Shown here piece after piece: positions 1-64,000 of a DNA stretch of 64,000 bases. How positions within the stretch are numbered: the first letter of the stretch is position 1; each line of letters starts with the position of its first letter. The position numbers and the translations under genes were made by a program. This stretch comes from Natronobacterium gregoryi SP2 (lineage in GTDB: Archaea > Halobacteriota > Halobacteria > Halobacteriales > Natrialbaceae): NCBI RefSeq assembly GCF_000230715.2, contig NC_019792.1:930001-994000 (forward strand), in the 5' to 3' direction. The notes below the pieces were generated by a model, which was not told the origin of the DNA, made no database searches, and saw only the letters and a list, made by a program, of their open reading frames with translations.

Positions 1-476
1 CGTTCAACCTGATGCTGGGCGAACGCCTCGAGCGCGGCCTGCCGTTCGACCGTCCCGTCGAAGGCGACGTGGTCTGCTTTTCCGATACCGGCAGCGACGT
101 CCCCGACGAGCTCGTCTTGCCCGACACCGACCGACTCCAGCGCGTCGACGAACGTCGGGTCGGCTCCGTCACGCGCCACTGCGAGCGCGGCCGGGCGTTC
201 GTCACCGCACCACTGGTCGGCACCGATACCGACCTCGCCGACGGCGAGCAAGGCGAGATCGAGCACAACGTACTCGAGGACTTGGGGCTCGCGCCAGCGG
301 ACTTCGACCTCCCCGACGAGTTCCACTCGAGTGGCACCCGGCGGGCGATTCTCGTCCGAACGGATCTGGCTCTCGAGAGCGATCCGCTTACACTTTCGTT
401 TTCCCTTCCAAAAGGGTCGTACGCGACGGTCGTCCTCCGTGAATATCTGAAAGTCGATCCGGTCGACCTCGGATAG
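1..476 (+). CDS. truD: tRNA pseudouridine(13) synthase TruD, C-terminal part (cut by window edge)
   Basis: The reading frame is open at the left edge, so only about the last 158 residues are present. The tail [19 protein letters not shown] is the characteristic C-terminus of TruD, which isomerises U13 (and, in archaea, probably also other positions) in tRNA to pseudouridine. The catalytic domain lies outside the window. It converges on rps3ae with an 80-bp gap. Family assignment rests on the C-terminal signature only. Confidence 0.85.
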
Positions 477-555
477 CGATCCGTCTCGAGCAGCGAAGCG
501 ACACCGAAGGCTCTCGTGGCGGAGAAACGGCAAAAAGCCGAGCCGTTCGTTACGG

Positions 556-1197
556 TTAGTCGCCGGTCGCGACGTCGTCTTCGTCGACGTCGACGGCCGT
601 CGCTTCCTCTTCGGCGACTTCCTCGGGGTGGGCCTCGAGGGTTGCCTTCTGTATCTCGACGCGGCGAAGCGGGTAGATCGTCTTGGCCTCGCCGTAGATC
701 GCCGAGGAGAGTCGGCCTTCGACGACGCTGTCGATGAGCTCTTCGAAGCTCCGGTCGGCAGCCGCCTCCTCGACCATCTGGACCATCTGGTCGCGGATGG
801 CTTTCTCCTGGCTCGCGTCGGCCTTCTTCGTCGTAAACGCGACAGGCTGGACCTGGACGCGGTAGTCGTCCGTCGTGAGGACGGTGACGTAGGCCTCGAC
901 CTTCGAGGCACCGCGTCGGACCAGCGAACGCAGGTAGTCACGGGTCAGGGAGTGTTCCATGAACTCCGTGTACGCCGTGTCGCTGCCGACGTCGTTGATC
1001 TTGAAGGTGAGTTTCGTGTTGTTCTCGCTTGCCGCTCCTTTCAGATCACCGAGCGTCGTCTCGATAGTTCGGTCGTAGAGCTTTTCGGGTTCGTCAGCGG
1101 GGGTCTCGCCGAGCTCCTCCCGGTCGAACTGCTCCGGGGCGAGCACGGTGTACCACCGCTTCTCCTGTTTCGCACGTGAAACTGATCGTTCACTCAT
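556..1197 (-). CDS. rps3ae: 30S ribosomal protein S3Ae (eS1)
   Basis: A 213-residue protein matching archaeal/eukaryotic eS1, a small-subunit protein near the mRNA exit. The KRWYTVLAPEQF start and the RRVEIQKATLEAHPEEV tail are family landmarks; the last ~20 residues are a haloarchaeal acidic extension. The start overlaps the end of pcc1 by 8 bp, so it is the distal gene of rps15-recJ-pcc1-rps3ae. Lysine-poor, acid-rich composition is typical of halophile ribosomal proteins. Confidence 0.95.
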   Translation of the reverse strand: MSERSVSRAKQEKRWYTVLAPEQFDREELGETPADEPEKLYDRTIETTLGDLKGAASENNTKLTFKINDVGSDTAYTEFMEHSLTRDYLRSLVRRGASKVEAYVTVLTTDDYRVQVQPVAFTTKKADASQEKAIRDQMVQMVEEAAADRSFEELIDSVVEGRLSSAIYGEAKTIYPLRRVEIQKATLEAHPEEVAEEEATAVDVDEDDVATGD

Positions 1198-1468
1198 TGT
1201 TGTCGTGTTGTCTGGTGGACGCAGATCCCGCGTCCGTCGGTTGTCGATTCGGTGCCGCTGTGGCTGTGACGTCTACTGCCACCGCCAGATTGACCACGTA
1301 GTCGTCGACCGTCGAGTGAAGTCCACCCGTCGTCTCGCGTTCGATGTGCGTGACGACGGTATCCGCCTCCACGGTCGTCTCCATCTCGTCCGTGTTGTCC
1401 GGCTCGAGCGCCCGCGCGACGAGTTCGGCGTCGTCGTGTTCCGTTCGGATCGTCGCCCGCCGGCTCAT
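1190..1468 (-). CDS. pcc1: KEOPS complex subunit Pcc1
   Basis: A 92-residue Pcc1-family protein. Pcc1 dimerises in the KEOPS complex, which works with Kae1 in N6-threonylcarbamoyladenosine (t6A37) synthesis on ANN-decoding tRNAs. The pattern of an early strand (ATIRTEHDDAELVARAL), a central ETTVEADTVVTHI strand and a helical DDYVVNLAVA segment fits the family. It is translationally coupled to the upstream gene (ATGA overlap) and overlaps rps3ae by 8 bp. Confidence 0.85.
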   Translation of the reverse strand: MSRRATIRTEHDDAELVARALEPDNTDEMETTVEADTVVTHIERETTGGLHSTVDDYVVNLAVAVDVTATAAPNRQPTDAGSASTRQHDNNE

Positions 1469-2652
1469 AGGACCTCCCTCGCAGTCGTGACGACCGTCGA
1501 TCGATCGACGGCCGGATCGTACCGCAGGTAGCCCCGACGGCGGCCGACGTCGTACGCGACGCCGCCGATCTCGATTTCTGATTCGAGTTCGCGGGCGATC
1601 CGTTCGACGGTCGCCCCGAGCGGATCGTCGTCCCGGGTCGCGATCGCAACCTCGCCACCGTCGGCGGCGACCGCGAGCACGACCGGTTCCGGCGAGCGGT
1701 ACGCGACGGCGAGGCGAGCGATCGCCTCGACGGGGCCGTCGTCGATCCCAACGACGAACAACCCGTCGTACCGACCAGTCGAAGCCGACTCGAGAGTCTC
1801 GTGAGCACAGCGACCGTACTCGCGCCAGGCCGACAGTGCTGGCTCGCGGGCGTCGTGCCCCATCGCGAGGGCGACGCCAGTTCCCGGTTCCGTTCGCGCC
1901 GTCGCCTCGAGCACGTCGGCATACCCGCCGACGGTGGCAAACGGCGCGTCGGGCGTCACGTACGGCTTCAATCCGTGCCGAATCGCGTTCGCTGCGGTCT
2001 CGGTCGCCTCCTCGGCTCCGACGACGTCGAGTGCAACCGCCGAAGCGATCGCACGGTAGTCGGCCTCGCCAAAGTCGTCGGACTCGAGGTCGACACTCGA
2101 GGTGAGCGCCTCGCGGGCCGCATCGAGGTCACCCGACCACGGTCCACATAGACGCGTCGAGTGAGTGATTCCGTCGACCGGATCGGCAGTCGGGACGGCG
2201 ACGCCCGGTCGTCGATCGACCAGATCGCGGTCCGTAGCGGTCTCGAGCACCCACTCGCTCTCGCCTGCACCCGGCTCGACGCCAGCGGCGACGAGGCCGG
2301 CGAGGGAGAGTACCGGGTCCGGCGTGACACCGAGTTCGCGAACGCGGTCGACAGCCGCGAGCGTCGCAGGACGATCGCCCGCGTCGAGTCGCGCTACGTC
2401 GGCGTCTACAGCCCCGACGACGAGCGTCAGATCGCCCTCGTCGCCGGGTGCCTGGACGCGGTCGGTTCGCTCCGCGACGGTTCGACCGACGGACACCTGA
2501 AACGGCGTCCCCCGTTCCGCGAGCGCTCGCGCGACGATACCACTCGCAGCCAGCGCGTCACCGTCCGCTCGCGTCACGAGCCGGACGAACGCAGCGCTCT
2601 CGAGGCCAGGCGTGGCAGTCGTCGACTCGACGGGACGACTGTCGGTGGACAT
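1465..2652 (-). CDS. RecJ-like (DHH superfamily) protein, probably catalytically degenerate
   Basis: A 395-residue protein in the rps15-pcc1 interval, where archaea often carry a RecJ-type exonuclease gene. The overall layout (early RADGDALAASGIV, VVGAVDADV, C-terminal GGVAYDVGRRRGYLRYD) fits the DHH/DHHA1 fold. The residues expected for catalysis look altered: motif I reads TRADGD rather than HxDxDG, and no DHH triplet is visible. It may have a structural role near replication or KEOPS rather than exonuclease activity; that is inference. It ends in an ATGA overlap with pcc1 and starts 5 bp after rps15 stops. Confidence 0.7.
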   Translation of the reverse strand: MSTDSRPVESTTATPGLESAAFVRLVTRADGDALAASGIVARALAERGTPFQVSVGRTVAERTDRVQAPGDEGDLTLVVGAVDADVARLDAGDRPATLAAVDRVRELGVTPDPVLSLAGLVAAGVEPGAGESEWVLETATDRDLVDRRPGVAVPTADPVDGITHSTRLCGPWSGDLDAAREALTSSVDLESDDFGEADYRAIASAVALDVVGAEEATETAANAIRHGLKPYVTPDAPFATVGGYADVLEATARTEPGTGVALAMGHDAREPALSAWREYGRCAHETLESASTGRYDGLFVVGIDDGPVEAIARLAVAYRSPEPVVLAVAADGGEVAIATRDDDPLGATVERIARELESEIEIGGVAYDVGRRRGYLRYDPAVDRSTVVTTAREVL

Positions 2653-2656
2653 CTAC

Positions 2657-3127
2657 TTACTGCTCGTCGAGCAGGTCTTTGGCCTGTTCGTAAGAGTAGG
2701 TGAAATCCGGCTCGAGCTCGTCGCCACGGTAGTAGTCGACGAGTCGACGGACTTTCGACTCCGTGTTCTGCAGGGCCCGCTTGTTCTGGTGGTCCTGCTG
2801 GTTCTGCTGGACGTGCTCGCGCAGACGCACAGCACGTTCCATCAGATTTCGGAGATCCTCGGGAATATCCGACTTGGCGTCGTTCTCCTCGAGAATCTCG
2901 GTAATTTTCTTCCCAGTCGCCAGCTTGACGTCCGGGATCGGCGTGCCCGTGACACCTTCGTCACGCAGCTTGATCCCGATCTGACTGGGATCGTAGCCCT
3001 GCTCTGCCAGTTCGACGACCCGGTCTTCGATATCGGCCGAGTCGACGTCGCTCCACTCCGGCGGTTCGTCTGCCGTCGGCTTGTCCGAACCGGACGAGCC
3101 ACGACGGCGGGTGTGCATTCGTGCCAT
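2657..3127 (-). CDS. rps15: 30S ribosomal protein S15 (uS15)
   Basis: A 156-residue archaeal S15. The MARMHTRRRGSSGSDKP start is the conserved haloarchaeal N-terminus, which is why the ATG at 3127 is preferred over the longer open frame that begins at 3214. The KRALQNTESKVRRLVDYYR segment is the S15 core that contacts 16S rRNA. First gene of the rps15-recJ-pcc1-rps3ae run. The 270 bp upstream, to the tRNA, holds no gene I recognise. Confidence 0.95.
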   Translation of the reverse strand: MARMHTRRRGSSGSDKPTADEPPEWSDVDSADIEDRVVELAEQGYDPSQIGIKLRDEGVTGTPIPDVKLATGKKITEILEENDAKSDIPEDLRNLMERAVRLREHVQQNQQDHQNKRALQNTESKVRRLVDYYRGDELEPDFTYSYEQAKDLLDEQ

Positions 3128-3358
3128 TGATCGAGGATAGGAACCGCACTGACCGCACGATAGCGCGCCAGTCGACCGAAACGACCGACTGACAATGCAC
3201 TTCCGCAATCCCAAGTCACCGCAAGGGTGACGAGTCAGATTTGCGGCCGTGCGCTTCCCACTGAGCCTATCACTACGACGAACTAAAACGTTGCGTAACC
3301 GGCTGGTGACCGTGCTGGCGTGACAGAGACTCCCGCACAGCGCCGGGTAAATTCGTGG

Positions 3359-3368
3359 GGTTTATACT
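3359..3368 (+). promoter_or_regulatory. TATA box for tRNA-Ala
   Basis: GTTTATACTC lies about 35 nt before the mature tRNA 5' end, a typical distance for an archaeal TATA element followed by a short 5' leader. Confidence 0.5.
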
Positions 3369-3398
3369 CGAGTGCACCAAATCGATAGTTGCGAACGA

Positions 3399-3470
3399 GG
3401 GCTCGTAGATCAGAGGTAGATCACTCCCTTGGCATGGGAGAGGCCCCGGGTTCAAATCCCGGCGAGTCCA
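3399..3470 (+). tRNA. tRNA-Ala (anticodon GGC)
   Basis: A 72-nt cloverleaf. The acceptor arm GGGCTCG pairs with CGAGTCC, with one G-U at position 3. The anticodon arm is CTCCC-TTGGCAT-GGGAG with anticodon GGC, which reads GCC/GCU alanine codons. The T arm is CCGGG-TTCAAAT-CCCGG. The discriminator base is A and no CCA is encoded. An imperfect copy of the 3' end lies about 215 bp downstream. Confidence 0.95.
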
Positions 3471-3540
3471 CTATTCTTGCGCGGCTCACAGACCCGTGAG
3501 CTGTGCGAATCGTCGTCGAAGCCCAGATTTGAACCCCTCT

Positions 3541-3623
3541 GATACGGATTACTGTAACGATTTACCGGCGCAACCGCCGCCCGGGTCGCAGTTGTGCCGA
3601 AAATGACTTACAGTAAACCGTAT
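3541..3623. repeat. Family A hairpin repeat, copy 1
   Basis: Outer arms ATACGGATTACTGT and ACAGTAAACCGTAT pair with a few mismatches; an inner arm starts CCGGCGCAACC, but its partner is degenerate in this copy. It sits between the 3' ends of tRNA-Ala and trpG. Other copies are at 34280, 37215, 45237, 57255 and 62130. Confidence 0.7.
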
Positions 3624-3708
3624 GAGTCGTCGCTCGCGTAGCGAGCGAAGCGAGCAGGACCGTCTCACACTGGATTCAAATCCCGCCGATCCTACTCGCA
3701 ACCGATTC

Positions 3709-4350
3709 TCACTCGTCGGCAACTCGAGTGGCGAACCCACAGAAGTTCTCGAGCATCTGTTTTCCGACGCGAAGCGAGATACCGTCCTCGTTCGTGGCGC
3801 CGTCGTGACCGCGCGTGAGGATACTCTCGGGGTGGAACTGGACCGCGAGATGGGGTTTCTCGCGGTGGCGAACCGCCATCAGGACGCCGCGTTCGTCGGT
3901 CGTCCGGGCAGTCTCCTCGAGTGTGTCCGGAAGGTCGTTGCGCTCGACGGCCAGCGAGTGGTAGCGTCCGACCTGGAAGGTCTCGGGCAGGCCGTCGAAA
4001 ATCCCCGTCCCGTCGTGGCTGACGGTCGATGGCTTCCCGTGGACGACTTCGGGCGCGTGAACCACGGGCGATCCGTTCGCCGCACACAGCGCCTGGTGCC
4101 CGAGACAGACCCCCAGGATGGGGTACTCGGTCTCGGCGAACAGCGGGATCGAGATGCCCGCCTCCTGTGGCGTTCCGGGGCCGGGTGAGACGACGATCCC
4201 CGTGGGATCGAGGTCGCGGAGGTCCCCGAAATCGATCGCGTCGTTGCGCCGGACGATCACCTCGTCGGCCACCTCGCCGACGTACTGGACGAGGTTGTAG
4301 GCAAACGAGTCGTAGTTGTCGATCACGAGAATCCGAGTGTCGTCATTCAT
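3709..4350 (-). CDS. trpG: Anthranilate synthase component II (glutamine amidotransferase)
   Basis: A 213-residue class I glutamine amidotransferase that supplies ammonia to TrpE for chorismate to anthranilate conversion. Start [16 protein letters not shown]. The catalytic triad is visible: nucleophile Cys82 in GVCLGHQ, then His173 and Glu175 in QFHPESIL. The ATG at 4350 overlaps the end of trpE by 8 bp, so the two subunits are translationally coupled. No other trp gene is in the window. Confidence 0.93.
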
Positions 4351-5920
4351 CGGCCTCACCTCCGTCGCCCTCGTCCTCGAGTACGGCACCGCTCGGTCCA
4401 CCATCGGTCTCGAGCGCCATCTCGGCTCGTTCGCCCAGCGCGTCGTCGACGGCAGTGATGAGCGCGCGGGCCTTGTCGAGCGTCTCGTCGTACTCGCGGG
4501 AGGGTTCGGAGTCGTGGACGATGCCCGCGCCGACCCGAAGGTGGTACTTCTCGGCCTGGCAAACGAGCGTTCGGATGGTGATGTTCAGCGTCGCTCGGCC
4601 GTCGAAGCCGAATAGTCCGACGCTTCCCGTGTAGGGACCGCGCCGCGTCGCCTCGAGTTCGTCGATGATCTCCATCGTCCGTGGCTTGGGTGCGCCGGTA
4701 ATCGTCCCGCCGGGGAAAGCCGCTGCGACAGCGTCTGCGAGCGTCTCGCCCGTTCGTAGCTGGCCGGTCACGTTCGAGACGAGGTGCATCACTTCCGAGT
4801 AGCGGTCGATCCGCCGGTACTCCTCGACCTCGACGGTGCCGTACGCACAGACCTTCCCAAGGTCGTTGCGCTCCAGATCGACCAACATCGCGTGTTCCGC
4901 ACGCTCTTTCTCGTCAGAAAGGAGGTCGTCCTCGAGTTCGGCGTCTTCCTCGGGCGTCTCGCCGCGCGGTCGCGTACCGGCGATGGGTTCGGTGCGGACG
5001 AAGTCGCCGTCTCGCTCCAGTAGCAACTCCGGACTTGCACTCACCAGATCTGCCGCCCGGAACTCGAGCAGACACGAGTAGGGCGCGGGGTTGACACGCC
5101 GCAGGGCGTCGTAGGCCGCGACGGGGTGGACGGCCGCGGGCGCGGTCAGCCGCTGGGAGACGTTCGCTTGAAACGTATCGCCGTCCCGGACGTACTCCTT
5201 GGCGCGCTCGACACGGTCGGAAAAGGCCTCTCGCCCGCAGTCACTCTCGAACGTTGCCTCGGCGGTCGTCACCGGCGGCTCGCCGACCGCCGGATCTCCC
5301 TCGAGGGCGTTTCGGGCGAGGTCGAGTGCTCGCCGTCGGCCGCGTTCGTAGGCCGACTCGACGTCGTCGTCGACGCGTGGACACGCCGTGACGCGAAGCG
5401 TTAGTTCGTCGCCCTCGACCGGCCCCTCCCAGGCCGCCAGCCGGTCGTAAACCTCGACTTCGAGTCGCGGAAGCCCTCTGTCGTCGGCCGCGGAATCGGG
5501 CAGTTCCTCGAGTTCTCGGGCGACATCGTAGGAGAGCCAGCCGACGGCACCACAGGGGTACGGAACCGTACACTCGCCGCGGACGAGTCGATCGTCCGCG
5601 AGCAGCCCCTCGAGTGCAGCAAGTGTGGACGACCGCGCATCGTCGGTTCGCGTCACTGCTTCGGGACCGACGGTCAGCCGGTCGACCGGATCGACGCCGA
5701 AGTAACCCCAGCCCGGCTGGCCGCCGGTCGTCTCGAGGAAGACCCCACCGGAGTCGTTGCCGTCACGCGCTCGACGGTAGGCGACGAACGGATCGTCGAC
5801 GGAGATCCGTACCTCGACGGGAACGCGCCGGGGCGTCACCCGGTCGGACGACGAGTTCGCGTCCTCGGCAGCGGCAGTCCGGAACGCGTCGGGCGTCGTG
5901 AGGACGCGTGGCTCGGTCAT
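4343..5920 (-). CDS. trpE: Anthranilate synthase component I
   Basis: A 525-residue chorismate-binding enzyme, the large subunit of anthranilate synthase and first committed step of tryptophan synthesis. The C-terminal half carries the family motifs: [19 protein letters not shown], the [17 protein letters not shown] stretch and [17 protein letters not shown]. An acidic tail of ~20 residues overlaps trpG. Transcribed with trpG from a TATA element at 5941-5950. Confidence 0.93.
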
Positions 5921-5940
5921 ACCCTCGAAAACGAGATGGA

Positions 5941-5950
5941 GAATAAATCG
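5941..5950 (-). promoter_or_regulatory. TATA box for trpEG
   Basis: On the minus strand CGATTTATTC is centred about 26 nt upstream of the trpE ATG, consistent with an essentially leaderless transcript. Confidence 0.45.
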
Positions 5951-6052
5951 TTTTTCGGTCCGTCAGCCGAACTGCGGCACTACCTCGATGGCACAACCGC
6001 CGCTCGGACCGCGGTTGGAAAGGGACACCGTTCGGGAAGCTTGGCAAGATGA

Positions 6053-6673
6053 TTATCTGACTTCCGCCCTGTCGATCCAGCCCTGGATGCGCTTCTCAGA
6101 GACATCGGTCTGCTCGGCGAGATCGGCTGCGTCGGCTTCGGCGAGGTCGTCGACAGTTTCGACGCCAGCCTCTGCGAGACGGTCGGCGTAGGCTGGACCG
6201 ATGCCTTTGATGCCGTCGACGGTTTCGGGCTCGGAGTCGGTTTCGGGCTCGGAGTCGGTTTCGGGCTCGGAGTCGGTTTCGGGCTCGGAGTCGGTTTCGG
6301 GCTCGGAGTCGGTTTCGGGCTCGGATTCTGGAGACGAACCCTCGTCCGGCAGTTCGTCTTCGGATTCGACACCCCGACTCTCGTCCGGCGTCGTCTCTGT
6401 CGTCGGGGCAGCGTCGGTCTCAGTCGGGCCAGTTGCTTCGGCCGGTTCGGCTGCGCTCTCTGGCTCCCGTGCCGGCTCGACGATCGAATCTGTCGATCCC
6501 GAGGCGGGCACACCGGCTGCTGCGGCTTCCTCCGTGACGTCTTCCTCGTCGACATCGCCGACCGTCGGCGGCCCTTCCCGCTCGACGGTAACGCCGACCT
6601 TTCCGGGGGGCTGACCGTCCGAGCTCGAGTCGTCGAGTCCCAACAGTGACTTCAGTTTTTCGAGGATTGCCAT
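6053..6673 (-). CDS. Acidic protein with C-terminal helix-hairpin-helix domain and SEPETD repeat
   Basis: 206 residues. The short N-terminus (MAILEKLKSLLGL) is followed by about 130 residues of low-complexity D/E/S/T/P sequence ending in six SEPETD-type hexapeptides, then a helix-hairpin-helix domain (residues ~151-206: GIKGIGPAYADRLAEAGV and a second helical pair). This C-terminal domain resembles those in 50S L21/NADH-quinone subunit-like and DUF4332-type proteins that bind DNA or act as adaptors. The hexapeptide repeat is encoded by near-identical 18-bp units, so its length may vary between strains. Function unknown. Confidence 0.75.
   Translation of the reverse strand: MAILEKLKSLLGLDDSSSDGQPPGKVGVTVEREGPPTVGDVDEEDVTEEAAAAGVPASGSTDSIVEPAREPESAAEPAEATGPTETDAAPTTETTPDESRGVESEDELPDEGSSPESEPETDSEPETDSEPETDSEPETDSEPETDSEPETVDGIKGIGPAYADRLAEAGVETVDDLAEADAADLAEQTDVSEKRIQGWIDRAEVR
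6222..6329. repeat. Six tandem 18-bp units inside the HhH gene
   Basis: Unit GTTTCGGGCTCGGAGTCG occurs five times exactly, then once with two changes at its end. It is in frame and encodes SEPETD repeats on the minus strand. Being a multiple of three, gain or loss of units keeps the frame. Confidence 0.95.
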
Positions 6674-6743
6674 CGTTCGAACGTAGAGGGCTTTGGCACT
6701 TAAATTCCTCCCATCGATAGTCGAAACGACGAACTATCGGTCG

Positions 6744-7556
6744 TTACAGTCTCGATCGCAGCGCGTCGTTCATCGCCTCGACGGGTGGCTCACGACCGGT
6801 CCACAGTTCGAACGCTTCGACTCCCTGGTAGAGCAACATCCAGGCCCCGTCGACGGTCGTCGCGCCCGCGGCGGCCGCGTCACGGAGGAGTCGCGTTTCA
6901 AGCGGTCGGTAGACCGCATCCAGCACGGCCAATCCGTCGTAGAGCGCGTCGGCCGGAACCGGCGTCGCGTCCTCTTCCAGGCCGACGCTCGTGGCGTTGA
7001 CGAGCACATCCGCCCCCGAAAGCAGTGCTTCGAGCGTTCCATCCTCGAGTCCGTGCCCGGTCGCGTTTGGCACCTCGTCGGCGAGTTCGTGGGCCGTAGA
7101 CTCGGTCCTGTTCGCGATTTCGACGGTCGCACCGGCGTCGGCCAGTCCGAACGAGATCGCACGGCCGGCACCGCCGGCACCGACGACCACCGCGGTCGCC
7201 CCCTCGACAGTCACGTCGTGCATCCGGAGTGCCCGGAGTGCGCCCGACGCGTCGGTGTTGTGTCCCGTCGGCTCCGATCCCGAGAAGTCGATGGTGTTGA
7301 CCGCGCCAATTCGCGTCGCCATCTCGTCGACTGCGACGGCGTCGGTCTCGAGTACGTCCTGCTTGAACGGGATCGTCACGTTCAGCCCGGTAATGCCGAG
7401 CGTTCTCGCCCCCTCGATCGCGGCCCCTAGATCGTCGACGGCTGGCTCGAACGTGACGTAGCGAGCCTCGAGTCCGAGTTCGTCGTACGCCGCCTCGTGC
7501 ATCGGCGGTGACAGCGAGTGTTCCACAGGGTTGCCGAGTAGGCCGAACACGTCCAT
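6744..7556 (-). CDS. aroE: Shikimate dehydrogenase
   Basis: A 270-residue NADPH-dependent enzyme reducing 3-dehydroshikimate to shikimate. Substrate-binding signature [11 protein letters not shown] near residue 14, catalytic Lys in TIPFKQDVL, Asp in HNTDASGA, and the Rossmann motif [13 protein letters not shown]. The start [17 protein letters not shown] is preferred; an ATG two codons earlier (7562) is possible. It follows the thioredoxin-like gene with a 68-bp gap. Confidence 0.93.
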
Positions 7557-7624
7557 CGCCATAGCCGATACTCGACGCCGGTGAGACATAATCGGTCGGG
7601 TTCGACGGATCGAACAGCGATGCG

Positions 7625-7951
7625 CTACCGGTGCTGGTCGAGCCACTCGAGGATCACGTCGTCGGGCACCGGACCGATCGCCAGGATCTCCCGCTCGTCG
7701 CCGGGTTGCCAGCGAACCGTGTCGCTCGAGTCGACTAGCACCAGCGACGGGTAGCTTCGAACCGAGTCGTACTCCATGACCGTCGCGTCTGGGTCGACGA
7801 GTGCGGAGAATTCCGCTGGACTGTCGGCCCAGTAGTCGGCGACGAGGTCGACATCGGATTCGGGCGAGATCGCGTGTATCGAAACGTCGCCGACGGCGTT
7901 TTCGACTACCGCAAGCTCGTCGTTCTGTGGGTTGCAAAGCTCACGCGTCAC
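7625..7951 (-). CDS. Small thioredoxin-fold-like protein of unknown function
   Basis: 108 residues with a GTG start. The alternating pattern ([48 protein letters not shown]) resembles the second half of a thioredoxin fold, including a YPSL stretch where thioredoxins have the cis-proline. Only one Cys is present near the N-terminus (ELCNPQ) and there is no CxxC, so it is not an obvious redox enzyme. The start codon overlaps the stop of an upstream 44-codon frame (GTGA), which suggests coupling or loss of an original N-terminus. Confidence 0.5.
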
Positions 7952-8082
7952 GACTGCGTTTCGTGGTCGGGTGCCTCGTTACCAAACCCGCTGTCCCGCC
8001 CGGAAGCCACACTGACTTGGCTCAAGACGCCGACAGCCGACCGGCGAACGTCCACGTGGGGATGCTCGTCTGTGACGGGCAC
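7948..8082 (-). CDS. Possible 44-residue HEAT-repeat-like peptide or gene remnant
   Basis: A GTG-initiated frame whose residues 6-22 (EHPHVDVRRSAVGVLSQ) look like one HEAT repeat (P-x-VRRxAVxxL pattern). It ends in a GTGA overlap with the thioredoxin-like gene. No start stronger than GTG and no clear promoter. It could be a remnant of a longer HEAT-repeat gene. Weak call. Confidence 0.3.
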   Translation of the reverse strand: MPVTDEHPHVDVRRSAVGVLSQVSVASGRDSGFGNEAPDHETQS

Positions 8083-8102
8083 TGGTCTGTGACCAGCACA
8101 AC

Positions 8103-8122
8103 CCCACGATGTCAGTCGTGGG
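8103..8122. other. Perfect 7-bp hairpin, possible IS200/IS605-type end remnant
   Basis: CCCACGA-TGTCAG-TCGTGGG. No T-run follows on either strand, so it does not look like an archaeal terminator. From family knowledge, similar CCCACGA/TCGTGGG hairpins occur at the right ends of haloarchaeal IS200/IS605-type elements (inference). No tnpB is nearby. Confidence 0.35.
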
Positions 8123-8127
8123 AGAAG

Positions 8128-8331
8128 TCAGTCTCCCTCTCCCTCTTCCTCCTCCCCGTCCTCGTCGCCGACGAACTCGTAGGTCGCAATTTCGCTCGAG
8201 TCACAGACCCGACACCGATCGACCGGTTCGTCGAACTTCGAGCCACAGTGTCGACACTCTCGGAGCACGCCATTCTCGTCGACCGTCTCCGACGGCTGCA
8301 GGAACTCGGGGAGCAGGTTTTCGATCGGCAT
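8128..8331 (-). CDS. Small zinc-ribbon protein
   Basis: 67 residues with one zinc ribbon: CRHCGSKFDEPVDRCRVCDS, i.e. C-x2-C and C-x2-C about 12 residues apart, followed by a D/E-rich tail. It starts one base after the stop codon of the Lrp/TrkA_C regulator, so the two are co-transcribed. Haloarchaea have many such short ribbons; partners unknown. Confidence 0.75.
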   Translation of the reverse strand: MPIENLLPEFLQPSETVDENGVLRECRHCGSKFDEPVDRCRVCDSSEIATYEFVGDEDGEEEEGEGD

Positions 8332-8332
8332 C

Positions 8333-9130
8333 TTACTCGAGTCCAGGCGAACTGACCGGGCTCTCGTCGTCCGGCCCGCGGAACCCTCTGAGCGTCGGTT
8401 CGTCGCTCTCGCTCGGCGAAAAGACGGTTACGACGTCGTTCGGGCGGATCTCCGTGTTGCCCTGTGGCGTGATGACTGTATCGTCACGCTCGATCGCGAC
8501 GACGAGCGTCTGTCCCTCGAGAACACCGTCCTGTGCCGCGTTCTCTAGCGTCCGACCGGCGATCGGCGCGTCCTCGTGGACCGTCACCTCGACGACTTCG
8601 GCACCGCCAGTGAGGCTGATGTAGTCGGCCAACGGTTCCCGACGCCGGCCGTCTGCGGGTCCGTACGGCGCGTACGGAAAGTCGTGTTCGGTCTGGAGCA
8701 GGTACTCGTCTTCGATCTCGACGTCCAGTCGCTCGAGTTCGCGGCCGACTCGGCGGAGGTCGGACGTATCTGTTCCCACCGTGAGCACGTGGAGATTGAT
8801 CCGCCCGCCCATCAGTTCCCGGACGTTGATGACGCCCGGGATCGTCCCGATCTTCCGAGCCGCGGCCTCGACCTCGCCGAACGGAACGTGACAGAGAAAG
8901 AGATTCATCAACGAACCGTCGGCATGTTCGAAGTCCACGGTGGCGTGATACCCCTCGATGACGCCGTGTTCTTCGAGTTGTGCGATCCGGTTCCGGATCG
9001 TCGCTCCGGAAACGCTCACTTCCTCCGCAATCGCCGGGGCCGACGTATTTCGGGCGTCAGCCATCAACGCGTAGATGATCCGCCGGTCGATCTCGTCGAG
9101 TCGATAGCCGTTCCCACTACCGTCTCCCAT
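8333..9130 (-). CDS. Lrp/AsnC-type transcription regulator with C-terminal TrkA_C (RCK-C) domain
   Basis: 265 residues. Residues ~10-70 form an Lrp-type winged helix (LDEIDRRIIYALMADAR, SVSGATIRNRIAQLEEHGVI), ~75-150 an AsnC ligand domain, and ~180-250 a TrkA_C domain (EVTVHEDAPIAGRTLENA, IRPNDVVTVFSP), the fold that senses nucleotides or ions in cation transport systems. The divergently placed cation antiporter suggests control of ion transport (inference). A perfect palindrome 26 bp upstream of its start is an autoregulation candidate. Operon with the 67-residue zinc ribbon. Confidence 0.88.
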   Translation of the reverse strand: MGDGSGNGYRLDEIDRRIIYALMADARNTSAPAIAEEVSVSGATIRNRIAQLEEHGVIEGYHATVDFEHADGSLMNLFLCHVPFGEVEAAARKIGTIPGVINVRELMGGRINLHVLTVGTDTSDLRRVGRELERLDVEIEDEYLLQTEHDFPYAPYGPADGRRREPLADYISLTGGAEVVEVTVHEDAPIAGRTLENAAQDGVLEGQTLVVAIERDDTVITPQGNTEIRPNDVVTVFSPSESDEPTLRGFRGPDDESPVSSPGLE

Positions 9131-9155
9131 ACCCTACGTTCCGTGATGCCGGAAT

Positions 9156-9172
9156 AAATACCCACGGTATTT
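9156..9172. promoter_or_regulatory. Perfect palindrome AAATACC-CAC-GGTATTT, candidate Lrp operator
   Basis: Seven-base arms around a 3-bp centre. It lies 26 bp upstream of the Lrp/TrkA_C ATG, overlapping the expected TATA position for that gene, and 118 bp upstream of the antiporter. Position suggests autorepression. Confidence 0.5.
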
Positions 9173-9289
9173 TTCGCCTCGCAATACCTGTGCGTAATAT
9201 TTTTGGATCGAAAATCCGGCAGGCGGAGCGCGTCGGTGCCGACATCTCGTTCCGGATCGTTTTTACCACGATCTCGACTACCAACCCTC

Positions 9290-10234
9290 ATGCTCTCGGA
9301 GACCGGAGTCTTCGTCGTCCTCCTGGGAGCCGGAGTCATTGCACTGTACGTCGGTGCCGAACTGCTCGTCGCCGGAGCAGGACGGCTCGCACTCGGACTG
9401 GGACTCCGGGCCGCAACCGTCGGCGTCACGGTGATCGCGTTCGCGACGACCGCACCCGAACTGTTCGTCGCGACGATCGGTGCACTCGACGTCTCGACGG
9501 ACGTCGGACTGGGAGCGATCATCGGTTCGAACATCGCGAACGTAGGTCTCGTTCTAGGGGTGACCGCACTCATCAAGCCCCTCGCGGTCAGCGAGCGCGT
9601 GCTGCGCCGCCACGTCCCCACCATGGTAGTCGCGGCGCTGCTGTTGCTCGCGTTCGCCGCCAACGGCCGAATCGGCCGACTCGAGGGCGTTCTCTTCTTG
9701 CTCGCCCTCGCCGGATTCACCGCGTGCTTGCTGTACTACGCCGGCGTAGACCAGCCACCCGTCACGGACGCTCCCGATGCTGGCACGGGGGCCACAGCGA
9801 GAGACGTCGCACTCGTCGGCGGTGGCCTGATCGCTCTCGTGGTCGGCTCTCGATGGCTGGTCTCGGGCGGGACCGGTCTGCTGTCGGCGCTCGGTTTCTC
9901 TGATCTGTTTATCGGGCTGACCGTGCTTGCACTCGGAACCTCGTTGCCGGAACTGGCGGCCTCGGTCGTCGGCGCTCTCCGAGGCGAAACCGCGTTTGCG
10001 ATCGGCAACGTGGTCGGCTCGAATATCTACAACGTCCTCGCCGTCCTCGGAATCGTCGCCGTCATCACGCCGATCGAGGTCGCCACGAGCACGCTCCGGT
10101 TCGAACTCCCCGCACTGGTCGTCTTCACGCTCGTCCTCACCGCGATGATGGGCTACGGGCGTGGGCTCTCTCGAGTCGATGGGGCGGTTCTCGTCGCGGG
10201 CTACGGGGCGTTCGTCTACCTACTCTTTCCGTGA
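9290..10234 (+). CDS. Calcium/sodium antiporter family (CaCA) membrane protein
   Basis: A 314-residue integral membrane protein with about ten hydrophobic segments. Two internally repeated alpha motifs define the family: an N-terminal one ending GSNIANVGLVLGVTALI and a C-terminal one with SLPELAASVVG and GSNIYNVLAVLGIVAVI. These form the ion pathway in YrbG/NCX-type exchangers. ATG 9290 is chosen because TM1 follows directly; a T-rich TATA-like stretch lies ~30 nt upstream. Calcium is the usual substrate; this copy's specificity is not shown. Confidence 0.88.
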   Translation: MLSETGVFVVLLGAGVIALYVGAELLVAGAGRLALGLGLRAATVGVTVIAFATTAPELFVATIGALDVSTDVGLGAIIGSNIANVGLVLGVTALIKPLAVSERVLRRHVPTMVVAALLLLAFAANGRIGRLEGVLFLLALAGFTACLLYYAGVDQPPVTDAPDAGTGATARDVALVGGGLIALVVGSRWLVSGGTGLLSALGFSDLFIGLTVLALGTSLPELAASVVGALRGETAFAIGNVVGSNIYNVLAVLGIVAVITPIEVATSTLRFELPALVVFTLVLTAMMGYGRGLSRVDGAVLVAGYGAFVYLLFP

Positions 10235-10713
10235 TGCACGGCGCGGAACACGAAAGTCGCTCGTGTGCCCACCGGACACGTCGTTCTCGCTACGCTGGCG
10301 ACGCCGCAGTCGCCCGGTTTTCCCTACGTTTCCGGTACGGCCGCGTCCCGAAGCGGCTGCACCGTGACGTCGGGACAGCACGCCGAATCAGTCGACAGAG
10401 GCGACTCCCGTTCCACCTCGACTGACGAGTCGAACCGGCCCACACGACCGAAGCCGACCCCGGAGTGCAGGCGTGGCCCGCCACTAGCGCTCGAAACACT
10501 ACTCCCCAGCCAGGCGGCTCGTCGGACCTCGGTGACCCCGTGGCCGGTCGTGGCGCGATTTCGACTCCCGGCTCGTCGACAGGCGAAGCCGGCCAAAACG
10601 ATTCATACTGCCGGCCAAAACGACGTGACGATCGGTCGCTCTGCTGGGGCCGTCACCGAGGGAGACGGCCGCGAATCCGCCGCCGACTTCGTATTGACTT
10701 CTACCCGACAGTA
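10235..10713. other. Gene-free interval between two convergent genes
   Basis: I see no convincing gene. It holds a Family E-like repeat (10420-10488) and a direct repeat of GCCGGCCAAAACGA at 10588-10601 and 10610-10623, spaced exactly 22 bp. Open frames here are GC-driven and lack family features. Confidence 0.6.
10420..10488. repeat. Solitary partial Family E/B repeat
   Basis: Shares the CGACTGACGAGTCGAACCGG left part and the GCAGGCGTGGCCCGCCACTAG right end with the units at 53902 and 61854. The left CTAGTACCGTCCC end is not clear, so this copy seems decayed. Confidence 0.6.
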
Positions 10714-11460
10714 TCACCAGCCGGCATCGTGACCGACGACCCCGCCGTCGGCGTTCGCTCGCCCGTCTCCGGAGCGATCTAGCTGATCGGTTACGGACTC
10801 GAGCGGGCTCTCGCTCGCCCACTCGACCCGCCACAGGTCGGCGTCGGTCGCGAGCGCAACCGTCCGTTCCGTGCGATCGTACTCGAGGAGGCCGACGTCC
10901 GCCAGCACGGGCAGGTGGTCGTGAACGAGTGCGATCGTGAGCGACGACCGTTCGTCCGCCGGATCGTCCTCGCTGGTGACGAGTGCCGTCACGAGGTCGT
11001 CTACGCGGACGACGTCGCATCTCGTCGCGAGCGTCCCACAGATCGTCCGGCGACGGGCCGGCGCGAGCGCGTCGAGCGTCCGGTCGAGACGGTCCGTGTC
11101 CATGCCGGGGCTCTCGAGGAGCGTGTGAACCCAGTCCGTCTCGAAAACGGGGTGGTCGGCCAGTGCGAGAGCCGTCCCGTCGTCGGTCGACTCTCGGACG
11201 ACGATGCCGGCATCGACGAGCACCGGGACGTGACGATGGACGAGCGCGATTTCGGTCCGCGAACAGTGGTCGTCGGCGACGATCGGCCGATGCTGTTCTC
11301 GACTGGTGATCTCGGTTGCAAGCCTCGAGAGCGGAGCGTAAGCGTCGGGTTGGTCGCCAGTACATTCGATGAGGGCACGGAGCAAGTGCCGTCGACGGGA
11401 CGCGGCGAGCGCCTCGAACATGGCCGTCGTCAGGCTGTCGCCAGCGAGTATTTGGCTCAT
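10714..11460 (-). CDS. Tandem DUF7344-type winged-helix protein
   Basis: 248 residues from the ATG at 11460 (MSQILAGDSLTT); an in-frame ATG at 11541 would add 27 residues with a poor N-terminus. Two copies of the haloarchaeal HTH module are visible: SRRRHLLRALIE...VHRHVPVLVDAGIV (~20-95) and ARRRTICGTLA...VHDHLPVLADVGLLEYD (~130-210). Such proteins are presumed transcription factors. A perfect 20-bp palindrome lies 35-54 bp upstream of the chosen start. Its target is unknown; the sensor-regulator next door is a possible partner. Confidence 0.7.
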   Translation of the reverse strand: MSQILAGDSLTTAMFEALAASRRRHLLRALIECTGDQPDAYAPLSRLATEITSREQHRPIVADDHCSRTEIALVHRHVPVLVDAGIVVRESTDDGTALALADHPVFETDWVHTLLESPGMDTDRLDRTLDALAPARRRTICGTLATRCDVVRVDDLVTALVTSEDDPADERSSLTIALVHDHLPVLADVGLLEYDRTERTVALATDADLWRVEWASESPLESVTDQLDRSGDGRANADGGVVGHDAGW

Positions 11461-11494
11461 AGTTCGGCGTAGCTGACGAACGGGTGTAAGCGAC

Positions 11495-11514
11495 GTACCA
11501 GCGATATCTGGTAC
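11495..11514. promoter_or_regulatory. Perfect palindrome upstream of the DUF7344-type gene
   Basis: GTACCAG-CGATAT-CTGGTAC: 7-bp perfect arms around a 6-bp centre, 35 bp before the preferred ATG (11460). If translation began at 11541 it would be coding, so its presence also mildly supports the shorter start. Confidence 0.45.
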
Positions 11515-11580
11515 GACACAGTAGTACTCGTCTGTACTCATCGAAACGCCACCCTTCGAGCGCCGAAGGGCGGAAAGACG

Positions 11581-14004
11581 CTATCGTGGATCGCCATCGA
11601 AGAAGGCAGCCAGCAGCTTCCTCTGGGCGACCCGGAGATGCTGGTGGAACGTCTGGCGAGCGATTCCGAGCTGGGCAGCGAGGTCGCCGGCATCGCTGCG
11701 ACGTCTGGGCCACTCGAAGTAGCCGCCGTAGTAGGCCGCCTCGAGGGCAGCCTGTTGTCTGTCGGTAAACTGTGTTTCGACGATCTGCCGGAAGTCTCCG
11801 CGAGTCCGGACCGGCCGATCGACGGTGTGTTTCGAGACCAGCGTCGTCTCTGGGTAGACCGAGGTGACGGCGTCGACGAGTCCGCGAACGTCCGCGTCGG
11901 GGCTGACCTGCACGATGTCAGTCGAAACGCCATCGTCGACGACTTTCGACCGGATTCGGCCGCCGTGCTCGGCGAGTAGACCGGCGATGGTCGTTTCGCC
12001 GACGACGAACTCCCAGCGACTTTCTTCGCCGTCGACATCTACCGATCGAGCGTCCGTGATCGCGTCGTGTCCCCTTGTTGCTTCGCGGAGTCGGTCCGGA
12101 TCGGCCTCCGAAGCAGTGACGTAGTAAACGAACGCGTCGTCGGTCATCGGGAGGACGTGATCGACGGCGAGACGACACTCCGCCAGGTGAGAGAGATCGA
12201 CGAGGATGTCACCCCGGTCGGTCGACTCGAACTCGAGTTCGACGACCGTGTCCGTATAGAGGAGTCGGCGCAGCGTCATCGCGTGGCTCGCGTGGCCGAC
12301 CGTGCCGCCGAACTCCTCGAGAACCTCGAGTTCGCGATCAGTAAACGGCGACGACTCGCCAGCCCCGACGACGATGACTCCCAGTTCGCGGTCGCTGGCG
12401 ACGAGTGGGACGACCGCGACGGCACCGTACCCGTACTCGCGGGCGTCGGCTCGCCACGCGTCGACGTCGCGCTCACGGAGATTCGTGTACGCCCGAACGC
12501 TTCGTTTCTCGACTGACGGTCCGTCCGGAGCCACGAACGAGTCCAGCACGGCCTCGAGACCGCACTCGTCGATTCCCTCCCCAGCCCACGCCTCGAGAAC
12601 CGGCCGGTCGCCGGTCGACTCCGTGCGCCCGATCGCAGCGAACCGGTAGAGCGCCGTCTCCGCGAGTCGCTCGACAGCGACGGATTCGATCTCCTCGCGG
12701 CTCTCGGCAGAGACGGTCGACTCGTCGATCGCCCGGATAGCGTCGTTGAGTCGGTCGAGACGTTCGAACTCCCGCTCCCGTTCCTTTCGATCGCTGATGT
12801 CACGACCGATGCCGATAAAGCCATGAACTGTCCCGTCCCCGTTGGTGATCCGAGTGCTGTTGAACTCGTAGGGAATCCGATCGCCGTCTTTGGTCACCAG
12901 CTCTGCCTCGACGGCGACGCGGTCGCCGCTCCCTAAGACGCGGTCGATCGCCGCGTCGATTCGCTCTCGATATTCTGGCGCGACGAACTCGAGTGGGTCC
13001 ATCTCGGACAGTTCCGTCTCGGTGTACCCTGTTACCGTCGGCACGCGGTCGTTCCACTTGCGGTATCCTCGCGTCGTGTCGAAGGCGTAGACGATGTCAG
13101 GTTGGGCTTCGAAGACGCTCTCCAGAAACGCCTGCTCCTCCCGGAGTTGGCGCTCGCGTTCCTTCCGTTCGCTGACGTCGCGGCCGATGCCGGTGAACCC
13201 GAGTACGTCCCCCTCGTCGTCGGTGATGGGGGCGCTGTTGAACTCGTAGGGGAGTCGCTCGCCATCGTTGGTCAGGAGGTGGCCGTCGGCGGTGACGCGG
13301 TCGCCGTCCTCGAGAACGCGATCGATCGCTGCGGCGATTCGGTCCCGGTCTGTCGGTGCGATCAACTCGAGCGGGCCGAGCGTCGCGAGATCGTCCACGT
13401 CGTAGCCAGTCACGTCCTCGAGTCGGTCGTTCCAGTCGCGCAACTCGCCGTCGACGTCGTAGGCATAGAGAATGTCGGGCTGGGCGTCGAGGACGCTCTC
13501 GGTGAACGCCTGCTCGGTGCGCAGTTCGTCTTCGCGTTCGTGGTCGGCAGTTCGATCGTGGACGACCCAGCCGTAGCCGTCAGGGCTGTCGTCTGCGACT
13601 GCGTCGACGCCTACGCCGCCACTGTCGACGCAAACGGGAAGGAGGAGCTCCTCGACCCAGCGTCGCTCCCCGTCGCGCCGAACGCGCCAGTCACGCCCCG
13701 CGGCCCGTCCGTCGGCCCGTGCCCGCTCGAGTCGTCGTTCCGGCCGTTTCTCTTCCCGTTCCGGTGCCGGAAAGAGGACGCGGTAGTGACTCCCGACGAT
13801 CTCGTCTCCGTCGTACCCCATAATCCGCCTCGCAGCGTCGGTCCAGCTCACGATGCAGCCACTGGCGTCCAGTATCGCGGCGGCGTAGTCGTCGACGACT
13901 GCGGTCACGTCCCGAACGTCGAGCTGTACGTCGGCTAGCTCGCCGCTTTCTTCCGCGACGGCGCTCTCGTCGCCGGGTGGCCCATCTCGCTCCGTGTCGG
14001 TCAT
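11581..14004 (-). CDS. PAS-PAS-PAS-GAF sensor with bacterio-opsin-activator (Bat) domain and HTH-10 DNA-binding domain
   Basis: 807 residues. PAS domains at roughly 35-155, 165-285 and 295-410; the second and third are close duplicates (LPYEFNS/IPYEFNS, FTGIGRDVSER/FIGIGRDISDR). A GAF-like domain covers ~420-590, a Bat domain ~600-740, and an HTH-10 domain sits at the C-terminus (LTDRQQAALEAAYYGGYFEWP... ARQTFHQHLRVAQRKLL). This is the haloarchaeal one-component design of Bat, which responds to oxygen/light. No kinase domain and no transmembrane segment. Ligand and targets are unknown; no bacteriorhodopsin gene is in the window. Divergent from dtdA. Confidence 0.9.
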   Translation of the reverse strand: MTDTERDGPPGDESAVAEESGELADVQLDVRDVTAVVDDYAAAILDASGCIVSWTDAARRIMGYDGDEIVGSHYRVLFPAPEREEKRPERRLERARADGRAAGRDWRVRRDGERRWVEELLLPVCVDSGGVGVDAVADDSPDGYGWVVHDRTADHEREDELRTEQAFTESVLDAQPDILYAYDVDGELRDWNDRLEDVTGYDVDDLATLGPLELIAPTDRDRIAAAIDRVLEDGDRVTADGHLLTNDGERLPYEFNSAPITDDEGDVLGFTGIGRDVSERKERERQLREEQAFLESVFEAQPDIVYAFDTTRGYRKWNDRVPTVTGYTETELSEMDPLEFVAPEYRERIDAAIDRVLGSGDRVAVEAELVTKDGDRIPYEFNSTRITNGDGTVHGFIGIGRDISDRKEREREFERLDRLNDAIRAIDESTVSAESREEIESVAVERLAETALYRFAAIGRTESTGDRPVLEAWAGEGIDECGLEAVLDSFVAPDGPSVEKRSVRAYTNLRERDVDAWRADAREYGYGAVAVVPLVASDRELGVIVVGAGESSPFTDRELEVLEEFGGTVGHASHAMTLRRLLYTDTVVELEFESTDRGDILVDLSHLAECRLAVDHVLPMTDDAFVYYVTASEADPDRLREATRGHDAITDARSVDVDGEESRWEFVVGETTIAGLLAEHGGRIRSKVVDDGVSTDIVQVSPDADVRGLVDAVTSVYPETTLVSKHTVDRPVRTRGDFRQIVETQFTDRQQAALEAAYYGGYFEWPRRRSDAGDLAAQLGIARQTFHQHLRVAQRKLLAAFFDGDPR

Positions 14005-14135
14005 TCCTGCTTGCTGTGGTGAGAGTTCTCAACGCACAGCCACGAAAAGCCAGGGGTGACTCTCGCAGCGGACACCCAGCGTTGGCGCCAGCAGGAAACA
14101 GGCGGTTTAACGGTCGCCGACACTCGACGACGAGT

Positions 14136-15488
14136 ATGAGCGAGTTGGCGATCGTCGAGAGCCGGGCCGACAACGCATCGGTCCACGTCTGCGATCACCT
14201 CCGAGAACTGGCCGACTGGACCGAGCGAACGGACGACGAGCGACCCGACGCCGACGGGGGCGGTACCTACTACCGTCTCGACGACGTCGAACTCCGCTCG
14301 TTCGAGGACTTCCACCTCGAACTCGAGCGGCCGGTCGACGCCTTCGACTGCGATCCCGACTTGCTCGTTTTCGCCTCCCGGCACTCGGGGGAGACGGGAC
14401 CGCTCCTGACGGGCCACTTCACTGGTAACTTCGGCCCGGCTGAGTTCGGCGGCGAGGACCACGCCGTCGCCGCAGCCGCGCCGAACGCCCTCGCCGAGCT
14501 ACTGGGGGCGTTCGACGAGTACGCGCCCGAGGGATACGACGTGGGCATGGAGTGTACCCACCACGGCCCGACCGACGTGGGCTGTCCCTCGCTGTTCGCT
14601 GAACTGGGCAGCGACGAGGAACAGTGGGACGACCCCGCGGGTGCCGAAGCCGTCGCCCGAGCAATCCTCGAGTTGCGGGGCGTCGAGCCAACCCGCAAGA
14701 AGCAGGTCGTCGGCGTCGGCGGCAACCACTACGTCCCCCGGTTCGAGCGCGTCGTCCGCGAGACATCCTGGGCAGTCGGCCACGTGGCTTCCAAGTGGGC
14801 ACTCGAGGCGATGGGCCACCCGGACGCCCACCACGAGGTCCTCGACGCCGCGTTCGAGGAGAGCAGCGCCGACATCGCGCTGGTCGACGGCGAGTGGCCC
14901 GTGCTCGAGGAGACCCTGTCTGAGCTGGGCTACCGCCTCGTCAGCGAGACCTGGCTCCGCGAAGTCGGTGAGCGACCGCTCGCGGCAGTCGACGCGGTCG
15001 AGTCGGAACTGGGCGCGGTCGACGACGGCGTCCGGTTCGGCGAGTGCGAAGCGACGTCCGTCGTAGTACTCGCGTTACCGGCCGAACTCGTCGACACCGC
15101 AACGGGGATCGATTCGGGTCGTGTCAGGGACATCGTCGCCTCTCACGCGGTCGCGTTCGCCACCGAGAACAGCGGGAGTCGGGTCGGGGCTCGGATCGCG
15201 GTTCCCGAAAGCGACCTCGACGGAGACACTCGACCAGCACCGAAAGCGGCGATCGTCGACGAACTGGCCACGCTCCTCGAGGAGAAGTACGACGCGGTCG
15301 AGGTCGGTGAGGACGCCGTCGTCGCCGAACGGACGGGATTCGATCCGGCGCTGGCCAAGGAAGCTGGCGTCCCAGAAGGACCGAAGTTCGGCGCGCTCGC
15401 AAACGGCGAGGGAGTCACGGTCGACGGCGACTCTATCTCACCGGAGACGGTTCGAAGGAGACAGACCGATCGGTTCCCGATCGAATAG
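14136..15488 (+). CDS. dtdA: D-aminoacyl-tRNA deacylase (GEK1/DtdA type)
   Basis: 450 residues. It hydrolyses D-amino acids from mischarged tRNA. Family features: FASRHSGETGPLLTGHFTGNFG, MECTHHGPTD, and VVGVGGNHYVPRF in the N-terminal ~260-residue catalytic domain. Haloarchaeal members carry a longer C-terminal extension, as here. ATG 14136 is preferred: GGTTTAACGG (14104-14113) sits ~26 nt upstream, making the mRNA near-leaderless. Confidence 0.92.
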   Translation: MSELAIVESRADNASVHVCDHLRELADWTERTDDERPDADGGGTYYRLDDVELRSFEDFHLELERPVDAFDCDPDLLVFASRHSGETGPLLTGHFTGNFGPAEFGGEDHAVAAAAPNALAELLGAFDEYAPEGYDVGMECTHHGPTDVGCPSLFAELGSDEEQWDDPAGAEAVARAILELRGVEPTRKKQVVGVGGNHYVPRFERVVRETSWAVGHVASKWALEAMGHPDAHHEVLDAAFEESSADIALVDGEWPVLEETLSELGYRLVSETWLREVGERPLAAVDAVESELGAVDDGVRFGECEATSVVVLALPAELVDTATGIDSGRVRDIVASHAVAFATENSGSRVGARIAVPESDLDGDTRPAPKAAIVDELATLLEEKYDAVEVGEDAVVAERTGFDPALAKEAGVPEGPKFGALANGEGVTVDGDSISPETVRRRQTDRFPIE

Positions 15489-15643
15489 ATACGCGATCTG
15501 GTAGTAATTACAGACTAGCGACCCCTCGTGTCGTTCTTTTCAAAACAGAGACATCGTCAGGTAATACGAGGTTACGCAGTCTGACGCGTGGCTGACGTGT
15601 AGGGGAAAGGTAATTATGCTCCATCGTTTAGAAGGGCGCAAGA

Positions 15644-16813
15644 ATGGACTCACTCATCGACGACGCCATCGACGAGGCCGAAGACGGGGAGGGACAGATA
15701 CCCGCACACCCCGCAGACGAGTCGCCCCAGGGCTCGTCGACCGACGACGAGAGCCGCGACAGCGGAACGATGACCGACGACGAACTTGAAGACGTTCTCG
15801 AGGACCTCCAGACTGAAATCACAGTCGTCGGCTGTGGCGGTGCCGGCGGGAACACCATCGACCGGATGTACCAGGAGGGTATCCACGGGGCGAAACTCGT
15901 CGCCGCGAACACCGACGTCCAGCACTTGGTCGAAATCGAAGCCGACACCAAAATCCTGATGGGTGAAGAGAAGACCGGCGGCCGCGGTGCCGGGTCTCTC
16001 CCGCAGGTCGGCGAAGAAGCCGCCCTCGAGAGCCAGGGCGACATCTACGAGGCCATCGACGGCTCGGACATGGTCTTCGTCACCGCCGGACTCGGCGGCG
16101 GGACCGGTACTGGCTCCGCACCGGTCGTCGCGAAGGCCGCCCGCGAGGCCGGCGCATTGACGATCGCGATCGTCACGACCCCCTTCACCGCGGAAGGCGA
16201 GGTCCGGCGCACCAACGCCGAAGCCGGCCTCGAGCGACTGCGAGACGTTTCCGACACTGTCATCGTCGTTCCCAACGACCGGCTGCTCGATTCGGTCGGG
16301 AAGTTGCCGGTCAGACAGGCGTTCAAGGTCAGCGACGAGGTCCTGATGCGGTCGGTCAAAGGGATCACGGAACTTATCACGAAACCCGGCCTCGTCAACC
16401 TCGACTTCGCCGACGTCCGGACCGTCATGGAACGTGGTGGCGTCGCGATGATCGGTCTGGGCGAGTCCGACTCGGAGGCAAAGGCCGAAGACTCGGTCAA
16501 AACCGCACTCCGTTCGCCGCTGCTGGACGTCGACATCTCCGGTGCCAGTTCTGCACTGGTCAACGTCACCGGCGGCAACGACATGTCCATCGAGGAAGCA
16601 GAGGGCGTCGTCGAAGAAATCTACGACCGGATCGACCCCGACGCTCGCATCATCTGGGGGACCTCGATCGACGAGAACCTCGAAGGCAACATGCGGACGA
16701 TGATCGTCGTCACCGGCGTCCAGTCCCCACAGATCTACGGCCAGCCCGACGGCGAGTCGGTCCAGCCAGAGATGGGGCCGGGACAGGGCGGCAACATCGA
16801 CATGGTCGACTAA
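15644..16813 (+). CDS. ftsZ1: Cell division GTPase FtsZ (FtsZ1-like)
   Basis: 389 residues. Tubulin-superfamily GTPase that polymerises at the division site. Phosphate loop GCGGAGGN at residues 63-70 and tubulin signature [10 protein letters not shown] at 151-160; the T7-loop region [13 protein letters not shown] is intact. A ~55-residue acidic N-terminal extension precedes the core. The N-terminus [14 protein letters not shown] is like haloarchaeal FtsZ1 rather than FtsZ2; paralogue assignment is less certain than the family. GTAATTATGC ~30 nt upstream is a plausible TATA box. Confidence 0.93.
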
Positions 16814-16830
16814 CTCCGTCTCGAATCGTC

Positions 16831-17215
16831 TCACCGATCCGCCCGGAGTCCAGCCTGGGCAGCGTCTCCCTCCCCGTCCGATACTATCTCTATCGTTTCC
16901 GCGACGTGGCCGAGACGTCCGAGCAACAGCAGTACGCCGACCGGCAACAGCCACGCTGAACGACCGCGAGGCTACGTCCGACCTCCGTCGCGACGCCCAG
17001 CCCGATCGTCGCGTCGATCCGCGACACGAACACCGTCCCGTACCCGAACTCGAGGAGCACGACTGGCTCGAACGACAGTGGCCCGCGACGCTCGAGCGCA
17101 CGCTCGGCGGCCGTCGCGGTACCCCGTCTGCGAGCGCGTCGCCATCGCCGCTGTTTCCGTCGTAGGAGCCTGAACCGCCGCTCTCGAGCCAGCCGGCAAC
17201 CGAACCGCCAGTGAG
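16831..17215 (-). pseudogene. Possible frameshifted small membrane-protein gene
   Basis: On the minus strand one frame gives a sensible stretch (LSFEPVVLLEFGYGTVF then RIDATIGLGVATEVG), and after about position 16955 another frame continues with a clear hydrophobic helix (AWLLPVGVLLLLGRLG) and a normal stop. One base gain/loss would join them into a ~120-residue protein with one or two membrane segments. No family recognised and no start pinned down. The rest of the 516-bp gap to 17330 looks empty. Confidence 0.3.
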
Positions 17216-17329
17216 ACCACTCCCCGTCTCGAGAGTCGTCTCACCCAGAGAGAGCTACCCGAAGTAACGCATAACGCGGTCGTACGACGCTAACACACGA
17301 CCGGCATCGACACAGCGGTCAGGAAGAAC

Positions 17330-17674
17330 TCAGTCGTCGGCTGGCGACCCGGTCTCGACGTCGCCACCGGCCTCGGCTGCGACGTCGTCGTCGATGCTCG
17401 GCGGGTACTTTCCGCGCTCGAGTTTCAGGTCCGACTGCGGGCGAGCCATACAGGTCAACGCATAGTTTTCGGCCTCTTCGTCGGTGAACGCACGGGCAGC
17501 AGGCTGGGTCACCTCACCCTCGACGATCTCGGCCGAACACGCCAGACACATCCCGACGCGACAGGAGTACTCCTGGGCGATACCTTCCTCGAGACAACGG
17601 CTGAGGATCGTCTCCTTGTCCGAGCAGGTGATCGTCTCACCCGTTCCAACGAACTCGACGGTGTAGTCGGTCAT
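17330..17674 (-). CDS. 2Fe-2S ferredoxin
   Basis: 114 residues from ATG 17674. Plant/halobacterial-type [2Fe-2S] ferredoxin fold with ligands Cys38, Cys43, Cys46 and Cys75 (CRVGMCLAC then TCMARP), the standard C-x4-C-x2-C-x28-C spacing. It lacks the long acidic insertion of classical halobacterial ferredoxin at the N-terminus. Divergent from geranylgeranyl reductase, to which it could donate electrons (inference: such reductases often use ferredoxin or flavin reductants). Confidence 0.9.
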   Translation of the reverse strand: MTDYTVEFVGTGETITCSDKETILSRCLEEGIAQEYSCRVGMCLACSAEIVEGEVTQPAARAFTDEEAENYALTCMARPQSDLKLERGKYPPSIDDDVAAEAGGDVETGSPADD

Positions 17675-17786
17675 ACGACTGGCTACGATGGAACCTCCCA
17701 AAACTCTTTATCACAAATCCGTCCTATCAGGAACGACGAAATATCTACATAAAACGTTTTCTTACCGCGGTATAGACACTGTTGCT

Positions 17787-19193
17787 ATGAGTACGCAGGA
17801 ACAGTCGGCCGCCGGTACGGCGTCTACGACTCACTCTCCGGACGTCGTCGTCGTCGGTGCCGGCACGGCAGGATGTTACGCCGCAGCGACCGTCGCAGGC
17901 GAGGGGTACGACGCCGTCGTGCTCGAGCGCAAGTCCGAAGAGAAGGCAGGCCACATCGCCTGTGGCGACGCCCTGAAAGGAGCAAGCGACTTCCCCGAGG
18001 CGATTCCAAAGTCCCAACTCGAGCCCGCGATCACCAACACCGAGGTCGACCACGGCCGGTTCGAGATTCCACAGGAAGACACCGTTCTCGAGATTCCGGT
18101 GCCAGGTGAGCTCGCCGTTATCGACCGCTGGGAGTACGGCAAGCGTCTCATCGAGGGGGCAGACGATGCGGGAGCCGAGTTCCACTACGACACCGTCGTC
18201 CAGACGGTTACCCAAGACGAGACGGGACAGGTTACCGGCGTCGAAGGGATGCGCGCCGGTGAGCCGGTCAGCTACGAGGCCAACGTCGTCATCGACGCCG
18301 CAGGAGCACTCTCTGTCCTACAAGACGAGGTCGACTTCTCCGACTCTACTTTCGACACGAACGTCGACTACAGTCACTTCTGTTCGGCCTACCGCGAGAT
18401 CGTCCACGTGGACGATCCCGTCGAGTGGTCGGACGCGCTCGTGTTCAAACCGACCGAACGCGCAGCGGGCTATCTCTGGTACTTCCCGCGAACCGAGACC
18501 GAGATCAACGCCGGCCTGGGGTTCCAGATGACCGAGGAACCGATGCAACTCGTCGAGGACCTCAAACACGACCTCGAGAACCGCGACGAGTTCGACGACG
18601 CCGAGGTCGACGACAAACTCGGTGCTGCCCTGCCCACCCGCCGGCCGTACGATTCGGCGGTCCACCCGGGCTACATGGCCGTCGGCGACGCCGCGGGTCA
18701 CGTCAATCCCACCACCGGTGGCGGCATCGCCGGCGCAGCCTACGCCGGCAAGTACGCCGCCGAACGAGCGATCGAGGGGCTCGAGACCGGCGATTTCAGC
18801 GAGGAAACCTTCTGGGAGTACAACGAACTGGTGATGGACCACTTCGGCGCCCGCTACGCCGCACTCGACGTCTACAACATCCTCTCGACTGCCGTCGACG
18901 TCGACGACCTGATGGGACTGCTCGCCGCGATGCCCGGCGACAAACTCGCCGAGGCACTCTATTCGGGCAGCACGGACATCGGCACGAAGCTCAAATTCGA
19001 GGCGCTGCTCAAGAGCCGCGGCCACTGGGGGACCATCTGGAACCTCTACCAGACGAAACGGCGCGCGGACGACCTGCTCGAGCACTACGAGAACTACCCC
19101 TCGAGTCCCGACGAACTCGAGGCCTGGCAACAGCGGCGCGACGAGTTGATGGACGCGGTCTACGAGACGACCGGCGCCGATCCGAAGTACTAA
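17787..19193 (+). CDS. Geranylgeranyl reductase family / digeranylgeranylglycerophospholipid reductase
   Basis: 468 residues. FAD-binding Rossmann start VVVVGAGTAGCYAAATVA (20-37), the IACGDALKGA motif of archaeal geranylgeranyl reductases, and the second FAD motif GYMAVGDAAGHVNPTTGGGI. It saturates the isoprenoid chains of archaeal membrane lipids. ATG 17787 is preferred; TACATAAAACG lies ~35 nt upstream. Cytoplasmic, membrane-associated role expected. Confidence 0.9.
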   Translation: MSTQEQSAAGTASTTHSPDVVVVGAGTAGCYAAATVAGEGYDAVVLERKSEEKAGHIACGDALKGASDFPEAIPKSQLEPAITNTEVDHGRFEIPQEDTVLEIPVPGELAVIDRWEYGKRLIEGADDAGAEFHYDTVVQTVTQDETGQVTGVEGMRAGEPVSYEANVVIDAAGALSVLQDEVDFSDSTFDTNVDYSHFCSAYREIVHVDDPVEWSDALVFKPTERAAGYLWYFPRTETEINAGLGFQMTEEPMQLVEDLKHDLENRDEFDDAEVDDKLGAALPTRRPYDSAVHPGYMAVGDAAGHVNPTTGGGIAGAAYAGKYAAERAIEGLETGDFSEETFWEYNELVMDHFGARYAALDVYNILSTAVDVDDLMGLLAAMPGDKLAEALYSGSTDIGTKLKFEALLKSRGHWGTIWNLYQTKRRADDLLEHYENYPSSPDELEAWQQRRDELMDAVYETTGADPKY

Positions 19194-19200
19194 CGACGTA

Positions 19201-19440
19201 ATTTTACTCTTCGGTCTGTTGCGAGCGAGATGATTTCGCCTCGCTCGCGAGGACACTCCTCCTTCCGTTCCGTGACGCTTCGCGTCACTCGGCTCACGGC
19301 TTCGCCGTTCGCCTAATCGCGGCGCGTAGCGCCGCGCTTTCGCTCGCGGTCGGTATCGGGTGACCGCCTGCCCTCCCCCGAGTCGCGACGGTCGCCACGA
19401 ATTGCGGGTCCCTCCTGGCCACGCGTTTCTGGTGTACTAG
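19201..19440. repeat. Family F element, copy 1 (downstream of geranylgeranyl reductase)
   Basis: Contains ACTCCTCCTTCCGTTCCG, a string of short hairpins with TTCG or TAGC loops (GACGCTTCGCGTC, CGGCTTCGCCG, CGCGGCGCGTAGCGCCGCG), CGCTCGCGGTC and then GCCTGCCCTCCCCCGAGTC. The same ordered blocks occur at 34735-34945, also just after a plus-strand stop codon. Likely a 3'-end structured element. Confidence 0.6.
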
Positions 19441-19453
19441 ATTCTCGGATAGA

Positions 19454-20764
19454 TCAAACACGAGCACGAAGCCGTTCGACGCGCTTCTCCGTCGACGGAT
19501 GCGTTCCGAGGAGCGTTCGGCTGACGAACCGCCGCGTCCGGTCGAAAAACCGGTGTTCTTCCCACGGCGGCGGGACGATCGAGAAGGCTGCCGTCGATCG
19601 GTGTTCGCGGAGATCGCTCGAGGGACGAGACACGAGGTCGCGGTCCAGCGTCTCGAGGGCGCTCGCGAGCGCGGCGGGATCGCCGGTGATAACGATAGCG
19701 GCCTGGTCAGCCACGTATTCGCGGTATCTGGCGACGAGTGCGACGGCCAGGCGAGTGACCACGGCAATCGGGACCGCGGCGACCGAGACGAACACTCCGA
19801 TCTGTCCGACGTAGAGGGACGCCGGCTCCGGGGCGTCCTCGAGGAACGGTTCGGCCTTGGCAGCGGGCAGCGAAAGTGCCGTCAGCACGGCTGCATCGCG
19901 GTTCACGATGTGGGCGAGTTCGTGGGCGAGTACGGCCTCGAGTTCGCGGTCGGAGAGTCGCTCGACGAGTCCGCGAGAGACCACGATCGACGACGTCGCG
20001 GGTCGGTAGCCGACCGATGCGGCGATCGGGGTGCGTGCTTCTCCGAGACGAACGGTCGGGGACGGGACGGTCGTCTGTGCCGCGAGTCGATCGACGCGCT
20101 GCTGGAGGTCCTCGACGGTGCTGTCGTCGTCCGACGCCGATTCGCCGCTACGCTCGGCCTCGCACACCCGGGCGCGGTCGGCGAGCGTTCGCTCGACGGT
20201 CGCCCCGTCGCGGATCTCGGCGTCGACGACGGCGATCGTGGTCGCGATCACGGTCGCGATTCCGGCGGCGACGGCCACCCGTTCGACCGTGAGGCGTGGG
20301 CTCGCCTCGATCGCGGCAGCCCCACCTCCCAGTGTAAGCACCACGAGAAAGAGGATTCCAAGAAGCCTCCCTCCCGCTCTGACGAACGCTCGCAGGAAGT
20401 CGTCGGGATGGGTGAGCTGGTAGGCGACCGGCTCTACGGCGTCGGCCATGCCGTCGTGGGCGATTCGACCCGCGATCAGCGGCGACGGGTGCAACCGTCG
20501 GTAGGCGACCGCCAGGACGAGCCAGCTGCCGACGAGCAACGCCCCGACGATGGCGAAGACAGCCAGTGAGACGGCGAGCACTGGGAGCAGAATCATCATC
20601 ATCCCCGCCATCACGGTCGCCATCGCGAACTCGAGGACCAGCAACACGCCGAACGCAAGCGTGGCGACGACAGTTGCGAGCGCTAGCCGACTCCAGAGGC
20701 CGAACGTCGTTCGAAGTCGTTGCACGGGAACCACCGGCGGCCGAGCGGAACGCTCGACCACCAC
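19454..20764 (-). CDS. M48 family (HtpX-like) membrane metallopeptidase, copy 1
   Basis: 436 residues. Four predicted membrane segments (about 25-50, 55-85, 130-150, 162-182), a zinc site HELAH at 281-285 with the downstream Glu in YREYVAD, and a conserved tail (FSIVPPPWEEHRFFDRTRRF, THPSTEKRVERLRARV). HtpX-type peptidases degrade misfolded membrane proteins. It is a diverged paralogue of the next gene upstream, with 105 bp between them. Confidence 0.88.
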   Translation of the reverse strand: MVVERSARPPVVPVQRLRTTFGLWSRLALATVVATLAFGVLLVLEFAMATVMAGMMMILLPVLAVSLAVFAIVGALLVGSWLVLAVAYRRLHPSPLIAGRIAHDGMADAVEPVAYQLTHPDDFLRAFVRAGGRLLGILFLVVLTLGGGAAAIEASPRLTVERVAVAAGIATVIATTIAVVDAEIRDGATVERTLADRARVCEAERSGESASDDDSTVEDLQQRVDRLAAQTTVPSPTVRLGEARTPIAASVGYRPATSSIVVSRGLVERLSDRELEAVLAHELAHIVNRDAAVLTALSLPAAKAEPFLEDAPEPASLYVGQIGVFVSVAAVPIAVVTRLAVALVARYREYVADQAAIVITGDPAALASALETLDRDLVSRPSSDLREHRSTAAFSIVPPPWEEHRFFDRTRRFVSRTLLGTHPSTEKRVERLRARV

Positions 20765-20869
20765 TCGACAGCTACTTTCGCGATAACCGACAAATGTGTT
20801 GGGGTCCCGACCGCACCATCGAGTCCTCGAGCGGGCCGCAGTTCGGTCGGGGCGACTCGAGGTAGTCGA

Positions 20870-22564
20870 TCAGACGCGAGCCCGCAACTTCGAGATGCGC
20901 GTCTCGGTCGGCGGATGCGTGCCGAAGATCCGTCGTGCGACGAACCGTCGTGTGCGGTCGAAAAACCGGTGTTCCTCCCACGGCGGCGGGACGATGGAAA
21001 ACGCCGCGGCCAGTTCGCCGTTACGGAGATCCGTCCGCGGTCGACGCTCGAGATCGTGATCTACCGTCTCGAGTGCGCTGGCCAGCGCGGCCGCGTCACC
21101 AGTGATCGCGACGGCACCCTCGTCGGCCGCGTACTCGCGCCCCCGAGCGACGAACGCGACAGACCAGCGACTGACGGCGCGGACGAGCATCGCGAACGGT
21201 TCGGCCACGGGGTTGAAGCCGTAGCGGCCTCGTGAAAGCGTGGCGACGGACCCGGGAACCGACAGCGCCGTCAGCACCGCCGCGTCGCGGTTCGTCACGT
21301 GGGCGAGTTCGTGAGCGAGGACGGCCTCGAGTTCTCGCTCGTCCAGAGATGCTACGAGCCCACGCGAGACCACGATCGTCGACGAGGACGGGCGATAGCC
21401 GACAGTGAGCGCGGCGGGAGTCTCTCGGTCGACGACCTGCACGTCCGGAACGGGCACGTTTGCCTGTCCTGCGAGCCGGGTGACCGTCGACTCGAGCAGC
21501 CGGCGGGTGTCGGAATCTGGTGATTCGTCGTCGGCACGGCCACGTTCGAGTGACTCGAGGTCGAATCGCGACTCGAGGTCCCGGAGGACGGCGATGTCGC
21601 CCGTGAACTCGTTGCGGACGGCACCGCCGACGTGACCCCCGACGAGGGCGATGCTCCCAACGACGGCGAGACCGACTGCGAGCGCGTCGACCGAGACGAC
21701 CGTCGCCGTCCAGCCGACGGCGAGGACGAAAGCGACGGCGAGCGCCGGGACGAGCAGCGTCGGACCGGGAACGCGCTCGAGGCGAGCGAGGAGCCGTCGT
21801 GTTTCGTCGGCGACGCCGTACACCCTCTCGGGATCGACCGGCTCTTCCTCGGCGGCCCTCGCGGCGCGTCGCTCGATGACGTCGCGGACCCGATCGACGT
21901 GGCCGGGAGCGACCACTGCGGCGACGACCAGCCAGACGAGCGCTGCCGGAACGAGGGCGGCAAAACCGGTCCACCACGCACTGCTGGCGTACGCGACGGT
22001 GACCAGTCCGAGCACGATCCAGGCCCCGCCCTCGGTGCGTTCGTCGGTCCCCTCCTCGTTTCGCGACCGGACCCACAGGTAGGCCGTCCAGACGTACGCG
22101 ATCGTCAGAAGGTAACCGGCTCCAAGCAACACCAGGAACGCGAACACGGGGGTCGGCAGCACCGACGATAGGGAGGGGAGCGCGGCCACTGCCACGACGA
22201 GCGACGAAAACACCAGCACGTACGAGCCAAGATCGACGGCCCCCTGTGCGAGTGCGCCTGCGGGGGCTCTACGATCCCGTGCCTCTCGGACCGCTCGAAG
22301 CGATACTTCGACGGCAACGACGGAGAACACGGCGACCGCGACGGCGAGACTGGCTGCGACTGGTATCGGGACGACTGTCTCGAGCGCCCCGGTCCCGTAC
22401 GAGAGCACGCCGAAGATCGGCAGTCCGACGAGCAAGAGAGCCACGGAAACGACCAAAATCGACAGGAACAGACCGAGAACTGCCGCAACCGTCATCCGGA
22501 GCCAGAGACCGATCTGGGTTCGACTCGGGGCCACGAGTCGATCACCGCCGGACCGGGACCGCAA
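20870..22564 (-). CDS. M48 family (HtpX-like) membrane metallopeptidase, copy 2
   Basis: 564 residues, about 130 longer than its neighbour, with extra membrane segments in the first 330 residues. Zinc motif HELAHVTNRD and third-ligand region GREYAADEGA. The C-terminal ~60 residues are nearly identical in design to copy 1 (FSIVPPPWEEHRFFDRTRRF), pointing to tandem duplication followed by N-terminal divergence. Confidence 0.87.
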   Translation of the reverse strand: MRSRSGGDRLVAPSRTQIGLWLRMTVAAVLGLFLSILVVSVALLLVGLPIFGVLSYGTGALETVVPIPVAASLAVAVAVFSVVAVEVSLRAVREARDRRAPAGALAQGAVDLGSYVLVFSSLVVAVAALPSLSSVLPTPVFAFLVLLGAGYLLTIAYVWTAYLWVRSRNEEGTDERTEGGAWIVLGLVTVAYASSAWWTGFAALVPAALVWLVVAAVVAPGHVDRVRDVIERRAARAAEEEPVDPERVYGVADETRRLLARLERVPGPTLLVPALAVAFVLAVGWTATVVSVDALAVGLAVVGSIALVGGHVGGAVRNEFTGDIAVLRDLESRFDLESLERGRADDESPDSDTRRLLESTVTRLAGQANVPVPDVQVVDRETPAALTVGYRPSSSTIVVSRGLVASLDERELEAVLAHELAHVTNRDAAVLTALSVPGSVATLSRGRYGFNPVAEPFAMLVRAVSRWSVAFVARGREYAADEGAVAITGDAAALASALETVDHDLERRPRTDLRNGELAAAFSIVPPPWEEHRFFDRTRRFVARRIFGTHPPTETRISKLRARV

Positions 22565-22660
22565 CCGTCGTTCGACCGGCAGCGATTGGGGCTGGACGCA
22601 TAGCTCCCTGTACGTTGGAGACGATCCGACATAAACGTTGGCTCGGAGACAGGTGCGTCG

Positions 22661-23941
22661 TTACGGTCGCTCGCAGGCGATCCGTTCGATCGCGCTGGCG
22701 AGCGTCTCCACACCGTGGCCGATACTCGGTTCGTCGACGTCGAAGGTCGCGGTGTGGTGGCCGCCCGGATGGTCCGTGCCGACGCCGACATAACACGCCA
22801 GCCCACCGTTCTGTTGAACTTCGCGCATCAGGAACGTCGCGTCCTCGCTCCCGCCGAGTTCGTCACGCTCGAGGACGTTCTCGACTCCCTCGACCTCGCC
22901 GGCGACTTCCTCGACGACATCGGCGATCTCCTGGTCGCTGGTGGCGCTCGGAGCCTGTGCGCCGAGTTCGACCTCGACCTCGCAGTCGTGCATCTCCGCA
23001 GCAGACTCGACCACGCGCTCGGCGTTGTCGACCATGTACTCCATCAGTTCCGTCGTCTCGCCACGCACCTCGGCCATGATCGAGGCGGACTCCGGGATGA
23101 CGTTCGCGGCGCTACCACCCTCGACGATCCCCGCGTTGATCCGCGTCGGGCCGTCGCTGTTTCGCGGAATCGCATAGAGGTTCTGGACCGCCGTCGCCAT
23201 CGCCTGGACGGCGTTACGTCCCTGTTCGGGGCGGCCGCCAGCGTGGGCTGGCTCGCCCGTAAACTCCGCCTCGAGGTGCGAGACCGCGAGGAAGCCGTCG
23301 ACACCGGCGACGATCTCGCCGGTCGGGTGGTCGAGTCCGATGTGAGTCGCGAGCAGGTAGTCGACGTCAACGAGGTGTTCGCTTTTCGCCATCGACTTGC
23401 CGCCGCCGATAACCTCCTCTGCGGGCTGGAAGAACACCTTCAGCGTCCCCTCGAAGTCACTCTCTGTGATCGCCTCGAGAACGCCGACGCCGATCGTCGC
23501 GTGGGCGTCGTGACCGCAGGCGTGCATCGCTCCCTCGTGTTCGGAGCGAAAGCCCTCGGCTACCGGCTCGTGGTCCGGATCGTCGCTCTCCTGGCGGGGG
23601 AGCCCGTCGATGTCGACGCGCAGACCGACGGTCGGTCCGTCGCCTTTCTCGAGGACGGCGACGGCACCCGTGTAGCCGCCCTCGAGGGACTCGAGGACGT
23701 CCTCGTCGACCCCAGTCTCTCTGGCACGCTCGAAGGCGTGGGTGAGTTCGGCGTCGTCGGGGACGGCGAGCCGATGGTCGGTCGCGATCGCGTCCGGTCC
23801 GACGTGGAGTTCGTCGAGGGCGTCCCCGAACCTGGAGTCGAGTTCCTCGACGAGACGGGCCGTCGTGTAGAATTCTCGCCAGGCGGGCTCTGGTCGTCGG
23901 TGCAGGTCACGTCGCAGTTCGACGAGGTCGTCTGCGGTCAT
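22661..23941 (-). CDS. M20 family amidohydrolase / carboxypeptidase-like
   Basis: 426 residues. Two-metal M20D hydrolase: DIDGLPRQE region (metal Asp), HACGHDAHATIGVG with paired His, PAEEVIGGG, and the late H in GTDHPGGHHT. An insertion after residue ~45 (HVGPDAIATDHRLAVPD...) is longer than in typical HipO/AbgB enzymes. Likely substrates are N-acyl amino acids or aminobenzoyl-glutamate-type amides; not resolvable here. Family B repeat and a short hairpin lie upstream of its start. Confidence 0.88.
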   Translation of the reverse strand: MTADDLVELRRDLHRRPEPAWREFYTTARLVEELDSRFGDALDELHVGPDAIATDHRLAVPDDAELTHAFERARETGVDEDVLESLEGGYTGAVAVLEKGDGPTVGLRVDIDGLPRQESDDPDHEPVAEGFRSEHEGAMHACGHDAHATIGVGVLEAITESDFEGTLKVFFQPAEEVIGGGKSMAKSEHLVDVDYLLATHIGLDHPTGEIVAGVDGFLAVSHLEAEFTGEPAHAGGRPEQGRNAVQAMATAVQNLYAIPRNSDGPTRINAGIVEGGSAANVIPESASIMAEVRGETTELMEYMVDNAERVVESAAEMHDCEVEVELGAQAPSATSDQEIADVVEEVAGEVEGVENVLERDELGGSEDATFLMREVQQNGGLACYVGVGTDHPGGHHTATFDVDEPSIGHGVETLASAIERIACERP

Positions 23942-24065
23942 GGCCCGTACTGGGTAACGATGCTAAAAAGTGCTATCGGAGGCGGAAACTCGGATCGGAG
24001 CAGTCACCGACACTTCGAGGACGGCCGTAACCGCTGGAGGTCGTTCGTCGGTGCCGTCACGCCGA

Positions 24066-24223
24066 GCTATGAGAACGGTTTACTGTCGTCAACTACCGCC
24101 GACCGCAGACACCGTTCTGGCGGTCGGCAGTAACTAGTGGCGGGCCAAGCCTGAACTGATGGGTCGAATCTGGCGGTGTCGCTCGATTCGACCCGTCAGT
24201 CGACGGTTGGGACGGTACTAGTT
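24066..24223. repeat. Short hairpin plus solitary Family B repeat (reverse orientation)
   Basis: 24133-24223 is a full unit in reverse orientation (ACTAGTGGCGGGCCAAGCC ... GGTTGGGACGGTACTAGT). It is preceded by GAACGGTTTACTGTCG and a CCGCCGACCGC/GCGGTCGGC hairpin, and followed by a Family A-like end, TACAGCAATCCGTCTGAG (24223-24240), 4 bp from the stop of the S10-like gene. Confidence 0.75.
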
Positions 24224-24244
24224 ACAGCAATCCGTCTGAGTCGG

Positions 24245-24580
24245 TCAGTTACCACGACCGGCGCTGTGGATCTGTTCCACCTTGGCTTCGATGTGAACCG
24301 AGTCCGGGAAATTCTGTTCGGCGATGTTGCGCGCGAGATTGTCGTGGCCGTGAATCTCGAGTTCGCGGGTGAAGACAGTGTAATTCCAAGAAGAGAAGTG
24401 TCGGTCGTCGTCGGCGTGTAGCCGACACCGCTGTGGGACCGAGATGTCGGTCGGCGGATGGGAGTGTGGTCCTTTCAGTTCCGCGCCTTTCCGTTCGGCG
24501 GTCGTTTTGATGTCGTCGACGATACCGTCGAGAGCGGCGCGGTCGCCGCTCTGGAGCGTGAGACGGGTGACAAAGGTCAT
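24245..24580 (-). CDS. Ribosomal protein S10-like (uS10/mL48 family) paralogue
   Basis: 111 residues. The order FVTRLTLQSGDRAALDGIVDDIKTTAE, then KGPHSHPPTD and SWNYTVFTRELEIHG matches the uS10 fold, including the loop that reads GPxPLPT in true S10. It is distinct from the canonical S10, which in archaea lies in the EF-1A operon, so this is a stand-alone paralogue that may bind RNA or the ribosome. Single gene between repeats and a Nudix gene. Confidence 0.75.
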   Translation of the reverse strand: MTFVTRLTLQSGDRAALDGIVDDIKTTAERKGAELKGPHSHPPTDISVPQRCRLHADDDRHFSSWNYTVFTRELEIHGHDNLARNIAEQNFPDSVHIEAKVEQIHSAGRGN

Positions 24581-24712
24581 AGCTGGGTTAGCACAACGTC
24601 AACGGCCGGCGGGTAAAAGCCTGCTGAGATCGACCTGCCTCGAGATTGGGGTGGGTGTTCGTTTAACGAACAGTCCGATATTCTCTTAACGTCGGGGCTA
24701 GTACTGCAGTTA

Positions 24713-25147
24713 ATGGCAGTCGAAGCTACGAGCGCAGGCGCGATCCTCTTCCGCGACACGCGGGGCCGGCGCGAGTATCTTCTACTCAAGAGCCGCCCAG
24801 GCGACTGGGAGTTTCCCAAGGGCGGTGTCGAAGGAGATGAAGAGCTACAACAGACGGCGATCCGCGAAGTAAAGGAAGAGGCAGGTATCGAAGAGTTCCG
24901 GCTACTCGACGGCTTTCGCGAAGACTACAACTACGTCTTCGAGGCGAACGGCAAGACGATCCACAAGACCGTTCACCTCTTCATCGCGAAATCCTACGAG
25001 GCCAGTGCAGAACTCTCTAACGAACATCGCGACCTACAGTGGCGCGATTACGAACAGGCAGTAAACACCGTCACCCAGGACGGTCCACGCGAAATTCTCG
25101 AGCAGGCCCACGAGTTCCTCGACGAGCGCGAAGAGGACGAAGAGTAG
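24713..25147 (+). CDS. Nudix hydrolase, Ap4A hydrolase-like
   Basis: 144 residues. Complete Nudix box GGVEGDEELQQTAIREVKEEAGI (G-x5-E-x7-RE-x2-EE-x-G), in positions ~40-62. The N-terminus (SAGAILFRDTRGRREYLLLKS) and short length match bis(5'-nucleosyl)-tetraphosphatases, which cleave Ap4A and related alarmones. Acidic C-terminal tail. Promoter-like ATTCTCTTAACG lies upstream of ATG 24713. Confidence 0.88.
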   Translation: MAVEATSAGAILFRDTRGRREYLLLKSRPGDWEFPKGGVEGDEELQQTAIREVKEEAGIEEFRLLDGFREDYNYVFEANGKTIHKTVHLFIAKSYEASAELSNEHRDLQWRDYEQAVNTVTQDGPREILEQAHEFLDEREEDEE

Positions 25148-25238
25148 TCGTCTACTCTGCCCTGTCGATTCGAAGCGACGCCCAGTCGCGACAGTACCTT
25201 TTTGCAACTCCGCTGGCATAGCGAAGCCAGACGAACCG

Positions 25239-25976
25239 ATGCTCGACGACGCTCCGTCGTACCCGTTCCGTGGCCCGTGGCTCGAGCGGACGGCTCGTGG
25301 CAGCCTGCTCGTCCTTGGCAGCGTCCTACTCGCTCCCGCCGTCTTGCTCGCCGGCTACTGCATCCGCGTCCTCGAGGCGACGTTCGAAGGGCGCGAGGAA
25401 CCGCCACCGCTCGAGGGGTGGCGCGACCTCTCGAGACGAGGCGTCGGGGCCGTAGCGATCGGGTGTTGCTATCTCGTCGGTCCGCTCGTCGTGGGCGCAG
25501 TCGCGGGAGTCGCGCTCGGCAGCGTCGGCTACTACGCTCTCGGTGTGCTCGCACCGCTGGTGACGAGCGAAGCCGCGATCTGGGGGGTCAGCCTCGTCGC
25601 GGCGGCGATCGCGGCGCTGCTCGCGCTCGTGTTCGTCGCGGTCACGCTAGTGATCTACTACCTCCTGCCGGCCGCACTCGCGGTCTACGCACGGACCGGG
25701 ACCGTCCGCGCCGCGTTCGATCGCTCGACTCTCCAGGGGATCGCCCTGAGCGGCCGCTACTTCCTCTCGATGGCGGTCCTCCAGTTGCTCCCGCTGGTGG
25801 TCCCGGTCGTCGCCGTCGTCTGTCTGCTCACGGTGGTCGGCACCGTCGTCCTGCCGGCGATCCCCTTCGTCGCCGTACTCGTCAGTTTCCGGCTGGTCGG
25901 CGTCGCCGTCGCGGACGCGAGCGGGCGCGTGGTCGACAACCACGAGAGAGTTCCCGAACGCGTCCCCGCGGACTGA
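25239..25976 (+). CDS. DUF4013-type multi-pass membrane protein
   Basis: 245 residues with about five to six hydrophobic segments. The N-terminus YPFRGPWLERTARGSLLVLGSVL followed by AGYCIRVLEATFEG is the DUF4013 signature (GY..R..... region). Function unknown; possibly a membrane-stabilising protein. It reads the same way as the DUF5787 gene 28 bp downstream. Confidence 0.75.
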   Translation: MLDDAPSYPFRGPWLERTARGSLLVLGSVLLAPAVLLAGYCIRVLEATFEGREEPPPLEGWRDLSRRGVGAVAIGCCYLVGPLVVGAVAGVALGSVGYYALGVLAPLVTSEAAIWGVSLVAAAIAALLALVFVAVTLVIYYLLPAALAVYARTGTVRAAFDRSTLQGIALSGRYFLSMAVLQLLPLVVPVVAVVCLLTVVGTVVLPAIPFVAVLVSFRLVGVAVADASGRVVDNHERVPERVPAD

Positions 25977-26004
25977 TCGATCCCTTTTCTTCGCGTCGCT
26001 TCCA

Positions 26005-27069
26005 ATGACAGCCGTGAGCCGGTACACCGCCGAATTCGGGTTCGAGCTACGAACCTGCTGGTGGGCGGAACGGGAGTGGCCGCCCGAAGAGACGACGGAG
26101 TCGACCGTCTTCGTCGCCCGACAGCTCGGCACCGGACGCCGGCGCTGGGACACGATCGTCCTCGAGTGCGACCCCGACGCCCTCCGCCAGCGCGCGACGT
26201 TCGGTCCGGATCGACTCGACGGCGACCTCCTGCACGTCGTCCGAAACGCGCCCGCGGAGTGGACCTACTACCGCGACGCCCTCCCGGACCCGGGCTACCC
26301 GTGGCGCTACGTCCGCGAATCGATCCACCGCGCCGACGACCGCGGGATTCTCGAGACGCACAAGGAGGGCAACCGCATCCAGATTCGTCGCAAGTGGCCC
26401 TATCCCGACTGGCTCGAGCGGATCGTCGCCATCGAGAACAAGCCCGACCTCGACCGGTCTGCGGCCCGGCGACTCGGGACACAACTCGAGTACGACGTCG
26501 CAATCGGGCTGGCCGACGAGGTCTGGGTCGCGACCCGGACGACAGGTGAGTCGGTCGAACCCGTCCTGCTCGAGGACCTGCCGGTCGAGGCGGGCGTGCT
26601 GGCGTTCGATCCCGAGACGCTCGAGACCGAGGTCGCCTGGTACCCTCGCACGCTCGCGGTCGAGGAGCCGGGAACGCGCATCCTCGAGCGACCTGACGGT
26701 GGCTCTCGCGATGGGTCGGCAGCACGCTTCGAGTACGTCGATCCCGAGTGGAAGGCAGAACGACGGCTCGCGATCGCCGAACGCGCCTACGAACGGGGCT
26801 GGCGATCGTTCGCCGACACGATGCGGCCCGATTGTCGACACTTCCAGCTTCGCGAACAAGACGGGCAGTTACTCCCTTACTGCGGGGCGAAGGACCACCA
26901 GCCGACCGCACGCGAGTGTTCCGGCGACTGTCCCGACTACGAGCCCGAACCACCCGCGTGGCGGACGAAGGGGTGGCCGATCGAGGGTGGGCCCGGAAAG
27001 CGATTCAAAAAGCTGCTCGCGGATCGTCGACGGCGACGGCGGCCAGGTCTGGATTCGACGAGCGGCTGA
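26005..27069 (+). CDS. DUF5787-type protein, candidate PD-(D/E)XK nuclease with cysteine cluster
   Basis: 354 residues. A RecB/Cas4-like nuclease pattern is visible: Asp135, then Glu144-x-Lys146 in IVAIENKP, then Gln160-x2-Tyr163 (GTQLEY) on the following helix. Cys18 near the N-terminus plus C-terminal Cys277, Cys293, Cys305 and Cys309 could bind an Fe-S cluster or zinc, as in Cas4/AddB (one N-terminal plus three C-terminal Cys). The very C-terminus is basic (RFKKLLADRRRRRR), suited to nucleic acid. Nuclease function is inference. Confidence 0.65.
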   Translation: MTAVSRYTAEFGFELRTCWWAEREWPPEETTESTVFVARQLGTGRRRWDTIVLECDPDALRQRATFGPDRLDGDLLHVVRNAPAEWTYYRDALPDPGYPWRYVRESIHRADDRGILETHKEGNRIQIRRKWPYPDWLERIVAIENKPDLDRSAARRLGTQLEYDVAIGLADEVWVATRTTGESVEPVLLEDLPVEAGVLAFDPETLETEVAWYPRTLAVEEPGTRILERPDGGSRDGSAARFEYVDPEWKAERRLAIAERAYERGWRSFADTMRPDCRHFQLREQDGQLLPYCGAKDHQPTARECSGDCPDYEPEPPAWRTKGWPIEGGPGKRFKKLLADRRRRRRPGLDSTSG

Positions 27070-27075
27070 TCCTCG

Positions 27076-27660
27076 TTACGTGTGATTTCGTGCCTGTTGG
27101 AACTCCGCTCGAGTCACCGTGTACCGATGGTGGTCTTCGACGTCGTCGCCGATCGGCGTCCAGTTGCGCAAACAGCCCTCGTATTGTCCGCCGACGCGCT
27201 CGATGAACTTCTCGAGTGCACGCTGGGAGCGTTCGTTCCCATCCTCGTATCCAATCGCGACGACCTCGAGGTCGAGGCGTTCGAACGCGAGTTCGGTCAG
27301 CGCCGTTGCACACTCGCCCGCGTAGCCGTTCCCCCAGTACGGCTTGCCGAGGATGAACCCGATCCGACCCGTGCGTCGCGGCCACTCGAGGAACAGCCCA
27401 GTGTAACCCGCGAGTTCGCCGTCCGCCGTGTAGACGGCGTACTGTGCGGCCTCGTGGTCGCTCCACTTCGACTCCGCCTCGGTCAACTGCTCGTGGGCTT
27501 CCTTCACCGTCGCGTACGGCTCCTGTGGAACGTACTCGAACACGTCCGCGACGTCCTCGCGCGACTCGGCGAAAAGGTCGTACAGTTCGAAAACGTCGAC
27601 GTGATCGCGACCGAACTGCTGCAGGACGAGCGAGTCGGTCTCGAGCGTGTCGGTAAACAT
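27076..27660 (-). CDS. GNAT N-acetyltransferase, RimJ/RimL type
   Basis: 194 residues from ATG 27660. Acetyl-CoA-binding motif A is readable as GFILGKPYWGNGYAGECATALTELAFERL, the common form in RimJ/RimL ribosomal-protein N-terminal acetyltransferases; the start TLETDSLVLQQF is also typical. Substrate unknown. Converges on the DUF5787 gene with a 6-bp gap. Confidence 0.88.
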   Translation of the reverse strand: MFTDTLETDSLVLQQFGRDHVDVFELYDLFAESREDVADVFEYVPQEPYATVKEAHEQLTEAESKWSDHEAAQYAVYTADGELAGYTGLFLEWPRRTGRIGFILGKPYWGNGYAGECATALTELAFERLDLEVVAIGYEDGNERSQRALEKFIERVGGQYEGCLRNWTPIGDDVEDHHRYTVTRAEFQQARNHT

Positions 27661-27768
27661 ACCGAGTAGTATCGATCGAACGACACAAATAGCTATCTGC
27701 GCCGTGACAAACGTCGATGAGAGAATCACCGACGACTCTCGAGGCCGTCGACGGCCGACCTGACCCCG

Positions 27769-29052
27769 TTACTCCGTCGATTGCGCTACGGTTCCGGGTC
27801 CGTCCTCGAGTGTAGCGGTGACGTCCTCGAGTGAGACGTATCGCGTGTCACCGTCTCGCGACTCGAGTTCGACCTCGCCGGTTTCCCGGAACCGATTTCC
27901 AAGAATCACCTTCCAGGGAACCCCCAGCAGGTCGCTCTCGGCGAACCGCTCGCCGATCGTCGCCTCGCGGTCGTCGAACAGGAGCACGTCGCCCTCGAGG
28001 GACTCGTACAGTCGATCGGCCACCTCGCGGAGGTCGCCGTCGTACTCGAGGGGAACGATCGAGACGTCGAAGGGAGCGACGGTGCCGACAGCGGTATCGG
28101 GCCAGCGACAGCCGTCCGCGTCGCCGTGCTGTTCGACGAGGGTGTGGACGAGCCGTTCGATTCCGATGCCGTAGCTCCCCATCACCACGTCGCGTTCGCC
28201 GCCGTCGGCCGTGTCGACGGTGAAGCCCATGGGCTCGGAGTACCGCGTCCCGAGTTCGAAGACGTGGCCGATCTCGATCCCCTCGCCGGCCTCGAGTCGC
28301 TCGCCGCAGTCGGGGCAGGCGTCGCCGGCCGACAGGTCGCTTCGGGGCGACTCGTCGGTGACGCCGAACCGACAGTCCGCCGCGGAACACCGGCGCAGGG
28401 CGACGGTCCCCTCGTCGGCGACTGCGACGAACTCCTCCGAACTCGAGCCCCCCATGACGCTGTTGTCGGCCCTGGTGACGGCGAACTCGAGTTCGAGCGC
28501 GTCGAAGATCCGGACGTAGGCCTCCCGAACCCGGTCGTAATACTCCGACAGCGAGTCGCGTCTCGCGTGGAGGCTGTAGGCGTCTTTCATCGTGAACTCC
28601 TTCGTCCGGACGAGGCCGTTTCGCGCGTGGTCGTCCCGGTACTTCGACTCGACCTGGTACAGCAGGAGAGGCAGGTCGTCGTAGGAGCGAACGACGCCGT
28701 CGACGAGGTGTGCGACGCCTTCCTCGTGGGAGGGAGACAGACACATCCGTTTCCCGTCGCGGTTCTCGAGGGTAAACATCTCGCCCTCGAAGCTCTCCCA
28801 GCGGCCGCTCCGTCGCCAGATCCCGCTGTCGTTCAGCGAGGGGAGACTGATTCGCTGGCCGCCGATGGCGTCCATCTCTCGCTGGACGACGGCGACTACG
28901 TTCTCGCGGACGCGCTGGCCTGTGGGCGTGAAGCCGTAGCGTCCGCTGCCGAACTGCCGGACCAGTCCGGCCCGTAACGTCCGTGCGACGGTCTCGTTCT
29001 CGTGACCGTCGGCCTCGCGGCTCGTGAACAGGAGCGTCTCGCTACGCCGCAT
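27769..29052 (-). CDS. Bacterial-type prolyl-tRNA synthetase-like protein lacking the editing insertion
   Basis: 427 residues. Class II synthetase motifs of bacterial ProRS: LSPSHEEGVAHL, motif 2 around RDDHARNGLVRTKEFTMKDAYS, and motif 3 GSYGIGIERLVHTL, then an anticodon-binding-like domain (DVSIVPLEYDG... ILFDDREATIGERFAESDLLGVPW). Between motifs 2 and 3, where bacterial ProRS carries a ~180-residue editing domain, there is only ~60 residues with a possible zinc site (CSAADC, CPDCG). Archaea normally use the eukaryote-like ProRS, so this is likely a transferred paralogue, perhaps with a new role. Start at 29052 aligns with the bacterial N-terminus. Confidence 0.75.
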   Translation of the reverse strand: MRRSETLLFTSREADGHENETVARTLRAGLVRQFGSGRYGFTPTGQRVRENVVAVVQREMDAIGGQRISLPSLNDSGIWRRSGRWESFEGEMFTLENRDGKRMCLSPSHEEGVAHLVDGVVRSYDDLPLLLYQVESKYRDDHARNGLVRTKEFTMKDAYSLHARRDSLSEYYDRVREAYVRIFDALELEFAVTRADNSVMGGSSSEEFVAVADEGTVALRRCSAADCRFGVTDESPRSDLSAGDACPDCGERLEAGEGIEIGHVFELGTRYSEPMGFTVDTADGGERDVVMGSYGIGIERLVHTLVEQHGDADGCRWPDTAVGTVAPFDVSIVPLEYDGDLREVADRLYESLEGDVLLFDDREATIGERFAESDLLGVPWKVILGNRFRETGEVELESRDGDTRYVSLEDVTATLEDGPGTVAQSTE

Positions 29053-29295
29053 CGCGATCACCCCCGTTGCGAGCGGCGGTGCAGGCGTCGTTGCTTCGAT
29101 GGCCGCGGCCACAGCCGTCGCTGTGGGATTTTGCGACCAGGCGATCGACTACTCGAGTAGAACCAGTGCTGTCGTTACGATCGTCGCGGAACCCAGCCGT
29201 GGGCCGCGCCGGACCCACGGTTGCTGAGTCGTGCAGTTCGAGACATGCAACTCGAGTGTCGGAATCCGAAGATAAATAGATTGGGGAGTGTAGGG

Positions 29296-29805
29296 TCAGT
29301 CGGTGACGTCGACCTCGAGGTCCTCGCGCTCGACTGCCAGTCGGAACGTGGGAACGGTGCGGTACTCTACCTCGACGACGTCCTTTCGCCGGAGTCGCTG
29401 GAGGCCGGAGCGGACGTCCTCGGCCTCTAAGTCGTCACCGTAGTCGTAGGCCTCCCGCAGCGAGTGCAGGACCGAAACGACGCTCTCGGACTCCTCGTCG
29501 GGGCCGGCGAGCACCTCGACGATGCGGGCCTGCAGTTCTGGGACGCGGATGCGCGACGGCGCACCCTCTTCGTCGGGGTCGCTCTCGATTCCTGGCTCGA
29601 CGTCGACGAGGTCGGCTGCCTCGGCCGTCGCGCGAATCAGGCTGTTGTCGTCCCGAAAGTAGTAGTCGCCGAGTTCGTTCTCTAAGTACTGATGGACCTC
29701 GCTACCGCTTTCCATCCCCCATCGTTCCTGTAGGTCGGCGTTTTTCGTCGGCTGTAGTTCCACCACGTCCGCCAGCCGTTCCGTGGCCTCGTCCGAAAGC
29801 GTCAT
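29296..29805 (-). CDS. DUF5797-type protein (probable winged helix)
   Basis: 169 residues, acidic. An N-terminal HTH-like part (ADVVELQPTKNADLQERWGMESGSEVHQYLENEL) resembles a winged helix; a second helical part ends in RSGLQRLRRKDVVEVEYRTVPTFRLAVER. Haloarchaea-specific family of unknown function. Single gene next to an IS remnant. Confidence 0.65.
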   Translation of the reverse strand: MTLSDEATERLADVVELQPTKNADLQERWGMESGSEVHQYLENELGDYYFRDDNSLIRATAEAADLVDVEPGIESDPDEEGAPSRIRVPELQARIVEVLAGPDEESESVVSVLHSLREAYDYGDDLEAEDVRSGLQRLRRKDVVEVEYRTVPTFRLAVEREDLEVDVTD

Positions 29806-29849
29806 CGTCGAAGCGTATGGGGAACCGATACTTTTGCGTTGTGTCCCGT

Positions 29850-30210
29850 CGCCTGTGCGGAGTGTGTCGGAAAGCCCCGGGCGTTAGTCGTGAGTCTAAG
29901 CCTATTGCAGCGTATATTCAAGACCAGTCGCCGTTAATCTTGGCGCGGTTTCATCAATGGCGACCCGCGACGGCTTCGCAATCGGCGGGTCTGGGACGCT
30001 GTCAGCCACCTGATGTACCCACTGCCGGACTGCGTGATGGGATCGTTCTACACCGACCAAGCGAAGAATTGCTCGTGACTCTCGAAGTAAACAACCGGTT
30101 GCATGGAGACGGACGCCGAACACCCCGACGGATGTCGCCGTCCGCTCGCGCTCCCAAGAACCATCAAATTCCGCCGCGTGGAACTCGCTGAGCGGTCTGC
30201 AAGCGTCATG
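29850..30210 (-). pseudogene. IS6-family transposase remnant
   Basis: Reading the minus strand downwards: MTLADR, a frameshift, then LSEFHAAEFDGSWERERTA and VFGVRLHATGCLLRES...GVERSHHAVRQWVHQVADS, and VAIDETAPRL, all typical of the N-terminal half of haloarchaeal IS6 transposases with the first DDE Asp in AIDET. After another shift INGDWS-stop-IYAAIGLDSRL follows. The catalytic core beyond this is absent and no terminal repeats are clear, so it is an inactive fragment. Confidence 0.7.
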
Positions 30211-30592
30211 ACCAAACTAGCCCTACGACCTGCTCGCTTCTCAAACTGCCCTAACTAAACACCACCTCCACACGACATGTTTAAATTATGGTATGCTTCA
30301 GTCAATCGGTCTGGAAACCACTCGAGTCTCGATTCCCGACTCCGTCCTATCGAAATCCGGTCCGGTGATACGTTTCAGCAGTCGTCGTGCTGACGGGGCG
30401 TGACGGCACCGAGAGAGCTAGTTCGACTCGTGCGGCAATGGTCGGCGAGTACGGCCCCACGGACAGTACGAAGCGATGAGTGACGAGGACGCGTCTAGTC
30501 AGCACAGACTACACATGTACATCGAGAGTCTTTGTCAGTGCCAATATATTTTATTATGGAGTCGCTCGAACTCTTAGACGAGGGGGAGCAAA
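30211..30592. other. Gene-poor, relatively AT-rich interval
   Basis: No gene recognised. Contains GTTTAAATTATGG near 30281-30293 and the AT-rich stretch CCAATATATTTTATTATGG near 30541, the latter a likely promoter for the 45-residue zinc-ribbon gene. Probably the border of the IS-derived patch. Confidence 0.5.
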
Positions 30593-30730
30593 ATGGGGGT
30601 GCTCAAGTGTCTGCAGAGAAATCGAGGGAGAGAACTGTACGAGTGCCGAAACTGCGGCGAAAAATTTGCAGACGGGGTCGACGAATGTCCTCACTGCAAC
30701 TGGCAGGATATTGCTCGTTACGAATTCTGA
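30593..30730 (+). CDS. 45-residue zinc-ribbon protein
   Basis: Starts MGVLKCLQRNRGREL and has C-x2-C (CRNCGEKF) and C-x2-C (CPHCNWQD) twelve residues apart, ending ARYEF. A complete short zinc-ribbon domain with ATG and stop, preceded by an AT-rich promoter-like stretch. Such minimal ribbons recur in haloarchaea, where some affect swarming or biofilm; no specific role can be assigned. Confidence 0.65.
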   Translation: MGVLKCLQRNRGRELYECRNCGEKFADGVDECPHCNWQDIARYEF

Positions 30731-30751
30731 GGTTCTAGGCCGACGGCTGGG

Positions 30752-31207
30752 CTAGTGCTCGTACCCAGAGTCCTCGTTTTCGGTGTACCTGACGACGAAA
30801 TATGCGATCACGAGTCCGATGAGGAGAATGCCGAATCCGCTAGCAGCGGTGAGTGCATCGGTGGCCGTATCGAACTCGTCAATTCGAAAACTAATTATTT
30901 CACGGGAGATTGCAATGATCGCGGCACCGATCACGATTTGGACGACCGGCTCGTCACGAGCATACGCAATCAGCGTCCGATGAACCTCAACAATAATCAA
31001 CAACAAGAGTACTGTGTCCAGAAGCTCGACTACGGCAACCGGGTCAGTAAATTCACCACTCGTGATAAGCGTCCACAGCCCGAGCAACAAATCGAACACT
31101 CCAATGAGAAACAAGATGAGAGTAAAGTATGCAGTTGTCAGCACGAGCCACCGCATTGCAGTTATCGAGGGACCAGTGACCCGTGGCAGATCTATATCCA
31201 ACGCCAC
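30752..31207 (-). CDS. PsiE-like small membrane protein
   Basis: 151 residues with a GTG start (31207), chosen because TATAAATATA-like sequence (31232-31241) is 25-34 nt upstream; the first ATG is at 31156. Four hydrophobic segments; the central LDTVLLLLIIVEVHRTLIAYA and IGAAIIAISREIISF are the PsiE (phosphate-starvation-inducible) landmarks. Function of PsiE is unknown. GC is lower than in neighbours, suggesting acquisition. Confidence 0.65.
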   Translation of the reverse strand: MALDIDLPRVTGPSITAMRWLVLTTAYFTLILFLIGVFDLLLGLWTLITSGEFTDPVAVVELLDTVLLLLIIVEVHRTLIAYARDEPVVQIVIGAAIIAISREIISFRIDEFDTATDALTAASGFGILLIGLVIAYFVVRYTENEDSGYEH

Positions 31208-31231
31208 ACTCTCTGATAGGCCACTATCTGC

Positions 31232-31241
31232 ATAAATATAA
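31232..31241 (-). promoter_or_regulatory. TATA box for the PsiE-like gene
   Basis: Minus-strand GGTTATATTTATGC, 25-34 nt before the GTG start; strongest TATA match in this part of the window. Confidence 0.6.
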
Positions 31242-31391
31242 CCCCCTTGTCCTCGAAGAGATAGTATCGACTGCCGGGCAGTTTCCCCCGAAGGCACGCG
31301 GACGCTGGTCTACGCAAAGTCGAGTCGCGACTCAGTTGCCGTTCGGCGACGCAACACGCGGTACGGAACTGACTCGGTATCGATCTTGACG

Positions 31392-32687
31392 TTAGTCATC
31401 ACCGACGACCGGCACCGGTGCGGTGGTCTCGAGCGTCTCCTCGACTTGGGTGTAGACGAGGATCGCACCAACTGCAGCGACGACGGTCCCGAAGAGAAAC
31501 GGCACCGCGAACCCGTAGCCGATCAGCGCACCGGAAGAAAGTGGTCCGATGGCGATTCCAAAGCCAAAGGCCATCGTCAGCACGGAGAGCTTCGAACCGG
31601 ATTCGCCCTCACCAGCGAGGTCACCAGCAAGTGCGAGCGAGGGTGCAAACACCATCGCACCGGCAACTCCCTGGACCAACCGTGCGAGAAACATCGTCTC
31701 CGAGGTAGGGACGAACCCCTGAGCGAGCGTCGAGGGAATCAAAAGCACCATCCCGCCGACGATGAACGGGCGGCGACCATAGCGGTCGCAGGCCCGTCCG
31801 ATCGGCGTCTGCAACAGGATCTGGGCGACGACGAATCCCGCGAACTGCAGGCCAAACCAGGTCGCCCCCTGGCCGAGTCGCTCGTTGACCTGGGGCTGGA
31901 TCGTCGCAAACAGCGCGATCGCAGTCGCCATGAACAGCGAGGCGACGCCGAGCGTGAAGATCGGATCGAACAGGTTCGACCCCGATCGATCGAAGACGTC
32001 GATCGAGAGGTCTGCACCCGCGTTGGCTCGAGTCGACTCGGGGTCGGTGATCAGCACGGTTACCAGCAGGTAGCTGAGCGTAGCCGCCGCAGTCGCGACG
32101 TAGAACGCGGCGTCGTAGCCTGTTACCGTCGCCCCACCCGGCAGCGTATAGGGGCCGAGGTTGACAACCGCGCCAGCCGCAACCGGACCCGCACCGAACC
32201 CGATGAGTCGGAACGTGTTGTAGACGCCCATGTTCCCGCCGCGGTTGCCCGTTGTCGCGAGTTCGTTGACCAGCGCGACCGACGCCGGGATGATGAACGC
32301 GACGCTAATTCCCTGCAACCCACGGATGACGACGAGATGGGTGTACGTCTCTGCGAACACGTACGTCAGGTTCGTGACCGCCAGCCCCGCAAGACCGATC
32401 AGGATAAACCGTCTTCGCTGCCCGAACCGATCCGAGAGACGGCCCGTCAGCGGCTGGAAACTACTGTTGAGAAACCCGAACAACGAGAGGATGACTCCGA
32501 TGATCATCGCCTCCTCGAGTCCGAACGTCGCGCCGCCGATGATGTCGCTGCCGACGTACAGCGGGATGACGACGATCAGAAACGAGTTGCCGATCCCGTC
32601 GGCCATCCGTGCAAACGCGAGCGCGAGCACTCGTCGGTCGACGGCGAACAACGCGAGAACTCTCTCGAGGAGGGTTCGTACTGGCAC
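31392..32687 (-). CDS. Major facilitator superfamily transporter
   Basis: 431 residues from a GTG at 32687 (VPVRTLLERVLALFAVDRR); a TATA-like ACTATAACG (32715-32721) lies ~30 nt upstream, supporting this start. About 12 membrane segments. The loop 2-3 motif GRLSDRFGQRRRF and the symmetrical GRACDRYGRRPF in the second half are classical MFS signatures; the type resembles multidrug/sugar-efflux DHA1 members. The ISH8-like element begins ~85 bp upstream and its transposase frame runs into this gene's 5' end. Confidence 0.87.
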   Translation of the reverse strand: MPVRTLLERVLALFAVDRRVLALAFARMADGIGNSFLIVVIPLYVGSDIIGGATFGLEEAMIIGVILSLFGFLNSSFQPLTGRLSDRFGQRRRFILIGLAGLAVTNLTYVFAETYTHLVVIRGLQGISVAFIIPASVALVNELATTGNRGGNMGVYNTFRLIGFGAGPVAAGAVVNLGPYTLPGGATVTGYDAAFYVATAAATLSYLLVTVLITDPESTRANAGADLSIDVFDRSGSNLFDPIFTLGVASLFMATAIALFATIQPQVNERLGQGATWFGLQFAGFVVAQILLQTPIGRACDRYGRRPFIVGGMVLLIPSTLAQGFVPTSETMFLARLVQGVAGAMVFAPSLALAGDLAGEGESGSKLSVLTMAFGFGIAIGPLSSGALIGYGFAVPFLFGTVVAAVGAILVYTQVEETLETTAPVPVVGDD

Positions 32688-34093
32688 TCGTGAGAAGCCA
32701 GTGTTGGCGACGCCGTTATAGTTTCGAATCGAAGTACTCTGGAAGCACCCTTGGAGCACTCCCGAATCACCAGACTATTCGTCTTTAGATAAGATCCACA
32801 CCTCGGTTGTGTAGCGGTAACGAGCGTCTCTTGTAACACTGGCCGTTGCTGGTGGATCTTCTGTGCGTCGTCGATCAGTCGGTCGAGCAGCGGTGGCGGC
32901 GAGTAGCCGAGATGTTCGCCAAGTTCGTGGAGGATGAGCTGGGCGTGCGACCGAAAGGTCGCCGCCCAGCGTTCCGGCGGGAACACGATCTCGTCGTCCA
33001 CCTGTTCGGTGACCAGATCGAGCAATTCACGACTCACGAGCAGTGACAGCAACGCCGCGTACAGCAGAATTTCGACAACATGCTTCTTCGTCGTGTCGAA
33101 CTCGTCCAATTCGTATTGCGTCTTCAACTCACGGAATAGCAACTCCACCTCCCACCGACACCGATAGATCGTCCCTAGATCCGACGGCAAGAACTCGTCT
33201 CTCGGGAGATTCGTGATGTACAGGTGGTAGTCGTCGGCGTCCTCTTTCCGGACGCCGACGACGCGAAACCGCTTCGTATGGCGTGACTGCGTTCCGCCGT
33301 ACGGTCTTCGGTCGAACTCGGCTTCGACTTCCACGTCGATGTACTCGCGGTGCAGATCATCCACAACATCGTGGATCTGCTCACCTTCCAAGGGAATGGC
33401 GCGGCCGCGCCATTCCCGTGATTCCTCCGTTACGACCGGATTTGCGCTCTCTTTCAGCCGACTCACGAAGTAGCCGTCGTTCTCATCGATCAACGCGAAG
33501 CGGCGGTACTTGAGGTAGGCTCGGTCGAACAGAACGAGCCGATCTTCGAGCCACGATCCTGTGTGAAACAACGTGCTGTCGTGCGTTTTCTCGTCAGTCA
33601 CGTCGAGCCATTCTATCGTCTGGTCGGTGGCATTATGGAGCAGGTGGAGCTTCGCTCCAGCCTGCTCCTCCTTGCGAGCTTCGTACTCATCGGCAAGGAA
33701 CTCGTGCAACCGCAGGACGGTTCCATCAGCAATCATCACGTCCTTGAATCGGTCGATATCGGCGTCAACAGTGTCAGGGACAGCGACCTCGTCGAGGCCA
33801 CGCTCGACGAGGTCGCGGAAGTACTCTGCGGGAGACGGCGTCAACCGGTGATAGAAGCCGCCGGGAGAGATCGTCTCATCAGCTGTCGAGTTGTAGCTGC
33901 GTCTGAAGCCAGCGAGTGTTCGGCTTTCGCCTGCGGCGAAGCCGAACACGAATGCCCAGACGAAGGCAGGGATCTGGAGCTTGCGGTCACGTTCGACCAC
34001 GCCGAGTTCCTCGGCGTGCTCTTCGAGGAACTCAGAGGGAAACAGTGTAGTGAGCCGACGCATAATCCGAGATGAGGAGGCATTGGTGGACAC
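32576..34093 (-). CDS. IS4-family (ISH8-type) transposase with read-through C-terminus
   Basis: 505 residues from a GTG at 34093 preceded by a strong Shine-Dalgarno-like GAGGAGG 8 nt away; an ATG at 34063 (MRRLTTLFPSEFLEE) is the alternative. DDE residues: first Asp in MIADGTVLRL, second in LVLFDRAYLKY, and the Y-x2-R-x3-E-x6-K signature YRCRWEVELLFRELK. There is no stop before the left terminal repeat: the frame leaves the element and continues ~65 codons into the MFS gene's 5' region, giving an unrelated tail. Possibly still active. Confidence 0.85.
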   Translation of the reverse strand: MSTNASSSRIMRRLTTLFPSEFLEEHAEELGVVERDRKLQIPAFVWAFVFGFAAGESRTLAGFRRSYNSTADETISPGGFYHRLTPSPAEYFRDLVERGLDEVAVPDTVDADIDRFKDVMIADGTVLRLHEFLADEYEARKEEQAGAKLHLLHNATDQTIEWLDVTDEKTHDSTLFHTGSWLEDRLVLFDRAYLKYRRFALIDENDGYFVSRLKESANPVVTEESREWRGRAIPLEGEQIHDVVDDLHREYIDVEVEAEFDRRPYGGTQSRHTKRFRVVGVRKEDADDYHLYITNLPRDEFLPSDLGTIYRCRWEVELLFRELKTQYELDEFDTTKKHVVEILLYAALLSLLVSRELLDLVTEQVDDEIVFPPERWAATFRSHAQLILHELGEHLGYSPPPLLDRLIDDAQKIHQQRPVLQETLVTATQPRCGSYLKTNSLVIRECSKGASRVLRFETITASPTLASHECQYEPSSREFSRCSPSTDECSRSRLHGWPTGSATRF

Positions 34094-34181
34094 AGCCGTT
34101 GCCTCCTCATTCCTCTCGAAAAGATGTCTCGATAAGCCGCTGCTGTCACGTGGTTCTTCGCTTAGCTAAAGACGGATAATC
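32773..34181. mobile_element. ISH8-like insertion sequence (IS4 family), about 1.4 kb
   Basis: Terminal inverted repeats: left GACTATTCGTCTTTAGATAAG and the reverse complement of the right end GATTATCCGTCTTTAGCTAAG, 18 of 21 positions identical. It contains one transposase gene. No convincing 8-10 bp target duplication flanks it (left flank ends CCGAATCACCA, right flank begins GTTGCAGTTGG), so it may have recombined with another copy. Confidence 0.8.
34072..34110 (-). promoter_or_regulatory. Hairpin over the transposase ribosome-binding site
   Basis: Perfect 11-bp inverted repeat ATGAGGAGGCA / TGCCTCCTCAT with a 17-nt loop. In the mRNA one arm contains the Shine-Dalgarno GAGGAGG and the loop contains the GTG start, so folding would hide both. 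Confidence 0.6.
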
Positions 34182-34279
34182 GTTGCAGTTGGTGCTATAG
34201 CCGGAACTTCCCCCTCACTCGTTGTGAAGTGTCAAGCGCCGGTTCGAGTTGGAAGGTGGCCTCGACGGGTCCGAGCAGT

Positions 34280-34360
34280 GATACGGAAGGCTGTACCGAT
34301 ATACCGGCGCGACCGCAGGAGCGCGCGGTCGCCCCGGAACTGACTGACAGCAAACCGTAT
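34280..34360. repeat. Family A hairpin repeat, copy 2
   Basis: GATACGGAAGGCTGT at the left, ACAGCAAACCGTAT at the right, and inner CCGGCGCGACCGCAGG. It lies between the IS right end and the TFS gene, about 50 bp upstream of TFS, the one copy not at a 3' end. Confidence 0.75.
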
Positions 34361-34412
34361 GAGACGGCAAACGGGTGGCTTAAGACCCTCGACGGTCGTA
34401 GCCAGCACAACG

Positions 34413-34721
34413 ATGGAATTTTGCGACGAATGCGGTTCGATGATGAAGGCCGACGACGGGCGCTGGGAATGCGGTAGCTGTGGTTATACGGAACCGAAAG
34501 GCGACGCCGACCAGTACGTGGTCACGGATAGTCAGGAAGCCAGCGAGATCATCGAATCTTCCGAGGAGACATCGTTGCCCGAGACCGACGCTCACTGTCC
34601 CGAGTGTGGACACGACCGTGCCTACTGGTACATGCAACAGATCCGCGCAGCCGACGAGTCCGAGACGCGTTTCTTCATCTGCTCCGAGTGCGAACACAAG
34701 TGGCGCGAAGACGACAACTAG
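34413..34721 (+). CDS. tfs: Transcription factor S (TFS)
   Basis: 102 residues. N-terminal zinc ribbon Cys4, Cys7, Cys20, Cys23 and C-terminal ribbon CPECGHDRAYWYMQQIRAAD, then ICSECEHKW. The acidic tip AADESET corresponds to the D-E pair that TFIIS/TFS inserts into the RNA polymerase active site to stimulate transcript cleavage. CTTAAGA about 30 nt upstream is a likely promoter. Single gene. Confidence 0.93.
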   Translation: MEFCDECGSMMKADDGRWECGSCGYTEPKGDADQYVVTDSQEASEIIESSEETSLPETDAHCPECGHDRAYWYMQQIRAADESETRFFICSECEHKWREDDN

Positions 34722-34734
34722 AACCGAACTTTTG

Positions 34735-34945
34735 CGCTGCGTGCGGTCGCTTCGCGACCGCACTCGGCAAAACTTCGATGAAAAGCACTCCTCCCTCCGT
34801 TCCGAGCGCTTAGCGCTCTCCACATCGGTCGTCGGCCCGCTCGCTCCCTACAGTCGCTCGCGGTCAGTGGCTGGGTGACAGCCTGCCCTCCCCCGAGTCA
34901 CGGGCTCCTCGCAGTGCTCGGAGCCCGTTCCCGGCCATTGGCATT
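34735..34945. repeat. Family F element, copy 2 (downstream of TFS)
   Basis: GCGGTCGCTTCGCGACCGC hairpin, ACTCCTCCCTCCGTTCCGAG, AGCGCTTAGCGCT, CGCTCGCGGTC, then GCCTGCCCTCCCCCGAGTC and GGGCTCCTCGCAGTGCTCGGAGCCC. Same block order as at 19201-19440. Confidence 0.6.
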
Positions 34946-35005
34946 TGGGCGAAACGTTCCTCCACGGTGGCCACCACTCTCGAGCGTCGATAACGAAGAG
35001 GAGAG

Positions 35006-35764
35006 TTACTCGTTCCGAGCGATCGTCAGATACCCCGTGTGACCCACGGGCGCCGTCGACGGCCTCGAGCCGCGGTCGTCGAACTGCATCTCGCGCTGGA
35101 TCGTCTCCCGCGTGCGGACGTCCGCGAGGTCGACCTCTCGAGCGGTCTCGACGACCTCGCGGGTCGATTCGATAAAGGGACTGTAGACCGCGACGAAGCC
35201 GCCGTCGACCAGCAGGTCGGGCGCGTGAGCCACGACGTCGGCCGCGTCACCCGTATCGAGCGTGAGCACGTCGAACGACGAGGGCTCGAGGTCCTCGACT
35301 TCCTCGAGCACGTCACCGGTCCGGACGTCGACGTCGTCCGCGACGCCCCCCAGTTCCATGTTCTCGCGGGCGACATCCGCGAAGTCGGCGTTTCGCTCGT
35401 AAGTGACGACCTCCGAGCCCGCCCGTGCCATCGAGGCCGCGAGCACGCCCGTCCCGGTGCCGGCGTCGAGCACGCGATCGCCTCGCGAGATGCCCGTCTC
35501 GCCGATCACCAGACCGACGTCGCGGGGAACCATCGGTGCGCCCGTGCGCTCGAAGTGGTGAAACAGGTCCGGGCCGCGAAGCCGCCGAACGTGGAACTCC
35601 TCGTCGAGATGCGTCTCGAGCGTCTGGCCGGGTTCGACATCCTCGGGGACCGCGAGCACGCCGAGGTCGGTCCCCATCTCCTCGCCGGGCTGGACGAGAA
35701 ACTCGCGGTCGCCCCGGACGAGCAGGACGGGGTTGCGGTCGTCGGTCGCGTCGGTTTCGATCAC
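35006..35764 (-). CDS. trmI: tRNA (adenine-N1)-methyltransferase TrmI
   Basis: 252 residues, GTG start at 35764. SAM-binding motif I is VLDAGTGTGVLAASMARAG after the TrmI-specific HHFERTGAPMVPRDVGLVIG segment, and VYSPFIEST is the motif near the adenine pocket. In archaea TrmI makes m1A at positions 57/58 of tRNA. It starts 5 bp after the NAC gene stops, suggesting an operon. Confidence 0.9.
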   Translation of the reverse strand: MIETDATDDRNPVLLVRGDREFLVQPGEEMGTDLGVLAVPEDVEPGQTLETHLDEEFHVRRLRGPDLFHHFERTGAPMVPRDVGLVIGETGISRGDRVLDAGTGTGVLAASMARAGSEVVTYERNADFADVARENMELGGVADDVDVRTGDVLEEVEDLEPSSFDVLTLDTGDAADVVAHAPDLLVDGGFVAVYSPFIESTREVVETAREVDLADVRTRETIQREMQFDDRGSRPSTAPVGHTGYLTIARNE

Positions 35765-35769
35765 GTCGG

Positions 35770-36138
35770 CTACTCGAGGTCCTCGACTGCCGCGGCGAGG
35801 TCGCCGTCGTTGTCTTCGAGCGCTTTGCGGGCCTCGTCCTCGCTGACGCCGGCGCGGGTCGCGACGAGGTCGACGTCGTCGTCGGGAATCGCCGAATCGC
35901 TTCCCGCATCACCGCCGGCGCTGCCGGCTTCGAACTCCTCGGGCGTGCCGATGATCTGGTAGGTTTCCTGTCCGCGGGCGTCCATCTTCGTGACCTCGGC
36001 GTCGCTGAAGACGAGGTCGTGGTCGCCCGTACGGATGATGACCTCCTCGGCGTCGATGTCCTCGACGTCGATACCCATCTGTTTCATCATCTGTTCCATC
36101 TTACGCGGATCGAGTCCGCCACCGCCTCCTCCGAACAT
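35770..36138 (-). CDS. nac: Nascent polypeptide-associated complex protein
   Basis: 122 residues from ATG 36138 ([24 protein letters not shown], the standard archaeal start). NAC beta-barrel core at ~18-60 ([23 protein letters not shown]) and a C-terminal UBA domain (~85-122, [18 protein letters not shown]). It forms homodimers that bind emerging nascent chains at the ribosome. Upstream gene of nac-trmI. Confidence 0.93.
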
Positions 36139-36241
36139 ACCCGACACGTCGCCACCCGCGACCTTTTACTTTGTCGTTCCACCGGCGGGGCACGTACTCG
36201 AGGGTCGTCCCGACGACGTCGATCCTCTTCGTCGGTGAATC

Positions 36242-36264
36242 GCCTCGGGGTCAAGCCCCGGGGC
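36242..36264. other. Stable hairpin in the nac/PUA intergenic region
   Basis: GCCTCGGGG-TCAAG-CCCCGGGGC, nine pairs with one G-T. From family knowledge, hairpins of this kind followed by a CTTCTTGC-like stretch occur at ends of haloarchaeal IS200/IS605 elements; it could also act as the PUA gene's 3' structure. No transposase gene nearby. Confidence 0.35.
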
Positions 36265-36303
36265 AGTCTTCTTGCACTCTGTAAAGTGGAGGACTGTAGC
36301 GGA

Positions 36304-36792
36304 TCAGCTATCCGCTGGCGCGCCTTCGCGGACGCTGACTGCCATCCCCGTCTCGAAGTCCGCGATGGCGGCCGCGTCGAGTTCGGCGCGTCCCACAGCA
36401 AGTAACTCCCCGTTCTCGTGTTCGACCAGTACCTCATCACCCGGTCGGATCTCAGCGCCCGCCTCGAGGACGAACTTCGCGAAGACGTTCTTTTCGTCGC
36501 GGACGAAGGGTTCGCTCTCGTCGTCGACGACGACTCTGTAGGCTGGCGACTCGAGTGCTGTAGCGAGACGGCGACCGCCTTCGAGTCCGAGCGTGAACCG
36601 GCCGTCGATGCCGAACGAGGCGACGCGGCCGGCATCGGCGTGAATCTGCTGTGGTCGGCCTGAAGAGGTTCGCTTGAGACGCAGCGAGTCTGCAGGCGGG
36701 AACAGTGCCTCGCCCGCACCAGCACCGAACTGGTAGTCGGCGATCGTCCGTAACGTCGGCAGTCCCGCGTTCCCGTCGGCTGGTTCTCTCAT
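36304..36792 (-). CDS. PUA domain protein
   Basis: 162 residues from ATG 36792. The C-terminal half is a PUA RNA-binding domain (VVVDDESEPFVRDEKNVFAKFVLEAG, IRPGDEVLVEHENGELLAVGRA), as in archaeosine transglycosylase and related tRNA-modifying proteins. The N-terminal ~70 residues (LPTLRTIADYQFGAGAGEALFP...SSGRPQQI) match the stand-alone archaeal PUA family. RNA target unknown. Confidence 0.82.
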   Translation of the reverse strand: MREPADGNAGLPTLRTIADYQFGAGAGEALFPPADSLRLKRTSSGRPQQIHADAGRVASFGIDGRFTLGLEGGRRLATALESPAYRVVVDDESEPFVRDEKNVFAKFVLEAGAEIRPGDEVLVEHENGELLAVGRAELDAAAIADFETGMAVSVREGAPADS

Positions 36793-36888
36793 CGGCCGGA
36801 GTTGGGGCTGGGCGTCGAAAACCCTTCGGCATAGGATCGCTCCTGTGGCGTGTCTCTCGATGGCACGGTGGGCGTACAACCAAGACGG

Positions 36889-36895
36889 TTATATA
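36889..36895 (+). promoter_or_regulatory. TATA box for the 60-residue membrane protein
   Basis: TTATATA, 25-31 nt before ATG 36920, the spacing of a leaderless haloarchaeal transcript. Confidence 0.6.
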
Positions 36896-36919
36896 GATCG
36901 GCTCGGTACTCGATAGTGA

Positions 36920-37102
36920 ATGAATCTCGCGCAAGTCGCGCTCGGCACGGGGTTACTCGGCGTGAGTACCCTAGCGTTCGTCGGGCCGACGATGCTCGAG
37001 TCCTACGTTCTCTATACCTTGATCGGTCTCGGCCTCGTCGTCGGGACGGTTGCGTTGCTCGCCTGTCGGGCACGGGAGACCCTGACAGTAGACCCGCAGT
37101 GA
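36920..37102 (+). CDS. Small two-helix membrane protein
   Basis: 60 residues with two hydrophobic segments (VALGTGLLGVSTLAFVG and YVLYTLIGLGLVVGTVALL) and a short polar tail. A well-placed TATA box supports expression. No family recognised. Confidence 0.65.
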   Translation: MNLAQVALGTGLLGVSTLAFVGPTMLESYVLYTLIGLGLVVGTVALLACRARETLTVDPQ

Positions 37103-37214
37103 ATGGGTGGACTTTCACCTCGCTACCGCTGTAACGGTGGCGTCGCTCTCGGACGAACTGTCGGAACGATATCCCAGTGAACGGCTTTGGATTGCAAGTG
37201 GGTCGGCACCGACT

Positions 37215-37310
37215 GATACGGTTTGCTGTCAGTCAGTTCCGGCGCGACCACAGGGGGCTCGCGGTTGCGCCGGTCTATCGGTACAGCGTTCCGTATGGCA
37301 GGAAACCGTA
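37215..37310. repeat. Family A hairpin repeat, copy 3
   Basis: Best-preserved copy: ATACGGTTTGCTGT outer arm, CCGGCGCGACC / GGTTGCGCCGG inner arm, right ends ACAGCGTTCCGTAT (37283-37296) and a second AAACCGTATTA. The TTA that follows the second CCGTA is the stop codon (TAA) of the NYN gene. Lies between convergent genes. Confidence 0.85.
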
Positions 37311-37808
37311 TTAGAGAAGGAACGTCTCGTGTCGTTCGCCCAGATCGAGAAACGCGTCCGCCTCGCCGACCAGTTCTTCGGCAGTCGAAGATTCAAACGC
37401 CATCACCTCGACGCGGACGCCCTCGTGGCGCAAGTGCGAGCAGAGCCGGGAGAAGTCGCCGTCACCCGTACAGAGAACGATCGTGTCGACGTGGTTCGCG
37501 AGCGTGACGGCATCTAAACTCATGCCCACGTCCCAGTCTGCTTTCTTCGTCCCGTCCGAAAACGTCTTGATGTCTTTGATTTTCGTCTCGAAGCCGATGT
37601 CGACCAGCGCGTCGAAGAAACTCTCCTCTTCGGGTGCGTCCGCACGGATGACGTAAGCGATCGCGCGAGTGAGCTGTCGATCCTGGACTGCCTTCTCGAG
37701 GAGCGCGGAGTAGTCGATATTGCGGCTATGGAGACTCTGTGCAGTGTGATAGAGGTTCTGCGCGTCGACGAGAACGGCGACGCGCTGACCGGCATGTATT
37801 TCCGTCAC
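37311..37808 (-). CDS. NYN domain (LabA/PIN-like) putative ribonuclease
   Basis: 165 residues. PIN-like acidic site: Asp15 and Asn18 in VLVDAQNLY, Asp91/Asp93 in KADWDVGM, Asp116/Asp118 in CTGDGDFSRL, all as in the NYN/LabA family of metal-dependent RNases. Basic, single-domain, no HTH or OST-HTH tail. RNA target unknown. Its stop codon is the terminal TAA of a Family A repeat. Confidence 0.88.
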   Translation of the reverse strand: MTEIHAGQRVAVLVDAQNLYHTAQSLHSRNIDYSALLEKAVQDRQLTRAIAYVIRADAPEEESFFDALVDIGFETKIKDIKTFSDGTKKADWDVGMSLDAVTLANHVDTIVLCTGDGDFSRLCSHLRHEGVRVEVMAFESSTAEELVGEADAFLDLGERHETFLL

Positions 37809-37878
37809 GGGTTAGGTTGTGACGGCGTACGGTAAAAATCGCGTCGATTGTGCGAATTTTTTCGCCCCGGTGACGGGT

Positions 37879-38703
37879 TCAGCGTCGCAGTTTCTCGATG
37901 CGCTTTTCCGTGGGCGGATGAGACGCAAACAGCGACTCGAACAGGCCGCGCTCGGAGTTGAAGATACAGAGTGCGGCCTGGCTGTCGTCGATTGTCGACT
38001 CGCGGTTCTCGGCGCCCTTCGAGATCTTTTCGAGTGCTCGAGCGAGCGGGTCGCCGCTGCCGATGTACTGACGGGCGTCGTCGTCGGCGACGTACTCGCG
38101 GTAGCGCGAGATCGCCATCACCAGCACCGTGACGAGCATCTGGGCGAACATCGAGAGGATCCAGCCGGCGATGAAGCCACCGGGGTTGTCCTCGCCCGCG
38201 AACACGTAGACGAAGTAGACGGCGTAGCCGACCATCATCCCGATGGAGCTCCCGACCGTCATCATCAACACGTCGCGGTTCTTGATGTGGGCGAGTTCAT
38301 GGGCGACGACGCCCTCGAGTTCGTCACGGTCGAGCAGGCGAATGAGTTCCTCGCTGACGACGACGACGCCGTTGCCCTTCCGGCCGGTGGCAAAGGCGTT
38401 GGGGACGCCCATCTCCTGGACCATCAGTTTGGGCTTATCGATGCCCATATCGCGACTCAACGACTCCGTCATCCGGTGGATGTCGGCGTATTTACCGCTT
38501 TCGGGCATCTCTTCGGCTTTCCTGGTTGCCATCCAGGTACCGAACTTGTACTGGGCGAACGGGAACGATACCAGCAGCAACAGGACCAGTGGCCAGCCCT
38601 GCGTCCCGAGAAACGCCAGTCCAACAGCCCCGACAAACAGGTACAGCGCCGCCAGCATCGAGCCGACGACGAACATTCGTAGTTTTAATCCGAAGTCTGT
38701 CAT
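37879..38703 (-). CDS. htpX: Protease HtpX
   Basis: 274 residues. Typical HtpX: two N-terminal membrane segments (11-32, 37-52), HELAH at 125-129 (zinc), two further segments (~140-165, ~170-195), third ligand in SRYREYVADDDA, and a SHPPTEKRIEKL tail. Membrane zinc protease for damaged membrane proteins. Third M48 gene in the window and the most canonical. TATA box at 38727-38735. Confidence 0.92.
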   Translation of the reverse strand: MTDFGLKLRMFVVGSMLAALYLFVGAVGLAFLGTQGWPLVLLLLVSFPFAQYKFGTWMATRKAEEMPESGKYADIHRMTESLSRDMGIDKPKLMVQEMGVPNAFATGRKGNGVVVVSEELIRLLDRDELEGVVAHELAHIKNRDVLMMTVGSSIGMMVGYAVYFVYVFAGEDNPGGFIAGWILSMFAQMLVTVLVMAISRYREYVADDDARQYIGSGDPLARALEKISKGAENRESTIDDSQAALCIFNSERGLFESLFASHPPTEKRIEKLRR

Positions 38704-39126
38704 AGGCGTCCGTAAGCAGTCAGGATGTATAAATTTCGTGGGATCGGCTAGCCCGGACCGGCAAGCGACTCGGCGTGATCGTCTCCAGAAGCAGTTTTCG
38801 GTTCCGCTGTGAACAGTCTTCAGACGAGTCAGGTCGAACGAGCGAGCGGTCTCGAGCACCGAGACGATCCGACCGATCGCGGCCAAATACGCGGTGAGCG
38901 TAATTGATAAGATCGGTGCGCTCGCGGTGTAGTGTATGCTTCGCGTCGCTCGCCGCTCGGTTCGTCCCGCGGGGAGTGAGGCGTGTGCCGTTTCTTTTGC
39001 GAAACCGGTCGGTAAAAAACGCGCCTGAACAGTGCTCGAGGCGAGCGTAGCGACCTCGTTTCGGGTGCGATTTCGGCGACGGCGCTCGGCCAGTTCGACT
39101 GACCAACCGACCGGTGAACGAAACAC
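38704..39126. other. Divergent intergenic region htpX/dapA
   Basis: Besides the htpX TATA box I see no gene. GTCGGTAAAAAACGCG around 39008-39023 is an A-rich stretch that may belong to the dapA promoter, which would give dapA a long leader (~70-100 nt). A long minus-strand open frame here lacks start and family features. Confidence 0.5.
38727..38735 (-). promoter_or_regulatory. TATA box for htpX
   Basis: Minus-strand AATTTATAC, 24-32 nt before the htpX ATG. Confidence 0.55.
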
Positions 39127-40056
39127 ATGACACACGACATCGACCTTTCGGGCGTCTTCCCAGCAATGTGTACGCCCTTCGACGAAGCGGAACGCATCGA
39201 CTTCGAAACGCTCCAGGAAGAGACACGGCGACTCGAGGCCGCCGGCGTCGACGGACTCGTTCCCGTCGGCTCCACGGGTGAGTCAGCGACGCTGTCCCAC
39301 GACGAACACATCCAGGTCGTCGAGGCGGTCATCGACGCCGTCGACGACGTGCCCGTCGTCGCGGGCGCTGGTTCGAACAACACTCGCGAGGCACTCGAGT
39401 TGTCCGAACGCGCCGCCGACGCTGGTGCCGACGCACTGCTTCTCATCTCGCCGTACTACAACAAGCCCGAACAGCAGGGGCTGATCGACCACTACGAGAC
39501 GATCGCGGATGCCGTCGACCTGCCACAGATCGTCTACAACGTCCCCTCGCGGACGGGACGCTCGATCGACGCCGACACCGCCGTTTCCCTCGCCAGCCAC
39601 GAAAATATCGCGGGCTACAAGGCCGCGAGCGGCGACCTCGGGTTGATCGGGGAGATCGCCGAACGCACCCGCGACGAAGAGTTCGCCGTCCTCTCGGGCG
39701 ACGACGCACTCACGCTGCCGGCCATCTCCGTCGGCGGCACCGGCGCGATCAGCGTCGCGGCGAACGTCGAGCCCAAACGGACCTGTGCGATGGTCGGCGC
39801 GGCACTCGAGGGTGACTACGCCCGCGCCCAGGAACTCCACCATGAACTCGGTCCGCTGTTCCGGGAACTGTTCGTCGAGACCAACCCGATCCCGGCCAAG
39901 GAGGCCATGGAGATTCGTGGCTACGGCCCCGCCCGCCTGCGCTCGCCGCTCACCCGGCTCTCGGAGGAACACCGCGACCACCTCGAGGCGGTTCTCGCCG
40001 ACCTCGAGACGGAGTCGCCCGCGCTCGCGGACGGCGGTCCGGAGGGTAATCGATGA
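39127..40056 (+). CDS. dapA: 4-hydroxy-tetrahydrodipicolinate synthase
   Basis: 309 residues. Class I aldolase-type enzyme joining pyruvate and aspartate semialdehyde, the entry to diaminopimelate/lysine. Schiff-base Lys165 in IAGYKAASGD, Tyr137 in VYNVP, and the GSTGES motif at 48-53. First of dapA-dapB-dapD, with a 4-bp ATGA overlap to dapB. The haloarchaeal dap route serves lysine only, as there is no peptidoglycan. Confidence 0.93.
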   Translation: MTHDIDLSGVFPAMCTPFDEAERIDFETLQEETRRLEAAGVDGLVPVGSTGESATLSHDEHIQVVEAVIDAVDDVPVVAGAGSNNTREALELSERAADAGADALLLISPYYNKPEQQGLIDHYETIADAVDLPQIVYNVPSRTGRSIDADTAVSLASHENIAGYKAASGDLGLIGEIAERTRDEEFAVLSGDDALTLPAISVGGTGAISVAANVEPKRTCAMVGAALEGDYARAQELHHELGPLFRELFVETNPIPAKEAMEIRGYGPARLRSPLTRLSEEHRDHLEAVLADLETESPALADGGPEGNR

Positions 40057-40826
40057 CCGTCAGGATCGCCGTCACCGGTGCGACCGGCCGGATGGGACGC
40101 GAGGTCGCCGCCGCCGTCGAGGATCACGAGGACGCCGAGGTCGCGTTCGCGGTCACCCGTGATCCGGACGGCGAGCGCATCAAGGGCGTTCCCCTCGAGC
40201 CGGCAGCAGAGTTCGACGCCCTGCTCGCCGCAGACGACCCCGACGCCGTCGTCGATTTCACGGGTCCCGAATCCGCGCTCGAGTACGCTCGCGCCTGCGT
40301 CGAGGCCGACGCGGACGTCGCCTTCGTGACGGGGACGACCGGGTTCAACGACGAGGAGTTCGACCGACTCGAGGAGACCGGCGAGTCGATCCCGCTCTTG
40401 CACGCGCCGAACTTCGCACGCGGCGTCCAGGCGCTGGTCAACGTCGTCGGGCAGGCGGTCCGGAACCTGCCGGGATACGATGTCGAACTGGTCGAGACCC
40501 ACCACAACGGCAAGCGCGACGCTCCCAGCGGAACCGCCAACCGACTGCTCTCCGAGATCGAGGACAACGGCGAGTTCGCCGGCCGAAATCACGGCCGCGA
40601 GGGAGAAAAACCCCGCGAGGAAGGCGAGATCGGTGTCCACGCCCTGCGGGCCGGAAACGTCACCGGCGAACACGAGGTCGTCCTCGCGGGCAACGACGAG
40701 GAACTCCGGCTGACCCACCGCGCCGAGGATCGCGGCGTGTTCGCGGCTGGCGCGGTCGATGCGGCAGTCTGGATCGCTGGACAGAAGGCAGGCCGATACG
40801 AGTTTGCGGACGTGATCGACGAATGA
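40053..40826 (+). CDS. dapB: 4-hydroxy-tetrahydrodipicolinate reductase
   Basis: 257 residues. N-terminal NAD(P)H-binding VTGATGRMGREVA; catalytic HHNGKRDAPSGT with His150/His151 and Lys154. Reduces HTPA to tetrahydrodipicolinate. Overlaps dapA and dapD by 4 bp each, so the three are translationally coupled. Confidence 0.94.
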   Translation: MTVRIAVTGATGRMGREVAAAVEDHEDAEVAFAVTRDPDGERIKGVPLEPAAEFDALLAADDPDAVVDFTGPESALEYARACVEADADVAFVTGTTGFNDEEFDRLEETGESIPLLHAPNFARGVQALVNVVGQAVRNLPGYDVELVETHHNGKRDAPSGTANRLLSEIEDNGEFAGRNHGREGEKPREEGEIGVHALRAGNVTGEHEVVLAGNDEELRLTHRAEDRGVFAAGAVDAAVWIAGQKAGRYEFADVIDE

Positions 40827-41704
40827 GTACACTCGAGTCCGACATCGAACAACTGTGGAGGCGATACGACACTGGCGAGGTAACCGCCGAGACCGCCGGA
40901 CAGGACGAGTACGCGACCCTGGAAGCGTTCCTCGAGGCCCTCGAGGCCGGCGAGATCCGCGCCGCCGAGAAGCGCAACAGCGCCGAGCAGCGCTCGGCTG
41001 GCTCCCGGACATCGTCCGGGAACGGCGAGTGGGAGGCAAACGAGTGGGTCAAACAGGGTATTCTGCTGAACTTCGGGCTGCGGGAGAGCCAGGCCTACGA
41101 GTACGGCGACGTCGACCACTACGACGTGCTCCCCCTTCGCGAGACCGCCGATCTCGGCGCTCGCGGCACCCGGAACACCCCCGACGGGACGACGATCCGA
41201 CGCGGTGCCTACCTCGGCTCGGACTGCATCATGATGAGCCCGAGTTTCGTCAACGTCGGGGCCTACGTGGGCGACGGCACGCTCGTCGACTCCTGTGACA
41301 CGGTCGGCTCCTGTGCCCAGATCGGCGAGAACGTCAAACTCGGTGCGAACACACTCATTGGGGGCGTACTGGAACCCGTCGAGGACGCGCCCGTCGTCGT
41401 CGAAGACAACGTTTCACTCGGCGCGGGCTGTCGAGTTACCTCTGGTTTCGTCGTCGGCGAGAACAGCGTCGTCGGCGAGAACACGTTGCTGACGCCGCGC
41501 ATCCCCGTCTACGACCTCGTCGAAGAGGAGATTCTCTACGGCGAACTACCCGCCAACCGCCGCGCATTCACCCGGTTCGTCGACTCCTCGGTCAGCGACC
41601 ACGACCTCTTCGAAGGCGGTGCGTACAAACCCGCCGTCGTCGCAACCGACCTCGAGACGGAGACGCTCGAGGCGACCGAACGCGAGGACGCGTTGCGCGA
41701 GTAG
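40823..41704 (+). CDS. dapD: Tetrahydrodipicolinate N-succinyltransferase
   Basis: 293 residues. Left-handed beta-helix acyltransferase with hexapeptide repeats (SFVNVGAYVGDGTLVDSCDT, AQIGENVKLGANTLIGG, SVVGENTLL). Presence of dapD with a downstream dapE shows that the succinylase branch is used. Converges on the ABC ATPase gene, 4 bp away. Confidence 0.93.
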   Translation: MSTLESDIEQLWRRYDTGEVTAETAGQDEYATLEAFLEALEAGEIRAAEKRNSAEQRSAGSRTSSGNGEWEANEWVKQGILLNFGLRESQAYEYGDVDHYDVLPLRETADLGARGTRNTPDGTTIRRGAYLGSDCIMMSPSFVNVGAYVGDGTLVDSCDTVGSCAQIGENVKLGANTLIGGVLEPVEDAPVVVEDNVSLGAGCRVTSGFVVGENSVVGENTLLTPRIPVYDLVEEEILYGELPANRRAFTRFVDSSVSDHDLFEGGAYKPAVVATDLETETLEATEREDALRE

Positions 41705-41708
41705 TCGC

Positions 41709-42524
41709 CTACCTGCCGTCTCGTCGTTCGGACTCGGCTCCCCGACCGTCGTCTTCGCTTCTCGAGAGTGGGCGTTCGGGGATCACAATCCGACGCCCGT
41801 CGTGGCTGGTAACTGTGGCGTCGACCCCGTAGACGTCTCGGATCGTCTCCGGCGTCAGGATCTCTGGGCCGCCGGCTGCGACGATTCGATCGTCGTGTAA
41901 CATCGCCAGTCGATCGCAGTAGCGGGTCGCCAGGTTCAGGTCGTGTATCGCCACGACTGCAGCCATGCCGTCGTCGATCTCCTCTCGGACGACGTCGAGG
42001 ACCTCGAGTTGGTGTCTGACGTCTAAGTTGCTCGTCGGTTCGTCGAGCAACAGCACCGTCGCCTCCTGGACGAGCGCCCGACCGATCAACACCTTCTGTT
42101 GCTGGCCACCGCTTAGCTCGTCGAGGGATCGCAACGCGAACGGCTCGAGGTCGAGTCGCTCGATCACGTCCGTGACGGTCGCTCGATCGTCGTCGGTCGG
42201 CCGCCACTGGACGTGGGGTTTGCGTCCCATCAGGATCGTATCGAACACCGTCGACGGGAACGTGGCGTCTTCCTGCTGGGGAACGTATCCCATCCGGCGG
42301 GCGATTCCCTCACGGCTCAGTTCGTCGACGTTCTCTCCGTCGACGAGCACCGCTCCACTGTCGGGTTCGATGATCCGATTGAGACAGCGCAACAGGGTGC
42401 TCTTCCCGGACCCGTTCGGGCCGACGATCCCGAGTAACTGACCCCGCTCGAGTTCGAGGTCGACGCCGTCGAGCACTGGATCGCTGTCGTAAGCGAACTC
42501 GACGTCACACACGTCGAGTCTCAC
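41709..42524 (-). CDS. ABC transporter ATP-binding protein, FecE/BtuD type (metal or cobalamin)
   Basis: 271 residues. Walker A GPNGSGKST (35-43), Q-loop YVPQQE, signature LSGGQQQKV, Walker B VLLLDEPTS, and the H-loop VAIHDLNLA. The FepC/BtuD subfamily energises uptake of ferric siderophores, haem, cobalamin or metal. Overlaps the permease by 4 bp. Last gene of the binding protein-permease-ATPase operon; nikR lies divergent. Confidence 0.92.
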   Translation of the reverse strand: MRLDVCDVEFAYDSDPVLDGVDLELERGQLLGIVGPNGSGKSTLLRCLNRIIEPDSGAVLVDGENVDELSREGIARRMGYVPQQEDATFPSTVFDTILMGRKPHVQWRPTDDDRATVTDVIERLDLEPFALRSLDELSGGQQQKVLIGRALVQEATVLLLDEPTSNLDVRHQLEVLDVVREEIDDGMAAVVAIHDLNLATRYCDRLAMLHDDRIVAAGGPEILTPETIRDVYGVDATVTSHDGRRIVIPERPLSRSEDDGRGAESERRDGR

Positions 42525-43618
42525 CAGTAATCCCTCCGTGCGATGACGAGGTAGAGAAACAGCGGTGCACCCAGAAACGACGTCAGGATACCGACTGGCA
42601 ATACGACGGGGGCGATGATAGTTCGGGCGACGGTATCGGACGCGAGCAACAACACGCCCCCGGCCAGAACGGACGCGGGTAGCAAGAATCGTTCGTCGCC
42701 GCCGATCACCTTTCGGACGATGTGGGGGACGACCAGTCCGACGAAGCCGATGATGCCGACGAACGAGATGACGAACGCGGTTACCAGTGACGCGACGATC
42801 ATGCCCCGAATCCGGAGTTGTTCGACGTTCACGCCGAGACTCGTCGCGGTTTCGTCGCCGGCGTTCAACGCCGTGTAGCTCCAGCCGTTGTACACGAAGT
42901 ACGCGGTGCCGGCAGCCGTCGCGAGAACCATCACCGCCAGATCACTCCAGGTCGCCCGGCCGACGTCACCGAACGTCCAGTAGACGATCGCGGCCACCTC
43001 TACGTCTTGAGCGAAGTACTGAACGAGCGACAGCGACGCGGTAAACATGGAACCGAGGGCGACGCCCGAAAGGATCAGCGTCTCCGGTGACGCTCGGGCG
43101 TACTTGACGAGTGCCAGGATGACGCCGGTCGAAACGAGCGACCAGACGAACGCCGAGAACGTCACCAGGTACGGATTGTCGACGACGATCGACGCGTCGC
43201 TCCCGCCTGTCGTTCCGCCGACCCCGAGAAAGACGATGGCGAATGCAGCACCAAACGCTGCAGCCTGAGAGATGCCAAGGGTAAACGGTGAGCCGAGTGG
43301 GTTCCGCAGTACGTTTTGCATCGCGGTTCCCGCGACCGCCAGTCCGCCACCGGCGACGATCGCCGCGAGTGCCTGTGGCAGTCGGACGTTCCACACGATC
43401 GTCTGCGTCGTCGCGTCTGCGTTACCCAGCAGTCCCGCGAGAACGTCTGTGAGCGGAAGTCGAACCGGTCCAATGGCGAGCGACGCGAGGAACGTAACCA
43501 CCAGCAAGACGCCACAGACGACTGTAAACAGTAGCTTTCGCCCGACGAACTGCTCGTACGTCGAGCGAACGGTACCAGTAACCGCATCGTCTCGTCGACC
43601 GGAACTGTCTCGTTCCAT
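42521..43618 (-). CDS. FecCD/BtuC-type ABC permease
   Basis: 365 residues with about ten membrane segments. Family landmarks: NPLGSPFTLGISQAAAFGA, LSGVALGSMF, and IGFVGLVVPHIVR (coupling helix region). It forms the homodimeric channel with the adjacent ATPase. Starts 6 bp after the binding-protein gene ends. Confidence 0.92.
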   Translation of the reverse strand: MERDSSGRRDDAVTGTVRSTYEQFVGRKLLFTVVCGVLLVVTFLASLAIGPVRLPLTDVLAGLLGNADATTQTIVWNVRLPQALAAIVAGGGLAVAGTAMQNVLRNPLGSPFTLGISQAAAFGAAFAIVFLGVGGTTGGSDASIVVDNPYLVTFSAFVWSLVSTGVILALVKYARASPETLILSGVALGSMFTASLSLVQYFAQDVEVAAIVYWTFGDVGRATWSDLAVMVLATAAGTAYFVYNGWSYTALNAGDETATSLGVNVEQLRIRGMIVASLVTAFVISFVGIIGFVGLVVPHIVRKVIGGDERFLLPASVLAGGVLLLASDTVARTIIAPVVLPVGILTSFLGAPLFLYLVIARRDYW

Positions 43619-43624
43619 GCTCGG

Positions 43625-44710
43625 TCACGCGTTCGATGTGAGGCCCATCCGACCGACATCGCCGTAGGTCGACGTGAGGTCGTCGTACATGGGTTCGCCG
43701 AGCATCGTGTCGTAAATCTCGTCGGCTCGCTGGTCGATCTCGACATCGTCGAACGCTTCGGGGTACAGCACCGACCCAACGACGTAGGCGTTGGCGACGA
43801 TAGTGGAGTGGTTCAACCCGTAGTGAGCGTTCGGAAGCATGCCATAGAGCTCCCCGCTCTCGACGGCAGTCAGCTCCTGGTAAGCTGTCTCCGTGAGGTC
43901 GGCTTCGATCAGGTCCGCGTTTCCACGATCGACGAAGATGACATCCGGGTCCCACGCGAGGAGTTGTTCCGGACTGATCGTGACGTGAGGGTAGCCGTCG
44001 AACCCGACGTCACTGGCGACGTTTTTCACGTCACCAAGGAAGTCGAACGGGGCAAACAACGGTCGCGTTGCCTCGAGTCCGTGTCCACCCTGGAAACTGA
44101 CTCCCGTGACGTAGGCGCTCGGTGCGTCGTCGGTATCGGCCGTCGCAGTTCTGTCCCGGAGATCCGCGACTGTGTCTTCGACGAACGTACTCAGTTCGTT
44201 CGCCCGCTCTTCTTTGCCGAGGACGTCGCCGGCAGCTTCCCAGATCTCCTCGAGCGTCGGTTCGCCCAGGTCGAGAAACTGCCCGGTCGTGAGTCCGAAG
44301 ACGGGAAGTCCGGTCCGTCGCTCGAGCGTCTCGAGTTCCTCGGCGCTTCCGGTCGAGAGAACGAGGTCGGGTGCTGCGTCGATGATTCCTTCTGGGTCGC
44401 CACCTCTCCCGCCGATTACCGGTTTGGTCGCCAGTTCGGGATTGGCGGCGTTGTACGGGACTTCCTGTAACCACCCCGTTTCGTCGTCTTCGACGCCGAC
44501 GATCAGGTCTGTCGCGTCCAACTGGGCGACCAGTCGAAGACACCCTGCCTCGAGTGCGACGAGCCGATCGACGTCGGTTGGCACCGTCACCGTTCGACCG
44601 ACAAGATCCGTCACGTCTCTCCCGTCGTCGATCGTGGCGGAGCCAAGACAGCCGGTGATCCCGACGACAGCTCCCGTTCCCAGCGCTCCCAGTACGTCTC
44701 GGCGGTCCAT
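43625..44710 (-). CDS. Substrate-binding lipoprotein, BtuF/FepB-like
   Basis: 361 residues. Signal sequence MDRRDVLGALGTGAVVGITGC has a twin-arginine-like RR and a lipobox ITGC, so it is a probable Tat-exported lipoprotein anchored outside. The rest is a helical-backbone class III binding protein (VDRLVALEAGCLRLVAQLDA, DLVLSTGSAEELETLERRTGLPVFGL, EQLLAWDPDVIFVDRG). Ligand probably Ni2+/Co2+ or a corrinoid, from the divergent nikR. First gene of the operon. Confidence 0.88.
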   Translation of the reverse strand: MDRRDVLGALGTGAVVGITGCLGSATIDDGRDVTDLVGRTVTVPTDVDRLVALEAGCLRLVAQLDATDLIVGVEDDETGWLQEVPYNAANPELATKPVIGGRGGDPEGIIDAAPDLVLSTGSAEELETLERRTGLPVFGLTTGQFLDLGEPTLEEIWEAAGDVLGKEERANELSTFVEDTVADLRDRTATADTDDAPSAYVTGVSFQGGHGLEATRPLFAPFDFLGDVKNVASDVGFDGYPHVTISPEQLLAWDPDVIFVDRGNADLIEADLTETAYQELTAVESGELYGMLPNAHYGLNHSTIVANAYVVGSVLYPEAFDDVEIDQRADEIYDTMLGEPMYDDLTSTYGDVGRMGLTSNA

Positions 44711-44733
44711 GTAGGGTGCACTCCGCCATCTTC

Positions 44734-44763
44734 AGTAATACTTTTCGACGATTCAGTAATACT
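44734..44763. promoter_or_regulatory. Paired AGTAATACT motif, candidate NikR operator
   Basis: TTCAGTAATACT occurs at 44731-44742 and 44752-44763, 21 bp (two helical turns) apart. AGTA-A-TACT is itself palindromic. The pair lies 24-53 bp upstream of the binding-protein ATG and 53-82 bp upstream of nikR, overlapping the likely TATA of the transporter operon. Confidence 0.55.
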
Positions 44764-44815
44764 GGGAGTTGGCACGAAACTGAAGACTGATGTGGACTTC
44801 GCACGAACTGACTGT

Positions 44816-45238
44816 ATGAGCGACGAACTGGACCGGATCAGCCTCACGCTGCCGCCAGCGATGGTCGCCCGTCTCGACGAAATCGTCGAGGAGTGGGAGT
44901 ACGATAGCCGATCCGGTGCGGTCAGGGACGGACTGCGCGAATTCTTTGCAGCCTGTGAGTGGGAGGCAGATCCCGAAGGTCGTTACCACGGGACGATCGT
45001 CGTCGTCCACGAACACGACCACGACAGCGACGTAGCCGGTGAGTTACAGACTGTCCAACACGAGCAGGCAGACATCATCCTCTCGTTGCAACACATTCAT
45101 CTCAGCCACGACCGGTGTATGGAGACGATCGCAGTCGACGGGCCAGGCGACGCGATCCGCGAACTCGCGAACCGTTTGCGATCGGTCCCTGGCGTCCAGC
45201 GCGTTACCTTCGTCATCGGCGACTCGGCCACTGACTGA
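44816..45238 (+). CDS. nikR: NikR-type nickel-responsive regulator
   Basis: 140 residues from ATG 44816. N-terminal ribbon-helix-helix (RISLTLPPAMVARLDEI, SRSGAVRDGLREF) and C-terminal ACT-like metal domain. Ni ligands align exactly with the E. coli H76-H87-H89-C95 set: His82, His93, His95 and Cys101 (HIHLSHDRC). Expected to repress the divergent ABC operon when nickel is bound. Its stop codon TGA is the first triplet of Family A copy 4. Confidence 0.92.
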   Translation: MSDELDRISLTLPPAMVARLDEIVEEWEYDSRSGAVRDGLREFFAACEWEADPEGRYHGTIVVVHEHDHDSDVAGELQTVQHEQADIILSLQHIHLSHDRCMETIAVDGPGDAIRELANRLRSVPGVQRVTFVIGDSATD

Positions 45239-45320
45239 GACGGTTTGCTGTCAATCAGTTGTGGCGGGCCCGCGAGCCCGCCTGCAGTCGCGCCGGGACA
45301 GCGAAACAGCAGTCCGGATG
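45237..45320. repeat. Family A hairpin repeat, copy 4
   Basis: Begins inside the nikR stop codon (TGAGACGGTTTGCTGTC) and ends with ACAGCAGTCCGGATGA. The inner part is more GC-rich (GGCGGGCCCGCGAGCCCGCC) than in other copies. nikR and lysA are on the same strand, 284 bp apart. Confidence 0.75.
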
Positions 45321-45522
45321 AGACGGTTGTGGTCACCACCTCGACGAGTCCACGGAGGCTCGCGGTCGTGCCGACTCCGATAGATGGGGTGGCGGACGAA
45401 CCCGGACACCAAACGCACCGACTGGAACCGATGCCCGACGCCGAAAACTGCTGGAGACCCGATACAGGAGTTCACTACGGGAATCCAAACCCTTGACTTC
45501 TCGCGGTTACTTACAGCGTGTA

Positions 45523-46758
45523 ATGACCGACGTCACGGCATCGCCACCCGTTCGCCGACTCACCGACTGGGACCTCCCTCGACTCGAGTCGCTCGCTGCC
45601 GAGTACGAGACGCCGCTGTACGTGATGGACCGCGATCGCGTGAAGGAGAACTACGTGCGCTTCTCGTCGGCGTTTCCCGACGCGGACGTCATGTACGCAG
45701 CCAAAGCCCACACGGGCACGGCCGTCCTCGAGGCCGTTCTCGAGGTTGACGGCACGATCGAGTGTGCAGCCTGGGGCGAACTGCAACGGTCGATCGACGC
45801 GGGTGCGGACCCCAACGAGCTGCAGTACACCGCGGTGAACCCGCCGGATCGGGACCTCGACTACGCCGCCGAGCTCGGGGCCGAGAATCCAGGCCTGACG
45901 ATCACGATCGGCGCGGTCGACACCCTCGAGCGCCTCGCCGACCGGGGCTACGACGGCCGGATCGCCATCCGCATCAACCCCGGCATCGGGACCGGCCACC
46001 ACGAGAAGGTCGCGACCGGCGCGGACGCGAAGTTCGGGATTCCCTACGAGCGCGTCCCCGAGGTCGCCGACCGCGTCCGCGAGGAGTTCGACCTGGTCGG
46101 CATTCACGCCCACGCCGGCAGCGGCGTCCTGACCGACGACCTCGAGGACCACTGCGAGGCGATCGAACGCGTCGGCGAGATGGCCCGCCGAGTCGGCGAC
46201 GACGACCTCGAGTTCGTCGACGTCGGCGGCGGCTACGGCGTTCCCTACCGCGAGGACGAACCGCCGCTGGACCTCGAGAAGACCTCGGACATGGTCCGCG
46301 ACGCGGTGGGCGAGCTCGAGGCACAGCTCAAACTCGAGCCCGGCCGCTATATCGTCGCCGACGCGGGGCTGATCCTGACGGAGGTCAACACGATCAAGGA
46401 AGCCCCCGACACCACCGTCGTCGGCGTCGACGCCAGCCTCTCGACGCTGATCCGGCCTGCGATGTTCGGCTCCTACCACCCGATGCTGAACGTCTCCGCG
46501 CCCGACCGCGAGCCGATCGAGGCGACCGTCGGCGGCCCCGTCTGTACCAGTGCGGACGTCTTCGCTCACGACCGGCCGATCGCCGAACTCGAACGCGGCG
46601 ACGTGCTCGCCATCGGGAATGCAGGGTCGTACGGCTACGAACTGGCCAACCAGTTCCACTCCCAGCCCCGTCCCGCCGAAATCGCACTCGAGGACGGCGA
46701 GGCCCGCGTCGTGCGACGGCGCGAGACGCTCGAGGACGTGACGCGACTCGAGAAGTAA
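45523..46758 (+). CDS. lysA: Diaminopimelate decarboxylase
   Basis: 411 residues from ATG 45523. PLP enzyme converting meso-DAP to lysine. PLP Lys61 in MYAAKAHTG, GIHAHAGSG, DVGGGYGVPY, and the C-terminal NAGSYGYELANQFHS. In other haloarchaea (general knowledge) lysA stands beside dapD and dapF; here 3.8 kb of transporter genes separates it from dapD. The stop abuts the stop of the convergent lipoprotein gene with no spacing. Confidence 0.94.
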   Translation: MTDVTASPPVRRLTDWDLPRLESLAAEYETPLYVMDRDRVKENYVRFSSAFPDADVMYAAKAHTGTAVLEAVLEVDGTIECAAWGELQRSIDAGADPNELQYTAVNPPDRDLDYAAELGAENPGLTITIGAVDTLERLADRGYDGRIAIRINPGIGTGHHEKVATGADAKFGIPYERVPEVADRVREEFDLVGIHAHAGSGVLTDDLEDHCEAIERVGEMARRVGDDDLEFVDVGGGYGVPYREDEPPLDLEKTSDMVRDAVGELEAQLKLEPGRYIVADAGLILTEVNTIKEAPDTTVVGVDASLSTLIRPAMFGSYHPMLNVSAPDREPIEATVGGPVCTSADVFAHDRPIAELERGDVLAIGNAGSYGYELANQFHSQPRPAEIALEDGEARVVRRRETLEDVTRLEK

Positions 46759-47415
46759 TCAGTACTCCGTCCACCGTTCGAGAACGTCGCCAACGTATCC
46801 CGGTTCGCTGTAGGAGGGCCGAAACCGGAACCGATCACCGATACGGAGGGTGTCGACGGTATCCCGGCTCAATCTGTAGCCCGTCTCCGTTCCTTCGTTT
46901 ACCGAGTCGGCGTCGTCGCGCTCGGCGACCGTTATCCGACCGTCGAAGATGAACTCGTCGAACGACTCCCGCAGTCGATCGGTCACGAGTGATTCGACGG
47001 GGAGCGGTGGCTCGGGAATCGAATACGCGGCCTCGTCCTCGAGCGTATCCTCGTACGCAGGATAGACGACGACTTCGTCGGGGACCATCGGTGCGACGTG
47101 TGCTCCGTCAGGAATTCCCGGATACGTTTCGGGTTCGATACGCTGCGGGAAGACTGCCGGCGCGTCGTTCTCCTCGAGCGGACGGTCCTCGTCCGCGAAC
47201 GGGTGTGCGTTGAACAGTTCATGACATCCTCCCCGTCGTTCACGAGCGTGGTCGTTCCGGACGCCGAACACCCGTTTGGTATTCAGCGACGCCTCGATCG
47301 GGTCGTGTGGAGAGACGACGTCTCTAGTCGACGCACGAGCGTCGGCACACCCAGCGAGCGCCGTTGCTGCGCCCGTCCCGCAGATTGCGAGAACCGTTCG
47401 TCTGTCGGAGGGCAT
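46759..47415 (-). CDS. Hypothetical Tat-type lipoprotein
   Basis: 218 residues. MPSDRRTVLAICGTGAATALAGC has a twin Arg and lipobox LAGC. The mature part has no recognised domain: RPLEENDAPAVFPQRIEPETYPGIPDGAHVAPMVPDEVV then acidic beta-rich sequence ending SYSEPGYVGDVLERWTEY. Haloarchaeal surface proteins often look like this. It sits head-on between lysA and dapE. Confidence 0.7.
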   Translation of the reverse strand: MPSDRRTVLAICGTGAATALAGCADARASTRDVVSPHDPIEASLNTKRVFGVRNDHARERRGGCHELFNAHPFADEDRPLEENDAPAVFPQRIEPETYPGIPDGAHVAPMVPDEVVVYPAYEDTLEDEAAYSIPEPPLPVESLVTDRLRESFDEFIFDGRITVAERDDADSVNEGTETGYRLSRDTVDTLRIGDRFRFRPSYSEPGYVGDVLERWTEY

Positions 47416-47580
47416 GACACACGATTGAAAGCACAACAGGAAATAACGTTCGTTCGACAGATACCGGACCGGACAGGAAGACGGCAGAGCCGCACTATCG
47501 AACGAAAGGCTGTGCTTATCACCCGCCAATGGGAACGACGGGTAGCCACGATTCGTCGACGAGATCGACGAAAACCCACA

Positions 47581-48660
47581 ATGAGCTTCGATATTGCTGC
47601 TTTCCACGCCGATGCCGTATCGACCCCCTCCCACGAGGATGTCGGCGAGATGCGCGAACTGCTGGTTGGGACGCTCGAGGGTGCCGGCCTCGAGCCCGAG
47701 GTCGACGACCTGGGGAACGTTCTCGCGAGCAAGGGAAGCGGCGAACCCCACCTCGTCTTGAACACCCACATCGACACCGTTGCGCCGCACGTCACCTACG
47801 AGCGCGACGGCAACATCGTTCGCGGACGCGGCGCCTGCGACGCGAAGGGGCCGCTCGCCGCGTTGCTCGCGGCGTTTCTTCGGGTCGATCCCACGGCCGG
47901 AACACTGACGCTTGCGATCACGCCCGACGAGGGGACGCTGATGACCGGCGCGGCAGGACTGCAGGACAAGCTCTCCGCGGACGGCTATATCGTCGGCGAG
48001 CCCACCGACCTCGACGTCTGTATCGCCGCTCGAGGCCAGTGCGAGGGAACGATCACCATCGAGGGCGAGAGCGGCCACGCCGCGAGCGTTCCCGCCGAAC
48101 GAAACCCCGTCTTCGGTCTCGAGCGCGTCCTCGAGTCGCTCCGTAGCTACGACGACGAGGCAGGACCCGGCGAGGACGACGTGCTCGGCGAGCCGAAACT
48201 GACGCCGACCGTCCTCGAGGGCGGCGAGGCTCCGAACCGCATTCCCGAATCGTGCCAGGTCACGTTCGATCGCCGAAGCGTCCCGCCGGAGACGGCCGAC
48301 TCGTTCCGTGCGGACCTCGAGGCGTACCTCGAGAAGCGGGTTTCCGACGGCTCGCACCTCGAGGTGTCAGTCGACCTCATTCGCCCCGACACGCCGTTCC
48401 CGAAGGCGTTCGTGACCGACGAGGACGCCGAACTCGTACAGACGCTCGAGGAGGCAAGCGGCGGCGACGTCCGTCCATTCGGCGCGGCGACCGAGGCTGG
48501 TTTCTTCGCCGACGACGCGCCGACGGTGGTCTTCGGGCCCGGCGTGTTGGCCGACGACGAGGGGGGCGTCGCACACGCCCAACGGGAGTACGTACGACTC
48601 TCCGAGGTGGAGGAAGCGGCGAACGTACTCGAGGCGACGCTGCTCGAGTTGGTTGTGTAG
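47581..48660 (+). CDS. dapE: Succinyl-diaminopimelate desuccinylase-like M20 peptidase
   Basis: 359 residues. Two-zinc M20 site: His63 and Asp65 in NTHIDTV, Asp87 in ACDAKGPLAALL, TPDEGTL with the catalytic Glu, and a late region GAATEAGFF. A dimerisation domain is inserted at ~165-275. Nearby dap genes point to N-succinyl-LL-DAP as substrate, though M20 annotation by sequence alone can confuse it with LysK/ArgE. Confidence 0.85.
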   Translation: MSFDIAAFHADAVSTPSHEDVGEMRELLVGTLEGAGLEPEVDDLGNVLASKGSGEPHLVLNTHIDTVAPHVTYERDGNIVRGRGACDAKGPLAALLAAFLRVDPTAGTLTLAITPDEGTLMTGAAGLQDKLSADGYIVGEPTDLDVCIAARGQCEGTITIEGESGHAASVPAERNPVFGLERVLESLRSYDDEAGPGEDDVLGEPKLTPTVLEGGEAPNRIPESCQVTFDRRSVPPETADSFRADLEAYLEKRVSDGSHLEVSVDLIRPDTPFPKAFVTDEDAELVQTLEEASGGDVRPFGAATEAGFFADDAPTVVFGPGVLADDEGGVAHAQREYVRLSEVEEAANVLEATLLELVV

Positions 48661-48695
48661 AAACGATTATTGCGTTGTGAGCGGATGCTGGAACC

Positions 48696-48845
48696 GTGGC
48701 CGAAATCGACGACGAAGTCCGCCGACTGTACGAGTGGTTCCAGTCGGCCGAAACCGACGAGGAACGTCACGAAATAGCCCTCAAGATGGGAAAACTCGAC
48801 GGTCGTCGTCACTCCGAGATATACGCAGCACTCGAGGACGAGTGA
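48696..48845 (+). CDS. 49-residue acidic helical protein
   Basis: GTG start; VAEIDDEVRRLYEWFQSAETDEERHEIALKMG then KLDGRRHSEIYAALEDE. Regular heptad-like helices, no Cys. CGATTATTG 24-32 nt upstream fits a leaderless promoter placed right after the dapE stop. Not recognised; could be a small adaptor. Confidence 0.5.
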   Translation: MAEIDDEVRRLYEWFQSAETDEERHEIALKMGKLDGRRHSEIYAALEDE

Positions 48846-49059
48846 GTTCGACGCCGCTCGAGCGGGCGACGATCGACACCGTCGGTGACTGCTGTCCGAC
48901 ACCTATGATATAGTGATTTGCGTAGATATTTTCCTGCGTGCCGGAACACAGACACGTTGAACTCGACGTGCAATACTCAGAGCATTAGTGTAGCATGACG
49001 GGTTCGGTTGTTTCAAGCCAAAACCTTTGATCGTTCTACTCAACTGTTCAGTATATTGA

Positions 49060-49329
49060 TTATGAGAGTACAATGAAGGAGATGGCGATCAAGACAGCCG
49101 TTATGCGAGTGCCACCTGCCAAGCGTCGTTGATCCCTGGGGAGTAACTCTGCAACCCCAAAAATGCCAAATGAAATTCCAAGTATGAGTGGTGGAGTAAT
49201 TCCATATCCGTACCGGGTTTGCTGATATAATTCGACCGATAACAGAACAAGCGAAAACGCGAGCAAAAACGCGCCACTGTACCGGCCTTCTGGTTGTCGA
49301 AATACAACGGTCTTTACCTTCTCGATCAT
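49060..49329 (-). CDS. Small membrane protein in AT-rich islet
   Basis: 89 residues from ATG 49329 (MIEKVKTVVFRQPEGRY). Three hydrophobic segments: FLLAFSLVLLSVELY, LILGISFGIFGVAELL, ITAVLIAISFIVL. CTTATAC 28-34 nt upstream is a good TATA box. GC content is visibly below that of neighbours, so it was likely acquired. No family recognised. Confidence 0.6.
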   Translation of the reverse strand: MIEKVKTVVFRQPEGRYSGAFLLAFSLVLLSVELYQQTRYGYGITPPLILGISFGIFGVAELLPRDQRRLAGGTRITAVLIAISFIVLS

Positions 49330-49590
49330 CTTATTGTACAATACACAGTAGAGTCACTTATACACTATCTGTTGAAGGCTATGGTGTCGAATCTCTTCTT
49401 CACCCAGTGCCACATTCGCGCCTTATATTCAGCAAATCTCACCTCTCAACCACTCGAGGGAAGCAAAGCAAAACTATGTATTGTATTGCTAACCACTATT
49501 ATTCGACTCATCGAGTTCCCTCGAGTCAACGTTTTCACTCCGTGTAAACCGACACAACCGCTTACCGAACGGTCGGTGTAGCCCGCCCCG

Positions 49591-50169
49591 ATGTATCCCT
49601 GGGGCCATCTCGCCGTCGCCTATCTGCTGTACTCGCTGTACGCTCGAGGCCGCTTCCGCCGACCGCCGCGACCGGCACCCGTCCTCGCCGTCGTCGCCGG
49701 CTCGCAACTCGCCGACCTGATCGACAAACCGCTCTGGCTCCTCGGAGTCTTCCCGACCGGCCGCGATCTGGGGCACTCGCTTTTGTTCGCCGTCGGCGTG
49801 ATCGTGGTCGTCTACGCCGTCGCCGTCCTCCTCGAGCGCGTCGAGACGGCGACCGCGTTCGTCGTCGCTCACCTGTCGCACCTGCTTGCCGATATCCCGC
49901 CGCGGTTCTTGCTGGGGTATCCGTTCGGGACCGAGTTCCTGCTGTGGCCGATCGTGTCTCACGGGACCTTCGGCTACAGCGAACGTATGTTCGAACCGCC
50001 GGAACTCGTCGAAACCGTCGTCACGCCGTTTACTGATCCGACGACGTTTCTCGCCCTCGAGTTCGTCCTGTTCGGACTCGCCCTCGCGCTGTGGTACGCC
50101 GACGGTCGCCCCGGACTCGAGTACGTTCGGCGCGACGGACGAGGGAACAGCCAGGGTTCTCGTGCGTGA
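49591..50169 (+). CDS. Membrane-bound metal-dependent hydrolase-like (YdjM/DUF457 type)
   Basis: 192 residues. Histidine/aspartate motifs of the family in order: WGHLAVAYLL, SQLADLIDKPLWL, DLGHSLLF, and VVAHLSHLLAD; four hydrophobic segments. Related proteins are inner-membrane hydrolases of unclear substrate, sometimes LexA-regulated in bacteria. Confidence 0.8.
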   Translation: MYPWGHLAVAYLLYSLYARGRFRRPPRPAPVLAVVAGSQLADLIDKPLWLLGVFPTGRDLGHSLLFAVGVIVVVYAVAVLLERVETATAFVVAHLSHLLADIPPRFLLGYPFGTEFLLWPIVSHGTFGYSERMFEPPELVETVVTPFTDPTTFLALEFVLFGLALALWYADGRPGLEYVRRDGRGNSQGSRA

Positions 50170-50292
50170 TTTGTCCGCCCCATCGAGGTCGGCGGCGATT
50201 TCCGGAGAGATGCCAGAACAGTAATCGAGTTCGGTCTCTCGAACTGTAATGTGAGGGTGAGCGAATTTGTAGCACGACGGTCCACGTCGTGT

Positions 50293-50694
50293 ATGGCTTC
50301 GATTCCCGACGACTTCCAGGACCTGTTCGAGAAGAAGACGTTCGCGCACGTCTCCACCCTGCTGCCCGACGGCTCGCCTCACGTCACGCCGGTGTGGGTC
50401 GACTACGACGCCGACGCGGACCGCATTCTCGTCAACACCGAACGCGACCGGCGCAAGGAGAAAAACGTCCGGAACGACCCGCGGGTTGGGGTGAGTATGA
50501 CAGATCCCGACGACCCCTACCGACTGCTCTCGGTAACGGGAGAAGTCGACGAGATCACGACGGAAAACGCACGCGAGCACATCGACGAACTGACCCAGCG
50601 GTACATGGGTGAAGAGGAGTATCCGAGCCCGATCGAGACCGAACGAGTCATCATTTCGATCGAACCCGATCAGGTACGAGCAATGGGAGGGTAG
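50293..50694 (+). CDS. PPOX-class F420-dependent enzyme (pyridoxamine oxidase-like fold)
   Basis: 133 residues. Split-barrel flavin/F420 binder: FAHVSTLLPDGSPHVTPVWVDYD, LVNTERDRRKEKNVRNDPRV and a C-terminal RYMGEEEYP. This subgroup uses F420H2 or FMN to reduce unknown substrates. ATG 50293 chosen because upstream residues do not fit the fold. Confidence 0.85.
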   Translation: MASIPDDFQDLFEKKTFAHVSTLLPDGSPHVTPVWVDYDADADRILVNTERDRRKEKNVRNDPRVGVSMTDPDDPYRLLSVTGEVDEITTENAREHIDELTQRYMGEEEYPSPIETERVIISIEPDQVRAMGG

Positions 50695-50717
50695 TCGGGC
50701 GCGTTCGACAAGAGAGT

Positions 50718-52103
50718 CTACTCGAGGTCGTCGACCAGGTCGTCGGCGACGCCGGTGTAGCCGGCCGGCGTTAGCTCTCGTAGCTCCTCGCGGACCGATT
50801 CGTCGACGTCGAGGTCGTCGAACAGCTCGCGGAAGTCCTCGAGGGTGACGTCTTTGCCGCGGGTGAGGTCCTTGACCTGCTCGTAGGCGTCTTCCTGGCC
50901 CTCGCGCCGGAGGATCGTCTGAACGGCTTCGCCGACGATCTCGGGGGTCGACTCGAGGTCCTCGCGCATGACCGTCTCGTTGGGGACGACTTTCTCGAGG
51001 CCCGCAGCGGTCTTCGTGTAGCCGATCAGACAGTGGGCGAAGGCAGCACCGACGTTGCGCTTGACCGTCGAGTCCGAGAGGTCTCGCTGGAGTCGGGAAC
51101 TGGTGATGTAGTCGGCGAGGAACGTGAGGTCCGAATTGGCCTTCGAGAGGTTGCCTTCGCTGTTCTCGAAGTCGATCGGATTGACCTTGTGAGGCATCGT
51201 CGACGAGCCAGTCTCGCCCTCGACGGCCTGCTGTCCGAGGTAGCGATCGGAGACGTACAGCCACATGTCCAGATCCAGGTCCAGCAGGGCGTCGTTGGCA
51301 CCCCGAATCGCGTCGAATAGCGCCGCGAGGTCGTCACACGGGTTGACCTGCGTGGTGAGCGGTTCGAACTCGAGGCCCAGTCCCGTGACGAACTCCTCGG
51401 CGAAGACCTGCCAGTCGACGTCGGGGTAGGCCGCCTCGTGAGCGGCGTAGGTGCCAGACGCACCGCCGAGTTTGCCACGGAGGTTGTCGACGGCGGCGTG
51501 GATTCGGCCAGTCGAACGGGCGAGCCGCGAGGCGTAGACGGCCATCTCCTTGCCGAAGGTGGTCGGCGTCGCGGGCTGGCCGTGGGTGCGGGCGAGCATC
51601 GGGAGGTCGCGGTGTTCGCGTGCCATCTCCGCCAGCGCGTTTCGAAGCTCGTACAGTTCGGGGAGCAAGACTTCGGAGACGGCATCCTGGACCAGCAGCC
51701 GGTGGGCGAGATTGTTGACATCCTCGCTGGTTAACCCGAAGTGAATCCACGCCGAGGCGTCGCTGTCATCTGGAAGTCGGTGACGGACGAAATACTCCAC
51801 GGCCTTCACGTCGTGGTTCGTCGCCTCGAAACCGGCGTGGCCTTCGGTCTCGAGTTTCTTGATCAGGCGTGCGTCCTCCTCGGCGAAGTGTCGGTAGAGC
51901 CCTCGCAACTGGTCGCGTTCGTTCGAACCGATCTCGAGTGGCGTCGCCTTGCAGTCGGCAAGTGCGAGCAGGTACTCGACTTCGACGCGAACGCGAGCAC
52001 GCATGAGCGCGGCCTCGCTGGCGTACGGTGACAGCGGTGCAGTTCGGCTGCCATATCGGCCGTCGAGCGGCGAGACGGCGTACAGGGCGTCGGTGTCGGT
52101 CAT
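50718..52103 (-). CDS. purB: Adenylosuccinate lyase
   Basis: 461 residues. Fumarase/aspartase superfamily signature GSSTMPHKVNPIDFE, catalytic His region ARTHGQPATPTTFGKE and start LYAVSPLDGRYGSRTAPL. It cleaves SAICAR and adenylosuccinate in purine synthesis. Head-to-head with purNH, 176 bp apart, so the two purine genes may share control. Confidence 0.95.
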   Translation of the reverse strand: MTDTDALYAVSPLDGRYGSRTAPLSPYASEAALMRARVRVEVEYLLALADCKATPLEIGSNERDQLRGLYRHFAEEDARLIKKLETEGHAGFEATNHDVKAVEYFVRHRLPDDSDASAWIHFGLTSEDVNNLAHRLLVQDAVSEVLLPELYELRNALAEMAREHRDLPMLARTHGQPATPTTFGKEMAVYASRLARSTGRIHAAVDNLRGKLGGASGTYAAHEAAYPDVDWQVFAEEFVTGLGLEFEPLTTQVNPCDDLAALFDAIRGANDALLDLDLDMWLYVSDRYLGQQAVEGETGSSTMPHKVNPIDFENSEGNLSKANSDLTFLADYITSSRLQRDLSDSTVKRNVGAAFAHCLIGYTKTAAGLEKVVPNETVMREDLESTPEIVGEAVQTILRREGQEDAYEQVKDLTRGKDVTLEDFRELFDDLDVDESVREELRELTPAGYTGVADDLVDDLE

Positions 52104-52279
52104 CGTGCGAGTCTTTCCAGCACGGTGCAAAAGGATATCGAAACGACGCTGGGGCGAACACACGACTATGTATATCCGCTGGGAAGGAACCCGAAATTAC
52201 GAGATAATTATGCACAGATTTGCTTATCTGGCTGCTCGAGACCGCAACGGCTATGCCTATCGCGGCTGGGCATACGCCC

Positions 52280-53905
52280 ATGACGCGAATCGCCGGGATG
52301 GCCGGCAACCGAGGGCGTAACCTGTTGAACATCGCCGACAGACGACCTGGTGGGGCCGAGGTCGCCGTCGTCCTGACGACCGACGAAGACGCGCCGGTAC
52401 TCGAAGCCGCCGCCGAGCGAGACATTCCGACCGAAGTCGTCCCGCTCGCCGAGGAGTTGAGCCGACAAGAACACGAGACAGCTGTCAACGACGCACTCGC
52501 CGACTACGAGTACGATCTGGTCTGTCTCGACGGCTACATGCAAATTCTCTCGGACACATTCCTCGAGGCCCAGCCGACGACGCTGAACGTCCACCCGTCG
52601 CTGTTGCCCGCGTTCCCCGGCACGGACGCCTGGGGCGACGCACTCGAGGCAGACGTCTCCGTGACCGGCTGTACCGTCCACATCGTGACAGACGCGACCG
52701 ACGAGGACGGTGGCGTGATCGAGAGCGAAATCGACGCGGGTCCGGTCGTCACCCAGGAGCCGATTCCGGTCTACGAGGGCGACGACGCGGCGTCGCTGAA
52801 AGAACGCGTGCTCTACGAGGGGGAGTTCCGCGCGTACCCGCGAGCCGTGAAGTGGTTCGCCGAGGACGCAGTCGAGGTGGATCTCGAGGCAGGCGAGGTC
52901 GACCTGCCCGTCGACCGAACCGACGAAGACGGCCTTCCCGCCCGGCGCGTCGTCTCGAGCGATCGCGTCGATACCCTTCGCTACGGCGAGAACCCACACC
53001 AGGACGCCGCGGTATACGCCGACTACACCTGCGACGAGGCAAGTGTCGTCCACGCCGACCAGTTGAACGAGGGCGCGAAGGACCTCTCGTACAACAACTA
53101 CAACGATGCCGACGGCGCACTCAACCTGATCACGGAGTTCGACGACCCCGCCGCGGCGGTCATCAAGCACACGAATCCGGCGGGCTGTGCCACGGCCGAT
53201 TCGCTCGCCGAGGCCTACGAGAAGGCTCTCTCGACGGACCCACAGAGCGCCTTCGGCGGCATCGTCGCGCTAAACCGTGAGTGCGATGCCGAGACAGCCG
53301 AACAGATCATCGACTCGTTCAAAGAGATCGTCGTCGCCCCCAGCTACACCGACGACGCCCTCGAAGTGCTCTGCGAGAAGGACAACCTGCGTGTACTCGA
53401 CGTGGGGGAACTGGACGGCGAGCCGGCCGATCGATTCACCGAGAAACCGCTCGTCGGCGGCCGCCTCGTCCAGGAACGGGACCTGCAGTCGATCTCGGTC
53501 GACGACCTCGAGGTCGTCACCGAACGCGAGCCGACCGAGGAGGAACTCGAGTCGATGGTCTTCGCCTGGCAGACACTGAAACACGTCAAGTCGAACGGCA
53601 TTCTCTTCGCCGACGGTACGGAGACGGTCGGCATCGGGATGGGACAGGTCTCCCGCGTCGACGCAGTCCGACTGGCGGCGATGAAAGCCGACGAACACGC
53701 CGAAGAGAAAGATGCCGAGGGTGCGGTCATGGCCTCGGACGCCTTCTTCCCGTTCCCGGACGGTATCGAGGAAGCCGCGGCGGCCGGCATCGAAGCCGTA
53801 ATACAGCCCGGCGGTTCGGTCAACGACGACGACGTGATCGAGGCTGCAGACGAACACGGGATGGCGATGGCGTTTACGGGACAGCGGAGTTTCCGGCACG
53901 ACTAG
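52280..53905 (+). CDS. purNH: PurN-PurH fusion: GAR transformylase plus AICAR transformylase
   Basis: 541 residues. Residues ~1-190 are a formyltransferase of PurN type (LNVHPSLLPAFPGTDAW with Asn/His, and HIVTDATDEDGG with Asp). Residues ~205-541 are the AICAR transformylase half of PurH (LRYGENPHQDAAVY, NNYNDADGAL, KHTNPAGCAT, MASDAFFPFPD). The IMP-cyclohydrolase domain of bacterial PurH is missing; archaea use PurO instead. The final TAG is the first triplet of a Family B repeat (CTAGTACCGTCCC). Confidence 0.93.
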   Translation: MTRIAGMAGNRGRNLLNIADRRPGGAEVAVVLTTDEDAPVLEAAAERDIPTEVVPLAEELSRQEHETAVNDALADYEYDLVCLDGYMQILSDTFLEAQPTTLNVHPSLLPAFPGTDAWGDALEADVSVTGCTVHIVTDATDEDGGVIESEIDAGPVVTQEPIPVYEGDDAASLKERVLYEGEFRAYPRAVKWFAEDAVEVDLEAGEVDLPVDRTDEDGLPARRVVSSDRVDTLRYGENPHQDAAVYADYTCDEASVVHADQLNEGAKDLSYNNYNDADGALNLITEFDDPAAAVIKHTNPAGCATADSLAEAYEKALSTDPQSAFGGIVALNRECDAETAEQIIDSFKEIVVAPSYTDDALEVLCEKDNLRVLDVGELDGEPADRFTEKPLVGGRLVQERDLQSISVDDLEVVTEREPTEEELESMVFAWQTLKHVKSNGILFADGTETVGIGMGQVSRVDAVRLAAMKADEHAEEKDAEGAVMASDAFFPFPDGIEEAAAAGIEAVIQPGGSVNDDDVIEAADEHGMAMAFTGQRSFRHD

Positions 53906-54262
53906 TACCGTCCCAACCGTCGACTGACGGGTCGAATCGAGCGACACCGCCAGATTCGACCCATCAGTTCAGGCTTGGCCCGCCACTAGTAGCGTCCCAA
54001 CTCTACTCTGACTAGTGCACTCCACTTCTGATCGAGAATCGTGATCGGTTTGGGCCAACTCGTAACTAGTCGGTCCACACTTGGGACAGTACTAGTACTC
54101 CGCCAAGCGTCGACTGCTGAGTGAACCCAGACGACCGCATTCGGTTTCACATCCGTTCAGGCTTGCCAAAGCATTCGTACCGTCCCAACCGTCGACTGGC
54201 GGGTCGAATCGAGCCACACCGCCAGATTCGATCCCGCAGTGCAGGCTTGGCCCGCCACTATA
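53902..54262. repeat. Four-unit mosaic repeat array (B-C-D-B) between purNH and cysK
   Basis: Unit B 53902-53990, C 53986-54096, D 54092-54180, B 54175-54262, neighbouring units sharing the CTAGTA junction. B has a near-perfect stem (CTGACGGGTCGAATC / GATTCGACCCATCAG). C begins GTCCCAA and ends TTGGGAC, with internal CTGACTAGT / ACTAGTCGG. Convergent flanking genes; the array begins in the purNH stop codon. Confidence 0.9.
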
Positions 54263-54284
54263 GCTGCAGACGGGCTCTCACGGC

Positions 54285-55226
54285 CTACTCGAGGTCGAAG
54301 AGATCCGTCGAGAGGTATCGCTCGCCGGTGTCGGGGAGGACGACGACGGTCGTCTCCTCGGGATGCTCGTTCGCGTAGTCGGCGGCTGCCGCGAGCGCGG
54401 CACCGGACGAGATGCCGACGAGCACCCCTTCGGTCCGCCCCAGTTTCCGGCTCGCTTCCTTGGCACTCGAGGCCTCGACCGCGCGGACCTCGTCGATCAG
54501 GTCGGTCCGGAGCACGTCGGGGACGAACCCGGGACCGATCCCCTGGATGTCGTGACCGTCGGAACACTGCTCGGAGAGCGTCGGCGATTCGGCGGGTTCG
54601 ACGGCGACTGCGGTGAACGACTCCTTGCCCTGCCGCTCTTTCACGTACTCGCTGACGCCGGTGATCGTCCCGCCGGTGCCGACGCCAGCGACGAGCGCGT
54701 CGACGCCCCCGTCGGTCGCACGCCAGATCTCCGGTCCGGTAGTCTTGCGGTGGGCAGTGGGGTTTGCCTCGTTCTCGAACTGTCTCGCGAGCACTGCGTT
54801 CTCGCGTTCGGCTGCGATCTCTTCGGCGCGCTGGTTCGCGCCCGACATGCCGTCCTCGGCCGGTGTGAGTTCGAGTTCCGCGCCGAGTGCACGCAGCAGG
54901 CTTCGACGTTCCTCGGACATCGACTCCGGCATCGTCAACACACAGTCGTAGCCACGCGCTGCACTGACCGCTGCCAGCCCGATTCCCGTGTTGCCACTCG
55001 TCGACTCGACGACGAGACCACCCGGCTCTAGGTCACCGCTTCGCTCGGCGGCGTCGATCATCTCGCGTGCGATGCGATCTTTGATGGAGTAGGGATTCGC
55101 CGCTTCGACCTTGCCGTACAGGTTGTCGGCGAACGCGTCCAGGCGCAACAACGGCGTCTCGCCGATCAGTTCGTCGACGGCTTCTACGACGGTCGACGAC
55201 GGCTCGCTCTCGTCGGTGTTCGTCAT
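54285..55226 (-). CDS. cysK: Cysteine synthase (O-acetylserine sulfhydrylase-type)
   Basis: 313 residues from ATG 55226. PLP Lys49 in NPYSIKDRIA, phosphate-binding STSGNTGIG, and GVGTGGTITGVSEY. It converts O-acetylserine (or a phosphoserine equivalent) plus sulfide to cysteine. No cysE nearby. Single gene flanked by a repeat array and a USP gene. Confidence 0.92.
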   Translation of the reverse strand: MTNTDESEPSSTVVEAVDELIGETPLLRLDAFADNLYGKVEAANPYSIKDRIAREMIDAAERSGDLEPGGLVVESTSGNTGIGLAAVSAARGYDCVLTMPESMSEERRSLLRALGAELELTPAEDGMSGANQRAEEIAAERENAVLARQFENEANPTAHRKTTGPEIWRATDGGVDALVAGVGTGGTITGVSEYVKERQGKESFTAVAVEPAESPTLSEQCSDGHDIQGIGPGFVPDVLRTDLIDEVRAVEASSAKEASRKLGRTEGVLVGISSGAALAAAADYANEHPEETTVVVLPDTGERYLSTDLFDLE

Positions 55227-55347
55227 CGGCGACAGTTCGTGCGATAATAATAAATCGACTTCCATAGAGAATACAGGTCACGTCTTCGGTCACCGTCGGC
55301 CAGGGTCGTCCCACCCCGAGACCAGTTGCTAACAGCGATCGCCGTCG

Positions 55348-56226
55348 TCAGCGGAGTCGTCGAAGCCGATCGCGTACCTGCCGCCACAGCGTCTCGGAGA
55401 CGTCTTGGTGACGTTTCGCCATCATCACCCCACTGTCGGCCTCACGACCGATCGTTTCGGGAATCTGACCGACGAGGACGCGCTGTACCGGTCCGCTCTC
55501 GGCCGCACCGACGACCGTCACGTCGTGATCGCCGGTTCGCTCGAGGATCGTCTCTTCGACCGCTCCGTCGAGAACTGTCTGCTCGATCGACGTGACGGCT
55601 CCCAGTTCTCTCGAGGTCCGAGTGAGCAGCTCGCGGGCGTCGGCGACGCTTTCCTCGTCGCGGTCGGAGACGACGGTGACGAGTTCGACGCGGGCGTCGT
55701 GGGCGCGGGCGAGCGACCCGGCGATCCGCGCAGCCAGGTCGGTGTTCGGTCCGCCTGCGACGGGGACGAGAATCGAATCGATCCCGCCAGCGGATTCGCG
55801 ATCGATCCGTTCGACGAGCACGTCACACGGTGCGTCTGCGAGTATCTCGTCGATGGAACTCCCGAGAACGACGTCACGCCGCCTGGGACGGCCGCGCCAG
55901 CCCAGCAAGATCGCCTCGATCTGTTCGTCCTCGTCCCCGGCAATCTCGAGGATGCCGTCCGCGACGCTCCGCCCGAAGCGAACTCGACCCGCCGCCGACA
56001 CGTCGCGTTCGCCTGCTCGCTCGAGTGCGTACTCGAGGACGGCCTCGTGGTCGTCGATCTCGAGTTCGTCACTGGCCTGTTCGAGCGTCAACTGCATCGG
56101 GACGGTGACGACCGTGACGACCAGAATCTCGAGGTCGCGGTCGCGGGCGAGGTCGGCGGCAGTGTCGAGCAACCTGTCGGCGGTCTCCGGGTTGGCTATG
56201 GGGACGAGGAGTCTCTCGGTCGACAT
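55348..56226 (-). CDS. Tandem universal stress protein (two UspA domains)
   Basis: 292 residues with two USP folds: 1-140 (LLVPIANPETADRLLDTAADLA, EAILLGWRGRPRRRDVVLGSS) and 150-270 (ILVPVAGGPNTDLAARIAGSLA, VTVVGAAESGPVQRVLVG). The first domain's G-x2-G-x9-GSS nucleotide-binding pattern is readable. Often linked to transporters in haloarchaea; here alone. Confidence 0.88.
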   Translation of the reverse strand: MSTERLLVPIANPETADRLLDTAADLARDRDLEILVVTVVTVPMQLTLEQASDELEIDDHEAVLEYALERAGERDVSAAGRVRFGRSVADGILEIAGDEDEQIEAILLGWRGRPRRRDVVLGSSIDEILADAPCDVLVERIDRESAGGIDSILVPVAGGPNTDLAARIAGSLARAHDARVELVTVVSDRDEESVADARELLTRTSRELGAVTSIEQTVLDGAVEETILERTGDHDVTVVGAAESGPVQRVLVGQIPETIGREADSGVMMAKRHQDVSETLWRQVRDRLRRLR

Positions 56227-56401
56227 CTCGTTTCACGACTCGACGGGGACGCGTAAACCGTCCACGGCCGCGTGCCCGGATGGATTTTGTTTTCGACGTG
56301 ACGGTCGGGTCGTTCCACGACTGTGTGCCAACTTCTGGGTCACTCAAATGGGTGTTTCACCTTGGAGAGACGATTTGTACGCACCGTCCGAACGACCGGG
56401 T

Positions 56402-57139
56402 ATGGATCGACGACAGTTCCTTGCGGCGTCGGGTGTCGGCGCTGCTGCGGTGCTTGCCGGCTGTACCGGGAGTATGACTGACGACGAGCGGGCTGCAACT
56501 GGAAGCGACGACGAGATCACCGTCGCCACGAGCGGCGAGGTAGAGGCCGAGCCCGAGGAGGCGACGGTCGACGTCGGCGTCGAAGCGAGCGGCGCGTCGG
56601 CCGACGAGGTGACGGACGAACTGGCTGCCGGTGCCGAGCAGTTGCGCGAGACCTTCGACGAACTGGGGATTCCCGATGAAAACGTCGAAGAAGGGCAGTA
56701 TCGAGTCAGACCGGTTTCGGGACGGGAGGGCGAGGTCGAGGAAATCCGAGGGTCACACTCCTTCGAGGTAACCGTCGACGACATCGACCAGGTCGGCGAG
56801 GTCATCGACACCACGGTCGCGGCCGGTGCCGACGATGTCGGTCGCGTCAACTTCACGGTACGTGAAGAAACACGCGAGGAACTCCGGAAAGATGCGATCG
56901 ACGAGGCCCTCGAGAACGCGGACGAAGAGGCCGGACACGTCGCGTCCAACCGCGGCGTGACGATAACGGGGACGAAGTCGGTGAGTACGAGCGACGTCCG
57001 GGTTCACACGGTCAGTCACAGGACGAACTACGAAGTGGCGATGGAAGCCGACGACGACAGTCCAAGTACGGAAATCGACGCCGATCCGGTGAGTGTCTCG
57101 GCGTCGGTGACCGTGACATACGGGTTCACCGATAGCTGA
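56402..57139 (+). CDS. SIMPL (DUF541) domain lipoprotein
   Basis: 245 residues. MDRRQFLAASGVGAAAVLAGC gives a Tat signal and lipobox LAGC. The mature part is a SIMPL domain (ITVATSGEVEAEPEEATVDVGVEASG, ELGIPDENVEEGQYRVRPV, SHSFEVTVDDIDQVGEVID, and a late VSASVTVTYGF). Such proteins form periplasmic-type oligomers; role unknown. Converges on carA via a repeat. Confidence 0.85.
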   Translation: MDRRQFLAASGVGAAAVLAGCTGSMTDDERAATGSDDEITVATSGEVEAEPEEATVDVGVEASGASADEVTDELAAGAEQLRETFDELGIPDENVEEGQYRVRPVSGREGEVEEIRGSHSFEVTVDDIDQVGEVIDTTVAAGADDVGRVNFTVREETREELRKDAIDEALENADEEAGHVASNRGVTITGTKSVSTSDVRVHTVSHRTNYEVAMEADDDSPSTEIDADPVSVSASVTVTYGFTDS

Positions 57140-57254
57140 TTGCGGTGTGAAATCGAGACGGGCGACAGGGTGGGCGACTGCCTAGATTGGCTGCTGGCCG
57201 GTGTTTCCGGGACAGAGGCGGTCACAGCCGTGCGATCAACTTGGACGACCGCCG

Positions 57255-57342
57255 CAGACTGATTGCTGTCCCGACGTCCCGGGACACCCACACTCTGCCC
57301 CCGAAGCGGTGACACCGAAAATAACGACGGAAAACCGTATCA
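57255..57342. repeat. Family A-like repeat, copy 5 (decayed) at the carA 3' end
   Basis: CAGACTGATTGCTGTCCCGACGTCCCGGG at the left and GACGGAAAACCGTATCA at the right. The closing TCA is the carA stop (TGA) on the minus strand. Inner arms are poorly kept. Confidence 0.6.
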
Positions 57343-58416
57343 GTCGTCGGCGGGAACTGCTCGCTGACTTCGGTCTCCGGCCATCGCGAGGACGTCGTCG
57401 AAGAACTCGAGGGTGTCCTCGGGGCCGGGGTTGGCTTCGGGGTGGTACTGGCGGGTGATGACGTCGTGGTCGATCCCGTCGAGGCCCTCGGGCGTGTCGT
57501 CGTTGACGTTGATCTGGGTGACCTCGAGGTGGTCGCCGGGGTCGGCGACGGTGTAGCCGTGGTTCTGGGTGGTCATGACGACCTGGCCGGAGTCTACGTC
57601 GAGGACGGGCTGGTTGACGCCGCGGTGGCCAAAGTCCATCTTCTCGGTGGTGCCGCCCAGCGCACGGGCGACGATCTGCTGACCGAGGCAGATACCGGCG
57701 ACGGGGATGTCGTCGACGAACTCCCGGACGAGCGCGACTGCCTGCTCGTAGTTTGCGGGGTCGCCGGGACCGTTCGAGACGAACAGCACGTCGGGATCGA
57801 CGTCAGTGACGGTGTCGACGGTTGCGTCGTAGGGGAGGACGTGTACCTGTGCGTCGCGGGCGACCAGCGAGTCGACGATCGAGTCCTTCGCACCGCAGTC
57901 GATCAGTGCGACGGTCTCGCGGTCGTTGTCCGCGCCGCGGACGCTCGGATCGTCGACGCTGACCTGTGTGCCGATTTCAGTGTGGTCGCTCATCGGCTTG
58001 CACCGTTCGAGTTGCTCGAGGGCGTCGTCTTCGGTGGCGTCATCGCCGACGGCGATACCACATTTCATCGCGCCGCCGTCACGAATCTCGGTGACGATTT
58101 CACGGGTGTCGAGTCGGTCGACCGCGGGGACGGCCTCGTCGGCGAGCCACGCGGCGACGTCGTCGGTCAGTTCTTTCGCGAGGACTGCACGGGGGTGGAC
58201 GTGGTCGTCTTCGAACCGTTCTTCGCGGACGCCGTAGTTGCCGATCAGCGGATACGAGAAGGTGAGTACCTGCTCTTCGTACGACGGGTCCGTGAGACTC
58301 TCTTCGTAGCCGGTGTAGGCCGTCGTGAAAACCAGTTCGCCACGGGCAGTCCCTGGAGCACGACCACGCCCCTCGATCACGTGGTCACCCTCCAGCGCGA
58401 CGTATGCTGTCGTCAT
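57340..58416 (-). CDS. carA: Carbamoyl-phosphate synthase small (glutaminase) subunit
   Basis: 358 residues. N-terminal CarA-specific domain (GTARGELVFTTAYTGYEESLTDPSY) and C-terminal class I amidotransferase with Cys in VAGICLGQQIV and the His-Glu in RQYHPEANPGPED. It feeds ammonia to CarB for arginine and pyrimidine synthesis. carB is not in the window. Minus-strand GCTTATACTC (58441-58450) 27-33 nt upstream is the likely TATA. Divergent Lrp regulator. Confidence 0.94.
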   Translation of the reverse strand: MTTAYVALEGDHVIEGRGRAPGTARGELVFTTAYTGYEESLTDPSYEEQVLTFSYPLIGNYGVREERFEDDHVHPRAVLAKELTDDVAAWLADEAVPAVDRLDTREIVTEIRDGGAMKCGIAVGDDATEDDALEQLERCKPMSDHTEIGTQVSVDDPSVRGADNDRETVALIDCGAKDSIVDSLVARDAQVHVLPYDATVDTVTDVDPDVLFVSNGPGDPANYEQAVALVREFVDDIPVAGICLGQQIVARALGGTTEKMDFGHRGVNQPVLDVDSGQVVMTTQNHGYTVADPGDHLEVTQINVNDDTPEGLDGIDHDVITRQYHPEANPGPEDTLEFFDDVLAMAGDRSQRAVPADD

Positions 58417-58467
58417 TACGAACTACGTATTTATTCTACGAGTATAAGCGTTGTCTTCGAAGCTAAG

Positions 58468-58482
58468 TTGCGAATTTCGCAA
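58468..58482. promoter_or_regulatory. Perfect palindrome TTGCGAA-T-TTCGCAA, candidate Lrp operator
   Basis: Fifteen bases, fully symmetric, in the carA/lrp divergent region: 52 bp from the carA ATG and 37 bp from the lrp ATG. Confidence 0.55.
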
Positions 58483-58518
58483 TTGGTAAGTGGTCGTACA
58501 ACGTATCTTCACCCCTCC

Positions 58519-58932
58519 ATGGACGAACTCGATCGACAGATACTCGATATTCTCCGGCGAGACGCCCGGACGCCCTACACGGAGATCGCCGACGAGATCG
58601 GTACAAGCGAGGGAACCGTTCGTAATCGTGTCGAACGAATGATGGACGACGAGATCATCGAACGGTTCACGATCTCGACCCGGACCGGCAACGTCAAAGC
58701 AATGCTCGAGATCAGCGTCGCGGTCGACGTCGACACGAAAAACGTCACCGAGCGAATGGCCGACTGGGAGGAGGTCGACCTCGTCTGGACGGTCTCGGGC
58801 GAACAGGACATCGTTCTCATCGTCGACGCCGCCGACACGCGCGGGGTCAACGACCTCATCACGAAAGCTCGCGACCAAGACGAGGTCGTGAACACGAAGA
58901 CGCGGCTCATACTCGACGAACAACTCGGCTAG
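58519..58932 (+). CDS. Lrp/AsnC family regulator
   Basis: 137 residues. Winged-helix start MDELDRQILDILRRDARTPYTEIADEIG, recognition helix SEGTVRNRVERMMDDE, AsnC ligand domain EEVDLVWTVSGEQDIVLIVDA. Placed divergently from carA with a perfect palindrome between them, so control of carA (arginine/pyrimidine or glutamine sensing) is plausible. Stop TAG is followed directly by a Family C repeat. Confidence 0.92.
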   Translation: MDELDRQILDILRRDARTPYTEIADEIGTSEGTVRNRVERMMDDEIIERFTISTRTGNVKAMLEISVAVDVDTKNVTERMADWEEVDLVWTVSGEQDIVLIVDAADTRGVNDLITKARDQDEVVNTKTRLILDEQLG

Positions 58933-59123
58933 TAGCGTCCCAAGTCTACTCTGACTAGTGCACTCTACTCCTGATCGAGAATCGTGATCGGTTTGGGCCA
59001 ACTCTCAACTAGTCGGTCCACACTTGGGACAGTACTAGTACCGTCCCAACCGTCGACTGACGGGTCGAATCGAGCCACACCGCCAGATTCGACCCATCAG
59101 TTCAGGCTTGGCCCGCCACTAGT
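58929..59123. repeat. Two-unit mosaic repeat array (C-B) between lrp and the FemAB-like gene
   Basis: Unit C 58929-59038 and unit B 59034-59123, joined at CTAGTA. Sequences differ from the 53.9-kb copies at only a few positions. Flanking genes converge. Confidence 0.9.
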
Positions 59124-59140
59124 GTCGACGGCACGAAGCG

Positions 59141-60247
59141 TCACTTGCCGTATCGACCGTACAGCGACCGGCCGATGTCGATCAGCCGCCAGGCTGGACT
59201 GGTTGGTCGCTCCCAGTAGACGTTCGGAACCAAGTCGCCGCCGAACTCCTCTTTGAACCGAAAGGCACCGTCCTCGAAGTTCGCTCCAGCACCGCCGAAG
59301 TCGTAAGTCTCGTAGCCGTTCTCGATGGCCCACTGGAACAGGTAGTCGTAGAGCAGTTCGGAGGCGTGATACTCGAAGTATTCGGCGGGCAATCCGGAGA
59401 AAAAGCCGTGAACGGACGACTGTTCGTCGTCGAGCAGTTCGAGAAAGCCGCCGGCGTACTCCCCCTCGAGACGAAGCGTCAGGAGTAGGACCCGGTCGTC
59501 CATCGCCGTCAGTTGCTCGAAGAAGTCGAACGGGTAGATCGTCCCGTCGACATCTTCCATGTGCTGGCAGTACTTCTCGTAGAACCGCCGCATATTCGAT
59601 CGCGTCAGTTCCTCCTCGACGATCTCGTGGTCGGTCTCGCGCCCGCGCCGGATCGCCCGGCGCTTCGAACTGTCCATCTCCGCAAAAAGTGCGTCGTATC
59701 CTTTCTCCAGGTTCAGGAGGAATCGCCCCTCGACCCGATCGGAGTCGTAGCCGCTCGAGGACAGGTACTCGTCGTACCGGAGGAAGTTCGTGTTACAGGC
59801 CCTGATCTCGTGGACGACGGTCCGCCCCGAACAGAGGTCGGGAACGAGGTCGAGTACGCGCGAAAGCGACTCGGAGACATCTGTCGTCAACAGTGGACCG
59901 CCGAATCCCGGATAGACCGATGTCATGCGGTTGAACGGCGTCTTCGGCACCTCGACGACGAAATTCGGGAAGAGCCCGATCGGATTCGAGTCCTTCTCGA
60001 CGACGACGTGACGGGCCGGGTAACCGATCCCGGTCTCGATCGCCGCGAGCCACTCGTAGCGATGGAAGACAGTCCCGAGCTCCGACCCATCGACCACTCC
60101 GTTCCACCGATCCGGCTCGACCCCGTGGATAGAATCGAAGACGGTCGCCGTGAGTCCCGACTCGCCATCCGACTCGACTCGAACGGGGTCGATGTCGTCC
60201 GCACCCGGCCGGTCCGATTTACCACCCCGCGTCAGTTGCTGGCTCAT
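59141..60247 (-). CDS. FemAB/GNAT-type (peptidoglycan-bridge-like) acyl/aminoacyl transferase
   Basis: 368 residues. Two tandem GNAT-like folds typical of FemX/BioF2-type proteins: VFHRYEWLAAIETG and VVVEKDSNPIGLFPNFVVE in the first, LEGEYAGGFLELLDDEQSSVHGFF and the ending GYETYDFGGAGANFEDGAFRFKEEFGG in the second. Archaea of this group lack murein, so the role may be aminoacyl transfer to surface glycans or lipids (inference). Confidence 0.82.
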   Translation of the reverse strand: MSQQLTRGGKSDRPGADDIDPVRVESDGESGLTATVFDSIHGVEPDRWNGVVDGSELGTVFHRYEWLAAIETGIGYPARHVVVEKDSNPIGLFPNFVVEVPKTPFNRMTSVYPGFGGPLLTTDVSESLSRVLDLVPDLCSGRTVVHEIRACNTNFLRYDEYLSSSGYDSDRVEGRFLLNLEKGYDALFAEMDSSKRRAIRRGRETDHEIVEEELTRSNMRRFYEKYCQHMEDVDGTIYPFDFFEQLTAMDDRVLLLTLRLEGEYAGGFLELLDDEQSSVHGFFSGLPAEYFEYHASELLYDYLFQWAIENGYETYDFGGAGANFEDGAFRFKEEFGGDLVPNVYWERPTSPAWRLIDIGRSLYGRYGK

Positions 60248-60491
60248 CGGCCGGTAACTCGTCCGTACCGGCCGTTAGTTATTTTCTCGTACGAGAACCT
60301 ATCTGCGTAACCAGTTCCTGTATTGGCCCAGTAACTCCTGATCTTCGGGCGTCACCCGTCGACGATAGACCACCGTTACGGTCGATTTTGCCGCCCCTGA
60401 CCGGATAACAGGCGCCGAATAGTCCCGTACGACGAGGACCGAATTGGATGGAGACGATACTGGTTTCAGGCACCTCCCCGATTGTGCAGAT

Positions 60492-61052
60492 ATGAGTACG
60501 CAGCAAGATAACCTGGAACACGAAAACGCCAGACAGGACGTGATCGCGGTCGACGCCGACGACAACGAACACGGACTCGTCAACCGACTCGAGGCTCACA
60601 CTGGCAACGGGGTCCGCCACCGTGCGTTCACGTCGCTGGTCTTCGACGAGGACGATAACGTTCTGCTGGCACAACGCGCCCCCGAGAAGCGTCTTTGGGG
60701 TACTTACTGGGACGGGACGGTCGCTTCCCACCCCGTTCAGGGCCAGAGCCAGAAAGAGGCGACCCGACAGCGACTCGAGGAGGAACTCGGGATCACGCCC
60801 GGCCAGTACGACGACCTTCGCCTGACCGATCGGTTCGAGTACAAACGCTACTTCGAGAACGCAGGCGTCGAACACGAGGTGTGTGCGGTGCTGAAACTAA
60901 CGTTGTCCGATCGAACTCTCGACCCCGACGAAGAGGAAGTTGCCGGTCTACTGTGGGTTCCGTACGAACGACTCTCTGCAAATCCGGCGTGGTATCGCCA
61001 ACTCCGTCTCTGTCCCTGGTTCGAGGTCGCGATGCGTCGCGACGGCGAGTAG
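60492..61052 (+). CDS. idi: Type 1 isopentenyl-diphosphate isomerase-like Nudix protein
   Basis: 186 residues from ATG 60492. The IDI-1 frame is clear: FTSLVFDEDDNVLLAQRAPEKRLWGTYWDG, SHPVQGQ, RQRLEEELGI, then EHEVCAV (Glu pair) and VPYERLSANPAWY. The catalytic Cys of E. coli (Cys67 in NSVCGHP) is replaced by Ala (GTVASHP), so isomerase activity is doubtful. Haloarchaea also have type 2 IDI. Divergent from the FemAB-like gene. Confidence 0.75.
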   Translation: MSTQQDNLEHENARQDVIAVDADDNEHGLVNRLEAHTGNGVRHRAFTSLVFDEDDNVLLAQRAPEKRLWGTYWDGTVASHPVQGQSQKEATRQRLEEELGITPGQYDDLRLTDRFEYKRYFENAGVEHEVCAVLKLTLSDRTLDPDEEEVAGLLWVPYERLSANPAWYRQLRLCPWFEVAMRRDGE

Positions 61053-61192
61053 CGACTGGACTGCTCGAGTCCAACCGACGGCGGGTAAGTTCCATCCCCT
61101 GTTTGATTGAGAACCGGTAACACGCAACAATCTTTATGACACCGACGTTCGTAGCAACGGGTAAGGACCAGATCATCGGTCCACACGACGAC

Positions 61193-61501
61193 ATGAGTTC
61201 CCCACCACCGGAAGCCGAGACGTTCGAACTGACGCTCTCGAGAGAAGAGCGATGGGTCGTCCACCACGTCCTGACGGAGTGCATCGACGACGCCGTCGAC
61301 GAAGACGAATCACCGCCCTCCTGGGTGCTCGAGGTACTCGAGACGATCGAGGAGAACGAGGAATCGGACGTGCTAACAGGACCGGAGGGGCGGCAGCTCC
61401 ACGAGCAACTGACCGACTATCTCGACGAATCCGACGCATCGAAGCAGGACGTCGAACACGGCTCGACGGTCGTCGAACAACTCGAAGCGGCACTCGACTG
61501 A
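61193..61501 (+). CDS. Small haloarchaeal protein of unknown function
   Basis: 102 residues from ATG 61193 (MSSPPPEAETFELTLSREERWVVHHVLTECID); ATG 61136 is an alternative, but a likely TATA (TCTTTATG) lies right there, arguing for the later start. Acidic, all-helical: a recurrent haloarchaeal family of unassigned role. Converges on the membrane protein 4 bp away. Confidence 0.6.
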   Translation: MSSPPPEAETFELTLSREERWVVHHVLTECIDDAVDEDESPPSWVLEVLETIEENEESDVLTGPEGRQLHEQLTDYLDESDASKQDVEHGSTVVEQLEAALD

Positions 61502-61505
61502 CCGC

Positions 61506-61805
61506 TTATGGGCGCGTCGTCGCCCAGACTGCCGTTATCGCCAGCAGAGCCGCTGGGAACAGCGGCAAGACGATCAGCGCGAATCGGTACTCGAGACCCG
61601 GCGGAACTAGGAGAATCATCGCTGGCGAGACGATAAACGCGAGCCCCATCACGGCGACGAGTACCCAGCCCCGCCAGTCGAACTCCCGGTCGACGGGCTC
61701 GGAGTGGTCTGGCTCGTCGACCCACTCCTCGTCGTCCTCGCGACGGTCGCCGTCGTCGTCGAACTCCGATGGATCGTGGACGTAGCCGTCGTCGCTCGAG
61801 GTCAC
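61506..61805 (-). CDS. Small membrane protein with acidic N-terminus
   Basis: 99 residues from GTG 61805 (VTSSDDGYVHDPSEFDDD). About 45 acidic residues precede two hydrophobic segments (WVLVAVMGLAFIVSPAMILL and FALIVLPLFPAALLAITAVW). Unknown function. The upstream 50 bp lead into a repeat array. Confidence 0.6.
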   Translation of the reverse strand: MTSSDDGYVHDPSEFDDDGDRREDDEEWVDEPDHSEPVDREFDWRGWVLVAVMGLAFIVSPAMILLVPPGLEYRFALIVLPLFPAALLAITAVWATTRP

Positions 61806-61853
61806 GGGCAAACGTTTCGGTCGACCCGTCAAAGCCCTCACGGTTCCGGTCAG

Positions 61854-62214
61854 CTAGTACCGTTTTCCCCGTCGGCCAACGGTCGAACCGGTCCACACGA
61901 TCGGCTTCGGCCCAGCAGTGCAGGGTTTCCGCACTAGCAGCGTCCCAAGTCTACTCTGACTAGTGCGATTTACTCCTGATCGAGAATCGTGATCGGTTTG
62001 GGCCAACTCTCAACTAGTCGGTCCACGCTTGGGACAGTACTAGTGCTTTGGCAAGCCTGAACGGATGAGTGAAACCGAATGCGGTCGTCTGGGTTCACTC
62101 AGCAGTCGACGGTTGGGACAGTACTAGCTCAGACGGAATGCTGTCCCGATATCCCGGCGCGACCGCAGGAGAGCTCGCGGTTGCGCCGGCACTGACTGAC
62201 AGCAAACCGTATCA
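61854..62214. repeat. Four-unit mosaic array (E-C-D'-A) between the small membrane protein and the alcohol dehydrogenase
   Basis: Unit E 61854-61937, C 61933-62043, D in reverse orientation 62040-62127, then Family A copy 62130-62212. Junctions are CTAGCAG, CTAGTG and CTAGC. The A copy has a good inner stem (CCGGCGCGACC / GGTTGCGCCGG) and ends CCGTATCA, where TCA is the alcohol dehydrogenase stop codon. Confidence 0.9.
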
Positions 62215-63252
62215 AAGCTCGCTGTCCGGGCGGACGACGACCTTGCCAAAGCCCTTCCGCCCTTCGACGATTTCGTGGGCGCGGGCGGTCTGGCTCATCG
62301 GGAGTTCTGCACGGATCGACGGCTCGAACGTGCCGTCCCAGACCAGTTCCATCACGTCGTCGACCTGGCCCGGCGTCCCCATCGTCGAGCCGATGATCTG
62401 CAGTTGGTTCCAGAAGATACGTGGAATGTCCGTTTCGGGGTTCGGGCCCGCCGTCCCGCCGCAGGTGACGAGTCGACCGTTCTTGGCCAGGCTCTTGATC
62501 GAGTCACGCCAAGTACCTCCAGCGATGTAGTCGACGACGACGTCGACGCCGCGACCGTCAGTTTCCGAGCGGACCCACTCCACGAAGTTCTCCGTCTCGT
62601 AGTTGCAGACGTAGTCAGCTCCGTGCTCGCGGGCGTACTCGAGTTTCCGTCTCGTGCTTCCGGTGGCGTATACTTCTGCGCCGACATAGTCTGCGATCTG
62701 GACGGCTGCGTGGCCGACACCGCCGCTTGCACCCAGTACCAGGATCTTCTCGCCAGGTTCGAGCTCCGCTCGGTCGATCAGCATCCGCCAAGCGGTCTGA
62801 AAGACCAGGCAACTTGAGCCGGCGACCGACCAGTCGACCCTGTCGGGGACAGCGATCAGGTTGTCCGCGGGCACTGCGGCGTACTCGGCGTGGACGCCGG
62901 GGACGTGTTCGCCGAGTAAGTGGAAGTTCACACAGAGGGTCGGGTCGCCGTCCCGACAGAACTCACACTCGCCGCAGTTGACTCCCGCCGAGACGGCGAC
63001 ACGGTCGCCTTCGGCAAATCGAGTGACGTCTTTGCCGGTTTCGACGACGACACCGGCCGCGTCGCTGCCTGGAACGTGTGGCAGCTCCAGGTCGAGCGTC
63101 GGCAGCCCACGGCGAACCCACACGTCGAGGTGGTTGAGCGCAGCGGCTTTCACGTCAACCAGCACCTCGTCGCGTCCGACGGCAGGGTCGGGATAGTCGC
63201 CGTATTCGATGACGTCCGTATCGCCATGCTCGACGATTTTGACCGCTTGCAT
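62212..63252 (-). CDS. Zinc-dependent medium-chain alcohol dehydrogenase / quinone oxidoreductase-like
   Basis: 346 residues. MDR family: structural zinc cysteines in VNCGECEFCRDGDPTLC, GSDAAGVV, NAD(P)-binding GASGGVGHAAVQIA. The usual catalytic Cys is replaced in ALNHLDVWVRRG, as in many MDR proteins closer to quinone reductase/2-haloacrylate reductase. Substrate unknown. Divergent from moaB, 101 bp apart. Confidence 0.87.
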   Translation of the reverse strand: MQAVKIVEHGDTDVIEYGDYPDPAVGRDEVLVDVKAAALNHLDVWVRRGLPTLDLELPHVPGSDAAGVVVETGKDVTRFAEGDRVAVSAGVNCGECEFCRDGDPTLCVNFHLLGEHVPGVHAEYAAVPADNLIAVPDRVDWSVAGSSCLVFQTAWRMLIDRAELEPGEKILVLGASGGVGHAAVQIADYVGAEVYATGSTRRKLEYAREHGADYVCNYETENFVEWVRSETDGRGVDVVVDYIAGGTWRDSIKSLAKNGRLVTCGGTAGPNPETDIPRIFWNQLQIIGSTMGTPGQVDDVMELVWDGTFEPSIRAELPMSQTARAHEIVEGRKGFGKVVVRPDSEL

Positions 63253-63353
63253 ACAGCGGGTTCGATGGAAACGACGTGTATAAAATGGGACGGTCTCTCC
63301 GCGATCCGAAACCGGAAGCCACCGTTTTACTGCTGGGTCGTCGATTCGGACGT

Positions 63354-63911
63354 ATGAACGAAACGGCCTTGGGGCCGACGACAACGCCGGCCAATGACGG
63401 AGGGGCGCTCGGCATCGCCGTCGTCACGATCGCTGCGGATCGAACGCTTGCAACCGACGAGGCTGGCGAAGCGATCGTCTCTGCACTTGAGGCGTCCGGC
63501 CACGACGTTGCAACGCGAGAACACGTCAGTCCCGAACACGACGGCGTTCAGTCGATCGTGGTACGAGTCATCGAACGGGACGACGTCGACATCGTGATCA
63601 CTGCTGGCTCGGCAAGCGTCGAACCGGACGACGTCGCTATCGAGGCGGTCGAACCGCTGCTCGACAAGGAACTGACCGCGTTCGGCGAACTGTACACCGC
63701 ACTCGCCTACGAGGAGGTCGGTACCCGCGCCGTCGCGGTCCGAACCCTCGCTGGCGTCGCCGACGGGAAACCGATCTTCTGTCTCCCGGGTACTGCCGCC
63801 GGAGCCCGACTCGGTGCCGAAGAGCTCATTCTTCCGGAGGCCAGACACCTCGTCACTCTCGCGTACGGACCAGAAGAAGATGGGACAGACGACGCAAGCG
63901 ACAGTTCGTAG
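63354..63911 (+). CDS. moaB: MoaB/MogA-like molybdopterin adenylyltransferase-family protein
   Basis: 185 residues from ATG 63354. MoCF-biosynthesis fold: GIAVVTIAADRTLATDEAG, DDVDIVITAGSASVEPDDV, EAVEPLLDKELTAFGELYTALAYEEVGTRAVAVR, FCLPGTAAGARLGAEEL. Archaeal MoaB-type proteins adenylate molybdopterin for Mo/W cofactor. The GGTG/GTGxxP motif is changed to AGSASVEPDD, which may affect ligand binding. Confidence 0.83.
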   Translation: MNETALGPTTTPANDGGALGIAVVTIAADRTLATDEAGEAIVSALEASGHDVATREHVSPEHDGVQSIVVRVIERDDVDIVITAGSASVEPDDVAIEAVEPLLDKELTAFGELYTALAYEEVGTRAVAVRTLAGVADGKPIFCLPGTAAGARLGAEELILPEARHLVTLAYGPEEDGTDDASDSS

Positions 63912-63956
63912 CCACGTGAAAGACGCGACACGTCCGAGAGTTACACGAAAACCCGG

Positions 63957-63971
63957 GACAGCAATCCGTAT
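63957..63971. repeat. Family A terminal fragment
   Basis: GACAGCAATCCGTAT, the right end of Family A, 46 bp after the moaB stop codon. The rest of the element may continue beyond this window or be lost. Confidence 0.5.
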
Positions 63972-64000
63972 AGCGGAGCCGCGAGTACCGACGACGCATG

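Follow-up and report, generated by a model that had tools for sequence, protein, structure and literature searches.

DUF5787, a near-universal pair of haloarchaeal paralogues with a candidate PD-(D/E)XK-like active site and, in one paralogue, a C-terminal PCNA-binding motif

Nucleases of the PD-(D/E)XK fold are built on a four-stranded mixed sheet between helices; they frequently contain inserted DNA-binding subdomains, and members of the superfamily are difficult to detect with profiles (PMC1189080). In Cas4, an Fe-S staple is formed by one conserved N-terminal cysteine and three C-terminal cysteines (PMC3466216). NucS/EndoMS carries an N-terminal domain of Sm/OB-like fold and is treated, together with NreA/NreB and TIP, in a review of non-core archaeal PCNA partners that does not include DUF5787 (PMC4929162). 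A preliminary description of a 64,000-nucleotide stretch of the Natronobacterium gregoryi SP2 genome (the window) had proposed that a DUF5787 gene encodes a RecB/Cas4-type nuclease with a possible Fe-S cluster. Conservation across the family upheld one part of this proposal, a candidate PD-(D/E)XK-like site accompanied by a putative cysteine metal site; the likeness to Cas4/AddB failed in motifs, spacing and profiles.

The gene at 26005-27069 (+) is a genuine open reading frame according to the ORF list and its translation, and encodes 354 amino acids, the stop codon being included in the coordinates. A Pfam profile search assigned residues 37-314 of the product to DUF5787 (PF19100; E 1.5e-126, 422 bits against a cut-off of 25), which confirms the family named at the outset; the coordinates and all residues singled out earlier (E144-N-K146 after IVAI, Q160-L-E-Y163, C18, C277, C293, C305 and C309) were also found in place. 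NCBIfam contains no model for DUF5787, and no paper was found under that name. The family was present in 291 of the 294 haloarchaeal genomes sampled, almost always as two matches; the earlier statement that it is conserved in haloarchaea with no assigned function was therefore correct but understated. The three genomes without it (G021, G219 and G287) are all small, 1.9-2.3 Mb. Across 394 sampled genomes of the phylum no member was found beyond haloarchaea, and viral contigs yielded no relative either.

In a tree of 40 proteins drawn from shared genomes, the family splits into two groups, A and B, across a branch with 100/100 support. Mean identity is 67% within A, 58% within B and 33% between them. 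Judged from this separation and the low A-B identity, A and B are two old paralogues whose duplication predates the sampled haloarchaeal radiation. The product of 26005-27069 is paralogue A; paralogue B of the same genome lies outside the window, at about 2257001-2258140 (-) of contig G000:C1 (L002:1384-2367 (-)), and adjoins the aIF2-gamma gene.

The conservation counts come from 257 unique proteins, 180 of group A and 77 of group B; one A protein, L073, fell outside this set owing to a gap filter. Residues E10, E14, E22, R39, Q40, R46, D49, R63, Y133, W136, E144, N145, P147, Q160, D164, E259, G265, R267, C277, C293, C305 and C309 are identical in 257/257, and K146 in 256/257. The features of paralogue A, with secondary structure from the AlphaFold models discussed below, are as follows.

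26032..26070, + strand: N-terminal helix with E10, E14, C18 and E22 (model helix 10-24; conservation)
26107..26169, + strand: predicted beta hairpin, residues 35-55, with R39, Q40, R46 and D49 (strands 35-43 and 46-55 in both models)
26221..26391, + strand: inserted winged-helix domain, residues 73-129 (block pLDDT up to 94; Foldseek)
26401..26412, + strand: Y133-P-D-W136 motif, preceding the candidate catalytic strand (Y133 and W136 in 257/257)
26434..26442, + strand: E144-N-K146, candidate (D/E)XK half-motif after strand IVAI (conservation; strand 137-143)
26482..26496, + strand: Q160...D164 on the next helix (both in 257/257)
26743..26817, + strand: C-terminal helix with E259, R260 and G265, W266, R267 (model helix 247-271; E259, G265 and R267 in 257/257)
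26833..26931, + strand: four-cysteine module C277-x15-C293-x11-C305-x3-C309, putative Zn or Fe-S site (257/257)
26986..27042, + strand: basic tail GGPGKRFKKLLADRRRRRR, free of a PCNA-binding (PIP) motif (comparison of A tails)

Conservation of E144 and K146 had been offered as a check on the nuclease idea, and both residues passed it across the A and B proteins. Since merely 27 of the 347 alignment columns are strictly invariant and A-B identity is about 33%, their conservation is well beyond chance. The single exception at K146 is a paralogue B protein (L095) that has E-N-N where the others have E-N-K, possibly a natural inactive copy. D49, a candidate first catalytic acid, lies 95 residues before E144 and completes with it and K146 the set of conserved D...(D/E)XK residues. 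The persistence of D49, E144, K146 and Q160 across old paralogues, together with the predicted order of secondary structure, supports a PD-(D/E)XK-like active site. The preliminary description had also named a Q160-x2-Y163 pair. Q160 stood, being invariant; a tyrosine occupies position 163 in only 76/257 (69/180 in A, 7/77 in B), and it is the neighbouring D164 that never varies. Moreover, the spacing is QxxY rather than the QxxxY that follows E-x-K in the Cas4/AddB/RecB branch. Mean-field coevolution over the 257 sequences gave mostly noise and neither favoured nor disfavoured a D49-E144 strand pairing; the signals above noise were a hairpin-like V187-V198 pair and some winged-helix pairs.

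We predicted the fold of paralogue A with AlphaFold from an alignment of 69 A sequences (mean pLDDT 58, pTM 0.36) and again from 81 trimmed A sequences, which gave a worse model (mean pLDDT 48.7, pTM 0.27). As a check of the fold against PD-(D/E)XK, the prediction was confident for the winged helix alone: residues of about 81-130 were the most confident part of the first run, and the candidate catalytic core had low confidence in both models (block pLDDT about 30-45). Both low-pLDDT models nevertheless place the elements in one order, alpha-beta-beta(D49)-[winged helix]-beta(E144-N-K146)-alpha(Q160). In this order helix 10-24 is followed by strands 35-43 and 46-55, the second containing D49, by helices and the winged helix, and then by strand 137-143, E144-N-K146 and helix 151-169 with Q160 and D164; the last strand (176-180) appears in the first model and is missing from the second. 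The predicted order is consistent with a PD-(D/E)XK core that has a winged helix between its half-motifs. Foldseek ranked winged-helix proteins first, 1wq2 for example with an rmsd of 2.3 over 62 columns, all at E > 0.05; among the 50 matches listed there was no nuclease, the winged helix alone being matched. A sequence search of the PDB with an A+B profile found no match, the best hit being an unrelated hydrolase at E 2.

For comparison with known nucleases, we used fetched loci to build profiles of Cas4, PDDEXK_1, NucS, Hjc and Mrr and aligned these to DUF5787 with hhalign, unrelated families serving as controls. None of the five matched DUF5787 above the unrelated control families, and the probability against Cas4 and PDDEXK_1 was at most 0.3%. 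Positive controls paired Cas4 with PDDEXK_1 (82-87%), Hjc with Mrr (86%) and NucS with Mrr (60%), but the true pairs NucS-Cas4 and Hjc-Cas4 were missed too, at below 1%. As the controls also miss true pairs, these failed matches argue against close kinship with the tested branches and are silent on the PD-(D/E)XK superfamily as a whole. DUF5787 shares with Cas4, AddB and PDDEXK_1 (PF01930, PF12705) the E-x-K, a D before it and a Q after it, and a putative cysteine metal site. With Hjc and Mrr (PF01870, PF04471) it has in common the D and E-x-K of a PD-(D/E)XK core, a core that is only predicted for DUF5787, and yet it lacks a profile match to either, though the Hjc-Mrr pair itself was detected at 85.6%. 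The conserved glutamate on the first helix of Hjc may be a further likeness, as may one to MmcB (PF06319) around strand 4-5. NucS/EndoMS (PF01939) offers a model of how paralogue B may work; the two differ, NucS having the Sm/OB-like domain and DUF5787 a winged-helix insert plus four cysteines, and the NucS_C profile matched other loci of the same genome and none of the DUF5787 loci.

The cysteines had been likened to the one-plus-three layout of Cas4, a comparison that did not survive. The C terminus of Cas4 reads C-x2-C-x5-C in the alignment made here and is joined by an N-terminal cysteine, whereas DUF5787 has four invariant C-terminal cysteines of different spacing. C18 is kept in 250/257 sequences; serine or alanine replaces it in 7/77 B proteins, and serine in the A protein L073. 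The segment C277-RHFQLREQDGQLLPY-C293 gave a weak Pfam match to DUF7140 (PF23601; E 0.0014, below the cut-off), and the DUF7140 protein of the same genome (L404 1-1635 (+)), predicted to be a membrane protein, has CGNCRHFEYARSSSGIVPYCTLDGTAMDDMDDCQEWEP at its end. The two families have in common a C-RHF-x..-PYC-x11/12-C stretch; DUF7140 is a 42-residue motif, and the likeness is limited to the cysteine module. The four C-terminal cysteines of DUF5787 thus appear to resemble a free-standing haloarchaeal module. Because these four suffice, C18 is dispensable and the DUF7140 likeness exists, a self-contained Zn or Fe-S site seems the better reading, and an Fe-S staple of the Cas4 type is improbable.

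The core clients of PCNA are the polymerases, RFC, FEN1 and RNase H2. Haloferax volcanii is one of the chief model organisms in archaeal replication and repair, and few proteins are recognised as its PCNA partners (PMC7776575, PMC4929162). The PIP rule in this species is QxxLxxFx (PMC7776575). All 77 paralogue B proteins end in a PIP motif, QxxhxxF/Y/W (71 with F, 4 with Y and 2 with W), which occurs in 0/180 A proteins and, as a chance background, in 2/424 C termini of neighbouring ORFs. In the genome studied here, paralogue B ends in RRQSGLDRFGG and FEN1 in VTQTGLDRWT; this motif (QSGLDRFGG vs QTGLDRWT) is the sole feature that the two proteins share. Paralogue B very probably binds PCNA through it. 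The motif, which lies outside the window, is to our reading of the sequences the strongest functional clue to DUF5787, and lends independent support to the DNA-processing role suggested at the outset. Since the window gene has no PIP motif, its role may differ from that of paralogue B.

A nuclease function is rather probable on these sequence features. Against it weigh the low model confidence in the candidate core, the lack of a PDB match, the lack of profile similarity to the five nuclease families in a test that also misses some true pairs, the 95-residue separation of D49 and E144 and the one E-N-N protein. We lean towards DUF5787 being a family of PD-(D/E)XK-type nucleases, dependent on metal and confined to haloarchaea, with two paralogues of which B would be tethered to the clamp by its PIP motif. 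The core would run from a helix through a strand and a second strand with D49 to the winged helix, and on through the strand with E144-N-K146 and the helix with Q160 and D164 to a last strand. D49 and E144 would hold Mg2+, K146 would assist phosphodiester hydrolysis, and the winged helix would serve to hold duplex DNA, with the four-cysteine C-terminal module as a structural Zn or Fe-S site. The C-terminal PIP motif may bring paralogue B to replication or repair sites via PCNA, and paralogue A, which has a basic tail in its place, would work without docking directly on the clamp; fork DNA that is branched or damaged is the probable substrate. That the winged helix between half-motifs marks an unrecognised PD-(D/E)XK branch, represented by a near-universal pair with B tethered at forks and A free, strikes us as evenly balanced between right and wrong. 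If the nuclease reading is true, the DUF5787 pair would be an overlooked core genome-maintenance factor in almost every haloarchaeon, and paralogue B would be an addition to the PCNA interactome of haloarchaea.

The same residues could also be read without catalysis. DUF5787 would then be a PCNA-linked, metal-binding winged-helix protein, a DNA-binding protein or adaptor without nuclease activity, in which E-N-K and D49 are structural or have a binding partner that is not a catalytic metal. The winged helix is indeed the only confidently modelled domain, and PCNA partners not known as enzymes exist, TIP among them (reviewed in PMC4929162); however, invariant E, D, E-x-K, Q, D and R in old paralogues are characteristic of active sites and seldom seen in proteins that only bind, and we regard this reading as unlikely, though not negligible. 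Descent from the Cas4/AddB line, as a RecB-type exonuclease whose four-cysteine Fe-S staple links C18 to the C-terminal cysteines, is highly improbable. It would account for the E-x-K, the downstream Q and the combination of one N-terminal with several C-terminal cysteines, but four C-terminal cysteines are enough for one site, and the kinship was rejected on the absence of QxxxY, the cysteine layout, the dispensable C18 and the lack of any profile match where Cas4 and PDDEXK_1 find each other.

A further reading is a metal-dependent RNase or a tRNA/rRNA-processing enzyme of the same fold, with RNA a conceivable substrate above all for paralogue A; it draws on the missing clamp motif of A and on translation and transcription genes nearby. 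In the window, a small protein matching ribosomal protein S10 is encoded at 24245-24580 (-) (E 1.6e-14), as is the case near paralogue A in 10/21 genomes, and a class II tRNA synthetase-like gene is also close; across genomes, A neighbours include transcription- and tRNA-related genes. These neighbours are too loosely conserved to count as partners, the best recurrences being NUDIX and DUF5797 genes in 13/21 A neighbourhoods, and the PIP motif of paralogue B points to DNA; an RNA-directed enzyme is thus quite unlikely, less so than a Cas4/AddB relative. No clear functional partner emerged from the neighbourhoods compared, 21 for A and those of B, where aIF2-gamma and a metallo-beta-lactamase-fold gene occur in about half. 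The window copies of the recurrent A neighbours are at 24713-25147 (+) for the NUDIX protein and 29296-29805 (-) for the DUF5797 protein. DUF5797 itself has a weak profile likeness to DUF5787 (7%, 51 columns), perhaps via the winged helix. Further along, an insertion-element DDE transposase is encoded at 32576-34093 (-) (E 9.9e-28).
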